The translations under genes were made by a program, and so were the position numbers. A model generated the notes under the pieces. It did not search any database, was not told the DNA's origin, and worked only from the letters and a program-made list of their open reading frames with translations. DNA of 64,000 nt, from contig MCGE01000010.1 of assembly GCA_002105175.1 (NCBI GenBank), forward strand, positions 1,612,001 to 1,676,000, written 5' to 3'. Below, one piece after another: positions 1 to 64,000 of this stretch; position 1 is the stretch's first letter; each line of letters opens with the position of its first letter. Source of the stretch: Absidia repens. Taxonomy: Eukaryota > Mucoromycota > Mucoromycetes > Mucorales > Cunninghamellaceae.

Positions 1-369
1 CATGTTGTCGATGCTCCTGCTGCTGCTGTTGTGGCTGGAGATGAGGAGGATTGTGATTCGACGACTGGATTTGACACGATGAGCGATGGTTGTTGTTGAC
101 TGGTGGCGGTGGTGGTGGTGGTATTTGGTGATGATGGTAAACTTGTTGATGCCGTAGGAAAAGGTGGATGTTGCAATTCGTGGATGGGCATGGGTGTGGT
201 GACGGTGGAAGGTGGAGCCGTCGTTGCTGAGGAAGTCTGGGGTGGATGTGGTAATGGCGATGATGATGATGGTAAGAACAGGGGCGCTGTTGATGTATTT
301 TCTGGATGTGGCCATGACTCTTGTTTGATATTTGTTGGTGATGGAGGCGATGTCTTTTGTTGGTGATGA

Positions 370-413
<44 letters not shown>

Positions 414-1565
414 AAAAAAAAAAAGAGAGGGAATAAGTAAATTTGCGAGAGGGAGGGAGATTATATATAAAGCTTACCTAAAGGCATTGGATCAAGTGAT
501 GAAGAAGAAGTATGCTGCTTTTTGGGTGATTGATTCAAAATGGTCCAAAGAATGGAGTCCTTTTCATCCATCTTCCGTTTCAAGCCACGAAGTTCATTCA
601 ACAGCATGGTGTCGGTGGTCACTAATCGTCCCAAGGTGGATGCCAAGGTATGTTGGGTAGATGAGAGCTTGTCAATTTGCGATTGAAGTGATGCCTGGAG
701 ATCGTTTAGGTGTTGTACATCAAGAAGAGCAGCAGACGTATCAGTCGTCGATTTGGATGGATCGAGTATAGCCGTCGATGATGATGTTGTTGACGATGAT
801 GGGGATACATTGCCGCTGGCTGATGGACGATGATTTTTTTTGGTTGCATTGTTGTTCTTGCTGGTGTTTCCCTTTCGATGTATTTGTGCTAAAAGATGTT
901 TTTTGTCCCTGCGGAAAAGTGGATGTTGGAATTCCCATGCCTACATATTTATAAAACTGTGAGCGATCGATGTGTATCTTACAGCTAGCTAGCCAGCTAG
1001 CTAAAGGTAGGACGATATTTACCTGCTGCTGCCCCGCGGAAGAAGAGGAATTGTTGTCGGCGAATCGGATCTTGTGGAAATCGTATTTGTTGAGCTGTCT
1101 AACGAAGCTTGAGAAGTTGCTATGTTTAAACCGTCTATGTATGACATGTATAAATAAATATGATAAAGTCTTCAACTAAATGTCATGCCCGAGTACTTTA
1201 CCTTGGTAAAACCGTCTTGGCAAATTCATTCGTATCATCAATGACAAACGCCGTTCCTTGTCTGCCCCAGTGGTAACAGCTGGTTTCGTCCGTGCTTTCG
1301 AGCATACTATCAATAATAATTAACCAGGTTAGTTATGTTGTTTCGTCGTTTGCTTTTTTTCAATGACTTACTTGAATAGTTTCTGTATAAAATCGGGTAC
1401 TACTTCATCGTTTTTTGACCGATGCACTGGCGGTGCAGGAGAAGGAGCAGCTGCTGCTGCCATAGTGGAAGAAGTGGATAAAGTGTTGGCGGTCGGGTGA
1501 TGATGGCCATCAAAAGGTATTTTAAAGTCATTGCTTTCGTCGGCTTTGGAGTAAAAAGTGTCCAT
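1..1565 (-). CDS. HSF/SKN7-type transcription factor, 3' end off window
   Basis: Spliced model on the minus strand: exons 1565-1372, 1306-1202, 1134-1023, 940-478 and 370-1, the last running off the window. All junctions are GT-AG and in phase. After about 55 low-complexity residues the HSF-type DNA-binding domain runs from FIQKLFNMLE (about residue 60) through the recognition-helix segment FKHSNFSSFVRQLNKYDFHK and closes with AWEFQHPLFRRDKKHLL. The NKYDFHK wording is closer to fungal SKN7/PRR1 than to classic HSF1 (which typically reads NMYGWHK). A hydrophobic heptad-like stretch follows (SLQSQIDKLSSTQTYLASTL), probably the oligomerisation coiled coil, then a Ser/Pro/Thr/Gln-rich tail. Whether a C-terminal response-regulator receiver domain follows, as in SKN7, cannot be seen. 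The last visible intron carries 40 consecutive A on the plus strand, an extreme pyrimidine tract for this gene. Expected role: nuclear stress-response regulator. The family call is firm; the orthology is inferred. Confidence 0.9.
373..424. repeat. poly(A) homopolymer (poly(T) in the HSF-gene intron)
   Basis: Forty consecutive A, one C and eleven more A. On the minus strand this is the pyrimidine tract directly before the TAG acceptor of the last visible intron of the HSF-type gene. Length is likely to vary between isolates and between sequencing runs. Confidence 0.9.
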
Positions 1566-2181
1566 GCTATTAATCCAGCATAACGATGGTATACAGTGAA
1601 GAGTAAAAAGTGAAAAAGAAAAATGGGCAAAATAAAAGGATGCACAAGAATGAGGAAGAAAAAGAAGAAAAAATGAAACAAAAAAAGAAATTTCATGTTT
1701 TCAGAAATTTTATAGCGCCGCTATTTCAATGGCGCTGTCAGTTGGGGATGTTAGCCAGACGTAGGCGTCCCACACGTTACTTGGACTCTTCATCTGGATT
1801 TGCTCATGGTTGTGCCATTTTACGATAATGGTCACTAATATATAGGGTAGTCACTGCTAATAGCTCTGTAGTAACAGGTAATTCCATCAATGCATTAATA
1901 TATATTTATAAATAGCGAATTTTTGAGCCAACTATATAACCTTGGGATTATGGTCTGTATGAGACAATAGCCCTCCACTCATTTTTGAAACACAGCCCAC
2001 TATTTTTTTCTTTTTTGGCGGCCTACGTCTGTTCATTGCTTTCACCTACTTTTTTTTTTTCTTATTTTTTGATTCCATCCTATTCATTCATACTCACACC
2101 TATATATACTCATATACACATACTATCACACTCACACTCACATTCATACACATACATAATATAAATACATACTTACATATC
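1566..2181. promoter_or_regulatory. Divergent intergenic region between HSF-type gene and TFIIF beta
   Basis: About 616 bases between two divergent starts. It is AT-rich, with a CT-rich run and CA-rich repeats (tactcacacc, cacactcaca) just upstream of the TFIIF start, typical of fungal transcription start regions. An open stretch on the plus strand around 1610-1828 is Lys-rich low complexity and is not called as a gene. No clear TATA box was assigned. Confidence 0.4.
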
Positions 2182-3467
2182 ATGTCTGTCGATAACAACA
2201 CTCCAAACGTTGATGCACTTTTTGAAGAAGATCCTGGCTCCTTGGCTGGTTTAGAAGATGACGACGACCTTGAAGATCTCGATTTGAAAAATTTAGATAC
2301 GAAGATTTGGCTAGTCAAAGTATATATGACTATTTCTTCTCCTTGAAAATCAACCCCATGGACTTACTCTTTTTTTTTGTTATGTTTTTTATTGTCTATC
2401 GTAATGTTTAGGTACCCAAGTTTCTTGCTGCAAAATGGAATTCCGTTGACGAAGAAAATACCAATCTTGGTAGTGTACGGATTTATAGCGAGTAAGTCTG
2501 GCAAAGTAGTATCTATTTTACATTGACTGAAAACTGACTAAATCATAATTTTTCGCCATGTCTATTTATAAAGAACTCCTCCTGGACGATCAAGTGCGGT
2601 AAGACTGGTTGGTATGTGTGTTGTCTTGGATGATATACTAACTCTGATTACCTTTTGTAGATCTCTTTGATTTTACCTGAAGATACGGAAGACATCCCCA
2701 AGGAATACACAATCAAAATCTCACCTGATGCAGTACAAAACCGATACATTTTTACACAAAACGAACATGGAAGTAAGGAATATACACAATGGATGAATGC
2801 TGTTATTTCGGGAAAGTATCCTTACCATCATCATCATTTTATAGGTCGTTATATGCGGGGGAAAGTCCATCATGATTGCACGGCCACACCATCACAATTT
2901 GGAATGTACAGGAATATCATGCGTAAACGAGTCCATGAAGCGGGTATGCCACAACGAACAGTGCAAGTTCTTGGACAAGACAATCAACCTGTGTTTGCTC
3001 CTGGTGCTAGTAGTGCTATGCAAAGTACTGGATTCTCTGATTTTATTGTAAGCTTATTTTGAAGTTGTAGTACTCTATGCACTTGACTGACTTTTTTTTG
3101 GGGGGGGGAACAGACGGCCAAGAAACCAAAGACGGAAAAGGAAAAGGCAACACGTATGCCTCACAACGAATTGATGGATCTCTTATTTGCAGCATTCGAA
3201 AGATATCCTTATTGGTCATTTAAGGGTATTGTGGAACACACACGACAACCAGCACAGTATTTGAAGGATGTATTGACAGAAATTTGTATTTTGAACAAAC
3301 GCGGTCCTTATGCTGGCAATTATCAACTGAAACCGGAATACAAGCATCGTGAATCTCAAGCTGAAAAGGAAGGAACCGAAAAGGCAAGGATCAATCAAGC
3401 TCTGGTGGAAAGCGATGATGAAGACGACGTTGATGACGAGGAAGAAATGGAAGAGATCAAGTATTAG
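2182..3467 (+). CDS. TFG2: TFIIF beta subunit (RAP30/Tfg2)
   Basis: Five exons: 2182-2319, 2412-2491, 2574-2598, 2661-3047 and 3114-3467, giving 327 residues. The acidic N-terminus leads into the TFIIF dimerisation domain (IWLVKVPKFLAAKWNS, then LGSVRIYSE). The middle carries GRYMRGKVHHDCTATP, and the C-terminal winged helix reads LMDLLFAAFERYPYWSFKGI followed by QPAQYLKDVLTEICILNKRG. These are hallmark strings of the RAP30/Tfg2 family, which with TFIIF alpha recruits RNA polymerase II to the pre-initiation complex in the nucleus. The C-terminus is very acidic (DDEDDVDDEEEMEE). The third exon is only 25 nt. The in-frame segment GKYPYHHHHFIG near residue 140 looks like an insertion but is too short to be a normal intron. 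Neighbours give no operon context. Confidence 0.93.
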
Positions 3468-3844
3468 AATTAGTTTATTTTTACATATTATTTGTATACA
3501 TTTGCCTCCCTTCAATAAAGCAATTACTTTACTTCACCTGCCATCAATTTGTTAGCCAATCATCTTTTTGATCTTCTCTCACCCCTCATCATCTTCCCCG
3601 ATCGAAGTTTTAAAAATTATCCATTTACCCACTTTTTTTTTTTCTTTTTCCTCTCCCTTTTTTATTTCTCTCAATTTGATTACCCTGGAGGTCACCACCT
3701 CATTACTATATATACATCCTTATACATACTCATACATTTCCGCATACACATATACACGCACACGTACATATTTATATACATATACTCCCACACTCAGGCA
3801 CTCAATACTCCTTTTGATCAATATTCATTCATGACGCGCCCTCA
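3468..3844. other. Intergenic: TFIIF 3' UTR and next gene's leader
   Basis: Holds a polyadenylation-type AATAAA just after the TFIIF stop (about 3514), then T-rich and CA-rich leader DNA. An ATG at 3831 opens only five codons before a stop and could be an upstream ORF of the next gene. No further gene is seen. Confidence 0.4.
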
Positions 3845-5974
3845 ATGAAGCTTCTTTTACTATTGCTTGGTTATTATTCAAATCGTACTCCTTTTTACCT
3901 TTACCAAATACCTGACTCCACCATCTTACTCTTCAAACTCTCTGATATCACCACATTATTCAATGTATCTGATCTTGCTCGTCATCCATCCTTGAATCAA
4001 GTTCCTCGTGGTGAATGTTACACTATCAACAACTTTGCTGGTCACCAAAATATTGAAGAATTCAAGGGACAACAAGACTACTTTCTCAGTACTCAAGTTC
4101 TTTCTCGAACGGCAGTTGCTCTCAATCGATATCGCCTAGCTGAACTTTGTAAACTCAAGCCAAACGACTATATTACTGGTTTGGCGGATAGTATATTGAA
4201 GAACGTCGCCACTTTTGAACGTGCCAAGGACGGGAAAGGGTTTCATTTGACGGACCTCCCTTTGTCTCCTGCTGTATCTCCTGTTCCTTCACCCAAACAA
4301 CATGCTTCATTTAACATCACCACTACCACTGCATCAACAGCAGCAACAACAACAACAGCAACAACAGCAGCCAGCAACAATACCATTACTCATCGACAGG
4401 GAGCGGTTCTGTCACCACGTGTCCAACCTGTCAAATTTGAGCCACTCTCTCCTCCACCACTTCGTCTTTCTCAACCAAAGGACGACGAGCGATTCCCGAA
4501 TCCCATGGCTTTAGGAAAGGTGTTATGGGCCAAAACTACCGATGGACAATCTCCTGCTACACGACCAAGTGCAGAGTAAGATTATACAACCCTCAACTAG
4601 CCCAAAACATATATGAAAAATATATTACTCACCTATTATTATTTTTTTAGTGATGATTCATCTTCAATCAATAAACGACAGCGTACAGAACGTAAAGTTT
4701 TACCCAAACCAACTCACACCGTCAGTTCACAACAAGCTCAACCAATCATGATGAATACCTTTACAAGTGGACCAGGACAAACTCTTTTGGCAAAACGACA
4801 AGGGAAGAATTCTCGACATCTGACTATTTTTGCGCCGTCTTATGCTGACCCACTTTCAGTCGCCATTCGATCAGCACCTTTGAATTCCAATTTCCCACAA
4901 GGACAACAACAAAAAACCCAAAAACATGGCACCTCAGGAAATACTACTCAACACCAACACCAACATCATCAGCAGCAACATATTAGTACCACATTACCGT
5001 CGACTTCACTACACCAAAGCATTCAGACATCTACACGACAACCCCCAAAGACAGCAAATCTATTGCGACCACGACATACTTTAGCACCTCTATTATCTCC
5101 TCGTGCTGCACCTGTGACTTCATCTCATCGCCATCCAGAACCGAAAACTACAGGGGGAGCCATCGGAAAGCAAGAATTTGCCATTCCACCCATCGTGCCA
5201 TCACAGCAACAGCCACCACATACAGCACATCCTCATCATAGTTCAGGAAATGGGCCTCATCATCAGCATGGGTTTACCTCTTCGTCTCTTGGACGACCTA
5301 CATCACTATCATCCTCGTCTCACCAAGGCTATTCAAAATCAACACGGTTGGATCAATCATCAGCAACAAATAGCAACAACAACACGACGGCATCGACCGC
5401 TGCTCCTAGCACGACTACATTACCAGTGCCAGGATCATCATCAACAGCGCCCATGCCACCACAAACACCCACTACGTATTCATTTGCAGCTTTGCAACGA
5501 CAACAATTTTTGCAACCCTTTGACCATCTATTTGATACCATTGAAACAACGCGAGCATTAAAAACCACCCTGGATGATCAGATTCGGCGGTCATCGACAT
5601 TACTGCAAACATTACAGGCCTCTTCGACGACAGTGGAAGGATTAGTGCGTGGCCATGTGAAGGAAATGCAAAATGACATGGCATCCAAGGTGGACCAAGT
5701 CTTGGACTCGATGATCAAACGGATTGGACAATTGGAATCAAAATTGGATTTGACTGACGGTTCATCATCTTCATCGTCTACTACTACCACGTCTCGTACT
5801 ACCACCATTGATCATCATCAGAGATCAGTCACACCAACAGCTGCCGCACCGCCATTGAAATCGCCCACTGCCATTGTCAAGTCCCAAAATGATGTAGGTC
5901 CCGATGGGTATCAATCCATGCTGAATACTTTACGGGAACGATTGGATCGTCTGGAAAATCAATTGGACAAATAG
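3845..5974 (+). CDS. Unrecognised low-complexity protein with C-terminal coiled coil
   Basis: Two exons, 3845-4575 and 4651-5974, in phase (684 residues). I do not recognise the family. The first 140 or so residues are the only ordered-looking part (for example LARHPSLNQVPRGECYTINN, TAVALNRYRLAELCKLKPND). Then come long Thr/Ser/Ala/Gln/His-rich stretches with a basic KRQRTERK patch (candidate nuclear signal) near the second-exon start. The C-terminal third has coiled-coil-like segments (ALKTTLDDQIRRSSTLLQTL, later LNTLRERLDRLENQLDK at the very end). The start is uncertain: the N-terminus MKLLLLLLGYYSN is hydrophobic but short. The shape fits a nuclear scaffold or transcription-associated protein, but that is inference only. 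Confidence 0.7.
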
Positions 5975-5982
5975 ACACACTC

Positions 5983-6014
<32 letters not shown>

Positions 6015-6352
6015 GAAAATTTTTGACATACATCTATTAGCTTATACATATCCTCTGCCCATCCCCCATCCATTAAAGTATCATGACCTTTTATATGATT
6101 CTTATTATTATTATTTTGACCCTAGTATATATATATATTTCTCTACAATAAAAAAAATGTTTATTTATCGTTTCTGGGATTGAATTGATGGAGGGAAGGG
6201 AAAAAGCGTGGGACAAAAATGATGGTATGGTTATGTTTCTCACACAGAAAATTGTTCACACACCGCATGATTCAAATTAGTGCATAAAAAAAAGTGGGTT
6301 GGGATTTTTTTTTCTTCTTTTCTTGTTTCAATAAACATAAAAAAAAAATACT
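5975..6352. other. Intergenic with long T run
   Basis: A run of more than twenty T starts about 13 bases after the stop codon of the preceding gene, followed by AT-rich DNA with an AATAAA-like signal near 6148. No gene is seen. Confidence 0.4.
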
Positions 6353-6729
6353 ATGAATAGCAATAACAAGAACCGAAAGTATTCTGTAACCATAGAAGAT
6401 GTACCAGAAGATGAATTGATGAACGCACAGACAGGCTCTCCCTTTGAACCACATATGTATCAGTACGGGGATATGTCCATCTACAATCATAGTCCTTCTG
6501 ATGGGGAGAAAGAAGCGTGGGTAAAGTAATAAATACATTCCAACGATTGCAGGCCGCAACTATTGACAACAACCCTTTTTTTGTGTGTGTGTGTGTGTAT
6601 GTACAGAGCCATATGAACAGTGTGGAAGACCAGGCCCGAATGGAAAAAATTGAAGATGCTCCCACTGCCATGAAGAACGCTAACAAGGTGGCTCATCTAG
6701 TGGAAGAGGATATACAACAGAAAAGTTAA
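6353..6729 (+). CDS. Small unrecognised two-exon gene (about 96 residues)
   Basis: Model: exon 6353-6520, an 86-nt intron (GTAAAG donor, TACAG acceptor after a TG repeat), exon 6607-6729; the phases agree. The product is hydrophilic and acidic, beginning MNSNNKNRKYSVTIEDVPED and ending LVEEDIQQKS, with no signal peptide or membrane segment. A competing reading keeps 6553-6606 as coding (a Val-Cys repeat encoded by the TG run), but this needs an implausibly short 32-nt intron. The even spread of charged residues and clean splice signals argue for a real gene. I do not recognise a family. Confidence 0.5.
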
Positions 6730-7200
6730 TTACGTCGTCGAGTGTGTCAACAATGCAAAGCACGAAATCGGCGCTTTATATTCTGAATTACCTCTCTTTT
6801 TATTGTCGTCTTTGACCAAATCTCAAATAAACTTCCTTCCTCCTCCTCCTCCTTCCTTTCTCTCTTAACATCATTATCATTTATTAAAATATATTGCTTA
6901 AACAATTTTTTTTTTTTTTTTTGCCTGCTTCGGCTCATTATTACTTTGTGATATGATATGAATTTCCTTTTTAAGGTTGATGCCTGATTGTTGTTTCCTG
7001 TATAGATCCTTTATCCTTTCCCAATAAGGTTAAGCACATCATATGATATTGCCTTTATATTATCATGTACTTTTCTATTTTTTGAAAGCGTTACAGTTTT
7101 ATGATACGGCTAAGTTTACAAAGCATGAGTTCATATATTGAATTATTACTGTACATATCACATTCACGTTTATGTATCATACATAGATGGAAACATACAC

Positions 7201-7220
7201 AGTACTGTATGTACAGTACT
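7201..7220. repeat. 20-bp inverted repeat (9-bp arms, 2-bp spacer)
   Basis: The arms AGTACTGTA and TACAGTACT are exact reverse complements separated by TG. It lies in gene-poor DNA. The sub-motif ACTGTAC recurs near 13618 and 60224. Confidence 0.7.
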
Positions 7221-7444
7221 CTACATACTTTGTAGTATGCATTGTTTTTTCATCATCACCACTCTCGCAGCCATATCACGTATAAAAGAATATCGTCAAT
7301 GCAATGGTACTGTCCTAAAAAACAAATTCAAATCCCGCCCACAGTTTTTTTTTCCTTGCATTCCTCTTTCTCATTTTTTTCGCTCTCTCTCTCTCTCTCT
7401 TTTTTTTTTATTCAGAAAATAAATTTCATTGAATTTTTCAAAGA

Positions 7445-7690
7445 GGTGATGACGATCTTGGATTAGTGGTTAGAACGTGAATCAAGGGCATTTTGAAAAA
7501 TGCAATACAAACATCATGGGGAAACCCTTTTACCCATTGGGTTAGTTAGCTTCATTTTTAGAGATTAGCGTCATGAACCCTTTACTAGCTTAGCTTAATG
7601 CTATTTATCATTGTTTATAACTAGATATGAATAAATTTGTCTTGTACTTTTACAATTAGTCTTATATATCCTCTGCATTATATATCGTCC
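7445..7690 (+). repeat. Dispersed repeat family, copy A (subfamily 1)
   Basis: Shares with copies at 20.5, 42.3, 47.1 and 50.3 kb the ordered blocks GATCTTGGATTAGTG, CATGGGGAAACCC and a terminal ATGAATAAA..TGTCTT. It is closest to the 47.1 kb copy; both carry GGCATTTTGAAAA and AAACATCATGGGG. Upstream lies a CT-rich tract, downstream a second AATAAA-type block (CTTCAATAAAAATATATCTT, about 7757-7776) that is also found after copy B. The element type is not established. Confidence 0.65.
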
Positions 7691-7777
7691 CTTACTAAGT
7701 CCATCACTTACTCATTAGATTAGTGTTGACCATCCCAATTGATGGTAATATATATACTTCAATAAAAATATATCTTC

Positions 7778-7808
<31 letters not shown>

Positions 7809-8405
7809 TTCTTCAATTGATATGCGTCTCTTGTATCATTAGATTAACACAAATATACTAGTTTATTTGAAAAGGAAGGGGATAATATCAAGTGATACTG
7901 AGCTACAGCAGTTATATTATTTTGTCTGTTTGAATTCATGCTTAGATCCACAAATATTTTTCCACCAATATCCTATTGCCCCATCTGAGTTGTCTTCTCA
8001 TGCACGTGGGTAAATCTTTTTTTGAGTAGGCGGGGAGGCAAGGTTTCAACCCATCCCAGTACACAGTCATTTTTGATTCCATTCAACAAATCAAAATGAA
8101 TATTAAACTCCATCCAAGTTCTCCTAGATACATGTTTAAATTTGATACTAGATTCCCATAAAAGTGTTCCTCGATACACTTTGGAGTATATTTAAAGTTC
8201 AGTTTTGTTTTTGTTGATCCGGAAAGCGTCTGGGCTTTTCTCTTCTAACCTGTCCACAACATATATTCAAGTCAACTTCACTCGACAGCGAATGTGGGTT
8301 ATATGATAGCTCACTTTATCTCGGGAAGGATATATTGACTGGCCTCTAACACATCCTTTTTTTTTTTGTTCTTGTTGAACTGGCTACTATATATCTATCT
8401 AACTT

Positions 8406-8436
<31 letters not shown>

Positions 8437-10446
8437 GATCGCCAGAGCGATGGCCAACATGGATCGTTACATTTAATACTGATAAATGTATTTGGAAACA
8501 CGAATACGTGCTTAGTATATTGAGGAGCTTGTTTCCAACTGGTTGCATGTTTTTTGTTAAAAAAAAAAAAGAGGGAGGAGGAAGGGGAGAAAAAAAAAAT
8601 AGGACGGACCTAGAAACGGTATTAATTAAGTGACATGATTACATGTCTATCAGTTGCTGTTGTTGTCATTATCATTGCAAAGCGTGTTCAATAAATCACA
8701 TTTTAACTCATTCATCAACCTTTTTCAGTAAAATTTATGTTGGCAATGTATACATAAATACATGCAATGTACAAAAAATGAATAAATAAATAAAAAAGGG
8801 GGGCAAGTTGTCAAATTTCAGCACTGATTGATGGATTGATGGACTGATTGTACATAACAAGGGATCAAAAATAGAATAGAAATAGTTCCCATTCATGGAT
8901 TTTTTTTTCTTCATGTGGCAAATGGAGCGTTCTAGCTCATTGATGTAACTCCATACAATAATAATGATTCGTGGCTATTGGTGCACTTTTTTAATTTTAA
9001 CACAAACTCGATTGTCCCTTTTTGCGAGAAAAAAAATGTTATTCTAGACTATGATAGATCGCGATATGTCCGAATTTACCTTGGACATCACTAATAGCCA
9101 TCGCTCATTACTATCTTTTTATTTCAGCTGCTCCTCCCAGTCAAAACCGAAAATGGCTGGACTAGTGAAAACTAGTTTTTTTTTTTTTTCTTTTTTTTTT
9201 TTTTTCCTTATTTCCCGTCTAATTTTATGACAGTATAATGGGAGCAATTGCATCTGAATACGCTAGAACGTGCTTTAGTTTTTGACGAGGCAAAGGAATA
9301 TAACATATGAGTGATTTCTAAAAATGTTCATTTCCCTGGTTATCGACTTGGTCTGAAAGAAGTCGTTTCTCCTAAAAATTTTCAAGCTTGCGTTTATGTT
9401 GTCGGTCTCCTCGAAAAAAAAGAACGGCCTCGATTGCTTACTCGGTACCTGCATGAATTAAATTTAAACATCCGCTTTATTTAATACAATATGGCAGCAA
9501 AATCAGCCATTAAACCATCCGTCAATATTGATTCGTATGAATATGACTGTATAGCACTAGTCCAAGTTCACTTTTTTGTAACAGGAGGCGATGATGAAAC
9601 TCGGCCTATTTCTTAAAAGAAGGATTATGGAGTTCACTCAGTTTGGATTTTTTTTCCTTTCATTTCCTCCTGAACTGAAAAAAAAAGGTCGAGATTTTTT
9701 TTTTTTTTTTTTTTTTGTTCATGGAAAGGGATGTCGAAAGATTTCTCTTCGGCGTAGACCCAACAAAGTATGGTAATAGTGTCTCGAAACATCCTCCCCG
9801 TTTTTGGTAAACTTCCCCTTCTTTTTTTTTTAATACTCCTCATGAAATGAAAGCGCTTGGTAATGTAAGCTATTAAAGATAATGATGTTCTCGATCCAGT
9901 CCAAACAAAAAGTCAATAGATCCATTGATGCAATTAATATATTTATTTCGATAAATGAAGATTAGGCAAAAATTTACATGGAATATATACATACTTCATC
10001 GTGATGAAAAAATATTACTGCAATGGGTATTATCCGAAATGTTTTCCTCCCCCCTTTCCTCCTTTTTTTTTTATTTCATTGCTTGTCATTTCCATCTATT
10101 TTTAAAAACAATTCATGCATAGAAGGGATTGGTCAGATTCAATTCCCGACAATTGCCATGGAGAACGTTTTCCTCCACCCACCCCCCTTTGCGAGTGTTC
10201 TTTTGCGTGTTTATGGATTTGCTCCCTTTTTTTTCCTTTTTACCATCCATACCCCTCTTTCTCTCCACTCCACTCCCTCGAGAAAAAAAAAATCACACTG
10301 ATTTGAAAGGAGTCAATTCCCCACCAATCTAATATACGTTCAAGGAGACGTGGATTAAAACAAAGAGATGAGAAGAGCAAGCAAGAATTATGAAAGAGTT
10401 TACTCAATTGATCTATTAACCTCCTTATTATCATGATTTTTTTTCG

Positions 10447-10454
10447 TATATAAA
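10447..10454 (+). promoter_or_regulatory. TATA box of secreted-protein gene
   Basis: TATATAAA lies about 140 bases before the ATG at 10593 and is followed by a CT-rich leader (ctctcattctctctcactct), the usual layout for a strongly expressed fungal gene. Confidence 0.6.
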
Positions 10455-10592
10455 GACAAATCCATGGCCATCATTTTTTCAAAAGTTCTCTATCCAAATC
10501 ATTCTTTTATTTATCACTCTCATTCTCTCTCACTCTCACTTTTTAATCAAAGTTACCCAACCCAACCCAATCCACTCTTACTATTAATCAAT

Positions 10593-10999
10593 ATGAAATT
10601 CACCTTTGTCATTGCCGCTCTTTTCGCTGCCAGCGCCATTGCCGCTCCTTGTGGTCGTAAGCACGTTGATGATGTTGCTGATGTGCCTGTTGTCGATGAT
10701 GTGCCCGCTACTCCCGCTCCTGCTCCCGTCACTGAAGACTCCCATGACATTGAAGATGAAACCAAGGTCTCCAGCCATGATGAAAAGACCCAAACTGCTG
10801 TCATCAACAACAACAGCCCTGACAAGGGTAACAAGGGTAGCCTTATCGGTGTCGATGTAAGTTGACAGCTTTACCTATGCCACTTTCTTTTGGTTTACTG
10901 ATCCTTTCTTTTTTTCTTTTTTTTCTTGCTTTCTAGGTGAGCAATCTCGCTGCCGGTGGTCTTCTTTCCAACACCAAGAACGAAGTCAAGCAACACTAA
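10593..10999 (+). CDS. Small secreted acidic protein
   Basis: Two exons, 10593-10856 and 10937-10999, 108 residues. The N-terminus MKFTFVIAALFAASAIAAP is a textbook signal peptide with predicted cleavage after AIA. The mature part is acidic, with Val-Asp-rich and Pro-Ala-rich stretches (DDVADVPVVDD, TPAPAPVTEDS), a single cysteine next to the cleavage site, and the tail LAAGGLLSNTKNEVKQH. The ATG was chosen over an upstream in-frame opening at 10464 because of the signal peptide and the TATA box at 10447. The clean C/T-ending codon bias suggests high expression. I recognise no enzyme family; a cell-wall or secreted hydrophilic protein is the most that can be inferred. Confidence 0.85.
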
Positions 11000-11450
11000 G
11001 ACTAGATTAATCATAGCCTTTTAATTTATTTATCGCTTTCTTTTATTTATTCATTTTTTTAACGTTGTCGGTTTATTCTCCTCCCTCACTTCTCTTTTTA
11101 TTTTTTCATTTGCCTTCTGTCCCTTTCCCTCTTTGCTTTCTATAAAAATATCGCATTTGATTTTTGTTTCAATTCTTTTTCCTCCAATAAATGTCATTTC
11201 CTAAACTTTAAACCTGTGGCTGCATAAATCATTATTTCAAACTCACAATACGACATTTTCGATCAATAATAACATGTGTAGTTTTTTTTTCGGTTTTATT
11301 GATTCCATTTCATAAAATATGTAGACTAAATGAAGGAGAGATTCTGAAGGGTGTGGGTAATATCTACAGTATACACTAAAATAATACTAATAGTAATAGT
11401 AGTAGTAATAACAATACTAATAAAATTAATGAAAATAATAATAACCTAGC
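11000..11450. other. Convergent 3' UTR region
   Basis: Lies between the secreted-protein gene and the convergent ataxin-3 gene. AATAAA-type signals occur near 11187 (plus), and AT-rich TAA/TAG microsatellite-like DNA fills 11380-11440. No gene is seen. Confidence 0.5.
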
Positions 11451-12813
11451 CTATCCACCAAAACGGGCCAACCGCTTCTTGCGCATATCATCCATTTGCT
11501 GTTGCTTTGAATCCGCTAAACTAGCTGCAATAGCCTGTGCCAATTGTTGCTGTTCTTGATCCTCCATTGTTGCTGATCCTGAGGCATCATCCATGCCATC
11601 TGTGAGTCGGTATGCTTTGCCAGAGAAAGGGACACATGCCTTGCTTTTTTCTTGCATACTTGGTCGAGGCAGTTGTATTGACTTTTCGTCTGCAATACAT
11701 TTTGGTAAGGTTCCTCGAACGACAAATATTGAGTAGCCTAAGCATCGTAATGACAATACATTAATAACTCCAGTTCGTTGTTCCTTTTTTTTCCCTCTAA
11801 CTATACCTTCATCCTGAATCTGCTGTAATAATAGACCCAAGTAAGTTTCGCTCAAATATGTGGGCGCTGTCTGTGTGCTGTTCAAGTTATACCAACGCCA
11901 ATTCACCGCAAATTTTCGCAGTGTAAACCTGTGGAATGAATATTGTTAGCTTGACATGTTGATATTTGTTGTTCTTGCTATGACTGAATCCTTACCAGTG
12001 TTGATGTCTGTGACAAATATAAGCCAATTCATTCCTTTTGAGGGGTACATAGAGATGTATGTGTGAGAGAGAGAGAAAGTAGACAGGATGGTTCATCTTC
12101 GACTTACTCTGGTTCAGCTCTGGCTTGTACCGCCTGTTCAGAGCCCCAAGGAATCAAGTCCAAATCCCATACCGATAAAGCTTGTTGAATGACCTATTAA
12201 ATTTCATGTCAATTTCGTTGCTCCTTATACTACCCTCTCCACCCCCTTTTTTTTGTGGTACTCACCTGTATGGAGAAGTAACCAGAATCGTCGTAATTAT
12301 TCCCTGATACTTGTCGACCATGTACAATGCTCTCTTTCACATCTAATTCACGTCCAATATCTGCCAAATCCACCGCTGTAAAATAATTCCCTATAAAAAT
12401 ATATTAAAAATTTCACAGGTTAGTCATCCATTTGGTTGTCATGTTCGTTCACATTACCCTGGAGAAGAGCACTGCCATAGATGCCAGATCAATATTTAAG
12501 AAAAAAAAACCCTCTCCTCAGTTAGAATGCCATCTTTTTGAGCAAAAGTCCCATCATTTTCGTCATCCGTTCTAATACGTACTTCAAGGCGTGTTGTGCG
12601 CAAAGGTTGCCTTCTTGCTATATGAGAAAAGAGAGTGAGAAGATAGGGAGGGCGTAGGATTAGTATATCGCTTTTGTTGCCAATCGTTTGTCACCCCCTT
12701 TTTTGTTATTATTTCTTGACTTCTTCCAATAAAACTCCACGTCTTCAGTTCCATGCTTTTTCTTTTTTTTTTTCAGATACCTTTTCAAACAAAATATCAG
12801 GAACAAGATCCAT
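11451..12813 (-). CDS. ATXN3: Ataxin-3 type deubiquitinase (Josephin domain plus UIM)
   Basis: Eight exons on the minus strand: 12813-12781, 12617-12583, 12471-12458, 12390-12266, 12193-12108, 12034-11996, 11928-11807 and 11737-11451, giving 246 residues with all phases consistent. The start MDLVPDILFEK joins QEGNLCAQHALNALLQGNYF, the Josephin core with catalytic Cys in LCAQH. The catalytic His lies in HRHQHWFTLRKF and the Asn in WRWYNLNS. The domain ends near YSIFVVRGTLP. A ubiquitin-interacting motif-like helix follows (QQLAQAIAASLADSK) near the C-terminus, with no polyglutamine expansion. Ataxin-3 trims ubiquitin chains in proteasome and p97-linked quality control. Exon 3 is only 14 nt. 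An alternative unspliced reading of the sixth-seventh intron region adds a Lys-rich insertion that breaks the fold, so the intron was preferred. Confidence 0.92.
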
Positions 12814-14107
12814 GAAAAATAAATATTTGAATAGGTCACGAAAAGGAAAAGGGAAGCGAAAGGAATGAATGCGCAAAATTGGTATTTGAACTCCGGTGCG
12901 ACCCAATCCAAGAAACTAAACTCTTTTTTTTCGTTCTCGCCAAAATTAGTGAAAGCAAACCTTTCCCATTCACGTGCCACGCCTAATTTAGAGGCCCAAA
13001 AGCCCTTTTGGGAAACATTGAACGACACATGTGTTGGCAGTTTTCTCAAAATAAAAGCCCTGTATATATTTTATGTGGCAAGGTTTTCTTTTTTTGTTTC
13101 AAGCCGAATAATTTGATCGAGAGTTACGTCGCACTGTGTGGCGCGGTTAGTCCACGTTACGATAGTATATCTTTACCAATGGTTTCGAACGTTCAAACCT
13201 TCTTCCAGGGGAAGGTGGTATGTTAGGAGGGAACAGTCGTCTTTTCTTGGGGAAAAAAAAAATCATCATTTTGAATAGCGTGACTTCAATGTGTTCATTT
13301 AGTGTCGGAATAAGATATGTGTTCGGCCTTTTTTTTGCAAAAAAGCTTAGGCCAAAATTTTCGTCCAGTTTGAAAGGGAGAATAACAACAAATACAAGTC
13401 GTTTTCTAACCTAATAAAAAATATGATTGAGGTAGATGATATTGAGAGGCCAGAATGCGTCCTCCCTTCCTTCCCCTCTCTCTTTTTTTTTATATTTTAT
13501 TTCAGCCGTAGATACTATTAGGGCAACATTTTCATATTTTCGATCATTTTTCGGTTGACATCCAATGTAAACAAATCCCAAACTATATCAGGAAAATAAT
13601 ACCAAATATTGTAGTGTACTGTACTGTAATCTGTTTTTGCAAGGGTAGTTGATATTCCAATGTCAGGATATTCGTCTTTGGCAGGAGGCATTATTGATCC
13701 ACTTCAATTAACTTTGAATATTTTCTGATGTTTTTCATGTTTAATAAAAAATTGATATGTACGCAAAATCTGTATACATATATAACAAAGTGCTGTATCC
13801 ACGTGGAATCGTATATACAGTACATATCGTCCAATGTTTTCAAACAAAGCATAATTCACGAATGGTTGCCGCAGAATTTTGTTTTGTGCGATATGCGGTT
13901 GAGATGGCCGCATTGTGACTAGCACAGATATGTCTGAAGATTAGCTCAGCATGCGGTTATTAAAAAACTGTTACTCATTTTTCGCCTTTTCCCTTTGCTG
14001 CGGGATTCTTGATTATTAGCTGACTTGAATTCGATTTTTTTTTTCGTTTTTTTTTTTTTTTTTTTTTTCTTCTTCCCTTATCTATCTTTTATTTATTGAA
14101 TCAATAC
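12814..14107. other. Intergenic between ataxin-3 and ABC transporter
   Basis: Divergent promoters. At 12883-12903 lies a TTTGAACTCCGGTGCGACC element resembling the CCCGCC motif seen upstream of other genes. A run of T directly precedes the ABC transporter leader (14035-14069). Open frames on both strands around 13700-13925 mirror each other and look fortuitous. No gene is called. Confidence 0.4.
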
Positions 14108-19968
<5,861 letters not shown>

Positions 19969-20289
19969 AATTAGTTAGATGTTCTCTCCCCCACTCCTCT
20001 TAGTTAATCATCTTTTTTTTTAGTTATTAGTTTTGTATATATATATTTCTTACCTATATTGTATTTATTTTATTGGTACAAAACTTGTCTCATCAGTTAT
20101 CATTTAGAAATAAAATTTTATGTTGAATTTCCCCGCATTTATTTGAAGGCAGTCAGACTTTTTTTATATTTTTGCTTACAAACTTGTTTGTATGGGGTCA
20201 ACGGTATAATACTATATGATAGTTGAATGATGTACGAAATGCGTGTCAATCCCGAAGTTATACTTTGCAAGAAGACCTTCAACCACGTA

Positions 20290-20980
20290 ATACGATAGTA
20301 TGTACAGGTGATATGGAACAGACTCGTCGGACTAACGCAACCACAGAAACATTTCCAATTCCGACCACGTGGATTTTTATTTTTTTTTTCCCTCCCGATT
20401 TTTTGTTCATTTTCTTTTCTTTCTTTATTTTTTTCTACGCCATTCAACTGTATGAGGTTATGCTGATCTTAGATTAGTGCCAGGACTAGTTTAGAGGGGT
20501 TTTCAGCTCAGGGATTAAAAGATGCATGGGGAAACCCTTTCATTTTTGATCTAGGATCGGAGGACACCATTAGTTTGCTTTTTGGAGCCTCCATCAGCTT
20601 AGTTTTGCGTTCGTTTATCCATAGTTTATGAATAAAATATGTCTATGTTTACTTGCTCAATAAAAAATGTCCCAGTAGTCTCTCTCATGTCTGGTACAAG
20701 CGATCGTTTTTTACCATCGTCCCCTTTAGATTGTTCTGAAATGTTGTTATGTTTCGATAAAAGGGGATATCCTTTTTATTGCCTTTATCATAGCTTGTAT
20801 TATATTAAATCTCATTTTACAATTGTCTTTGGGTCATTGCTGGCTATCCTTCAGATCTTTCACCCCACACACCGCCACCAATCGATTCTTTCATTTAATC
20901 CATTATTACAATAAACCCTATCCATTCTATAGTTTAGTATCTATCAATACGCTTCAATAAAAATATATCTTTTTGTTAAT
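20290..20980 (+). repeat. Dispersed repeat family, copy B (subfamily 2, extended)
   Basis: The core (about 20455-20650) contains CAGGACTAGTTTAGA, GATGCATGGGGAAACCC and CACCATTAGT..TTTTTGGAGCC, ending in ATGAATAAAATATGTC. These occur in the same order in the 50.3 kb copy and, inverted, at 42.3 kb. Homology with the 50.3 kb copy extends upstream (TTCCGACCA at 20356) and downstream (TGTCCCA..TCATGTCT). A second block, CTTCAATAAAAATATATCTT (20955-20974), is shared with copy A. Confidence 0.65.
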
Positions 20981-21034
20981 CATCAGCTGACTTATCAAAT
21001 AGTGATAATGTAACTATTACAGCTGTTTTTATGA

Positions 21035-21322
21035 ATGATGCCCCTACCAGACATTGGTATTCTAGTTCATCCAATAAGACTTCTTTTCCGTCTTAAGACT
21101 CTGAGTACTGCTTTGGCAGTCTTAGGTCACTTGCTATTTGAAGATGCTCATATTCCTCAATTGAAATTTACTTTATGTTCTGGCCAACTGTATCATGGAT
21201 AAGTTAGCGATATCACCGCCTTACTCATTATAATTGCCCGTTGTCACTTTATACAGAATCTACTACCCACTGTGATTCGCTACAATCGCATCCTACTTCA
21301 TCCTGCACCAACTCGTCCTTAA
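21035..21322 (+). pseudogene. Degenerate ORF with in-frame stop, possible retroelement remnant
   Basis: From ATG 21035 one frame stays open for 55 codons (ending CSGQLYHG), hits TAA at 21200 and then runs another 39 codons to TAA at 21320. Protein-like stretches include LAVLGHLLFEDAHIPQLKF before the stop and LIIIARCHFIQNLLPTVIRY after it. The composition and the position beside a repeat copy suggest a decayed element, perhaps the end of a LINE-type reverse-transcriptase ORF, but I cannot identify it. Confidence 0.35.
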
Positions 21323-21583
21323 ATTATAGCCATTGATCCCAAAAAGCCTCTGCCAAAAAAAAAAAAAGGTGTTGATGGAAGAATTCGATAAATAGTGTTT
21401 TTTTATTATATAAATCAAAAATCATATACAATCAAACAAAAAAGTGAGGGGAAGGGGAGACAAGAATTGTAAATGGGACGAATATGTCATTAAATAAATA
21501 AATACATAAAAAAAAGCTACATATCAAAAAAAAAAAAAAAAAAAAAGTAATGTTTCAAAGGGGGGATTGTAAATTTTTTTTAT

Positions 21584-22358
21584 TTAAAACAATTCAGCGT
21601 TGGCGGGGAATTCAAAGACAACATCCTTGCCAGTCAACTTTCTGTAGACAGAGGAGAAAGTATCGAGCTTGTATTCCAAAGAGGTAGCATCCTTGGTGTC
21701 CAAGAAGCACTTGATGGTCTTGGAACCGTCAACCTTGACACGGGTACGCTTACCGATGATTTCAGTGGGGTAGACGAGGTCTTCAAGGACAGCATCGTGC
21801 ACAGCAGTCAAAGTACGAGAACGAGGACGGGGTTGCTTGGGGTTTTCGTGACGGCTGGGCTTCTTGAGGATACGGCGTTGAGCAACAAAGACAACATGAC
21901 GGTCAGAGAACTTCTTTTCCAATTCACGGGTCAAACTACCAAAAAAAAAAAAAAAGAGAGAGAATAAGTATCTATGTTTCCCTTCCTAACTACACTATGA
22001 TCATGATTCACTGTCCACCTCCTCCCCCCGCTCCTTACCGTTGTTGGATCTTGTGGAAAGCCTTTTGTTGAGGAACAGGCACAAAGATAATGATGGCCTT
22101 CTTACCAGCACCGAGTTCGACCTATTCGTTTCATATAAAAGTGCACATGCCATGGTCAGTATTCAACTTTTTTTTTATATACTATTGACCTAGCATTCTA
22201 TTTCCACTTACTTCCTTGGCACCAGTGATGTTGAGAGGACGCAATTCCTTCTTCAATTCAGGAACAGAGTTTTCAAGGTCAACGATAGCTTGTCCAATGG
22301 TAATTTCGAATTCATCGATGGGCTTAGCACCGGCAATCTTTACAATCTTGCTAGCCAT
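21584..22358 (-). CDS. RPS7: Small ribosomal subunit protein eS7
   Basis: Three exons on the minus strand: 22358-22212, 22121-22039 and 21935-21584, giving 193 residues, the usual length. Recognisable strings are [77 protein letters not shown] and the C-terminus [20 protein letters not shown]. It is a 40S component of the cytosolic ribosome. Codon use is strongly biased toward C-ending codons, as in other highly expressed genes here. The short first exon and the A/T homopolymers in its introns are typical of the window. Confidence 0.96.
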
Positions 22359-22595
22359 ATTGACTACAAAAAAAAAAAAGGGAAACGCGTGAGTCACACA
22401 ATAAATTCAGGTCGTGTAGAAGGATATAATATGTATATTTGTATATTTGTAAATTCGATGTGTTGGTGACAAATCGAGCCGGGTATAGTGTGGTTGTGGT
22501 GAATGGGTGAATGTAGCACTAATAACGAGGATGATGACAGTAGTGGCAGCAGGTATGGTGGTACATATGTAAAAAAAAAGTGCTAGGTATAAAGG

Positions 22596-22636
<41 letters not shown>

Positions 22637-23721
22637 GGATGGATGGATGCATGCATGCATGCATAGATGGGTGGTTTGGATAGAGAGATGTCTCAATCAG
22701 TGAGAGTGATAGTTGCTGAAATAAATGTGGCGGTGTGTATCCATCCGTTGGTGTAAAATCATCCATCCATCAGTGAATTTTTTTCGGTTCGCTTTGTTGA
22801 TCAATCCAATAAAGATGCAAACATACATATACATATATATATCCTTCTTTTTTTTCTTTGCTCTTTTTTTTACTACCCTATGGGTTGGTTACGTACGGTG
22901 GATTAAAAGGAAAGAAAAAGAAAAATTGATGGATGGCACGGAGATAAGTCTACCCAGCACTGGATCAATTTAAATCCCGCCGCCGCCCAAAAAAATATAT
23001 CCGGGCAATATTACACCCAGCGTATATGTCGTTATTTTCTACGATATATATTATAAACTGAATTCATTGTAGGCAGAGTTTCATACCCAAAAAGAAAAAA
23101 AAAACGACTCCTAGGGATTTGATTGACTAAAAATGATTGATCATTTAGTAGGCCGTGCTACTTCCTAACCTGGGTCGTGATTTTTAATATACGAAGTAGG
23201 AAAATACGTTCACGGCGTTTCACATGATCTAGCATTGTCAACCAGGCACCAGGACTCATGAGAGGGGTCTAATAATCATAGATAAGGTAAATGTACAGCT
23301 TGTGTAGAAATATGAAAAAAGGGTTAGATATGAAGCTACTTCTATCCACCATCGGAATAGCTCTAAGTCAACTCAAACATTCATCAATACATAGTAAACA
23401 TTATCACACATTACCCCAATACATGATACCCCAATCAACATTCATCATCGTCCCCCATTAGTACACATCATATCCCCTCCATATACATCATTGCACATCA
23501 TCACTGATTTTTCACTCAGTAGTATTCATCGTTCTATCCACAGGCATAACCATCATATTGATTTATAATAATAAATAAAATTGTTTATTAACTTTTTTTC
23601 TTTTTGGAAAGGAATAAATAATGTGGGGTCAAAGGAAGTGAGGGAAGAAGGAAAACAAAAGGGAGTGAGAGAAAGAAAAGGGAAGTGTATGCTTTCTAAA
23701 GTGTATATAAGGGGACAACAT
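22359..23721. other. Intergenic upstream of eS7
   Basis: Holds a compound tetranucleotide microsatellite (22596-22664), an AAATCCCGCCGCCGCCC element (22972-22988) and AT-rich DNA. No coding region is supported; the minus-strand open frame 22407-22766 only translates the microsatellite. Confidence 0.5.
22596..22664. repeat. Compound microsatellite (GATA)n(GGAT)n(GCAT)n
   Basis: About ten GATA units, then a few GGAT units, then GCAT units in direct succession, a stepwise-mutated tetranucleotide array in the eS7 upstream region. Confidence 0.9.
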
Positions 23722-25299
23722 CTATCGATCGACTTCACCGAACACAATATCCTATGTAGAAAAGAGAAGGTATCATTAGAATTGGATTATAACCATAAAT
23801 CAGCTTTCATCTGTAAACACATTTGCATATATATTATCATTTGAATTTTTTTCTTCTTCTTACCATAGTACCAATAAGGGCAACCATGTCAGGAAGCAAG
23901 TGACCACGAGACATAAAGTCAGAACCTTGAAGATGGGCAAAACCAGGGGCCTTGATCTTACATCGGTAAGGGCGATTAGAACCATCAGATACCAAAAAGA
24001 CACCGAATTCACCCTTGGGGGCTTCAATGACAGTATAGGTTTCACCAGCAGGCACAGAGTAACCTTCAGAGTAGAGTTTGAAGTGATGAATCAAGGCTTC
24101 CATGTTTTCCTTCATGGCAGAGCGAGGGGGAGGGGCAATCTTCCAGTCGTCGACCTTGATGGGACCTTCAGGGATATCATTGACACATTGAGAGATGATA
24201 CGGAGAGATTGGCGCATTTCTTCGGTACGGCACAAATATCTGTCATAACAATCACCGTTTTGACCTACAGGTACATCGAATTCGACCTTGTCGTAAGCAT
24301 CATAAGGGTTGTTCTTGCGGATATCCCACTTGATACCGGAGCCACGCACGAGCACACCAGAAAAGCCCCAGTCCATAGCTTCTTGCACGGTGACAACACC
24401 AATGTTTTCAGTACGCACCTTCCAGATTCGGTTACCAGAGAGCATTTCTTCCATTTCATCAATACGGTCACCATATTGAAGGGCCCATTCTTGAATATCA
24501 TCCAACAAACCCATGGGGAGATCCAAAGCAACACCACCGGGGCGGACGTAGGCGGTATGGAGACGGGCACCAGACACACGTTCATAGAATTCCATCAACT
24601 TTTCACGTTCTTCGAACATCCACAAGAAGGGAGTCAAGGCACCGACATCCATCGCGTGAGAGGTGACGGACATGATATGGTTGAGAATACGAGTGATTTC
24701 ACCAAACAGTGTACGGATATACTTGGCACGTTCGGGGATTTCCACATTGAGCAATTTTTCCACGGCCAAGGAGTAAGCTTGTTCGTTGGTCATCATGGAC
24801 ACATAGTCAAGACGATCGAAATAGGGCAAGGCTTGGAGATAGGTCTTGTATTCAATCAACTTTTCCGTACCACGATGAAGAAGACCAATATGAGGATCAG
24901 CTCGCACGATTTCTTCACCATTCAACTCCAAAATCAAACGCAACACACCGTGAGCAGCAGGATGTTGGGGACCAAAGTTGACAGTAAAGTTACGAAGTTT
25001 GGTTTCCTCTTCACCTTCGAAAGCTAATATAAGACGAATGCCAAAAAATAAAAATAAAAAATAAGCATTCTAAAAAATCATAGAAAAGAGAAAAAGCACT
25101 GCATTTTTTACTTACAGCTGCCAAATTCTTTATCTTCGGTAATGGTAGTGACAACATTGTCTTGTTGTTGTTGGTTAACAGCAGTGGCCATGGTGCGCCA
25201 CATGGGTTTTCTGTATAAAGTAGCGTTCGACGAGGCAAATGACAAAGGACGAGCGGTGGCCATACGGCGAGTCCACAATCTGGCAGCAGCAAAAGACAT
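23722..25299 (-). CDS. NDUFS2: NADH:ubiquinone oxidoreductase 49-kDa subunit (NDUFS2)
   Basis: Three exons on the minus strand: 25299-25116, 25023-23864 and 23751-23722, giving 457 residues. The N-terminus ([20 protein letters not shown]) is Arg/Ala/Ser-rich without acidic residues, a mitochondrial presequence. The core has [48 protein letters not shown], the VDWG-type segment [15 protein letters not shown], and [20 protein letters not shown]; the last ten codons (DIVFGEVDR, stop) come from a 30-nt exon. The His and Tyr known to line the quinone pocket are present in PQHPAAHG and ALPYFD. It acts in the matrix-arm quinone module of complex I, pairing with the B14.7-like subunit gene at 57.6 kb as evidence of a complex I-bearing fungus. 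Confidence 0.97.
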
Positions 25300-27015
25300 G
25301 GGTGGATAATAAGAGAAAAAGAAAGAGTGGGGAGTTGGGTAAGAAAGACTACGTTAAAAAAATAAAAAACGGTATGTCTTTGCTGTTGTTGGGTGTAGTC
25401 TGTGTCTGTAAGGAAAAACAAAAAAATTATTTTTTTTTTGTTTTGGCTGCTCACCCAAGTGAATTTTTGACGTCCCGCCGTCATCGTTTAAGCTTTTTTT
25501 TTTTTTTTTCTGGCCCTGCCTGTTACAACCTCCACAAAAAAAAATATCTCGTCACCATCATCATCACCTTCAGGTCGGGATTTGAAAATAAAGGCCCTTT
25601 TTTTTTTTTTTTTTTGGTTCAAGGTTCTAATCATATTAAGGAAGTGTTCAATATTTCTTTTTGTTTTATAAATACAAAATATTAATTGATAAATTAATCA
25701 ATTGTTTGACCAGAAACAGTAGAAACGACAGTAGTCTTAGGATACTGCTGGTAATTGCTTTTATCCGATACCACGTCAAGACAGTAAGATGAACTAAAAT
25801 GACATTTTTCTCGTTAAGCTATTTCATTGATTCAGCTGTAACTTACATTGGTATACATAGGATGTATTAGTAACACCTGTTTATTATATATAAGCATATA
25901 TTGAAAAAGGGCCCGTCAAAATTGCCGAATTGATTCAAGGGCAGACATATCCACCTCAAAAGATGTAGAATCTTTTTTTAAGGGGGGAAGGAACTCGACG
26001 AATTATAAATTTTTGTTCTTCCTTGTGGGTAATGCTCTGGTGTGTGAATTCATATTATCCTGCTATGGTATATTCATGCCTCCACGCCTCACACGATAAA
26101 TATTTTACATTAAAAGTCCGCCTATCATTGCCTTTTATTTCTTCTCTTTTTTCTTTTTTGAATTCAAACCACTTGATCCACAAGGTAAATCAGTTTATTA
26201 CATATTCCAGGTGCATACTAACACGTTTTATATATTAATAGAACAACTTATCTACAACGTATGATATAACACGATAGCTACCAAGTTGTAACTGTGTTGG
26301 TGGGTAGCCTATGTTTCACTAAATCTCACGCTGTTTTTATTGTATACTTTTTGGCCAAGGCGATATACAACAGGTGGCGGATACCTTGGGTATCATTTTA
26401 GACTATATGGGACTGGTATACAAGGGAATGAATGACGCTGAACAAGGTAAGAGAAAGTCAAGTTTGCGTCCTGTTTGAAAACGTTATTATTTTGATACTG
26501 ACAAAAATGGAAAAGTGAAACCGTGATCCTTTTTTTTTGATCGAATAGAATAATGATGAAATATCAGGTGGTGCGTGCGGTAATGGTTGGTGATCCTTGG
26601 TTATAATATGTCTGTCACTGGTGTCAATAGTGGTTGATAATACATGATACATATAATCCGTATGAAGATGAATTCATGGTAAGAACAGACTTTTTTTTTT
26701 TTTTATCTCCCGTTAGTATTATTTAACGATATTATGTTTTTTTTTTTTTTTTGGTGGTATATCCAAAACTTTAGATAACTTCCCGCCATACACCCCTCTC
26801 TCCCTCCATATGGTGATTACATGTTTTTTGGTCACTCCGAACGAAACCAATCCCGCAGGAATTTTGAACTTGACCCCATTTAATCACCATTTTATCCTCC
26901 CTTTCCATTTTGAACCACTCCTGGCCCTATTTTATTTTGATTCATTGTTTTATCTTTTACTCCCCTTCTCTTCCTATTTGTCTTTATTTTCAAACACACT
27001 CTCTCTCATTTTGTC
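25300..27015. other. Intergenic with coding-like scraps
   Basis: The NDUFS2 upstream side has two CCCGCC-type elements (25471-25476 within TGACGTCCCGCCGTCA, and the inverted GGTCGGGATTTGAA at 25573). At 25687-25777 (minus) a frame reads 30 protein-like codons ending in a stop, and at 26359-26458 (plus) another reads about 33 codons (GDIQQVADTLGIILDYMG). Neither can be joined into a gene by obvious splice sites. T runs near 26691 and 26741 precede the RhoGEF leader. Confidence 0.4.
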
Positions 27016-28701
27016 ATGCCTCCACTGACTCATTCGTGCTTTGATATTGTGGAAGCAAGAGAATGGGCAGGTTCAACTATGGATTCTCTCTTCTCCAACG
27101 AACAACCTTCGAAAATGGATCCGGCACTTCATATTACACTTGGACATGAGCAACACCGGCACCAGCAGCAGCAACAGTACCAGAAGCAACTGTCACAACA
27201 ATCTGATCAGAGTCAACCACAACAACAACAAGACGACCATGAATCAACAATACACCCTCGAAGAGCATCCGTCTTACCGCATCGATTACAACGACTTAAT
27301 AAAATTCGTCGATCCTTCTCTGTTTTGGATAACGGTATCTATCAGCACAAGAAATCGACAGCATCTTCACTAAAACAAAATGAACACACTCAACTTGATA
27401 ATGAACCAAATCAATACTGTATCAACGCAAGCCCTCCTTATTCGCCTTGTTCGGACGATTCCTCTACGTCAACTATCACCACTAATACAACGCCCATATT
27501 GACCAGCGTAACGATAGGAACTCAATCAGCGCCTGTATCACCAACTGACATACCAAGACGACCATCCTTCTCTTCCAGAATTCTTAGAAAGACGTTTGAC
27601 ATGAAGTCTCTTTTGATCACCACCTTTGATCGGCAACGTAAAGACAGTCAGGAAAAAGAACGCGAAGCATTGGCGTTATGGCAACACACCTTTGAACAAT
27701 CACTATTGGAATCAGGCAGTGATTCAAACAGTAGCACTCCACCACTCTCACTATCAAGCACCTTATCGACCACCAATACCACCCTTACAAATAATATGGC
27801 TATATCCTTGTCATCCACTCGAAAATACAACAATTGCAAATCCTCGAAATACTCCCGCTTTATCATGATGGAACTTTTATCTACAGAAGAAACTTATTTG
27901 GAGGATCTGTATATCATCAAGACGGTAAAATAATTATCATTTATATATTTTTTTTTTTTTTTTTTTTTTTTTTGTATATAACTTACTTTTTATATTTAGA
28001 AATTCATGGATCCACTTGTAAAAGCCAGTCAGCAACCTCAACCAATTATCAACAATCGTGACATTCGGACTATCTTTGCCTTTGTTCCGCAACTGCTTCT
28101 TTTATCCGCGACCTTGGTTCGGCATTTACGATCTGCCATCGATCGCTCTAACCAAACTTTTGCTGGTCCTGCTTTTTGTGGCGCTGGTGGTGATGATGCT
28201 TACAGTGATGATGATGAACAAGACCCCTGCAATATAGTAGGTCACGTCATGTATGATTTGGAATCCTCCTTCGATGTTTATATATACTACACCCTTAATT
28301 TTAGAAAATCTCGCAAATGTCTGAATAAGGTGGATTGTGACGCTTTGTGTCATCAGCTTTTACAAGTAAGTGGCTCCTCGCTTTAGGGGCATATCTTTTA
28401 TTTTATTGTACTGATGGACTGACCGATTTATCACTGATATTAATCTTATAGGATTCATCTATCTGGAGAAAGGAAACCAAAAGAATGAATTTATCTGACT
28501 TTTTGATTACACCTATTCAACGTATTACTCGATATTGTCTTATCTTAAAAGGTATGAGGGAGGTGGAAACTACTAGTCAATTGACTGACTTCTTCTTTTT
28601 TGGTTGTAGATCTTCAAAAACACTCACCTCAAAGTACATTGTTGGACAGGTCTATCAAATGTCTATCTTCGTTGGCTTTTGCAATGAATGAAATCCAGTA
28701 G
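27016..28701 (+). CDS. DH-domain RhoGEF lacking a PH domain
   Basis: Four exons: 27016-27924, 28000-28365, 28452-28551 and 28610-28701, giving 488 residues. The N-terminal 275 residues are Gln/Ser/Thr-rich and probably disordered. The Dbl-homology domain starts at SRFIMMELLSTEETYLEDLY (CR1), continues with an interrupted CR2 (acidic insertion GDDAYSDDDEQD) and reaches CR3 LSDFLITPIQRITRYCLILK followed by DLQKHSP. The gene then ends 28 codons later at a TAG, with an AATAAA at about 28759, so no PH domain is encoded before the next gene. RhoGEFs load GTP on Rho/Cdc42 GTPases at membranes to direct polarity. The missing PH domain could be genuine, or an unrecognised exon may be absent. The start ATG is the first in frame after a T/C-rich leader. 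Confidence 0.85.
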
Positions 28702-28879
28702 TTTAGTGATCTCCCATATCCCCATAGTGTAGTGTGATATTTTTTTTTATCTTGACCAATAAAATTAGTATGATCCCTGATCTTTGTTACACCAAGCATG
28801 ATCTGTCGGCCTTAATTTTTTTTGAGTTTTCTTTTTTTTTATTATTTATTATTTTTATTTTTATCCCACTTCCTCATAT

Positions 28880-30773
28880 ATGACCTCTTCTACTAATACT
28901 TTATACGCTGACGCTTGCTTTATTGATAAGCACAAGCTAAGTATTGATCTTGACGAAAAGGATGTTTATTTTGCTGGGGATTGTATTACAGGTATAAAAA
29001 GTTTTTTCTCGTTTATTTCCTGCCATCATATATGAACTCATCCACTCCTTCTGCTATTGTTGATTGATTGAAAAGGTAGTATACGGATCCCCTATCATAC
29101 TGACTTTATTAGCAACTCTCGACTGGATATTCACTTGTCTTGTACATTCAAACCCTCTAATGGTGAAGGTGATGGCAAAACAAAACTATTCAAGGTCTTG
29201 ATCACACCATGTCTCGTCGTGAGTCCCAATACTGAACATGTTCCCTTTTCCATTCCTATACCCAATGATATACCATCGACACTAAAGGACAAGGTAAATG
29301 TAACTGGCTAATAGATATACTACATTAGATAATATCTGACCGATTTGATTTTGATTTATTTACCCTAATATAGACCCTACCAGGCACTACTACATACAAG
29401 CTCAAGGCTATTCATGAAGTCACAGACCTGCCTGTCTCTCTTTACCCCAAGGCGTCTATTGAAATTTGTATTCTGGCTCTCATTGCGACAAGCGATCCTT
29501 CCTACCAGTCACCTATATCGAATGAAAAGGAACTCAAAGCACTACCTAACAACGAAACGATCGGGAAAAGCAAAATGGCAGCAAAATGGGGTAGTAAAGC
29601 TGATTCATCCAACCCTGTGAATTGTCGATTATCTATACCCACATCATGCTTCTTGGAAGGTACTATTATATGAACCATGCCCTTTTTGTTATTATTATTA
29701 TTATTATTATATATATGCATTGACTTATATATATATATATATATATTATATTTGTAGGTCAAAACATTCCAATTTCAATACATGTCCAACACATTGCACC
29801 TGTCAAACAAATGCAAGGAATACAGCTTCAGCTCGAACGTATCACCAACATGACAACAGCGGAAACAAGGGAGCGGTCAGTGGAAACGCATGTGTTATCA
29901 GAAGTTATCCTACCGCTTATTTGTGATGTCGACGATTATTCTTCCACTGTCAATAGTCATCTTACCGTACCAGCACTTACACCGCCTACATTACAGACCA
30001 GTATCTCACCACTCCATATATGTTATCGAATTAAAGCAATCATCAATGTGGATATCAACAATTTATTAGACGACACAGCAGCGCCATCGAGGAAAAGGGA
30101 TATTGCCAAAGGCATGGTCAATTCATGGGGAAAGCGGATCGGTTGGACAGTAGATGGAACAACAACTGGCATTTTACCTGGCAGCATTGTGGAACTTGAA
30201 CTACCTATTACCATTGGTACCACCACCACCCCTTTCCCAGCAAAGGATACTTCTTCACCTCCAGCCACAGCAACAAAGCTATCATCATCTTCATCATTAT
30301 CTATACATTCTCTATCGGATGAGAGCCAGTCGTCATTATCTATATCTTTGCCATCTTGTCCACCAAAATTACCAGTACGTCCTGCATCTATATCCAATCA
30401 ATCATCAAGCTCACCCAATATACAGTCTGCTTCTACCCACCAGCAACAACTAACAGCCTCTCCCATTGGCGACAATAAATCTCATTGGACATCAACACCA
30501 GCCATTCCCAAAACATTAAGGTCGATCACTGATCCTTTCAGTCTGACCAATCATCATCTCAGCCATCTGACTTATGGTACTGCTGAGCAACAACCATCAG
30601 CCCCGGAGCTTGGCGAAATCGAAATCTGGATATCAAACATCAAACCTGGGGCTCCACAACAACAATACAATATCAACATCATCATCCTCATCACCATGGG
30701 CGGTCCAAGTCCACACCTCCTCAAGATCTGGAGAAGCACTCTTTGTATATGGCCAACTCATGATCAGTCCTAG
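28880..30773 (+). CDS. Arrestin-like (alpha-arrestin fold) protein
   Basis: Four exons: 28880-28991, 29076-29293, 29374-29659 and 29758-30773, giving 543 residues. The beta-rich N-terminal part reads LSIDLDEKDVYFAGDCITGS then IRIPYHTDFI, the typical arrestin N-lobe opening ('pushypsG.v.G'), followed by PCLVVSPNTEHVPFSIPIPND and TLPGTTTYKLKAIHEV. The C-lobe opens at CRLSIPTSCFLEGQNIPISI and QGIQLQLERITNM. The tail is Ser/Pro/Thr-rich. Alpha-arrestins are adaptors that recruit ubiquitin ligases to membrane proteins; no obvious PPxY motif was noticed in the tail, so ligase recruitment is uncertain. The 3' end is uncertain: another frame runs to 30813. It follows the RhoGEF on the same strand by 180 bases. 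Confidence 0.75.
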
Positions 30774-31134
30774 TCTGGTTTATTTTAATAGTAGCAGTAG
30801 AAGTAGCAGTTAGTTTAGTTTAGTTTAATTATATATTTACCCCTTCATTTGATGTATATATTATATACTATTTTACAATAAAATGAAACTTTACCTACCA
30901 CTTTATGTCAATGTGTCCAATCAAAAAAATCCGTATGATCCTTTTTAAAGGCCTAGTGTCGGAGCTGGTTTTATCCTGCGATATTTATCCCTTTGCCAAG
31001 ATTGGAAACAAACCGCTTTTTTTCCTTTTTTCTTTTTTTTTCTCTCGTCCCCTTTTCCCGTCCATAAACACACACATAAAAATATATAGATATATAGATA
31101 CATATATATATATATATATCTACAGAAGCAAATC
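30774..31134. other. Short intergenic/leader region
   Basis: Contains an AATAAA near 30879 for the arrestin-like gene, a CT-rich tract and a TATA-rich (ATATAT) stretch at about 31084-31120 just upstream of the next ATG. No gene is seen. Confidence 0.4.
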
Positions 31135-33150
31135 ATGTCAATACCAAACAGCACTGAACAACCGTCTTCCCATTTGCCTGAACAAACTGCTGTACGAATA
31201 GAAGAATATCAAGATACAGATCCTTCCACTAGCACCCAGGGTGACGAATCGCAGGCGTTATTATTACCACCATCACCATCAGAACCCGAAGAAGAAGATG
31301 CCAATGACCAAGAAACGTCCAACACAACCCCTTCCATGTCTCGGTCTTTTTCTGCAGAAAGCGTGGTCAGTACGCAATCGGCACCCCGCCTTATGAACTC
31401 TATGCACCTGCTCGAACCGTGGTTGGGCGGATGTACAACTGGTTAAGAAAAATACCACGGTTTGCTACCCATCAATCCATTTACCTACCTACGTTGCCTA
31501 TTCGCCGCCAGCGTCGACACAACAACAACAGCGGTCTTGCGTACAATCACCATCAGCAACCATCTTCGTCAGCAACAGAAACCGCTCGGCCACCTTTACC
31601 ACCCATGCGCACCGATTCCCTTTCTTCGTCCTCGATTGATTCGTTTGCATCATCGGCTTATCCAGCGACGTGGTGTACACCCTACTACCATCAACTATGT
31701 CGGTTGTTACCTTCTTGCCCGTCGTATGTCCTTCCGGCATGGTGTGGACGTTACCGTGCGTTTTTGATCTTCTTGTCCATCATGTTACTCCAGCTGTGTT
31801 GTTTTTTACTGTTTTGCAGTATTTTCTTTGCGCCGGCGACCCTCCCGGCACCGGTATTTCCCGACAAAGTGCTTCCCATGGGGGAGGCTGCTCGTTTGTT
31901 GACACTCAATATCTTTATGCGACCACCAGGGATCAAGAACAATTGGTCAGATTACAAGGACGATCGTTTGGATTATATCATTCACCATATCTTGCCCCAC
32001 TATGACATCATTGCGTTCCAGGAATCGTTTGGGTTTGCCACACGCCGCAAGGATGAATTGATCAAACAGGCCCGCCTGCGCTATGGCTTCAATCATCATG
32101 TCGAGTCGCCAAGAAAATATCCGTGGGATATCTCGGTGGATGGCGGCTTGCTGCTCTTGTCCAAATTCAAAATGGCTCAATCGGGCATCATTCAGTATCC
32201 AAGAGGAACCCATAGTGATTGGTAAGAAAAAAAAAAAAAAAAAAACAGAGAGAAGGAGAGATAGACAGGTTCGTGTAGAATGGCGATGTACTGAATCCCC
32301 TTCTTATTTTTTTTCTTTCTTGCATAGGTTATCTCGTAAAGGTGCACTTTATGCCATGATCGAACTCAACCCAAACCGACGATTCCATATGTACACCACA
32401 CACACGCAAGCCTCTTATGATTTGAACAATGTGATCAACCTTGGCGACACGTATATTCGATTAGGTCAATTTGCGCAACTTCATGAATTTGTAGACGCTA
32501 CGGCCAATACTGGAGGTAGTAGTAGTAGTAATAGTGAAGAGCCCGTGGCACCGATTATGATTCTGGGCGATTTGAATGTGGATGCGGCGGTGCATCCGAC
32601 AGGCGTTCCCGTCACGACGCCCTCGGTGGATAGCTCGATCCATTACAAGATGATGACGGATGTATTGAAAGGCATTGGCGCGGACCCCAAGGATCTGGGC
32701 TTGACGGATACGCCGAAACAACAACGACTTTTTGCGCATCCATGGGTATTGCATGATCTGGAAGATGTGGTGTACAAACAATACGGCTATCATCCGGTGA
32801 CGTTTGGTGATGTGGATGTCCAACAGGACAAGACGGTGGTGCCCGGTGAAGTGGTGCTGACAGATCATGATCAATTGATGACAGTGCAAAGTATTGATCG
32901 TATTTATTGGGCTCCAAGGAACTCCTCGACGGTGTCAATCCGAGCACCGCACGTCGAACCCTTCAAGGTCAAGGAAAACACCCGTCTGTCTGATCAGGAA
33001 CGCGAACGACTGTTATTCACTCAAATCTCAGGTAAGAAATAATAATAATAATAATAGAAATAAAAAAGATGTATCTAAACAACTCACATTCTTATTTTAT
33101 CTATTTTTATAGATCATTATGGCATTAGTTGTAGTATTCATATAGATTAG
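31135..33150 (+). CDS. Neutral-sphingomyelinase-like Mg-dependent phosphodiesterase
   Basis: Catalytic exons are secure: ...-32221, 32328-33031 and 33113-33150. A membrane segment (FLIFLSIMLLQLCCFLLF) precedes the endonuclease/exonuclease/phosphatase fold. Motifs in order: RLLTLNIFMRP (metal Asn), DIIAFQESFG (metal Glu), THTQASYDLNN, MILGDLNVDA and the final ISDHYGIS (catalytic Asp-His). The spacing matches neutral sphingomyelinase/Isc1-type enzymes that hydrolyse sphingolipids to ceramide at membranes. The 5' part is unresolved: ATG 31135 opens a Ser/Glu-rich frame to 31446, but the catalytic frame is different, so an intron must lie between about 31250 and 31575. No convincing donor is present; candidates are an acceptor TTCTGCAG at 31357, or donor 31442 with acceptor 31572. 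Substrate is inferred. Confidence 0.82.
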
Positions 33151-33682
33151 TTTAGTTTTTTTTAGTTTTTTTTAGTTTTTAGTGTTTTGGTTATTTGGTT
33201 TGACTGTATATGTAATAAAAAAAAAAATTCCCCACTATCACTTTTTTTATCTTTCTGTCTTTATGATAGAGATATGCCTTTTTTTTTTTTTTTAGGAAGT
33301 TAGCTGCCAAAGGCATATGACCAATATGTATATGTATATATGTATGATATGGAACATGAGTGCGTGTGCAGCTCGAACAGATGTTGGATGAACTTTGTAA
33401 CTAACATTATGGGACACTTTACTCCTTTCAGTACATTTAATAAGGTTTGGCGGAGAAAATCATAGGGCATATTCTCTTTCCCGTCGCAAAAAAAAAAAAT
33501 CCTCCTTATTCCCCGGTTGTGAAGTATTATTTTTTTGATATAAACCCCGCCATTCAATTTGATGCCGCTTTAGCTTGCTTGGCAGTATATAAACAATCAG
33601 CTTTCCACTCCCCACTTCTTCTTTTTTTTTTTCCTGTTATTATTTTATCACTCGCCATTAACTTTTTTTTTTAATAACTGCC
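33151..33682. other. Intergenic
   Basis: Three TTTTAGTT-type repeats follow the phosphodiesterase stop, then AT-rich DNA. A CCCCGCC element (33545-33551) and a TATATAAA (33585-33592) lie within 140 bases of the next start codon. Confidence 0.45.
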
Positions 33683-35116
33683 ATGACCACTGATACTCAA
33701 CAACAACAGCAACAACAAGAACTCACCATCACCCGGTACGAAGTATGTGATATCCGGTTTCCTACAAGCAAACACCTGGATGGGTCTGATGCCATGAACA
33801 AAGATCCCGATTACTCAGCGGCCTATGTTATTTTTTATACCAATGATACCCGTCTGGAGGGCCATGGGATGACATTTACGTGTGGTCGGGGAACGGAGGT
33901 GTGTTGTAGTGCGATTGAAGCGTTGGCTGGGAAATTTGTCGGCCGCACGCTTTCATCGCTGACGGTGGATATGCGACAAACACATCAGATTTGTACGGGC
34001 GATTCTCAATTACGCTGGATTGGGCCTGAAAAGGGAGCCATCCACTTGGCCACGGCGGCGGTGATCAATGCTATTTGGGATCTCTGGGCCAAACACGAAA
34101 AGAAACCATTGTGGAAACTGATTGTCGATATGACCCCTGAACAATTTGTCCAATGTATTGATTTCAAGTATATCACGGATGCCCTCACGCCTCAAGAAGC
34201 CCTGGACATGCTCAAAGCCAATCATCCCACCAAGGCTCAGCGGGAACAAGAAATGCGGAACAATGGGTACCCTGCTTATACAACGTCGGCTGGATGGCTA
34301 GGTAAGTAACCCACAAAAAAAAAACAGGAGGGGGGAGTGGCGATATGGTGTGGTGATAGACAACCGCATTACTCATATTTTTTTTTGGCGTGATAAACAG
34401 GTTATAGTGATGACAAAGTCCGTCGGTTGTGTCGGGAAGCCAAGGAACAAGGATTCACGTACTTTAAACAAAAGGTGGGCGGGGACAAGGCATCGGATAT
34501 CCGTCGAGCGGCACTGATTCGTGAAGAAATTGGGTCGGATGGTGTATTGATGATGGATGCGAATCAGATTTGGGATGTACAAGAAGCCATTGACTGGATG
34601 CAGGATCTTCTCCCTTTCAACCCCTTGTTTATTGAAGAGCCTACGTCGCCTGATGATGTGCTAGGTCATGCTGCGATTCGCAAGGCGCTGTATCCGAAAA
34701 CAAAAGTGGCGACGGGTGAACATATCCAAAACCGGATCATCTTCAAGCAACTCTTCCAAGCACAAGCCATCGATTACTGTCAAATTGATTCGTGTCGTGT
34801 GGCGGGTGTCAATGAAATCCTGGCGATTCTTTTGATGGCCAAGAAATTCAATATTCCTGTGGTGCCTCATGCCGGTGGGGTGGGTCTTTGTGAATACGTC
34901 CAACATCTGTCCCTGGTAGATTATATCTGTGTGTCTGCCACCATCGAAGACAGAGTCTTGGAATATGTCGATCATCTCCATGAACACTTTTTGGACCCTG
35001 TGGTGATCAAAAATGGCTGCTACGTGGCTCCTTTGGCTCCTGGTTACAGTATCACTATGAAACGCCAATCGATTGATGACTATTCCTTCCCCAAAGGTCG
35101 CGTGCATAACGAATGA
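33683..35116 (+). CDS. L-fuconate dehydratase-like enolase-superfamily enzyme
   Basis: Two exons, 33683-34301 and 34401-35116, 444 residues. After a short Gln tract the N-terminal capping domain begins ITRYEVCDIRFPTSKHLDGS and includes GHGMTFTCGRGTEV. The barrel domain shows the KxK base motif (TYFKQKVGGD), metal ligands in VLMMDANQIWD, FIEEPTSPDD and KVATGEHIQNR, and the His of VVPHAGGVGLCEYVQH, which is the mandelate-racemase-subgroup layout of L-fuconate dehydratase/ENOSF1. The reaction is expected to be dehydration of a sugar acid such as L-fuconate to a 2-keto-3-deoxy acid in the cytosol. Length matches the family (about 440). The exact sugar acid cannot be decided from sequence. The gene has a fungal-type intron. 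Confidence 0.92.
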
Positions 35117-35775
35117 TTGGATGAATGGATGGATTCTGACTTGGCTTGGTGATATTCTAGGGACAGTAGAATTTAGTTATTTTTTTCATTTTTATTTTCT
35201 GTAGTATTAGTTAGCACTGGTTTTTATTATGTAAATTTGTGGAAAATAAAATAAAACATCGATTTTTTGCATTCTAATGAATACTGTTGCATGTCTTGTA
35301 GATGATATATGAATATTAAAAAAAACACAGTGGTATGTGACTTTGTGGGGATACGTAGATTAGATATGTGTCATTATGTCCAGTTCAGAAAAGTATTAGC
35401 ATGCATTAATAATATCCTGATATCGCTTCACTGTCACTTCTATCCATTGTCCTTTTGAATACAGAAAAAAAAAAAAAAAAAGATTCGACGATACATTTGC
35501 ATACAATTTACTAGTCAAAAACAAACATTGAAAAAAAATGAAGTATCTATTTATTGGTCAAAGTAAATATAAAAAAAAATCAACTAAAAACTACATATAA
35601 TATGATAGGAAAGATGTGGGATGGGTTGCTAATAACTAGATATAATGTGAATATGTAAATAGGTTTCGGTAGGAGGCGGTCAAAGAAGAGCGTGTGTACA
35701 AAGAGAAAGTGTCAAAAATAACGAAGAGAGGGAGGTGTTGTGGAGGTTGGGAATAGTGGGACCATTTCTTATTAC
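35117..35775. other. Convergent intergenic region
   Basis: 3' flanks of the dehydratase gene (AATAAAATAAAA near 35248) and of the convergent small gene. AT-rich with an A run at 35466-35481; no gene is seen. Confidence 0.45.
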
Positions 35776-36035
35776 TTATTTCAGTTCCTTGTATCGAGCA
35801 ACATCACTTTCCGCGGTGAATTGCCATCGCCAAACTGGCTTTGATTCAGGAGTGTCACGATGCACCTTTTTGCAAAGGACGCCACTTCCTTCCATTGATG
35901 ACAAATACGGTTCTTCAGGTGAGACTTCGATACGAGTTGTTTTTCAAAAGTACCGATATGTGTGGCCAAGGTGTTAGTCGTCATAGGTCCATTTTTGGCA
36001 ATCAAGTGCTTGATGATAGTTCCTGCAGTTGGCAT
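35776..36035 (-). CDS. Small conserved-looking protein, possible mitochondrial ribosomal type; frame conflict
   Basis: From ATG 36035 the frame reads a winged-helix-like N-terminus (TIIKHLIAKNGPMTTNTLAT, then LVSKSHLKNRI). Unaltered, it ends at TGA 35781 (84 residues), but after about residue 57 that frame looks non-coding. The neighbouring frame carries a more protein-like end (KVHRDTPESKPVWRWQF ... ARYKELK) ending at TAA 35776. The two join exactly if one base were added in the five-base T run at 35867-35871 (A run on the coding strand). No intron fits. So this is either a homopolymer sequencing error or a real frameshift. The pattern recalls small fungal mitochondrial ribosomal proteins, but I cannot name it. 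It is divergent from TRAP1 with only about 190 bases between the starts. Confidence 0.55.
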
Positions 36036-36227
36036 ATTTCGTGTGTAAAGTAATGGAAAGAAAAAAAAACAGGGAAGAAAAAGGGAAGATAATTTGAAAA
36101 GCCACAGGCCAGCCCCGGAGGCAAAGAAGTGTTTTGAAATCCCGCCGTCGAACTCAAGAATAATCATCGCTTGTCCTTTTCCTTTTTTTTTTTTTTTTTT
36201 TTTGACGTTTTTTAATAATTCCCCAGT
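36036..36227. promoter_or_regulatory. Compact bidirectional promoter (small gene / TRAP1)
   Basis: 192 bases separate two divergent ATGs. It contains TTTTGAAATCCCGCCGTCG (about 36132-36150), the clearest copy of the CCCGCC motif that recurs in this window, and a long T run (36183-36203) before the TRAP1 start. Sharing of one regulatory region by two probable mitochondrial genes is inferred. Confidence 0.5.
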
Positions 36228-39096
36228 ATGTTGAAACACGTAGCTCGCTCATCACTTCCTCACTTGAATGTGGCACTCAGACGCCAGTCGAAACGTCATT
36301 TGAAAAACTGGCATCAAACTTTAGTAAGTATTGTCATATCAAACCCTCCCCTCCCTCCCTCCCGGCCGCACAATAATGAAGGAACGAAACTCTTAACGCT
36401 TTTATTTAAATGCCTTTATCTTTTACAGAAAACGCCTTCAATGCAACGCATTGCCTTGTCCGGTAGTTTCAATGCTCAAAATATATGTGGCAGCAAATGG
36501 CCAGCTACTCTACTGAATCACAAGCGTCGACTGTAAGAAAACGAAGAACGGAAACGGCCAACTTGCTGCGAACTCTGCTGACACTTTTACTTTTTGTTTT
36601 TTAAATTTAGGAATCAGGGGATGAAGAAGTGGTTACTGGAAAAGAAGAAGTGCATGAATTCAAGACTGAAACCAAACGTTTATTGAACATTGTGGCCAAC
36701 TCTCTCTACTCTGAAAAAGAAGTAAGTTGAACAACAAAAGTTGCGTGAGTGAAGTGACAGTACTAAAATGGAATGCCCTTTGTCTATTTTACCCCTCCTC
36801 TTTCCTTCCTGCCTATTTTCAAATTGAAAAAAGATCTTTGTTCGGTAAGAAAATAAATAACAATGTGTATCTATATGGACGTAGATAATACCTTTACTTA
36901 CGTTTGCGCATCTATTTATCTTGGTTATTTGTTCGTAGGGAATTGATTTCTAATGCGGCGGATGCGCTTGAAAAGTTGCGCCACACTCAGTCAATGGAAA
37001 GCATGGATTCTGATAAACCTTTGGAGATTCGGATTTCGCTTGATCAAGATAAACGCCAATTTGTGATTCAAGATCATGGTATTGGTATGACTTTGGATGA
37101 ATTGAATGAAAACTTGGGAACAATTGCTCGCTCTGGCTCAAAGAGCTTTTTGGAAAAGTTGGAAAAGGATGGCGGTTCTGGCTCGCGTGAAAATATCATT
37201 GGTCAATTTGGTGTTGGTTTTTACTCTACAGTAAGGCATGACAATGAGCTTCTTATGAAAAGCAAATGATACTCACTTTTTACTCCCCCCCCTTATTTTC
37301 ATTTGATATAGTTTATGGTGGGTGATCGCATCAAGGTTTACACTCGCTCTGCCAAGCCTGGATCTAAAGGTTATTGCTGGACAACAGATGGTCAAGGATC
37401 ATATACCGTGGCCGAAGCTGACAATGTGGCTGTAGGAACAAAAATCGTCATTGAACTTCGTGAAGATTGCAAATCATATGCTTCTCAATTGGAAATTGAT
37501 TCCATCATCAAGAAATACTCAAAGTAAGCTCTCATCATCCTTTCCGCACTGTTCTCTTTTTTTTTTTTTTTGATTAACATAATTTTTATTTTTTATTTTA
37601 TCAGCTTTGTCGGTTTCCCTATCTATTTGAATGGCGAAGAAGTCAACACAGTCGAACCTCTTTGGACCAAAAACAAAAGCGATGTGACTGAAGAACAACA
37701 CAAGAACTTTTATCGGTTTATCGCCAATGCCTGGGACGATCCTCAATACACGATGCATTACAAAACCGATGCTCCCTTGTCCATTGCCTCGGTGTTATAT
37801 ATTCCTGAACGACACATGGAAATGCTTGGCGAACGTCAAGAACCTGGTGTATCACTCTACTCCCGCAAGGTGCTCATTCAAGCCAAGTCTAAGGGTCTTC
37901 TTCCTGACTACCTTCGATTCATCAAGGGTGTTGTGGATTCGGAAGATATTCCTCTCAACGTATCTCGTGAACTGTTACAAGACAACATCTTATCTCGACT
38001 CCGTATGGTGATGACGTCTCGTGTTTTGAAATGGTTGGATGGTGAAGCCAAGAAGGATGCCAAAAAGTACAACGAATTCTTTATGGACTTTGGACAATTC
38101 ATCAAGGAAGGTGCCTGTACGGACGCCATGAACAAGCGCGATATTGCCAAGTTACTGCGATTTGAAAGCTCTGCCACGGCTTCGGGCGCTTTGACGAGTT
38201 TGGAAGACTACAATGGCCGCAAGTTGGAAAAACAAGAAGCCATCTATTACCTGTTGACCCCCAAGCGTCGCTATGCCGAAGAATCTCCTTATACTGAAAT
38301 GTTCAAGAAGAAAGGCGTGGAATTACTTTATCTCTATGACACTGTCGACGAATTTGTGGTCAACCATCTCAGCGAATTCCAAGGTATCAAGCTAGTGGCT
38401 GCCGATTCCCCTGAAGCTGCTGCGGATCCCTTATTGCAACAAGAACGTCCCTCTTCCGCCGACGTGGCTGGTGGTGGCCCACTCTTGAACGAAGACGATG
38501 CCAAAAAGTTGGCGAAATGGATGGAAACCACGCTGGGTACTGCTTCTGTCAAGCAAGTTGATATCTCTCGTCGTCTTGATAAATTCCCTGCTATTGGTAA
38601 GAAAAAGAGAAAAAAAAAATTACCTCCCTGACTACCAATGATCATCATGGTGAAATTTAACACTTTGGGTCTTTTTTTTTTTTTTGCTAGTTTTGGAACA
38701 TGAAAGTCCTGCGATGCGCAAGATGATGCAAATGATGCAAGGTTCGGCCAAATTAGAAGAAGCCCCTCCCTCCCCTGCTCGTCTCGAAATCAATCCTGAC
38801 CATGCTGTCATGCGTGGCCTTTATCAAATCCGCGAATCCAATCCTGACTTGGCCAAGATGGTTGCTGAACAGGTAAACCCCCCTCCTCCTTCCCTAGCGC
38901 AGTATATATGACCTGTTTTGCTGATCTTCATTTTTTTTTTTCGAAAAACAATTATTAGGTTTACGACAACGCATTGTGTGCTGCTGGTGTGTTGGATGAT
39001 CCTCGGTCGATGATTTCTCGATTGAACAATTTGTTGGAAATCAGTGTCAACAAATCTATTGAACAGGACAAAAAGGTGACAGAAACTACTGCCTGA
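36228..39096 (+). CDS. TRAP1: Mitochondrial Hsp90 chaperone TRAP1
   Basis: Nine exons: 36228-36323, 36467-36532, 36611-36721, 36834-36844, 36939-37230, 37312-37523, 37605-38596, 38691-38872 and 38959-39096, giving 699 residues, close to animal TRAP1. The N-terminus ([20 protein letters not shown]) is a basic mitochondrial presequence. The GHKL ATPase motifs are [32 protein letters not shown] and [10 protein letters not shown]. The middle domain has [11 protein letters not shown] and [20 protein letters not shown], with the conserved Arg in NVSRELLQ. The short E-K-E to RELIS junction needs the 11-nt exon 36834-36844 (IFVR). The second exon uses acceptor GGTAG at 36466; the nearer acceptor at 36428 reads into a stop. 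There is no C-terminal MEEVD, as expected for TRAP1. It acts in the mitochondrial matrix. Confidence 0.96.
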
Positions 39097-39717
39097 AAAT
39101 CAGACTTGAGGTAGCTTCCCGCCCTTTTTCCTTGGCGAATTAGTTTAGATTTATAGAATATATGGTTGACAGTTTTTATTATTATTATTTTGATGATTTT
39201 CTCTTTTTAAATTTATATGTATTTATTTTATAATTACTAGCTTAGTCTAATAATGCAAAATGAAAATGAAAATAAAAATGATGTCTATTGCGGTATCATA
39301 TTCACAAATACAACTTACTGGTCTTATTATTGATTCGATGCTATTGGGATGACGGGGATAGATCTTTTTATTAAGGGCTTTAATTCTTTTAAAGCATTGT
39401 AATAGCGAATGGAAATCATGGTGCTTCAAAGCATGAGAGGACGCCTCGGATCTGACTTGATATTTTTTTTTTCATTGTTAAACTTTTGACACATAACTAT
39501 TTCATTTGCTACGCACTTCAAAAAGCAAGACAAACTCCATTTGTTGCACACATGTGGTGTAACAATTTTTTTCTTCTTATTTATTTTTCCTTTTTCGAGG
39601 GTTACAGAAAAAAAGAAATAAACAACTATATATACCATACTAACATTTTGGATGAGAATGCTTTTTTTTTTCTTTATACCTTGACGGAAACCTCCCCTTG
39701 TTCCCAATTACAACAAC
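39097..39717. other. Intergenic before the tandem array
   Basis: TRAP1 3' flank, AT-rich. A TATATA stretch near 39626 and T runs precede the first array gene. No gene is seen. Confidence 0.4.
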
Positions 39718-40482
39718 ATGCCTTCTTCCAGTCCTCATATCTATTTTTGCCCTCCAAGGTAATAACAGGAAAAGTTCAAATCATAATTTTCATAATGATC
39801 GCAAGAAAAAACAATAAATGTATATATCAATATTAAAGGTTAGGGATGCTGTTGATGACCTTATTCTGGGCTTTCCGAGCACTTGCAGACTTGTATGTGG
39901 CAGGATTTTCTTTTCATTATACCAGGGGCATTGGCTGGAGACAATTTAACATCCAGTTGAAAAATTGCTCCCTTTTAAAGAATCCCATCAACTCATTCGA
40001 TGATGCTATTTATCTTGCTATGTTCTGCCTTTACTTATTCATGTCTTACTCAATCTGGAAGGTGTGTACCATATACTGATTGTAGCTACAAACCTGGTGT
40101 TACTGGGGCCGCGTTCTAACGTTGTTGTTTTTTTTTTTTTAATTGTACTTCTTTGTAGCAAAAATTTATATACATTGATATCACGCTTTACATCATGATG
40201 GCTATCATTATTTACAAAGGTTGGTTTGCTGTATATCTGCTTGTTCAAATTCTTCATCATGTCATATGTGGTTGGGTGCGTTCTGGCATTTTTTCAAGTC
40301 TTGTTTTGGAGTTCATTTTCAGTGCTCCTTCTATCATCAACCGGGTAATGGACACCTAATAAGTACAAAAGTCCGTATATCAAACCGAACTCACTATACT
40401 AATACCTATTTTTTTTTTTTTTTCGCTATTGAAGATTTACTTTGTGTGGAAGGTTAAATCATATCTTAGTTCCCTAGAGTAG
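39718..40482 (+). CDS. Four-TM array protein 1 (divergent member)
   Basis: Exons 39718-39758, 39839-40061, 40159-40344 and 40435-40482 (165 residues). It shows the array architecture: N-terminus MPSSSPHIYFCPPR with the last Arg codon split by the first intron, then LGMLLMTLFWAFRALADLYV (TM1), YLAMFCLYLFMSYSIWK (TM2, ending at the second intron), two further hydrophobic segments (ITLYIMMAIIIYKGWFAVYL and IFSSLVLEFIFSAPS), and a short tail starting IYFVWKVKSYL. It has a single Cys before the Pro-Arg rather than a cluster, and lacks the acidic loop and long tail of the others, so it is the most divergent and shortest member. Same strand and intron phases (2, 0, 0) as the following eight genes. 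Function unknown. Confidence 0.72.
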
Positions 40483-40836
40483 CGTTTTTATCACATTTAA
40501 AAAAAATCATACTTAAAAATAAAAATCAACTCCGCCTACTTACTTTTTCATAGTATCATTAGAAATATATTGTTTAGTGTTCATAGCTCTTGACAAATCG
40601 AACACACATCTTTACAAGTTGAAACAAAAAAAAAAAAAAAAAAGCATAAAAATAGGACTGACCTTGTATAACACAAGTATCGTTCTGATTTGAACTTGCT
40701 GTTGCACAATGCGTTCTTATTTTGCCACTGCGGTTAATATTAACATGAGCTAGTTTCTTTTTCGTATATAAGAACCCTTTCTCACCATTCCGATTTTTTT
40801 TTTTTCATTTTGACTCATATATCATCCTCACTCAAT
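40483..40836 (+). promoter_or_regulatory. Upstream region of array gene 2
   Basis: Holds the 3' flank of array gene 1 and a TATATAAG box at 40765-40772, 65-72 bases before the start of array gene 2, followed by a T run. Nothing else is seen. Confidence 0.5.
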
Positions 40837-41186
40837 ATGGGATCAAGACCGCTTATCTACTGCTGTGTGCCTCGGTAGGCAAAAGAATACGATGAAAGGG
40901 GGGGGGAATGGCGTTGTTGTTGTTTTTCTGAGTTACTAATGAATTATAAAATTATGTGTAGAGCAGGAATGATGACTCTGACCTTCTGGTATGGCTTAAC
41001 CCATTGGTTTGGTCTTTTCATCATTGCCATTTTACTATCGCTTTCTGAAGAACAATTTCTTTGGGTGAAGAAAATCGTGGACCCTGACGATCAACTGGGC
41101 GAGGACACTCTCCTTGATTATCTTGATTGTTTGGCCTGTTTTGTCATTGGCTATGCATATTTTTATATGTGTTATTTGGCTTACAA

Positions 41187-41224
<38 letters not shown>

Positions 41225-41706
41225 AATGATGCCAAATGAGCGACGACACCTAAAAAAACGCCCTCCACCCTTTTTTTTAATGATAGAGAAATTTCAAACC
41301 CATCAACAAGTTACTCTATTTTTTCGCTGCGGACCTCGTTTGGGGTGTTGGGATCATACTCATGGCGGTCCATAACGAGTTCAAAAATACAATGAAAGAA
41401 TCAAAAATTACAGTGAACGAACTCCCAGAAGATCCAAAAAAATATGAGGTGCAAGTAGAAACGCCCATAAAGTTCGGTCTAATCTTTTGGCTCTTTTTAT
41501 GGCATGTGGTACCATTTATCAACAAGGTAAAGTGATATTATCTCTAAAGAAGTAAAAAAGAAATATGCAAAATCATCTACTCATTGCAACGTGACCCGTC
41601 TTTTTTTTTCACATAGGTTTATGTATTCCTCAAAATTCGCGCCTACATCAAATACGTCGAGTATAAGAAAGAAGAAGCTGAAACTTGCTCAAAATCTAAA
41701 GATTGA
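40837..41706 (+). CDS. Four-TM array protein 2
   Basis: Exons 40837-40874, 40962-41187, 41287-41526 and 41617-41706 (197 residues). N-terminus MGSRPLIYCCVPR, then AGMMTLTFWYGLTHWFGLFI (TM1), acidic loop (KKIVDPDDQLGEDTLLD), CLACFVIGYAYFYMCYLAYK (TM2 to the intron), KLLYFFAADLVWGVGIILMA (TM3), and FGLIFWLFLWHVVPFINK (TM4 to the last intron). The tail VYVFLKIRAYIKYVEYKKEE shares the YIKYV-YKK module with the rest of the array. The 38-nt first exon and IYCCVPR place it nearest subtype B. Both N- and C-termini are probably cytosolic (four segments, basic tail). I know of no named family; the function is unknown. Confidence 0.82.
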
Positions 41707-42865
41707 CCCCAGTCAAAACTATATGTTTCTAGTCACTTTTTTTCAATATATATATATATTTAAACAATGGTTATCAATAAATGGAAAATGAGAACAATGA
41801 TCAACGAGATGAATACCGGGGGACTGATGGGAACGGGTAGAAGAGCGGAGGGGTTTATACATTTTCATATTATGCAAAAAAAAAAAAAAAAAAGAAAAGC
41901 CCTCCCCAGCTACAATAGCATATCAACAATACTCAGTATCCATTGGGTCAGAGGATGATTAATAAAATGGATATATTTTATTCAAACATATTAAACTAAA
42001 AGCGAGGGATTCACTATAACAGAGAGGGGGGGGGAGAAAGGGAGCTGTTGGAGGTGGCTTGAAGAGACGTCTGGAATTTCGTCAGCAACAATCTAGAAGG
42101 ACAATTGTAACATGGGAACGACAATATTGTACAAAGCATGAGAGATTTGTTTTCATTGAAGCAAATAAAAAGAGACATGTTTATTAAGGTCTAGATTCAA
42201 ACTATGGACAACATAACACTAAATTAAACTGATGATGACTTCAAAAAGCCAACTAATGGTGGGTTCTAAATCCTAGATCCAAAATGAAAGGGTTTCCCCA
42301 TGCATCTTGTAATCTCTGAGCTGAAAACCCTTCTAAACTAGTCCTGATACTATTCTAAGACCAACATAACCTCATAGAAGTTGAATGGTGAAGAAAAAAG
42401 AAATAGAAAAAAAAAGGGGGAGGCGAGAGAGAGAGGAAAATAAAAAATTTATGTGTGCTGCGTTTGAAATCTTGCCAGGGCTTCTCTCTGAGGATTGGGT
42501 TACAATTTTATTTTTATCCCTCCCATAAAAGGAAGCTTGCCTTTTTTCTTGTTCTTACTTCACCAATAACATAGTAACTCCCTTCTCATGACGATCACTA
42601 TCATCTTTCAACATGGGAAGTATGGCGATTTTTCTCTTATTAAACAGTAGATTTATTTTATTACCTTGGTGCCTTGCTATTGCTTTATTTTCGCTATTAA
42701 TGTGTTCTGTGTTCAGCACAGCAGCATGATAGAATCGGAGTTTGGTAGTGCAACGCTGTTTCACACCCCTCCCCACAGTGGTACAACGAGCATGATTCTA
42801 TTTAAGAAGCAACTGAAGAGGTTTTTTTTTTTTTTTTCTATGTATTATTCCGAAACATCATCATT
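41707..42865. other. Intergenic between array genes 2 and 3
   Basis: Contains an inverted dispersed-repeat copy (42130-42480), a G-rich GGGGGGGGG stretch near 42026 and the promoter of array gene 3, with TATTTAAG at 42799-42806. No gene is seen. Confidence 0.5.
42130..42480 (-). repeat. Dispersed repeat family, copy C (inverted, subfamily 2)
   Basis: Read on the minus strand it carries AGGACTAGTTTAGAAGGGT, TTACAAGATGCATGGGGAAA, CACCATTAGTTGGC and a terminal AATAAACATGTCTC, in the same order as copies B and E. Homology to copy B continues past the AATAAA (TTGCTTCAAT, TCTCTCATG). It is the only inverted copy of the five. Confidence 0.65.
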
Positions 42866-43703
42866 ATGAGCGACTTGAAACAACCGACTATGTGCTGCTG
42901 CCTTTTGCCACGGTACTAAAAAATCAAAATCATTAAAACACCGTTTAATTTTTTCTTTTATACTAGGCCAGGTATCATGTTATTTACATTATCATATACT
43001 GCCTATGCATTCTCTGGGATGTTCTTTTTAACATTGGGGTATATCCTCACACAAAACATAGCGCCACATCAAGTCGAAGATCAAGATGAAAGATCAGTGG
43101 GACTTTCTGACATGATTTTTACCTGGGAGCACATGGCAAATGTGATATGTGGCTTTATTTACTTTTACACATTTATTCTGGCTTACAAGGTACCCTTTTT
43201 CTACGGATTCCCATAACGTTCGGACAAAATCAAAAAGGAATATGAATGAAATAACATGATATTATTTTTTCATATAGAGGAAATGGGAGTCATTCGAATA
43301 TGCACTTCGAGCTTTGATGGCTATTGCACTCTTTGGAGTTTATGAATGTTATGATCAATTCAAATTCATGTTTCTGATACATTCACAAGTGTATGGTCCT
43401 AAGCCTGACGAAGTGGATGACAATGTTTACGCTGAATTTCAAAACTCGTATCCCTCTGCCTCTGAATCTATTGTATTTGGCCTGATTGTTTATGTTATCC
43501 CATGGATTATACAGGTAAAATAGGAATGAGGCAACACTATTGTATGTCTTTTTTTTTTTTTTTTACTCAAGTCCTTCATTTTTTTTTATTGTGATGTCAT
43601 GTAGTTGTACCTTATCAAACAAACCCGAACTTATATAAAATATGTATTGTATAAGAAGGGGGAAAAAAATATGTCATCGTCGTCTGAAAAAGTCAAACAA
43701 TAA
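42866..43703 (+). CDS. Four-TM array protein 3 (subtype A)
   Basis: Exons 42866-42912, 42967-43189, 43278-43514 and 43605-43703 (201 residues). The N-terminus MSDLKQPTMCCCLLPR carries three adjacent Cys before the Pro-Arg. TM1 is IMLFTLSYTAYAFSGMFFLT, followed by a loop with IAPHQVEDQDE, TM2 VICGFIYFYTFILAYK, then RKWESFEYALRALMAIALFG (into TM3) and IVFGLIVYVIPWIIQ (TM4). The tail LYLIKQTRTYIKYVLYKK ends in a Ser-rich stretch with SSSEKVKQ. The nearest relative is array protein 6, which shares the IAPHQVEDQ loop and the GPKPDE.DD segment. Adjacent Cys beside a membrane segment suggest palmitoylation or metal binding, by inference. Confidence 0.85.
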
Positions 43704-44084
43704 AGTAACAATACAACCCTGCCCAAGCGTTTTATGTTAGTCCCTCTACATCCCCAGTGCAGTAAATAAAAAAAAATTGATCCCTGAGCGGCATTTTAAA
43801 AAAGCTAAAAAAAATGTGCAACTTTTATTATGAGTCAATGCTGAAAAAAAAAGTTGGCTTTTTTCAGGAAGGGGACATGCTGCGAACTTGCGTAGCCCGT
43901 TTAGGATACGGTGTACAGAAAAAACCGCATTTGAAAAGTTTCAACTGACGCCCAATTGAGAAGAAAAAGTTGTACTACTGAATGAACATAGGTTACACAA
44001 TGAAAAAGGTGGAATATGAATATATAAACCTGATCTTTTTAAACCACCAATTCCCCCTTCCAATTTTATTGTACCATTATCACT
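43704..44084 (+). promoter_or_regulatory. Upstream region of array gene 4, shared with gene 7
   Basis: The interval from about 43870 to 44040 is strongly similar to the one before array gene 7 (48610-48790): shared blocks include GTTTCAACTGACGCCCAATT-like DNA, TTGTACTAC.GAATGAA.ATAGG and GGTGGAATA.GAATATATAAA. The TATATAAA box is at 44021-44028, about 60 bases before the start codon. Confidence 0.65.
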
Positions 44085-44922
44085 ATGCCGTCCAAACCAA
44101 TTATATACTGCTGCGTCCCAAGGCAAGAAAAAAAAATCATGTCGTCATTTTTTAAACCAGTCCATCATAATAATTCCACTGATTTTCTTTTGACCGATAG
44201 ACCTGGCATCATATTCATGTCACTTATATTTGGTTTCTGCGGGCTTGTCCCAAGTATCTCTACACTTTACTCGTTACATTTTATTAGCTTTAAGAGCTTT
44301 TCATGTTTTATAGATTGTATGGACCGTGATGTCGACATCATTAGTACATTTGCATTTTTCTATTCAGCCTATCTTACTTATAAGGTATATATGTTTTTTT
44401 TTGGGGGGGGATATCCATTTACACTCGAGTACTGATTGCAATTTTTTTTTGTTTATAACTATAGCGGAGATACAAGCCATTCAAATACTTGCAGTATATC
44501 TTTTGGACTCGTGTTTTATTCGATGTTTACAACGGGATATATACTCTAAAAGCTGCTTTGACTGTGCCACTCGATCAATACAATATTAACAAAGACATGC
44601 CTTACAATGCCACAAACAACAACGGACTTACAGAAGAAGAATATCATAAACTGAATGAAACTCTATCGTATGGTGTCTATGCCATCATGCCTTTTATAAT
44701 GGCATTTCTCATACTGTTTCCTCTATTGAACAAAGTAAGTCCTCTAAAAAAAAAAAAAAAAAAAAAAAAAGATCATACTCAACTTTACTTGTTTTTCAAT
44801 GTTAGATATATCTCATTATAAAAATGAAAGCTTATACAGATTATGTCACATATAAAAAGGAAGAAGCTCGGCCTGTACCAGTAATTGAACTGCCCCATAA
44901 ACTACCAGAATGTAGCCAATAA
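44085..44922 (+). CDS. Four-TM array protein 4 (subtype B, GC-AG first intron)
   Basis: Exons 44085-44122, 44201-44384, 44465-44734 and 44806-44922 (202 residues). N-terminus MPSKPIIYCCVPR, then PGIIFMSLIFGFCGLVPSIS (TM1), IISTFAFFYSAYLTYK (TM2), KRRYKPFKYLQYIFWTRVLF (start of TM3), a loop with MPYNATNNNGLTEEEYHKLN containing an N-glycosylation sequon, VYAIMPFIMAFLILFPLLNK (TM4), and tail IYLIIKMKAYTDYVTYKKEE ending LPHKLPECSQ. The first intron begins AG|GCAAGA, a GC donor instead of GT; the acceptor GATAG and phase match the other copies exactly. Its closest relative is array protein 7, which has the same GC donor. Function unknown. Confidence 0.85.
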
Positions 44923-45776
44923 ATTCAAATGAATATTTTATATAAAGGTTTTCATGCATATAGCGATGTTTAAAAGCAAAAATTTTGTTTACAATTTTTG
45001 ATTTTTCATCGTATCCAGTGGATGACAACGCCAAAATCAGGAACAGCCAGAAAGCTTTTGCTTACAAAAGTGACGTACAGTATAGTGTGGTTTAACATAC
45101 ATATAGCTTTTATTATTGAACATATTGAATAAAAAAGACATCTGTATATATGTATATAGATATATTGATGATAGTTGCTAAATGTAGAGGATGAAAGGAA
45201 ACAGAGAGTGTTGAAACAAAATTCGAAAACAGGTCAAATATTTTTTGTTACTTTTTTATACAGTAGCTTATATCGGGACAGAAAGAAGGGAATGATCTAA
45301 TATTTAACACACATATAGGGGAAATAGAGGGAGATATATATCATCAAATTTACTGAATGATGTAGGGTTTTGAGCTATGAACGGTACGATTTTGAACCAT
45401 TAGTGGCGAAGTTCCATTTGTAGTACATTCATGTTTGATCCAATATCAATTATGGAAGCTTAATTAAGGGGCCAAAAGAGGGTGGGTGGGTGGGGAGGAA
45501 TGGAGACCGGCCCAATAAACATAGGCATAAAAAAGATAATCTGGGTAAGGGGAAAGGGGGAGGGGATGAAAAATGAGCGAGCATGATGGAATCAGAGATT
45601 CTTGGTGGGTAACCTAATTTTTTTTTTTTTGGGTAACCTGAATTGCAAAATCATTGATGGCTGCGCTTTGTCATGGTCATACAAGAAGCATGATACTATT
45701 TAAGAAAAAGCTTTTCTTTTTCTTTTTTTTGTTGTTGTTGTTTTGTTTTTCTTCCCTCGCTCACAAACATTTCATC
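44923..45776. other. Intergenic between array genes 4 and 5
   Basis: Similar in segments to the DNA before array gene 8 (50660-51230), sharing GAACATA.TGAATAAA, a TTTGTAGTA..TT.ATG.TTGATCC stretch and GGAAGCTTAATT.AGGGG. The promoter TATTTAAG is at 45697-45704, with CATGATACTATTTAAG conserved in all subtype A genes. No gene is seen. Confidence 0.55.
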
Positions 45777-46638
45777 ATGGCCAATTTAAAACAACCTTCT
45801 GTCTTCTGCTGTCTTTTACCGCGGTATTTCCAAAAAAAAAAAAGCTCACAGCAGAGTATAGAATAATAAAAACATAATCTAATTATTATTTTTTTCAAAA
45901 AAAAAAACACATTTTTATAGACCAGGCATCATGCTGTTTACATTCCTATCTGCTGTATATGCATTCTCTGGAGTATTTGCTATGACGGCAGGTTTTGTGT
46001 TTGCGTATTTTTACATGCCACTTCCAGACACAGCAAAGGAAGGAATGTTCTTCAAATTTGCTAGTAATCTTTTTAAATTGAATACGGTGGTTGACGTTTT
46101 TTGCGGTTTGATATATGTTTATGCCTTTATTCTAGCATATAAGGTAAGATTTAAATTTTTGAAATATGAACGAATCCGCCCCTCAAAAAAGGTAGAGGAG
46201 ACTAACCCCCCGCTTTCTATCTATTCTATTAGAGGAAATGGAAAGCTTTTGAGCCAGTGCTTTATGTCTTTTTGGCTATTGCGCTCTACGGTGGCTATTC
46301 AATGCTTTGTACTATTAAAGAAAACTATCTGGTCGCTCTTAATAGAGACGATTCCATTACGGATAAGTTTGGTGATATGGATGATGATCACAAAGAATCA
46401 TTCAATAGATGGTTTCCTAGGCTGCTTGTTGTCACTACCTTGATCCTTAGTGTTATGCCATGGCTCATTCAGGTACCTTGGTCAATGCGTTCTTCTACAA
46501 ATACAATAAAAATCATTACTCAGAAGCTTCCTTTTTATTATATATATATAGGTGTACTTGATCAAGCAGATACGATCTTATATAAAATACGTTTTGTATA
46601 AGAAAGACGAAAAGTATGTATCCTCTTCCTCCGAGTAA
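45777..46638 (+). CDS. Four-TM array protein 5 (subtype A)
   Basis: Exons 45777-45823, 45921-46143, 46233-46472 and 46552-46638 (198 residues). N-terminus MANLKQPSVFCCLLPR, TM1 IMLFTFLSAVYAFSGVFAMT, a loop with PLPDTAKEGMFFKFA, TM2 VVDVFCGLIYVYAFILAYK, TM3 EPVLYVFLAIALYGGYSML, an acidic loop (RDDSITDKFGDMDDDHKES), TM4 LVVTTLILSVMPWLIQ and tail VYLIKQIRSYIKYVLYKKDE ending in Ser-rich SSSSE. The nearest relative is array protein 8 (same ANLKQPS start, same DKFG.MDD loop). The promoter contains the subtype A core CATGATACTATTTAAG. Function unknown. Confidence 0.85.
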
Positions 46639-46691
46639 TATATCTGTTAGGAATCCACCCATTGATTAGCATAAAATAAACGTTATTTTGA

Positions 46692-46856
46692 CCCGCTGGA
46701 GCGCGTTTGGAAAACTGGATGTTAGGGAGGGGGTCTTCATTTTTTGAAATGGGGGGTTTTGCTGGGATGGGATTAGCCAACTCCGGCATTGCACACTTTG
46801 GTGGGTCTGCGCTTGGAGGCTCAGCCGTCATCGTCAGTGGGGTTATTTTGAAGTAA
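46692..46856 (+). other. Coding-like Gly/Ala-rich fragment of unknown origin
   Basis: An open frame of about 54 codons (with ATGs at 46719 and 46749) ends at TAA 46854. It includes MGGFAGMGLANSGIAHFGGS followed by ALGGSAVIVSGVIL, a glycine-spaced hydrophobic pattern not produced by simple repeats. The minus strand is also open across it. No splice sites connect it to a neighbour. It could be a decayed gene piece or chance. Confidence 0.25.
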
Positions 46857-47059
46857 AAAAAAAAAAAAAAAGGATGGATGGGGGGAGGATATAGGTTCCC
46901 ACTACGGTGACCTGCCACTGGGAGTCAGTGAATTATTTTTGTGTGGGGAATGGGTTGTGTGGAAATTCTCCCATTCGCACTCCGCCTTCAATAAATTTAA
47001 TTTAGGTTTTTTTTTCCCCTCTTTCTCTCTTTTCTGTTTATTTTCCAGAATATCGACTT

Positions 47060-47300
47060 CATTGGTATACTGTTTGTGGCATTTAGTGATCTTGGATTAG
47101 TGTTAGTACTTGAATTAGGGGCATTTTGAAAAGTGCAATGCAAACATCATGGGGAAACCCTTTCATTTTGGATTCGTGATTTGGGACTATTACCAGTAGA
47201 TTAGTCTTCACCTTTAAAATAGTGTCATTATAGTGTTAGCTGCCTTTAGTTTATATCAATATATGAATAAATACATCTTATCTTTTTAACATATGTCTTG
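47060..47300 (+). repeat. Dispersed repeat family, copy D (subfamily 1)
   Basis: Contains GTGATCTTGGATTAGTG, GGGGCATTTTGAAAAGTGCA, AAACATCATGGGGAAACCC, TTTCATTTTGGAT and a terminal ATATGAATAAA. It is closest to copy A at 7.5 kb. A CT-rich tract lies upstream as in the other copies. Confidence 0.65.
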
Positions 47301-47704
47301 TTGAATTGGCCTGTATGAAAAAAATACAATTTTATCAAACTGTATCTGGCCTTTGCTATTGTGAAATGTACTTCAATGATGTCATTTTTTCAGTTTTAGG
47401 CCGATAAATCGTTATTTTTGAGTTAGCATAGTTGGAAATTGCTTCATTCATAAATATTTTCCATCAACAAAGGAATTTTGATTGTCTTTGGTTATTCAAT
47501 GATCTCTTTACGGTATGACAGGCGGCACGGTAGGGCGGCGGAATCGGAGCTGTAGGTACAAACGCTGTTTCGTTCACAAAAGAAAAAGAAAATGAGATAA
47601 CTGGCTGCGCTATATGATAGTCGCACAAGGGCCATGATTCTTTTAAGAAATAAGAAACTCTTTTTTTTTCTTTCCTTTTTTTTTGCTCCCAAACATTCCC
47701 CATT

Positions 47705-48516
47705 ATGAGCAACTGGAAGCAACCGACCATGTGCTGTTGCCTGTTACCGCGGTATTAATTTCTTTTTTGTTCTAAAGAAGTTATCATCTAATTTTCTTTA
47801 TACTAGATCGGGTATCATGTCGTTTACATTTTTATATACTGGCTATGCATTCTCTGGGATATTCTTTAAAATATTAGGGTATATCTTCACACAAAAAATA
47901 GCACCCCATCAAGTCGAAGATCAAGGTGAACTTTTTGATTTTCTTTTTACTTGGTGGCACATGGTAGATGTGATATGTGGCTTCATTTACTTTTATGCCT
48001 TTATTCTGGCTTATAAGGTACCTTTTTTATATTTGTTTCCATAAAATGCGAACAAAACTAAATAGAAAGGTGTGAAGAATGAACTAACGTGATATTATCT
48101 CATCATACAGAGGAAGTGGGAGTCACTCGAATATGTACTTTATGGTTTAATGGCTATTGCGCTCTACGGGATTTATCCAATCTACCATGATATCAAAACT
48201 TGTTTTACCATGAATGATAAATTAAAAGGTCCTAAGCCTGATGAATTGGATGACGCTCAATACGCCATGATGCAGAAATGGATCGTTCTGACTTATATTG
48301 GATTTTCCCTGGTTTCTCAGGTCATCCCATGGATCATACAGGTAAATAAAATGTAGCCAATAATATTGTATTTCAAACCATTTATTCTATTTTTATGCAT
48401 ATATCATGTAGTTGTGCCTGATCAAGCAAATGCGAACCTATATAAAATATGTTTTGTATAAGAAGGAGACAAAAACTATACCGGCCTCCTCTGAAAAAGT
48501 TCAAACAATAAAATAA
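47705..48516 (+). CDS. Four-TM array protein 6 (subtype A)
   Basis: Exons 47705-47751, 47807-48017, 48111-48341 and 48412-48516 (197 residues). N-terminus MSNWKQPTMCCCLLPR, then SGIMSFTFLYTGYAFSGIFF (TM1; Ser replaces the Pro after the Arg), loop IAPHQVEDQGELFDF, TM2 VDVICGFIYFYAFILAYK, RKWESLEYVLYGLMAIALYG (into TM3), loop LKGPKPDELDDAQYAMM, TM4 IGFSLVSQVIPWIIQ and tail LCLIKQMRTYIKYVLYKKET. It is the block-duplicate partner of array protein 3. Its TATA-like core (TTTTAAG) is weaker than in the other subtype A genes, which may affect expression. Function unknown. Confidence 0.85.
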
Positions 48517-48840
48517 TGGTTGTCCTTCTGTACCCCTGGGTACAAAAAAAAAAAAAAAAAACGGCACTGCAGCGGAATTTAATAATGCATCGGAAAGGAA
48601 TAGGGTTTTTCGTAAAGGGATATGCTGCGACTGGCGTAGTTCGCCTCGAATAGGGTGAACAGAAAAAAACCATACTTAAAGTTTCAATTGACGCTCAATT
48701 GAGAACAAAAAGCTGTACTACAGAATGAATATAGGTTTCACAAATAGGAAGGTGGAATACGAATATATAAACCTCAACCTTCTTTTTTTGAAAAAAAAAA
48801 AAACACTTTTACCCACCCATTTGATTATACCATAATCATC
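48517..48840 (+). promoter_or_regulatory. Upstream region of array gene 7, shared with gene 4
   Basis: Counterpart of the region before array gene 4, with TATATAAA at 48764-48771 preceded by GGTGGAATACGAA. An A run (48545-48560) near the left end differs from the gene 4 copy. Confidence 0.65.
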
Positions 48841-49701
48841 ATGCCGTCCAAACCGCTTATATATTGCTGCGTCCCAAGGCAAGTTAAAAAAAAAAAGAGA
48901 GAGAGAGAATGTCATCCTCTCTAAACCAGTCCATCATAATAATCTCTTTGATTTCCCTTTTCTTGCCACACTTGTCCAATTAGACCAGGCATCATGATCA
49001 TGTCACTAGTATTTGGTTTATGGGGCCTTCTACCAAGTATTGTCACACTTTATTCGTTAAATTTCTTTTACTTTAAGAGTTTTTATGGTTTTATAATTTG
49101 TATGCAAAATAATGTTAGAGTCATTAGTACATTTGCATTTTTCTATGCAGTCTACCTTACTTATAAGGTATGTATAGATTTTGACGTTGGTATCAATTTA
49201 CACCAAAGGACTCACAATGGCGGTTTTTTTCTTTTTTTTTACAATTTTAGCGGAAATACAAGCCATTCAAATACTTGCTGTATATCTTTTGGGCTAGTAT
49301 TTTACTCGATGTTTGCTCTGGGTTATTTTCTCTAAAAGCTGCGTTTTCAGTAACACACAACCCACATAAAGTTAAAACTGAAATTCCATACAATGCAACA
49401 AATCACAAGGGACTTACGGAAGAAGAATATAATCAAATGAATGAAGCTATAGAATCTGGTGTCTATGCCGTCATGCCTTTTGTAATGGCTTTTTTCACCC
49501 TATTTCCCTTAATAAACAAAGTAAGTCTTGCAAAAAGGAAAGGGTGTTTTTTTTTCTTATCTTAACCTTATTTTTTTTTTTTAGATATATCTCATTATAA
49601 AAATGAAAGCTTATGCAGATTATATCGCATATAAAAAGGAAGAAGCCCGGCCTGTGCCAGTAGTTGAACTACCCCATAAACTACCAGAGTGTAGCCAATA
49701 A
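48841..49701 (+). CDS. Four-TM array protein 7 (subtype B, GC-AG first intron)
   Basis: Exons 48841-48878, 48984-49167, 49251-49520 and 49585-49701 (202 residues, identical exon lengths to array gene 4). N-terminus MPSKPLIYCCVPR, TM1 IMIMSLVFGLWGLLPSIVTL, TM2 VISTFAFFYAVYLTYK, KYKPFKYLLYIFWASILLDV (TM3), loop IPYNATNHKGLTEEEYNQMN with the same N-glycosylation sequon, TM4 VYAVMPFVMAFFTLFPLINK, tail IYLIIKMKAYADYIAYKKEE and end LPHKLPECSQ. The first intron starts AG|GCAAGT, a near-perfect GC-donor consensus. It is the block-duplicate partner of gene 4. Function unknown. Confidence 0.86.
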
Positions 49702-50079
49702 AAGCTCTATGTCATAATTTACGCGCTTCATGCACATGCACGTCTACTCAGTTTACCACCCTCCCATAAATATTTATCATCGCCAAAATTCCATTTATAT
49801 TATACATTACTGCAAAATTAGTGAGCCATAATATTAGCATTTAGTTTATATGGTATTGGATGGCATGTAGTCTAGTCAGTAAAAGTACAGTTATTCTACA
49901 GGTAGTTAAGAAACTATATAAATATTCGACAGTGAAATAGGTAAGCTTGGCTCGAGAGGCCAATTTGCTATGATATGGTGAGTCCAAAGTCATAATTATG
50001 AGAGAAGATAGTTACTATGCCACTGTGAGAAGAAAATTATTATGCTGATGTGTTGTATGGTGTTGATCTGTTTTGTATC

Positions 50080-50520
50080 CATCTCTCGCCAGACAGAAAT
50101 TGGAAAATGTTTCAAATTCCGACCAGTGCGTTTTTGGGCTTTATCCTCCTATTTTTTTTTTCCCTTTCCGTTCTCTTTTCTTTTCATTTTCCTTTTTTTT
50201 TTCACCGCCAATCTACTTCGTTGTGGACCTAGTGGCCTTGGCTTTCTATTAGGACTAGTTTAGAAGGGTTTCAGATAAGGGATTACAAGATGCATGGGGA
50301 AACCCTTTCATTTTGGATTTATGATCTGACGGCACCATTAGTTGGACTTTTTGGAGCCTTCATTAGTTTGGTTTAGTATTAGTTTGCCCATAGTTTTGTA
50401 TCTACATCTAAATAAAATATGTCTTTTTTTTTTGTATATGTGTTAATGAGACGTGTCCCATTTGTCTTTATCATGTCTTGTGCTAGTGATCCTTTTCTAC
50501 CATCTCCTTTCTGGTGTCAT
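50080..50520 (+). repeat. Dispersed repeat family, copy E (subfamily 2)
   Basis: The core 50250-50423 has AGGACTAGTTTAGAAGGGT, GGGATTACAAGATGCATGGG, GAAACCCTTTCATTTTGGAT, CACCATTAGTTGG and a terminal AATAAAATATGTC. The upstream TTTCAAATTCCGACCA and CT-rich tract, and the downstream TGTCCCA and TCATGTCTTG, are shared with copy B. The arms AAGGGTTT and AAACCCTT can pair into a stem. Confidence 0.65.
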
Positions 50521-50772
50521 TGGCGTGGGTATGTAGTGTTGATTGTGGTCAGTCTATCAGCTATGCAGTGGGCGGGAGATAAAAATTAGTGCAATTTTTA
50601 TAGTTTATAAGCATAGCATGGCATAGTGCAGTATAGTTTGCCATATAGATAGTTTTTTTTTTTTTTTTTTTTTTGAACATACTGAATAAAGGATATTTGA
50701 AAATGTATTACACATTGATCATTGTTGCTGGGCTAAATAGTAGGAAGCGAGAGAGAGTGTTTAGGCAAATGC

Positions 50773-50830
<58 letters not shown>
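50773..50830. repeat. (ATT)n microsatellite
   Basis: About 19 uninterrupted ATT units between repeat copy E and array gene 8. The corresponding position before array gene 5 lacks it, so it arose after the block duplication. Confidence 0.9.
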
Positions 50831-50832
<2 letters not shown>

Positions 50833-51231
50833 GAGAAAGAATGAAGAGGATCTTCTAATGCATAACGTACATTTATAGGTGATATACGGGCGTACATCGG
50901 CACAAATTCAATAGATGATGTATAGTTTGCAATATGAACGACACTGTTTTGGACCATCAGTGGAAACGATCTGTTTGTAGTAGATTTATGCTTGATCCGA
51001 AGTGGCCTTGAATATAGTGGAAGCTTAATTGAGGGGCGAAAGGAGAGAAAATGGGGCAAGTATGATGAAATCAGAGATTATTCGTGTGACAATGAGTAGG
51101 TATTCTGAATCACCAAAACCGTTGATGACTGCGCTTTGTCAAAGTGGTACAAGACGCGTGACACTATTTAAGAAAAAAAAAACTTTTTGTTGTTGTGTTT
51201 TCTCCTTTCGGTCGTTCATAAACATTTCATC

Positions 51232-52066
51232 ATGGCGAATTTAAAGCAACCTTCTATATTCTGCTGCTTGTCACCGCGGTATTTCAAAAATAAACCAGGC
51301 GCATACACACAGAGTGTGGTGTGGTAAAAATATTATCTGATTTTATAACAAAAATTATATTTTTATAGACCAGGCATCATGCTGTTTACATTCTTATCTG
51401 CGGTACACGCATTCTCTGGGATAGTTGCAATCATGCCAGTATATGTCTATGCGTATATCTATGAGCAAGTTCCGGGCACGGCAACGGATTTGCTCTTTGG
51501 TTTTGCCAGTGGTCTTTTTAAATGGAATCGCATGATTGATGTTTTTTGCGGATTGATACATGTATATGCCTTTACTCTTGCTTATAAGGTAGGCTTTTTT
51601 TTAAAAAAAAAAAAGAAACAAAAACAAGTGTGACTAATGCCTTATTAAATCTACCAGAGTAAATGGAAAGCATTTGAGTCGGTGCTTTATGCCCTGTTGG
51701 CTATTGTAGTCTACAATAGCTATTCAGTGTATTGTTCTATGAAAGAAAACTATATGACCGTTCATAATAAAGATGGTTCCCATACGGAGAAGTTTGGTGC
51801 AATGGATGACAATCAAAAAGAAACAATCAATAAATGGCTACCTACCGTCCTTGCTGTCATTATCTTGATCCTTGATGTTATACCGTTGCTCGTTCAGGTA
51901 CATTGACCAATACGTTCTTATAACTACAATAGATGTCAGTACTCAGAAGCCTTTTTTTTTTTTTTTTGCAATATAGATGTACTTGGTAAAACAGACGCGA
52001 TCTTATATAAAATACGTATTGGATAAGAAAGACGAAAAGCATATACCATCTCCTCCAAGTACATAA
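51232..52066 (+). CDS. Four-TM array protein 8 (subtype A)
   Basis: Exons 51232-51278, 51369-51588, 51658-51897 and 51977-52066 (198 residues). N-terminus MANLKQPSIFCCLSPR, TM1 IMLFTFLSAVHAFSGIVAIM, TM2 MIDVFCGLIHVYAFTLAYK, SKWKAFESVLYALLAIVVYN (into TM3), acidic loop KDGSHTEKFGAMDDNQKETI, TM4 LAVIILILDVIPLLVQ and tail MYLVKQTRSYIKYVLDKKDE ending PSPPST. It is the partner of array protein 5. The promoter has GTGACACTATTTAAG. Unlike the other A-type copies, TM4 has an Asp (LILDVIP). Function unknown. Confidence 0.85.
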
Positions 52067-52324
52067 CAGCTGTGTAGACAAACACTAAATTGATTAAATT
52101 GGCCCTGAGCTGAGCTTGAAAAGTGATGTTGGAGGTACTTTTATTTTTATCACAATCAAGAATAAACTTGTGCTACTAGAAAAAAGCACTGATCCTGTTA
52201 AAAAGGAAAAGCTCTTTGATGATTGTTACACGGTGGGACTTCGGAATACGATATATAATAAATCAGGCTTCTTTCTTTTTTTCCATGCCTTGCTCTTGTA
52301 TATATAAAATCATCTTGCTATCGT

Positions 52325-53179
52325 CATGCGGCCTACACCGATTATATACTGCTGCCTCATTAGGTAAAACGTATAATGCCATCCTATCCAGATCAAACCA
52401 CAATCCTGAAACCATTGGGTTTCTGTCGTAATGACTTTCTTTTTTCCGTAGGCCAGGAATAATATTCATGTCGCTTATATTTGGTTGTGTGGGCATTCTT
52501 CAATGTTTATATGACCTTTTAAGGTCTGGTTTCTTCCATGTTGCAAACTTTGAGGATTTTTTGAATTGCACTTGCCGTATTGTCACCATTTTCACTACCT
52601 TTAGTTTTTTCTATTCAGCCTACCTCGCTTACAAGGTTTAAATGAAAAAAAAAGTTCGATGACGGTGGGGGGGGGTTTCAGGAAGGGAAAAGGACTCACT
52701 TAATTTTTTTTTCACCATCTCTAGCGGGAATACAAACCGTTCAAATACTTGTTGTATATATTTTGGACGAATATTTCACTCGATATATTCAGTGGGATGT
52801 TCGTTTTAAAAACTCTTTTTGACGTGACATCAAAGTCAATCGACATCAAAGAAAAATTGCCATACAACGCGACTGAAAATCATAAGCTTACAGAGGATGA
52901 ATATTATAGAATTGCCCAAAACGTGTCATCTGGTGCTGATGTCATTTTATCGTTTATTGTTGTTTCGCTTTTGCTGTTTCCATTTTTAAACAAGGTAAGT
53001 TTTGACAGCCCCGCCCTTTTTCCCTTTCTTTCCCTCAGCCATTTTTTTCTCGTGTGTACGTATAGGTATATCTCGTTGTAAAACTGAAAGCGTATGCCGA
53101 TTATATCAACTATAAAAAAGATGCTTCTTCCGTGCCTTCTGTAAAATTGCCCCACAAATTACCACAATGTAGTCAATAA
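52325..53179 (+). CDS. Four-TM array protein 9 (subtype B)
   Basis: Exons 52325-52362, 52452-52635, 52725-52994 and 53066-53179 (201 residues). N-terminus MRPTPIIYCCLIR, then PGIIFMSLIFGCVGILQCLY (TM1), VTIFTTFSFFYSAYLAYK (TM2), REYKPFKYLLYIFWTNISLD (into TM3), LPYNATENHKLTEDEYYR (loop with the subtype B sequon), VILSFIVVSLLLFPFLNK (TM4), tail VYLVVKLKAYADYINYKKD ending LPHKLPQCSQ. It has the same exon lengths as genes 4 and 7 except the last, but its first intron has a normal GT donor (GTAAAA). The second intron donor is the weak GTTTAA. A long A run follows the stop codon (53201-53235). Function unknown. Confidence 0.84.
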
Positions 53180-53198
53180 ACGAGATGTAGATAACAAT

Positions 53199-53237
<39 letters not shown>

Positions 53238-53399
53238 TAGAGTAAAAGTATATTTTATTTATTTTGATTTTTGAATTTCATGCGAGATATGTGCATATAT
53301 AAATATATATATATAAAGAAAGAGTAAACTAATGATCAATGAAGGGATGATAGGAGGTGATAAAAAACATGTGTGTGGCAAAGAAATAAAGAAACTAAA

Positions 53400-56300
53400 C
53401 TAAAGGACGTAATCCAATTCATAGCGCTGATATACATTTTGGTCGTCATCGCTGATTCGTGGATAGTAGGGAACTAATGAGTCTTGATTACCAATATAAA
53501 GAGAATTGTAGATCTTCCAATAAACTTCACGGACTTTTCTAGCGGGATGGAATAAGCCCTGTAGAGTGTATTGTAAGATTGTTGCTGGTCCAAGTGCTAC
53601 ACGCATGCCTTCAATAGATTCAAGGACAGCATTGATGACATGTGGACTAGAAACATTATCGTAAAAAAAAAAAAATTAGCATGTCACACTTTGTTCCCCA
53701 TTTTTTCAATCCTTACCTAGTTTCAAAAATATTTGGCCAAATGTGATTGAGTAAATGTAACAAAGGTTCTTCACATCCTAATCCAACCACACCAAGTGAC
53801 ATGTGTTTGATAGTAGCACAAGCTGTTTGTCGATGAACCAAATCACGATCAATCAATGCATCTTCAAGCAAAGGAGTGACTGCGTGGATGTAATCTTTAC
53901 CCATTTCTATCATCAGTAAAAAAAAAAAAAAAAAAAAAAAACCATTAGTTCACCAAGTTTTACACATCAAAAAAAAAAAAAAAAGAAAGAAAGAGCACGA
54001 CACTTACCTCCAACATATTCGAAGATAAAGGACAAAGATTTCAACACACCATTTTGTACATTGAGTTCAGGAACCCGGTATTCATTCATCACAGCAGGCA
54101 AGACAGTGAAAGGAGCGCATGTTTCAGCAACAATAGCAATAGCCACAGTGGTACATACCCGGTTTTGACGTTCTTGCACCTTGAGATTGTTCAGTAAAGT
54201 GGCCAAAACATCTTGAGGGCCAATCGCCTTGGCAATATACCCAAATGTGTTGACTGAAGCACGACGAATGCCTTTCTTGTGAGCTTTGAGAAGATCCAAC
54301 AATTCGAAACAGACACGCATCCATTCCCGTGCAGACACATATTCGGCACCACGATCAGCAATACGCCCCACCAGATCAATACAGTTTTCTTGTACCTTTT
54401 CATGTCGATTTCGTAAAATAGGCGTCAAACGAGGAAGAAGATCCTTGATAGGAGGTGTCATACTGGCCATACCAATCACATTCACAATCCCCTTCAATGC
54501 ACCGAGAATCGAACCAAGCACTTCGGGGTATTCTTCACCAAGGTATTCATAGAGGATTTGTCCCAGTTGACTCATCAGTTTTTCTTCCCCACATGTCTTC
54601 ATCACCACTGCAATGCGAGAAATCAGATCCGCCGCTTGTTGTCGCACCTTGGCAGATTTGTTGTTCAGTCGCCATAAGATGGTATAACAGATTTGTTGCA
54701 AGTAGGGCTTGATTCGCATACCAAGAGCATTGACCACTGTACCAAAACCATTGAGCATCACCACATCTTCTACAGTTTGTTCTTGGAAAGCATACAGGAT
54801 CCCATCAATCAGCAGTTCTTCCAAGCGTGGATCAATATCAGCAGCACCCAGGTTCGACACTACCGCTTCGATTGTTTCCATCACCATTTTTCTGTAGGGT
54901 TCACTTTCATCCTTGAGGTCGTTCACAATCCGGCTGACAATCTCCGAGACGCCCACCTTGTTGGCCAGTTCCACGGTTGTTTCCACCACCTGCTTGTAAT
55001 TGCGTCGATCCAGCGCCATACGTCGCACCCAAAAGTGTTTGAAAAAGTCGGGCAAGATGTCTTCCTTGATATATGCTGGTGTCACACCATCCGTTGCAGC
55101 ACATTGTTTGACCACCTTGAGCACGATTTTCTTCATTTCTTCGTCAGGAGACTGGAATTCACGGATCAAGATCACCATCACTTCACGTGTGTAGTAGTTT
55201 GCGTATTCGTCGTCCATCAAAGGAATGATAAATCCAATGGCCTTGAGGAATGCCGCCAAGCCCTTACCACGATGTTTGCGGATACCAGTCCAAAGAGGCT
55301 TGAGCACCGTGTCGAAGGATTCAATACCATAAGGAGCCGCCGCTTCAGCCAATGCTGCAATTGCCAACGCAGTAATCGTACGCACTTTTTGTTGTTCATC
55401 ATCCAATCCATGAGCCACAGCTTCCACCAAGTTCTTCAAATGAGGCAAAATGGCACAACCCAACAGAATGGCAATTTGCTGGACAATCTTGATACCAGTA
55501 TGACGGGCTTGCCATGATTTCTTGGACCGACACACAGCTTTCAAAAAGGGAAGTAAGGCAGGAATACCAAGAGCAGACGCCACCACAGAGAAAGCACGCG
55601 CAGTAGTGTTTCGTACGTATTCATCGGCATGGTCAATATCAGGGCGCATGGTGGTAATCATGGTCGGTAAGCCAGCGGCCTTGGACAAATTGCTGATAAT
55701 TTCACGGCCTTCCACACGAGCATAGTAATCTTCATCAATCAATAAAGGTTCAATCACCACGAGAATCTTGTGTACAAAAGGTCGCACCAGATCATCCAAC
55801 TTGTACAGAATACGATCAATCACCTTGACCAACAAATGCCGTTCTTGATCCTCCAAGGTAGGTGACATGAGTAACGGTAAGATTTGGTTGAAGAGAGGAC
55901 CGGGCCCAAAATCGCGCGCCTTTTCTGTGATTTGTCGTAGAGCCGATTTCCGCATTGGAGGGGTACCGTTCTTAATTTTGAGCAACAGTCGCATGATTTT
56001 CCGTTCCATCAATTCATCCACCGAGAGCTCGTTTTCATCCTTTTCGTCCAACAGTTTGCCAAAATGCTGCATATCTTCATCCTTGAAAAAGGGGAGCGTG
56101 CCCACGCCAGGGATTTCTTGAGGCAGTTCTTGTACCAAGCCAAAGGTTTCTTCTTGCATCACAAAACCATTGTCGCCCATTGGTGTTGGAGTCGCCATCA
56201 ACTTGCGAGCAGGCGTACGAATAGGAGCATAATCGGCGGGTGGTTCCAAGATCTTGTATCCAGTGCTCGGGAACATGGCATCCAGTTCTTCGTCCGAAAG

Positions 56301-57388
56301 ATAGCGGTTACGGGCATCCAATTCACGTTCCCATCGCATCGATGACATTGCCTCCGGGGTCATAGGTACTTGGCCTTGTTGTTGTTGGTGGGGTGTAGGT
56401 GTCATCATACCAAATCCGCCTACAGGGGTTGCTTCTACGCCAGATGCACCGGCCACAGGAGTCGCATCCCATCGAGATCGTTTGGTGGAAGCTGTAGGAG
56501 TGGCATCCCATTCAGAGCGGCCAGGAGTAGCACCAGCATCGACACGGAGAGGTGTGGCGTCCCACCGAGATCGTTTTCCAGCCACAGGTGTTGCTTCGAC
56601 ATTGTTGGTGTGTACTGGTGTTGCCATATCCCACCTTCGTTTCTTCTTCGGCTCCGCTGCTACAGATGCTGTTGAGTCGTCGTCCCATTGAGATGTTGAT
56701 GGTGGTGGTGGTGGTGTAGTTGATCTAGCTGTCGCAGCAGTACCTTGCATAATCTCTTGTCCATCCTTTTTCCGCTGAGCCAAGACATTCAGTACCCGTT
56801 GTTGTTCACGTTCCAATTCAGCTTCCCGAATGACTTCTGAGTATGATCTTGATTCGTCGTTGTGTTGATTGGTGTCGCCTTCCGCGGCAAAAGCATCCTT
56901 ACGTCCTGGTGATAGCATGCGGTTGAAGCGTCGTTGGTGATATTCCGATTCACGATCAGCGATACGTTTTGATTTTTGCGAGTCAGCGAAAGGGTCGTGA
57001 TGGTCAGTTTCGCCAATGGTTTCTTGTGCAAGTTCTTTGGAGACGGTGTATGAGTTGAGTCTTTTGTTGGTTTCTTGGTAAGTATCGTCATCCATATCGT
57101 CGTCTTCGTCTTCCCCACCAACAGCAATGGACGTCGAATAACCAGCAAATCGATCCTTTCCATTGGAGCCATAAATATCAGTATCGTAGGACACAGAAGA
57201 CATACTAGCATGACTTTCGTTTTCTAATACCGCCTTGCTAATGTCCTGATCAGTAATTTCTTTGCGCTTCGCTTGAGCAGCTCTGATTTCTTGGTCGATA
57301 TCTGTATAAAAATAAATAAATATAGTCAGTATTCCGTACGTTTATATTCTGTTTGTTCATCGAATACTTTAAGCTTACCATCAGACAT
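53400..57388 (-). CDS. SF3B1: Splicing factor 3B subunit 1 (Hsh155/SAP155)
   Basis: Four exons on the minus strand: 57388-57379 (only 10 nt), 57301-54008, 53906-53717 and 53646-53400, giving 1246 residues. The N-terminus is [15 protein letters not shown], then a disordered region with repeated RWDATP/EATP Thr-Pro motifs, the [18 protein letters not shown] segment (SF3B14a/U2AF contact region), then about twenty HEAT repeats, including [20 protein letters not shown], which matches the repeat containing human K700, and [20 protein letters not shown]. The end is [18 protein letters not shown]. It is a core U2 snRNP subunit that clamps the intron branch-point helix. The stop is TAG at 53400-53402; all exon phases agree. 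It is slightly shorter than human SF3B1 (1304) because of N-terminal differences. Confidence 0.97.
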
Positions 57389-57649
57389 GATGTATATATA
57401 GTAAAAAAGAAAAAAAGTATAGAGACGTATAAGAGTTCAATGAAAAAGCGACTTTGCCATGGAAAAGCAGCAATCCTTTTGATGTTCCCCCAAAGTGACG
57501 TCGAAATATTTAAATGCCGCTATTTTTTTTTCAATTCATTGGCCCCTCACGAAAACAAAAAAAAAAAAGTCTCGTCTATTTTTTTTTATTCTTAATCAAT
57601 CCCATTCTTCTTTACTCCCCACTCTTTCTCTCATTCGACCTATTGAACA

Positions 57650-58308
57650 ATGACTGCCGACAACAAGGATTGTATTGCCGATAGTGGAAAAACCGCTCTT
57701 ATTTCTGGTGGTTTAGGTTTGGTTGTTTCTGCCATGCAAAACACTGTTCAAAAACACACTGAAGGTGCCAAGGGTGTTGTTACTCGTACTGGTGGTACTA
57801 TTGGCTTATTCGGTAAAGCAATTGATGACTACCATACATTTTTATTATAATTATTATAGAACACGACTGCAACCGATATTGTGATTAGATACCGTTCGAC
57901 TAATTTTTTTTTTTTTTTTTTTTTGGATTCTACATTATTGTAGCTGCTATGGGTGGTATTTTCACTCTTGGTGAATGTATGGCTAAAGATATCCGAGGCG
58001 AAGACGATGCGGTCAATGCTGGTATTGGTGGTTGTGCTGCTGGTTTAGTGGCTGGTATTCGAAGTAAGTGGAGGGGTGGGTGATGCAAAGATCTACAGCA
58101 TACTGAGCCTGAGTTTTTTTTATTACACGTAGCTCACTCTATTGCAAAGATGTGTGCTGCCTGTGCCGGTATTGGTGGTACCATGTACGCATACGAATAC
58201 AGCGGACAACTCAAGGGTAACCTTCACGGCAAATCAGCTGCTGAACGAAAGGAAATCCGTGACTCATTCTTCAAGAACCACAACGACGATACTGCCGCCT
58301 CTCAATAA
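57650..58308 (+). CDS. NDUFA11: Complex I B14.7-like subunit (Tim17/22/23-fold)
   Basis: Three exons: 57650-57812, 57944-58063 and 58133-58308, giving 152 residues. Four short Gly-rich hydrophobic segments of the Tim17/Tim22/Tim23 fold are visible: TALISGGLGLVVSAM, GGTIGLFAAMGGIFTLGECM, NAGIGGCAAGLVAGIR and CAACAGIGGTMYAYEYSGQL. The composition, the N-terminal Cys and the C-terminal helix with RDSFFKN favour the NDUFA11/fungal Nuo21.3 complex I subunit over a TIM translocase. It acts in the inner mitochondrial membrane. It lies divergent from SF3B1, about 260 bases apart. An orthology search would separate it from other members of the fold. Confidence 0.8.
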
Positions 58309-58825
58309 TTTTCCAATAGAAAACCTTCCACTTTTCCTCCCCTTCCACCTTTGACAGCTAGCTTTATATATATATATAGATATATATTATAGATCCCTTT
58401 TTTTATTCCTTCCTTTGCTATCGTATTATAGTACATTATCTTTTACACACACACACACACACACACATCCATACACCTTCCACGCATTTTTGTTTGACGA
58501 TGCACATACTATTTATCACTTGTCATTGATCTCTTCCCTTTTTATTATTTATTTATCTATGATGAATAAAAAAAATGATTGTTTTATATATTGAATTGGT
58601 ATTGATGATGAAGACTTTTTTTGATTGAAAGACTTTTATGTTTATTTACAACAGGCAAAAAAATAAAAAAATAAAAAATAGAGGGAATCAGTAAAGTAAA
58701 GAGGTGTATAAGAGGGGATGATGATGATAATGACGATGTGAATAACTAACGAAAAAAGTAAAAAATAAAACGAATAAAAAAAATACTACTAATATATAAA
58801 ATTTGGAAAAGGGGAAGGAATATTT
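58309..58825. other. Convergent 3' region with (CA)n repeat
   Basis: 3' flanks of the complex I gene and PSF1. It holds a TATATA cluster (58362-58390), a (CA)n tract (58445-58467) and AATAAA at 58564. No gene is seen. Confidence 0.5.
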
Positions 58826-59446
58826 TTATGATACATGTTTAAGATAACCAGCCTTGATCAATGTTTCCACATCAGTCCGACGTACATAGTATTGGTTACC
58901 TTTCACTAGATTCAGTACACCATACTCAGTATGAATTTCGCCAGCATCCTTGATCACACGTACTTCAATAAACAGGTCCTTAGGAGGCACCAGACCCACA
59001 CCACCATTGCCACCGAGATCGATTTCCAAAAAGCCTTGCTTATAACTAGACACAATTTCCCCATATTCTTCCAAAAACGTATGTTCCTGAGGCCCTAGCG
59101 ACGATTTGATATCGCGTTGGAATTCGCCTTGCCGACCGACATCCCACGAGAGTTCTTTGAGTTTCTCCATGCGCTGGCGATGATAGGCAAAAAGGACACG
59201 CTTGTTGTGCTTGACGGCTGAATGATGCATCAGCAATTGGGCCAACCGACTGATGCGTTTGTCTGCGTCGTCCTGACCATTGTTTTCCCGCATCGATTGT
59301 AAGAGCAGTTCGGCCTTACCATGAAGCATTCGAGTTTCACGGCAAATACTTTGTACAAGATCTTCGTTGTAGGGGGATACCAGTAGATCGGATGTTCGCT
59401 TGGCTTCCTTGGCTAATTTGTAACTTGATTCACCAAAAGTCGCCAT
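58826..59446 (-). CDS. PSF1: GINS complex subunit PSF1
   Basis: Single exon of 206 residues on the minus strand. The N-terminal helical A-domain reads KLAKEAKRTSDLLVSPYNED, with LVQSICRETRMLHGKAELLL, then RLAQLLMHHSAVKHNKRVLF and AYHRQRMEKLKELSWDVG, the signature of PSF1. The C-terminal B-domain ends PPKDLFIEVRVIKDAGEIHT, TEYGVLNLVKGNQYYVRRTD and VETLIKAGYLKHVS. With Sld5, Psf2 and Psf3 it forms GINS, part of the CMG replicative helicase in the nucleus. It is intronless, unusual for this window. Upstream (coding strand) TCTGGCGCGTGC around 59531-59542 resembles an E2F/MBF-type site, fitting G1/S expression. Confidence 0.95.
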   Translation of the reverse strand: MATFGESSYKLAKEAKRTSDLLVSPYNEDLVQSICRETRMLHGKAELLLQSMRENNGQDDADKRISRLAQLLMHHSAVKHNKRVLFAYHRQRMEKLKELSWDVGRQGEFQRDIKSSLGPQEHTFLEEYGEIVSSYKQGFLEIDLGGNGGVGLVPPKDLFIEVRVIKDAGEIHTEYGVLNLVKGNQYYVRRTDVETLIKAGYLKHVS

Positions 59447-59961
59447 GATTTGCTAAATAATGAGAATAAAAAAAAATCCTTTGCAGGTGTTTTTTTTTTT
59501 CTCAAGAACGTTTCGATTTTTAATGTCCGCACGCGCCAGATTTTTTTTTTTTTTCGTGAACCTTGGGACATAATAGAACCTGTTTCTGCCTTCGGGCATA
59601 TTAATTGAAAAAGTAAAAAAAGAAACAAAGGAGAAAGGGGTTGGTTTATATATATAAAGTAAATAGGAGACAAAGAAATCATATCATGACATATTATTTA
59701 TGTACTTTATATGAAAGGTTTTATTTTACGCATAACAAATCATTCATGCTGTCTTTTTTTTTTTTTTTTTTGCGGCTTGGATCATGATGATTAGAAGCAG
59801 AAAAAAAGGGGTAAGTTGTCTCTCCTCTAAAAATAGTCTACTTCTTCATTATATAAATGGACGATCTTGGTCACTTTTTTTTCGTTTTCTACTTCTTTAT
59901 TCTTTCAAATTCCACATACACACATCTATATACACACATAAATATATATATTTAAAACAAA
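59447..59961. promoter_or_regulatory. Divergent intergenic region PSF1 / secreted peptide gene
   Basis: The PSF1 side carries the GC-rich GCACGCGCCAGA element (59531-59542). The other side has T runs (59755-59771), CA-rich DNA and a TATATATTTAAAA stretch (59945-59957) directly before the secreted-peptide ATG. No other gene is seen. Confidence 0.45.
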
Positions 59962-60147
59962 ATGTCAAAATTGATTTCTTTCTCTATTGCTTTATTGGTG
60001 GTTTTGTTACTAACCATCACCACCTCTGCTTTACCAGTTGTATTTTTCGATGCTGATATTGCTGCCAGCCCACTTGTTCACGACAAGCGTTTGAACTATC
60101 GAGATGGTCGACTTGTTAACCTGGTCAATACTTCCCCATCTTCTTGA
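59962..60147 (+). CDS. Very small secreted peptide with dibasic site
   Basis: Single exon, 61 residues. The N-terminus MSKLISFSIALLVVLLLTIT then TSALP is a strong signal peptide, cleaved probably after TSA. The remaining part of about 38 residues contains VHDKR, a KR dibasic site of the Kex2 type, followed by the 18-residue C-terminus LNYRDGRLVNLVNTSPSS. There is no cysteine and no membrane segment after the signal. The size and layout resemble processed fungal secreted peptides, but no pheromone or effector family is recognised. An AATAAA lies at about 60284 and the ATG is preceded by a CA-rich/TATA leader, supporting a transcribed gene. Confidence 0.65.
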   Translation: MSKLISFSIALLVVLLLTITTSALPVVFFDADIAASPLVHDKRLNYRDGRLVNLVNTSPSS

Positions 60148-60695
60148 AAAGAAAAGAAAACTATCACCAATCTTGTATTCCTTTGCCAAATGGCATTTCA
60201 GTCCGCTATTAAAAAGATATACTGTACAGTACAGCAAAAGTGAATTGTTAAAAGTTGTTCACTTTTTTGTAAATGAATCCATAAATAAACCCATTATAAA
60301 GTCGATCTTTATTTGAATATTATCATTAACGTTTTATACATACATAATCAATTGTGGGAGTTTTTTTGTTAAAAGGACAAAGAAGACATGATCTTCATTG
60401 TTTGATTGATGGATTGCATCACATGTGGCTGGCTCGTGCATGATATGATTTGACTCAGTTCAAAAATATTGGTTTGACATACGCCTCTCTCCTTTTTGAG
60501 ATTACAACACATTTTATCCCCTCGAATTTATAAGCATAATATCAAATCAGATCATGTATTTTGATTATATTTTGTGAGTAAGCACAAGGCTCCTCTGATC
60601 TGATTTATGTTTAAACCCCGAAGGTGTTGGGGGGATTTTTTTTTTTGTTGTACCCATTGCTTTTCTTTTCTTTTTATATCATTAACATTTTCCTT
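60148..60695. other. Intergenic
   Basis: 3' flank of the secreted-peptide gene, including CTGTACAGTACAG (60224-60236), then AT-rich DNA and a T/C-rich leader of the NMNAT gene. No gene is seen. Confidence 0.4.
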
Positions 60696-61907
60696 ATGGC
60701 CACTTCAATACCACCTTCTACACCCAATGCTTTGGAAAATCCTTTGACGCCTTGTGCTTTTGAAACTGATTATGTCTTCCCGCGTCACTTCTTACCTGAA
60801 GTAATGGCTGGTAAGTAAACGGTTATTTTAGGATACTGCCGGTTTTTCGAAAAAGCAACCTAGTATCTTACTTCCTTTTTTTCTAGATGAATCCAAGATA
60901 CCTTTAGTCTTAGTGGCTTGTGGCTCCTTCTCACCTATCACTTATTTGCATTTGCGCATGTTTGGTAAGTTAATCTCCCTCCCTCCCTCCGTCCCATCTC
61001 CACCAGCACCATCCAAAAAATTATGACTCACCATTTATTTGCTTTGTGCTATGTAGAAATGGCCAAAGACCACTTTAAAGAACGCAACGAATATGAACTA
61101 TTGACTGGCTATTACTCACCTGTATCGGACGCATATATGAAGGAAGGACTGGCTGAAGCGAAACATCGAGTGAAAATGTGTCAACTAGCGGTAGAAAGCA
61201 CGTCCAATTGGCTTATGGTGGATTCCTGGGAACCTCGACAAACCTCTTATCAACGTACCGCCATTGTTTTGGATCATTTTGAAAATGAATTAAATACACT
61301 TGGAGGTGGCATTCTGACAAAAAGTGGTAAAGAAATATGAGCCAATAACAAAAAGAAAAAGAGTCGATCAACTCAATCATATGTTTTTATCATCAAGGTG
61401 GTAGAAAAAGAATTCGAATCATGTTACTGGCTGGTGGTGATTTGATTGCTTCGTTCGGTCATCCTGGTGTCTGGGCTCCCAATGATTTACATCACATTGT
61501 TGGATATTATGGATCGGTGATTATCGAACGCACTGGAACGGATGTGTATGGTTTTCTGTTATCTCACGATATACTGTATCAGCACAGAGTAAGTGTTTTG
61601 GAATACCCGACAGGGACAACGCATACTCACTAGAAAATTTACTTTCATTAGATGAATGTGACAGTTATCAAGCAACTCATCCATAATGATATTAGCTCAA
61701 CAAAAATCAGGTAATATAGGAAAGTATACATAATCCATCGCAGCTGTTTTTTAACTATCCCTCCCCCGCCTTTTGATATTATATAGATTATTTGTTAAAC
61801 GAGGCATGTCCATCAAACATCTTCTACCAAACCCTGTTATCGATTATATTCATCATCACCATTTGTATTTACCAAAAGATATTGAACAACAGCAGGAACC
61901 ATTATAA
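60696..61907 (+). CDS. NMNAT: Nicotinamide/nicotinate mononucleotide adenylyltransferase
   Basis: Six exons: 60696-60810, 60887-60964, 61057-61326, 61398-61588, 61652-61710 and 61787-61907, giving 277 residues. The nucleotidyltransferase motif is VACGSFSPITYLHLRMFEMA (GxFxPxxxxH type). Further family strings are YYSPVSDAYMKEGLAEAKHR, WLMVDSWEPRQTSYQRTAIV, IMLLAGGDLIASFGHPGVWA and the C-terminal ISSTKIR (SxTxxR motif), then YIHHHHLYLP. It joins NMN or NaMN with ATP to make NAD or deamido-NAD, probably in nucleus/cytosol like yeast NMA1/NMA2. Length is normal for the nuclear isoform. All exon phases agree. Confidence 0.95.
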
Positions 61908-62152
61908 TAGAATATATATTACATAGTAATAGAATTTAACAGTAGATGGCCTATTTTTCCCCTCTTCCCCACATTCACCTTTTTGTATTGTACTTGATCT
62001 CGTTCTACCCCCTCCATTTAAAACACCGCATTTTTTTTTTTTTTTTTTTTTTTTTGCCAATGAAATTTTACCAACGTTCTCTTTTTTTTTTTTTTTCCTT
62101 CTTTATTGACTTTATATCTATATATCTATATATCTATATATTCACGCACAAT

Positions 62153-63185
62153 ATGTATCGGGAACTTGGCTTATTGCTGGTTTTGTTATTACCAGTGGCA
62201 CTTGTTTATTTATTTAGAGGTGATCATCTTCAACCATCAAACAAATCAAAAGCGAAGAAGACCAAAAAGAAGAACAAGAAGAAGGCGAACAAGTTGGCTA
62301 CAGAAAATGACATCGTTTCCAAGAACGATTTGAAATCAGCAACATCTACTTTGTCCCTGGTGGGTGATGATGTGCAACCACCTCAACAAACAAACTCGTC
62401 GCTTGATGCTGATGATGAACAACCCACCATAATCAACCGTGACAGCACTCACCATATAAAAAGCAAACAACAAAAACTGAATAAAACGAAGCAGCAACAG
62501 CAACAACAGCAACAACAGCAGAAGCAGCAAGCCAACCCTCGTCCGCCTTCGTCAAAACCTCCCAAAAAAGCCGACTTTCCACCTCTTGCTGCGACATCCT
62601 CTCCTCCACCGCAACATCAATTAAAGACCGCCGTCACCAAAGAACCGACCACAACCACAACCAACAACAACAGGGAAATTGATGAACACATGGACATGAC
62701 ACCTCGCTTTTCCCGTGTGATGCGTATTCGACCCGAAACCCCCGACGAACCATTATCACCTGTCCCTTATGAAGATGGATGGAATCGAACAAGTAAGTTT
62801 GTGATTATACTGTGTTGTTAGATAAGGCATGGCTCAAGCTGACCTTTTATATATATATACATATATAGAAACGAAATCGTATCAAGCAAGTGGGGGCGGT
62901 GGCTCGTCGACTGAGCCTGAACCATTGACGAAAAAGCAACGCGAAAATCGAGCACGGACAGCAAGAAAGAAGGAACTCAAGGCACAAGCAGATGCATTGC
63001 AAGATCAGCGGTTACGACAACATCAACGTCAATTGGAACAGGAACGAATCAAGGCGTTTTATACAACGGGGGCTGGAAAGAATACACCATGGGGATCTAA
63101 ACCAAAGAACAACCCACCAGGTAGCAGTAAAGTACCTACTGGCAAGCCTGGATTGAACGAATCTGGACAACTGATTTGGGATTAG
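62153..63185 (+). CDS. Unrecognised membrane-anchored Lys/Gln-rich protein
   Basis: Two exons, 62153-62792 and 62869-63185, 318 residues. The N-terminal segment LGLLLVLLLPVALVYLFRG looks like a signal anchor, immediately followed by a very basic stretch (KAKKTKKKNKKKANK), so the bulk is predicted to face the cytosol. The middle is Gln/Ser/Pro-rich with a short Gln run. A conserved-looking patch RFSRVMRIRPETPDEPLSPV leads to PYEDGWNR at the intron. The C-terminal half has a charged helix (KKQRENRARTARKKELKAQA, then LRQHQRQLEQERIKAFY) and ends LNESGQLIWD. I do not know the family. The ending and the charged helix suggest a conserved ER-type membrane protein, inferred only. A larger ATG at 61946 in frame adds only homopolymer-coded Phe and was rejected. 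Confidence 0.75.
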
Positions 63186-63436
63186 GACTTAGGACTTGGT
63201 TTAGATTATTTTATTAGTTGGTAGATAGATGATGATTATACATATTTATTCGTACTTGTTTGATATTAGTTTATTGATACGTAGTTTTTTTAGTGATGAT
63301 TTAGGGGTGTTCATGTTGTTTGTTGTTTTTGTAAATAAACGTCAAGGTACTCCGCTGGAGGCCTATTGAATAATAAATAGTGTACCTCTTTTAAAGTGTA
63401 GATTTTTGAGGGGAAGACAAATGGACTGTTCTACTC

Positions 63437-63476
<40 letters not shown>

Positions 63477-64000
63477 TTCAGCTGGTGGGCAATGGAGTTC
63501 TATTTTTTGGAAGGTATGTGTCTGTGTAGTTTGGAAAATGGCTATAGTAGCAATTTGGGATGCCTATAAAAAAAAGTGAAAAAGGGGAAGGGTCACTATG
63601 ATATGATTTTTTTTGAGTATGTCTTCAAGATTTCTTTATTGAACTCTATATTAGATACCATTCAAGTAGACCAAGTTAGAATACATTGTGTATCGTTTCA
63701 AGTCAAAGGAGTTTGTCTATGATTTAATAGCGCACTCTCCGCTCACTTCTTGTCTGTAACTGGGCACCTATATAGAGTATTGAATATGGCTCTATAGGAG
63801 CACTTTCAGTATCTGTTGGCAGGCCACATACTAGCCTGAAGACTAAATTGGGCCCACCTTTAAATATTAAACCCATAGACCTGGCATGGGTTTTTTTGTT
63901 GTGTATAAAAATGAATGCGGACGAATGACATCATTAGGAAAGATTTGTCGTTTATATGTGTTTGAAACAAATAAGGAATTTGGTCAGTCCAATGCAAATG
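63186..64000. other. Terminal intergenic DNA
   Basis: 3' flank with AATAAA near 63336, an (AT)n tract at 63440-63473, and AT-rich DNA to the window end. The inverted pair GGGCCCACC and CATGGGTTT near 63850-63895 is imperfect. No gene is seen. Confidence 0.45.
63440..63473. repeat. (AT)n microsatellite
   Basis: About 16 uninterrupted AT units in the terminal intergenic region; self-complementary and likely to vary in length. Confidence 0.9.

Follow-up and report, generated by a model that had tools for sequence, protein, structure and literature searches.

What do the nine genes that stand side by side in this part of the Absidia repens genome encode, and does the family that they form have a recognisable relative elsewhere? 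The window analysed is a stretch of 64,000 nucleotides (contig MCGE01000010.1 of assembly GCA_002105175.1, positions 1,612,001 to 1,676,000), and all positions given here are counted from its first letter. The spliced models, all of them intact, bear out the preliminary description of nine consecutive plus-strand genes at 39718-53179 that encode 165-202 residues each and share a four-exon structure with intron phases 2, 0, 0. The 27 introns are 54-105 bp long and have GT-AG borders in 25 cases; the other two, the first introns of gene 4 and gene 7, are GC-AG. The preliminary description also had each transmembrane (TM) segment bounded by introns, which needs correction. The first intron follows the N-terminal motif, the second TM2 and the third TM4; exon 2 therefore holds TM1 and TM2, and exon 3 holds TM3 and TM4.

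The most divergent member is gene 1 (39718..40482; 165 aa; exons 39718-39758, 39839-40061, 40159-40344 and 40435-40482), which is followed by the member most similar to LAPTM4B, gene 2 (40837..41706; 197 aa; exons 40837-40874, 40962-41187, 41287-41526 and 41617-41706). Subfamily A consists of gene 3 (42866..43703; 201 aa; exons 42866-42912, 42967-43189, 43278-43514 and 43605-43703), gene 5 (45777..46638; 198 aa; exons 45777-45823, 45921-46143, 46233-46472 and 46552-46638), gene 6 (47705..48516; 197 aa; exons 47705-47751, 47807-48017, 48111-48341 and 48412-48516) and gene 8 (51232..52066; 198 aa; exons 51232-51278, 51369-51588, 51658-51897 and 51977-52066). Subfamily B consists of gene 4 (44085..44922; 202 aa; exons 44085-44122, 44201-44384, 44465-44734 and 44806-44922), gene 7 (48841..49701; 202 aa; exons 48841-48878, 48984-49167, 49251-49520 and 49585-49701) and gene 9 (52326..53179; 201 aa; exons 52326-52363, 52452-52635, 52725-52994 and 53066-53179). 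That no other gene interrupts the array holds for ORFs of at least 120 aa, the only one inside it overlapping an exon of gene 5. Across the whole window, scans for Rfam families and tRNAs gave no matches. As to the neighbours, which had been named as TRAP1 and SF3B1, the downstream minus-strand ORF is indeed SF3B1, and the upstream ORF belongs to the HSP90 family and is compatible with TRAP1 at that level of resolution.

The nine genes are one real, expanded and strongly diverged four-TM family. BLASTP among the nine proteins connected all pairs, with identities reaching 69% between genes 4 and 7 and lowest for gene 1 (19-26%); the weakest link was that between genes 1 and 9, at E about 0.003. 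Since nine adjacent genes share an exon plan, motifs and alignable sequence, chance is excluded. Tandem duplication and the duplication of a whole block produced the copies. The block of genes 3-4-5 (42777..46637, plus strand) is colinear at the DNA level with that of genes 6-7-8 (47619..52061, plus strand) in three main pieces at 72-75% identity, making genes 6, 7 and 8 the block-duplicate partners of genes 3, 4 and 5, respectively. When seven array members were used to search the A. repens genome, two further members were found, both on contig C33, and the family therefore has at least 11 members in this genome. Gene 3 is the array gene closest to the C33 members, which are DNA copies of it, each accompanied by only a remnant of gene 4; one ends at 191 aa and the other at 200 aa. 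Gene 1 as a query matched only itself, and no close copy of gene 2 was found in the genome. Dispersed repeats lie between array genes at 42125-42420, 47086-47182 and about 50149-50510. The first of these, upstream of gene 3 on the plus strand, is part of a segment that occurs twice on contig C33, and the last lies within the second block copy.

Such repeats, together with the gene 4 remnants and the shorter of the two C33 copies, could mean that the array is decaying or silent and has been kept by chance near repeats, and in three of the four comparisons involving C33 copies the dN/dS interval does include 1. The array itself tells against this explanation, as reading frames and splice sites are kept in all nine genes. 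Furthermore, of eight array pairs tried among the 36 possible, seven gave a dN/dS of 0.27-0.52 with a bootstrap interval below 1, and the eighth (genes 2/7) was saturated at synonymous sites. Taken over the full length of the gene, selection on the array pairs is purifying, and we regard decay as extremely improbable.

The same ratios bear on the roles in recognition, fusion and mating that the preliminary description had offered as speculation, and for which no support was found. An array serving self/non-self recognition, fusion or mating and diversified by selection would be compatible with the tandem arrangement, the strong divergence and the block duplication. It would also be compatible with the behaviour of loop 2 (between TM3 and TM4), which had the highest dN among six regions in three of the four pairs examined. 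Ratios above 1, each from few synonymous changes, were seen in TM2-3 of genes 4/7 (2.06), in loop 2 (1.07) and TM4 (1.23) of genes 5/8, and in loop 1 (1.7) and TM2-3 (1.26) of gene 3 against a C33 copy. However, these are short stretches within genes whose ratios, in all seven array pairs with usable dS, lie below 1 with their intervals, and Pfam detected no known domain. We consider diversification for recognition very unlikely.

How the proteins are built was largely as first described. The short N-terminus with a Cys/Arg motif was found in every array member, in the form C-x(1,3)-R-x-G, and the remaining features ascribed to all nine have exceptions. Four hydrophobic segments were seen in eight proteins at the hydropathy cut-off used and two in gene 4. 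TM2 ends in AYK or TYK in eight (AYK in six) and in IWK in gene 1, and TM4 ends in IQ or NK in seven, with VQ in gene 8 and NR in gene 1. The basic YIKYV-YKK-like tail is present in the other array members and absent from gene 1. With region borders set by hand, the TM2-TM3 linker and the tail carry a net positive charge in all nine proteins and loop 2 a net charge of zero or below in all nine. N-glycosylation sequons occur in loop 2 of all three subfamily B members and are absent from that loop in the other six. Charge and sequons favour, if weakly, a topology in which both ends would be cytosolic and two loops luminal.

The preliminary description could assign the proteins to no family, and a Pfam scan agreed in that no family exceeded the cut-off in any of the nine. 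Six proteins had one sub-threshold match each, all to unrelated families (E 0.093-3.7), and three had none. The Pfam Mtp family (PF03821), which the LAPTM4A and LAPTM4B sequences used do match, gave no hit among the nine array proteins up to an E of 10, within the limit that HMMER filters discard most matches above E 0.1. A search of the A. repens genome with Pfam Mtp also gave no match and was uninformative, as the control matched 0 of 14 genomes. A PDB profile search with the family returned only 6b87 (TMHC2_E; E 0.68) and sarcospan (E 1.2), and one with LAPTM4A returned nothing under E 0.6. No relatives were found in prokaryote genomes with gene 7 as the query, or in viral contigs with LAPTM4B, gene 3 and gene 7 as queries. 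Searches of this range do not establish the lineage specificity that the preliminary description had suggested. A place on contig C19, matched at E 0.02 by LAPTM4B in the A. repens genome, was dropped as chance; it has an internal stop and adjoins what appears by eye to be a zinc-finger gene. In a literature search with subscription papers mostly outside its scope, no such fungal family was described among the matches listed.

In profile comparison the family resembles LAPTM4B, and less so LAPTM4A, from end to end, so that it is perhaps not wholly an orphan. An 11-member profile aligned by hhalign to human LAPTM4B with a score of 38.4 (P 3.1e-5), colinear and near full-length over 177 columns. 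This exceeded the reversed sequence (13.2), all of 100 block shuffles (highest 27.3) and the four-pass controls CD81, CD9, MAL and PMP22 (12.9-17.1 over 16-44 columns). LAPTM4A scored 28.1, above the controls, with three of 100 LAPTM4A shuffles equal or higher, and LAPTM5 (provisional sequence) was at background. An alignment of three LAPTM sequences scored 28.0, compared with 25.7 for the highest of 100 block shuffles and 14.5 reversed. HMMER placed LAPTM4B first of 606 sequences at 16.3 bits, with the runner-up at 11.3; the reciprocal search put gene 2 first of 1,122 at 15.5 bits, with the runner-up at 12.0. LAPTM4A had 4.4 bits, under at least 24 shuffles, and -0.4 with a nine-member HMM; LAPTM5, again from the provisional sequence, had 0.5.

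On these sequence comparisons the LAPTM4B signal leans on gene 2. With gene 2 removed from the profile, LAPTM4B dropped to 28.5 over 97 columns; with subfamily A alone it was at background, and with subfamily B alone CD9 (18.2) outscored it (15.2). Only gene 2 had a high Smith-Waterman z against LAPTM4B (5.2), and its BLASTP match (E 7.6e-5 over 173 columns) came from a single pair with composition correction off; its BLASTP match to LAPTM4A was out of register. In the alignment to LAPTM4B, where gene 1 stands as the printed sequence, identity across the aligned columns was 11%.

A signal this weak and this dependent on one member, together with the Pfam and PDB results, suits a four-TM orphan family with no kinship to LAPTM4, whose likeness to it would be convergence on a generic four-pass layout. 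Such proteins could be membrane scaffolds or stress-response proteins, for which the MARVEL/Nce102 and Sur7 proteins are models in style. That the four-pass controls CD81, CD9, MAL and PMP22 remained at background while LAPTM4B aligned colinearly speaks against convergence, which we nevertheless hold to be a serious possibility.

We propose instead, with a probability of roughly 0.45, that the array and C33 genes encode LAPTM4-like endomembrane partner proteins, very distant relatives of animal LAPTM4. The N-terminus would be short and cytosolic, carrying Cys-x(1,3)-Arg-x-Gly next to the membrane, and would lead into TM1, loop 1 and TM2. A short basic cytosolic linker would connect TM2 to TM3, and a mostly acidic loop 2 would precede TM4 and a basic cytosolic tail. 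Both loops would be luminal or extracellular. We infer that the proteins would be non-catalytic partners or escorts in the Golgi, endosome, vacuole or plasma membrane, each binding a client membrane protein in the style of LAPTM4, with loop 2 setting which client is bound. The copies, supplied by tandem and block duplication, have been retained in the array by purifying selection. An extended form of this proposal, in which the family is a fungal branch of a LAPTM4 superfamily and each paralogue's loop 2 has a different Golgi, vacuolar or surface enzyme or transporter escorted or activated, the array being a set of client-specific cofactors, seems to us doubtful.

If the LAPTM4 link is true, a protein group studied in mammals in the papers cited here extends to this fungal lineage, and the array supplies natural paralogues in which partner selection by loop 2 can be studied. 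If the link is false, the family would still be of moderate interest to fungal genomics, as a membrane family that is constrained and uncharacterised and whose duplication history is clear.

Among known systems, MARVEL proteins and PMP22/claudins resemble the family in being small four-pass membrane proteins. MARVEL (PF01284) was rejected with no Pfam match in the nine proteins and MAL at background, and PMP22/claudin (PF00822) likewise, with PMP22 at background. Gene 2 alone matched an ad hoc W..W..C..C pattern, distinct from the true claudin signature, and this was taken as chance because the Pfam and PMP22 comparisons were negative. Tetraspanins (PF00335) share four TM segments and cysteines adjoining TM1, and their termini are cytosolic, as predicted for the array family. 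They differ in the CCG motif of the large loop, which none of the 11 members has, and were rejected on this ground together with the lack of a Pfam match (0/9) and background scores for CD81 and CD9. The C-terminal PY motifs ([L/P]PxY) of LAPTM proteins serve Nedd4 sorting; [LP]PxY occurs in none of the 11 family members, and since these motifs and a Pfam Mtp match are both absent, the family is not filed as LAPTM. It differs from LAPTM4 in these two respects and in its tandem multigene expansion. For LAPTM4, PMC3214061 describes tails that carry PY motifs, and PMC6258472 gives LAPTM4A two cytosolic termini and luminal regions of 33 and 32 residues, the second of which decides paralogue specificity. 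LAPTM4A and LAPTM4B share with the array proteins four TM segments, a Cys followed by Arg-x-Gly at the start of TM1, a short TM2-TM3 linker and two short non-cytosolic loops (predicted in the array proteins). The AYK of the linker is common to LAPTM4B and six of the nine array members and is absent from LAPTM4A, and YLI follows TM4 in both LAPTM4 proteins and in four array members.

The nine consecutive plus-strand genes at window 39718-53179, numbered 1 to 9, form an array that is real and constrained. In gene models rebuilt from splice signals and reading frame, all nine have four exons with intron phases 2, 0, 0 and encode proteins of 165-202 residues, with TM1 and TM2 on exon 2 and TM3 and TM4 on exon 3. 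GT-AG borders are found in 25 of the 27 introns; in genes 4 and 7, intron 1 is GC-AG, which accounts for the remaining two. These GC-donor introns lie at window 44123-44200 (gene 4) and 48879-48983 (gene 7), gene 9 uses GT, and the 78-bp intron of gene 4 leaves the frame open (ORF 44085-44435), so that its retention would insert 26 residues. Within the nine, BLASTP connected all pairs, from 69% identity for genes 4 and 7 down to 19-26% for gene 1 against the others, and among the columns invariant across the set are Cys, Arg and Gly of the N-terminus, together with the Lys ending TM2. The sole ORF of at least 120 aa within the array overlaps an exon of gene 5. The array is flanked by an HSP90 family gene on the left and SF3B1 on the right, in agreement with the labels TRAP1 and SF3B1 in the preliminary description. 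Past SF3B1, a minus-strand ORF at window 58826-59446 carries PSF1 C-terminal and Sld5/GINS domains, an ordinary replication gene. A further ORF, at window 34427-35116, carries an enolase-superfamily C-terminal domain (MR_MLE_C).

The window (contig C2:1612001-1676000) belongs to an assembly of 47,368,516 bases in 79 contigs. Own-genome searches with seven of the 11 members (genes 1, 2, 3, 5, 7, 9 and one C33 copy) recovered the array and two more genes, on contig C33 at 66840-67687 and 73385-74239; since such searches score best candidates only, 11 members is a lower bound. Both additional genes retain all three introns and are therefore DNA-level copies, gene 3 being their relative at about 87% over a 2.1-kb stretch that takes in the upstream repeat. 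One encodes a 200-aa product and the other terminates at 191 aa. They are carried by a segment of roughly 3.2 kb that occurs twice in direct orientation (C33 65751-68972 and 72286-75513, 89% identical) in repeat-rich surroundings, and each copied segment spans the gene 4 promoter and first exon, ending inside gene 4 intron 1. An integrase-like ORF, judged by eye, is present in the same repeat-rich stretch (L034:7616-8035, the two direct copies lying in loci L034-L035). An abundant dispersed repeat of about 265 bp (window 42125-42420, 20343-20763 and 50149-50510; fragment 47086-47182) adjoins array genes and the gene 3 segment copied to C33. Scoring 40 of its 3,659 first-look genome candidates gave 41 matches, which, with the self-match and a single partial match set aside, were 83-91% identical.

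In the 11-member tree, genes 3 and 6 and the C33 copies grouped with genes 5 and 8 as subfamily A (support 99/99) and genes 4, 7 and 9 as subfamily B (91/88), while genes 1 and 2 sit on long branches of unsure placement. The DNA-level colinearity of genes 3-4-5 with genes 6-7-8 shows that three genes were duplicated as a block, and the resulting pairs have dS values of 0.58, 0.34 and 0.42. Nei-Gojobori dN/dS was 0.41, 0.50 and 0.52 for the block pairs and 0.27-0.34 for four older pairs, with bootstrap intervals below 1 in seven of the eight array pairs tried (of 36 possible), the eighth (genes 2 and 7) being saturated in dS. Three of the four C33-copy comparisons gave 0.57, 0.60 and 0.38 with intervals spanning 1, and the remaining one, with gene 6, gave 0.39 with an interval excluding 1. 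With hand-set region borders, dN peaked in loop 2 in three of four pairs, and in genes 5 and 8 dN of loop 1 and TM4 was above that of loop 2; ratios above 1 in some short stretches each rest on few synonymous changes. Block-pair identity was 62-78% in the proximal promoters (150 bp) and 52-62% in the next 150 bp, against 50-77% in introns, and the promoters are therefore not clearly more conserved than introns. Since single-lineage expansions of small membrane proteins are common in fungi, the interest of the array is moderate.

The family had been called undescribed, which holds in the sense that no match was found among the curated families searched, and in that sense only. None of the nine array proteins exceeded the Pfam cut-off, six having one weak match each (E 0.093-3.7) to unrelated families, and against PDB sequences the family profile gave only matches at E 0.68 and 1.2. 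Two features, the N-terminal Cys-Arg-x-Gly and the AYK of TM2, suggested the human four-TM proteins LAPTM4A and LAPTM4B (Pfam Mtp). These were compared together with LAPTM5, for which the sequence used is provisional. With an 11-member HMM, LAPTM4B scored 16.3 bits, exceeding all 600 block shuffles as well as the reversals, LAPTM4A 4.4 (under at least 24 shuffles) and the provisional LAPTM5 0.5; a nine-member HMM gave 12.7, -0.4 and -2.5, respectively, with the controls (CD81, CD9, MAL and PMP22) at 1.8 or less. A model of the three LAPTM sequences gave gene 2 15.5 bits, exceeding all 1,100 shuffles of the family, and the ten other members 5.6 or less. Using hhalign with 11 members, LAPTM4B scored 38.4 over 177 columns (P 3.1e-5; highest score in 100 shuffles 27.3), LAPTM4A 28.1 (3/100 shuffles higher, best 29.4), provisional LAPTM5 14.5, CD81 12.9, CD9 14.2, MAL 14.1 and PMP22 17.1, and the three LAPTM sequences as a single alignment 28.0 (best of 100 shuffles 25.7). 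When gene 2 was left out, LAPTM4B scored 28.5 and LAPTM4A 25.8, with the four controls lower at 12.1-17.7. For subfamily A alone, LAPTM4B and LAPTM4A were at background (13.2 and 12.6; PMP22 14.3). With only subfamily B in the profile, LAPTM4A was top (21.2), LAPTM4B (15.2) falling below CD9 (18.2). Smith-Waterman comparison against 100 shuffles gave z 5.2 for gene 2 with LAPTM4B, while no other member rose above 2.2 with either LAPTM4 protein; gene 7 with the provisional LAPTM5 reached 3.7, and controls gave 2.0 or less. Together, the HMM, hhalign and Smith-Waterman scores make a relationship to LAPTM4 suggestive, not proven, the signal lying largely in gene 2 with LAPTM4B.

Charge was counted in the nine array proteins, with loop, linker and tail borders set by hand. 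The TM2-TM3 linker and the C-tail carry net positive charge in all nine, loop 2 is zero or negative in all nine, and the loop 1 stretch is negative in seven, being positive in genes 1 and 7. Sequons in loop 2 are confined to genes 4, 7 and 9; loop 1 has one each in genes 1 and 9, the TM3 region one in gene 9, and the tail, on the cytosolic side in the predicted model, has one in gene 3 and one C33 copy. Overall, the pattern of charges and sequons favours cytosolic ends as the predicted arrangement. It is conjecture that the N-terminal Cys might be palmitoylated. Roles in self/non-self recognition, hyphal fusion or mating, as first speculated, were not supported.

By analogy with LAPTM4, the array proteins may be non-catalytic membrane partners whose client choice would be set by loop 2. 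In LAPTM4A both ends of the protein are cytosolic and it has two short luminal regions, a swap of the second of which decides its support of Gb3 synthase, an enzyme that can associate with both LAPTM4 proteins (PMC6258472); on LAPTM4A loss, Gb3 synthase activity falls post-transcriptionally (PMC6348303). Sorting of the array proteins would, on the same analogy, be independent of PY motifs. These motifs are absent from the tails of all 11 family members, whereas in the LAPTM4 proteins they aid lysosomal sorting (PMC3214061).
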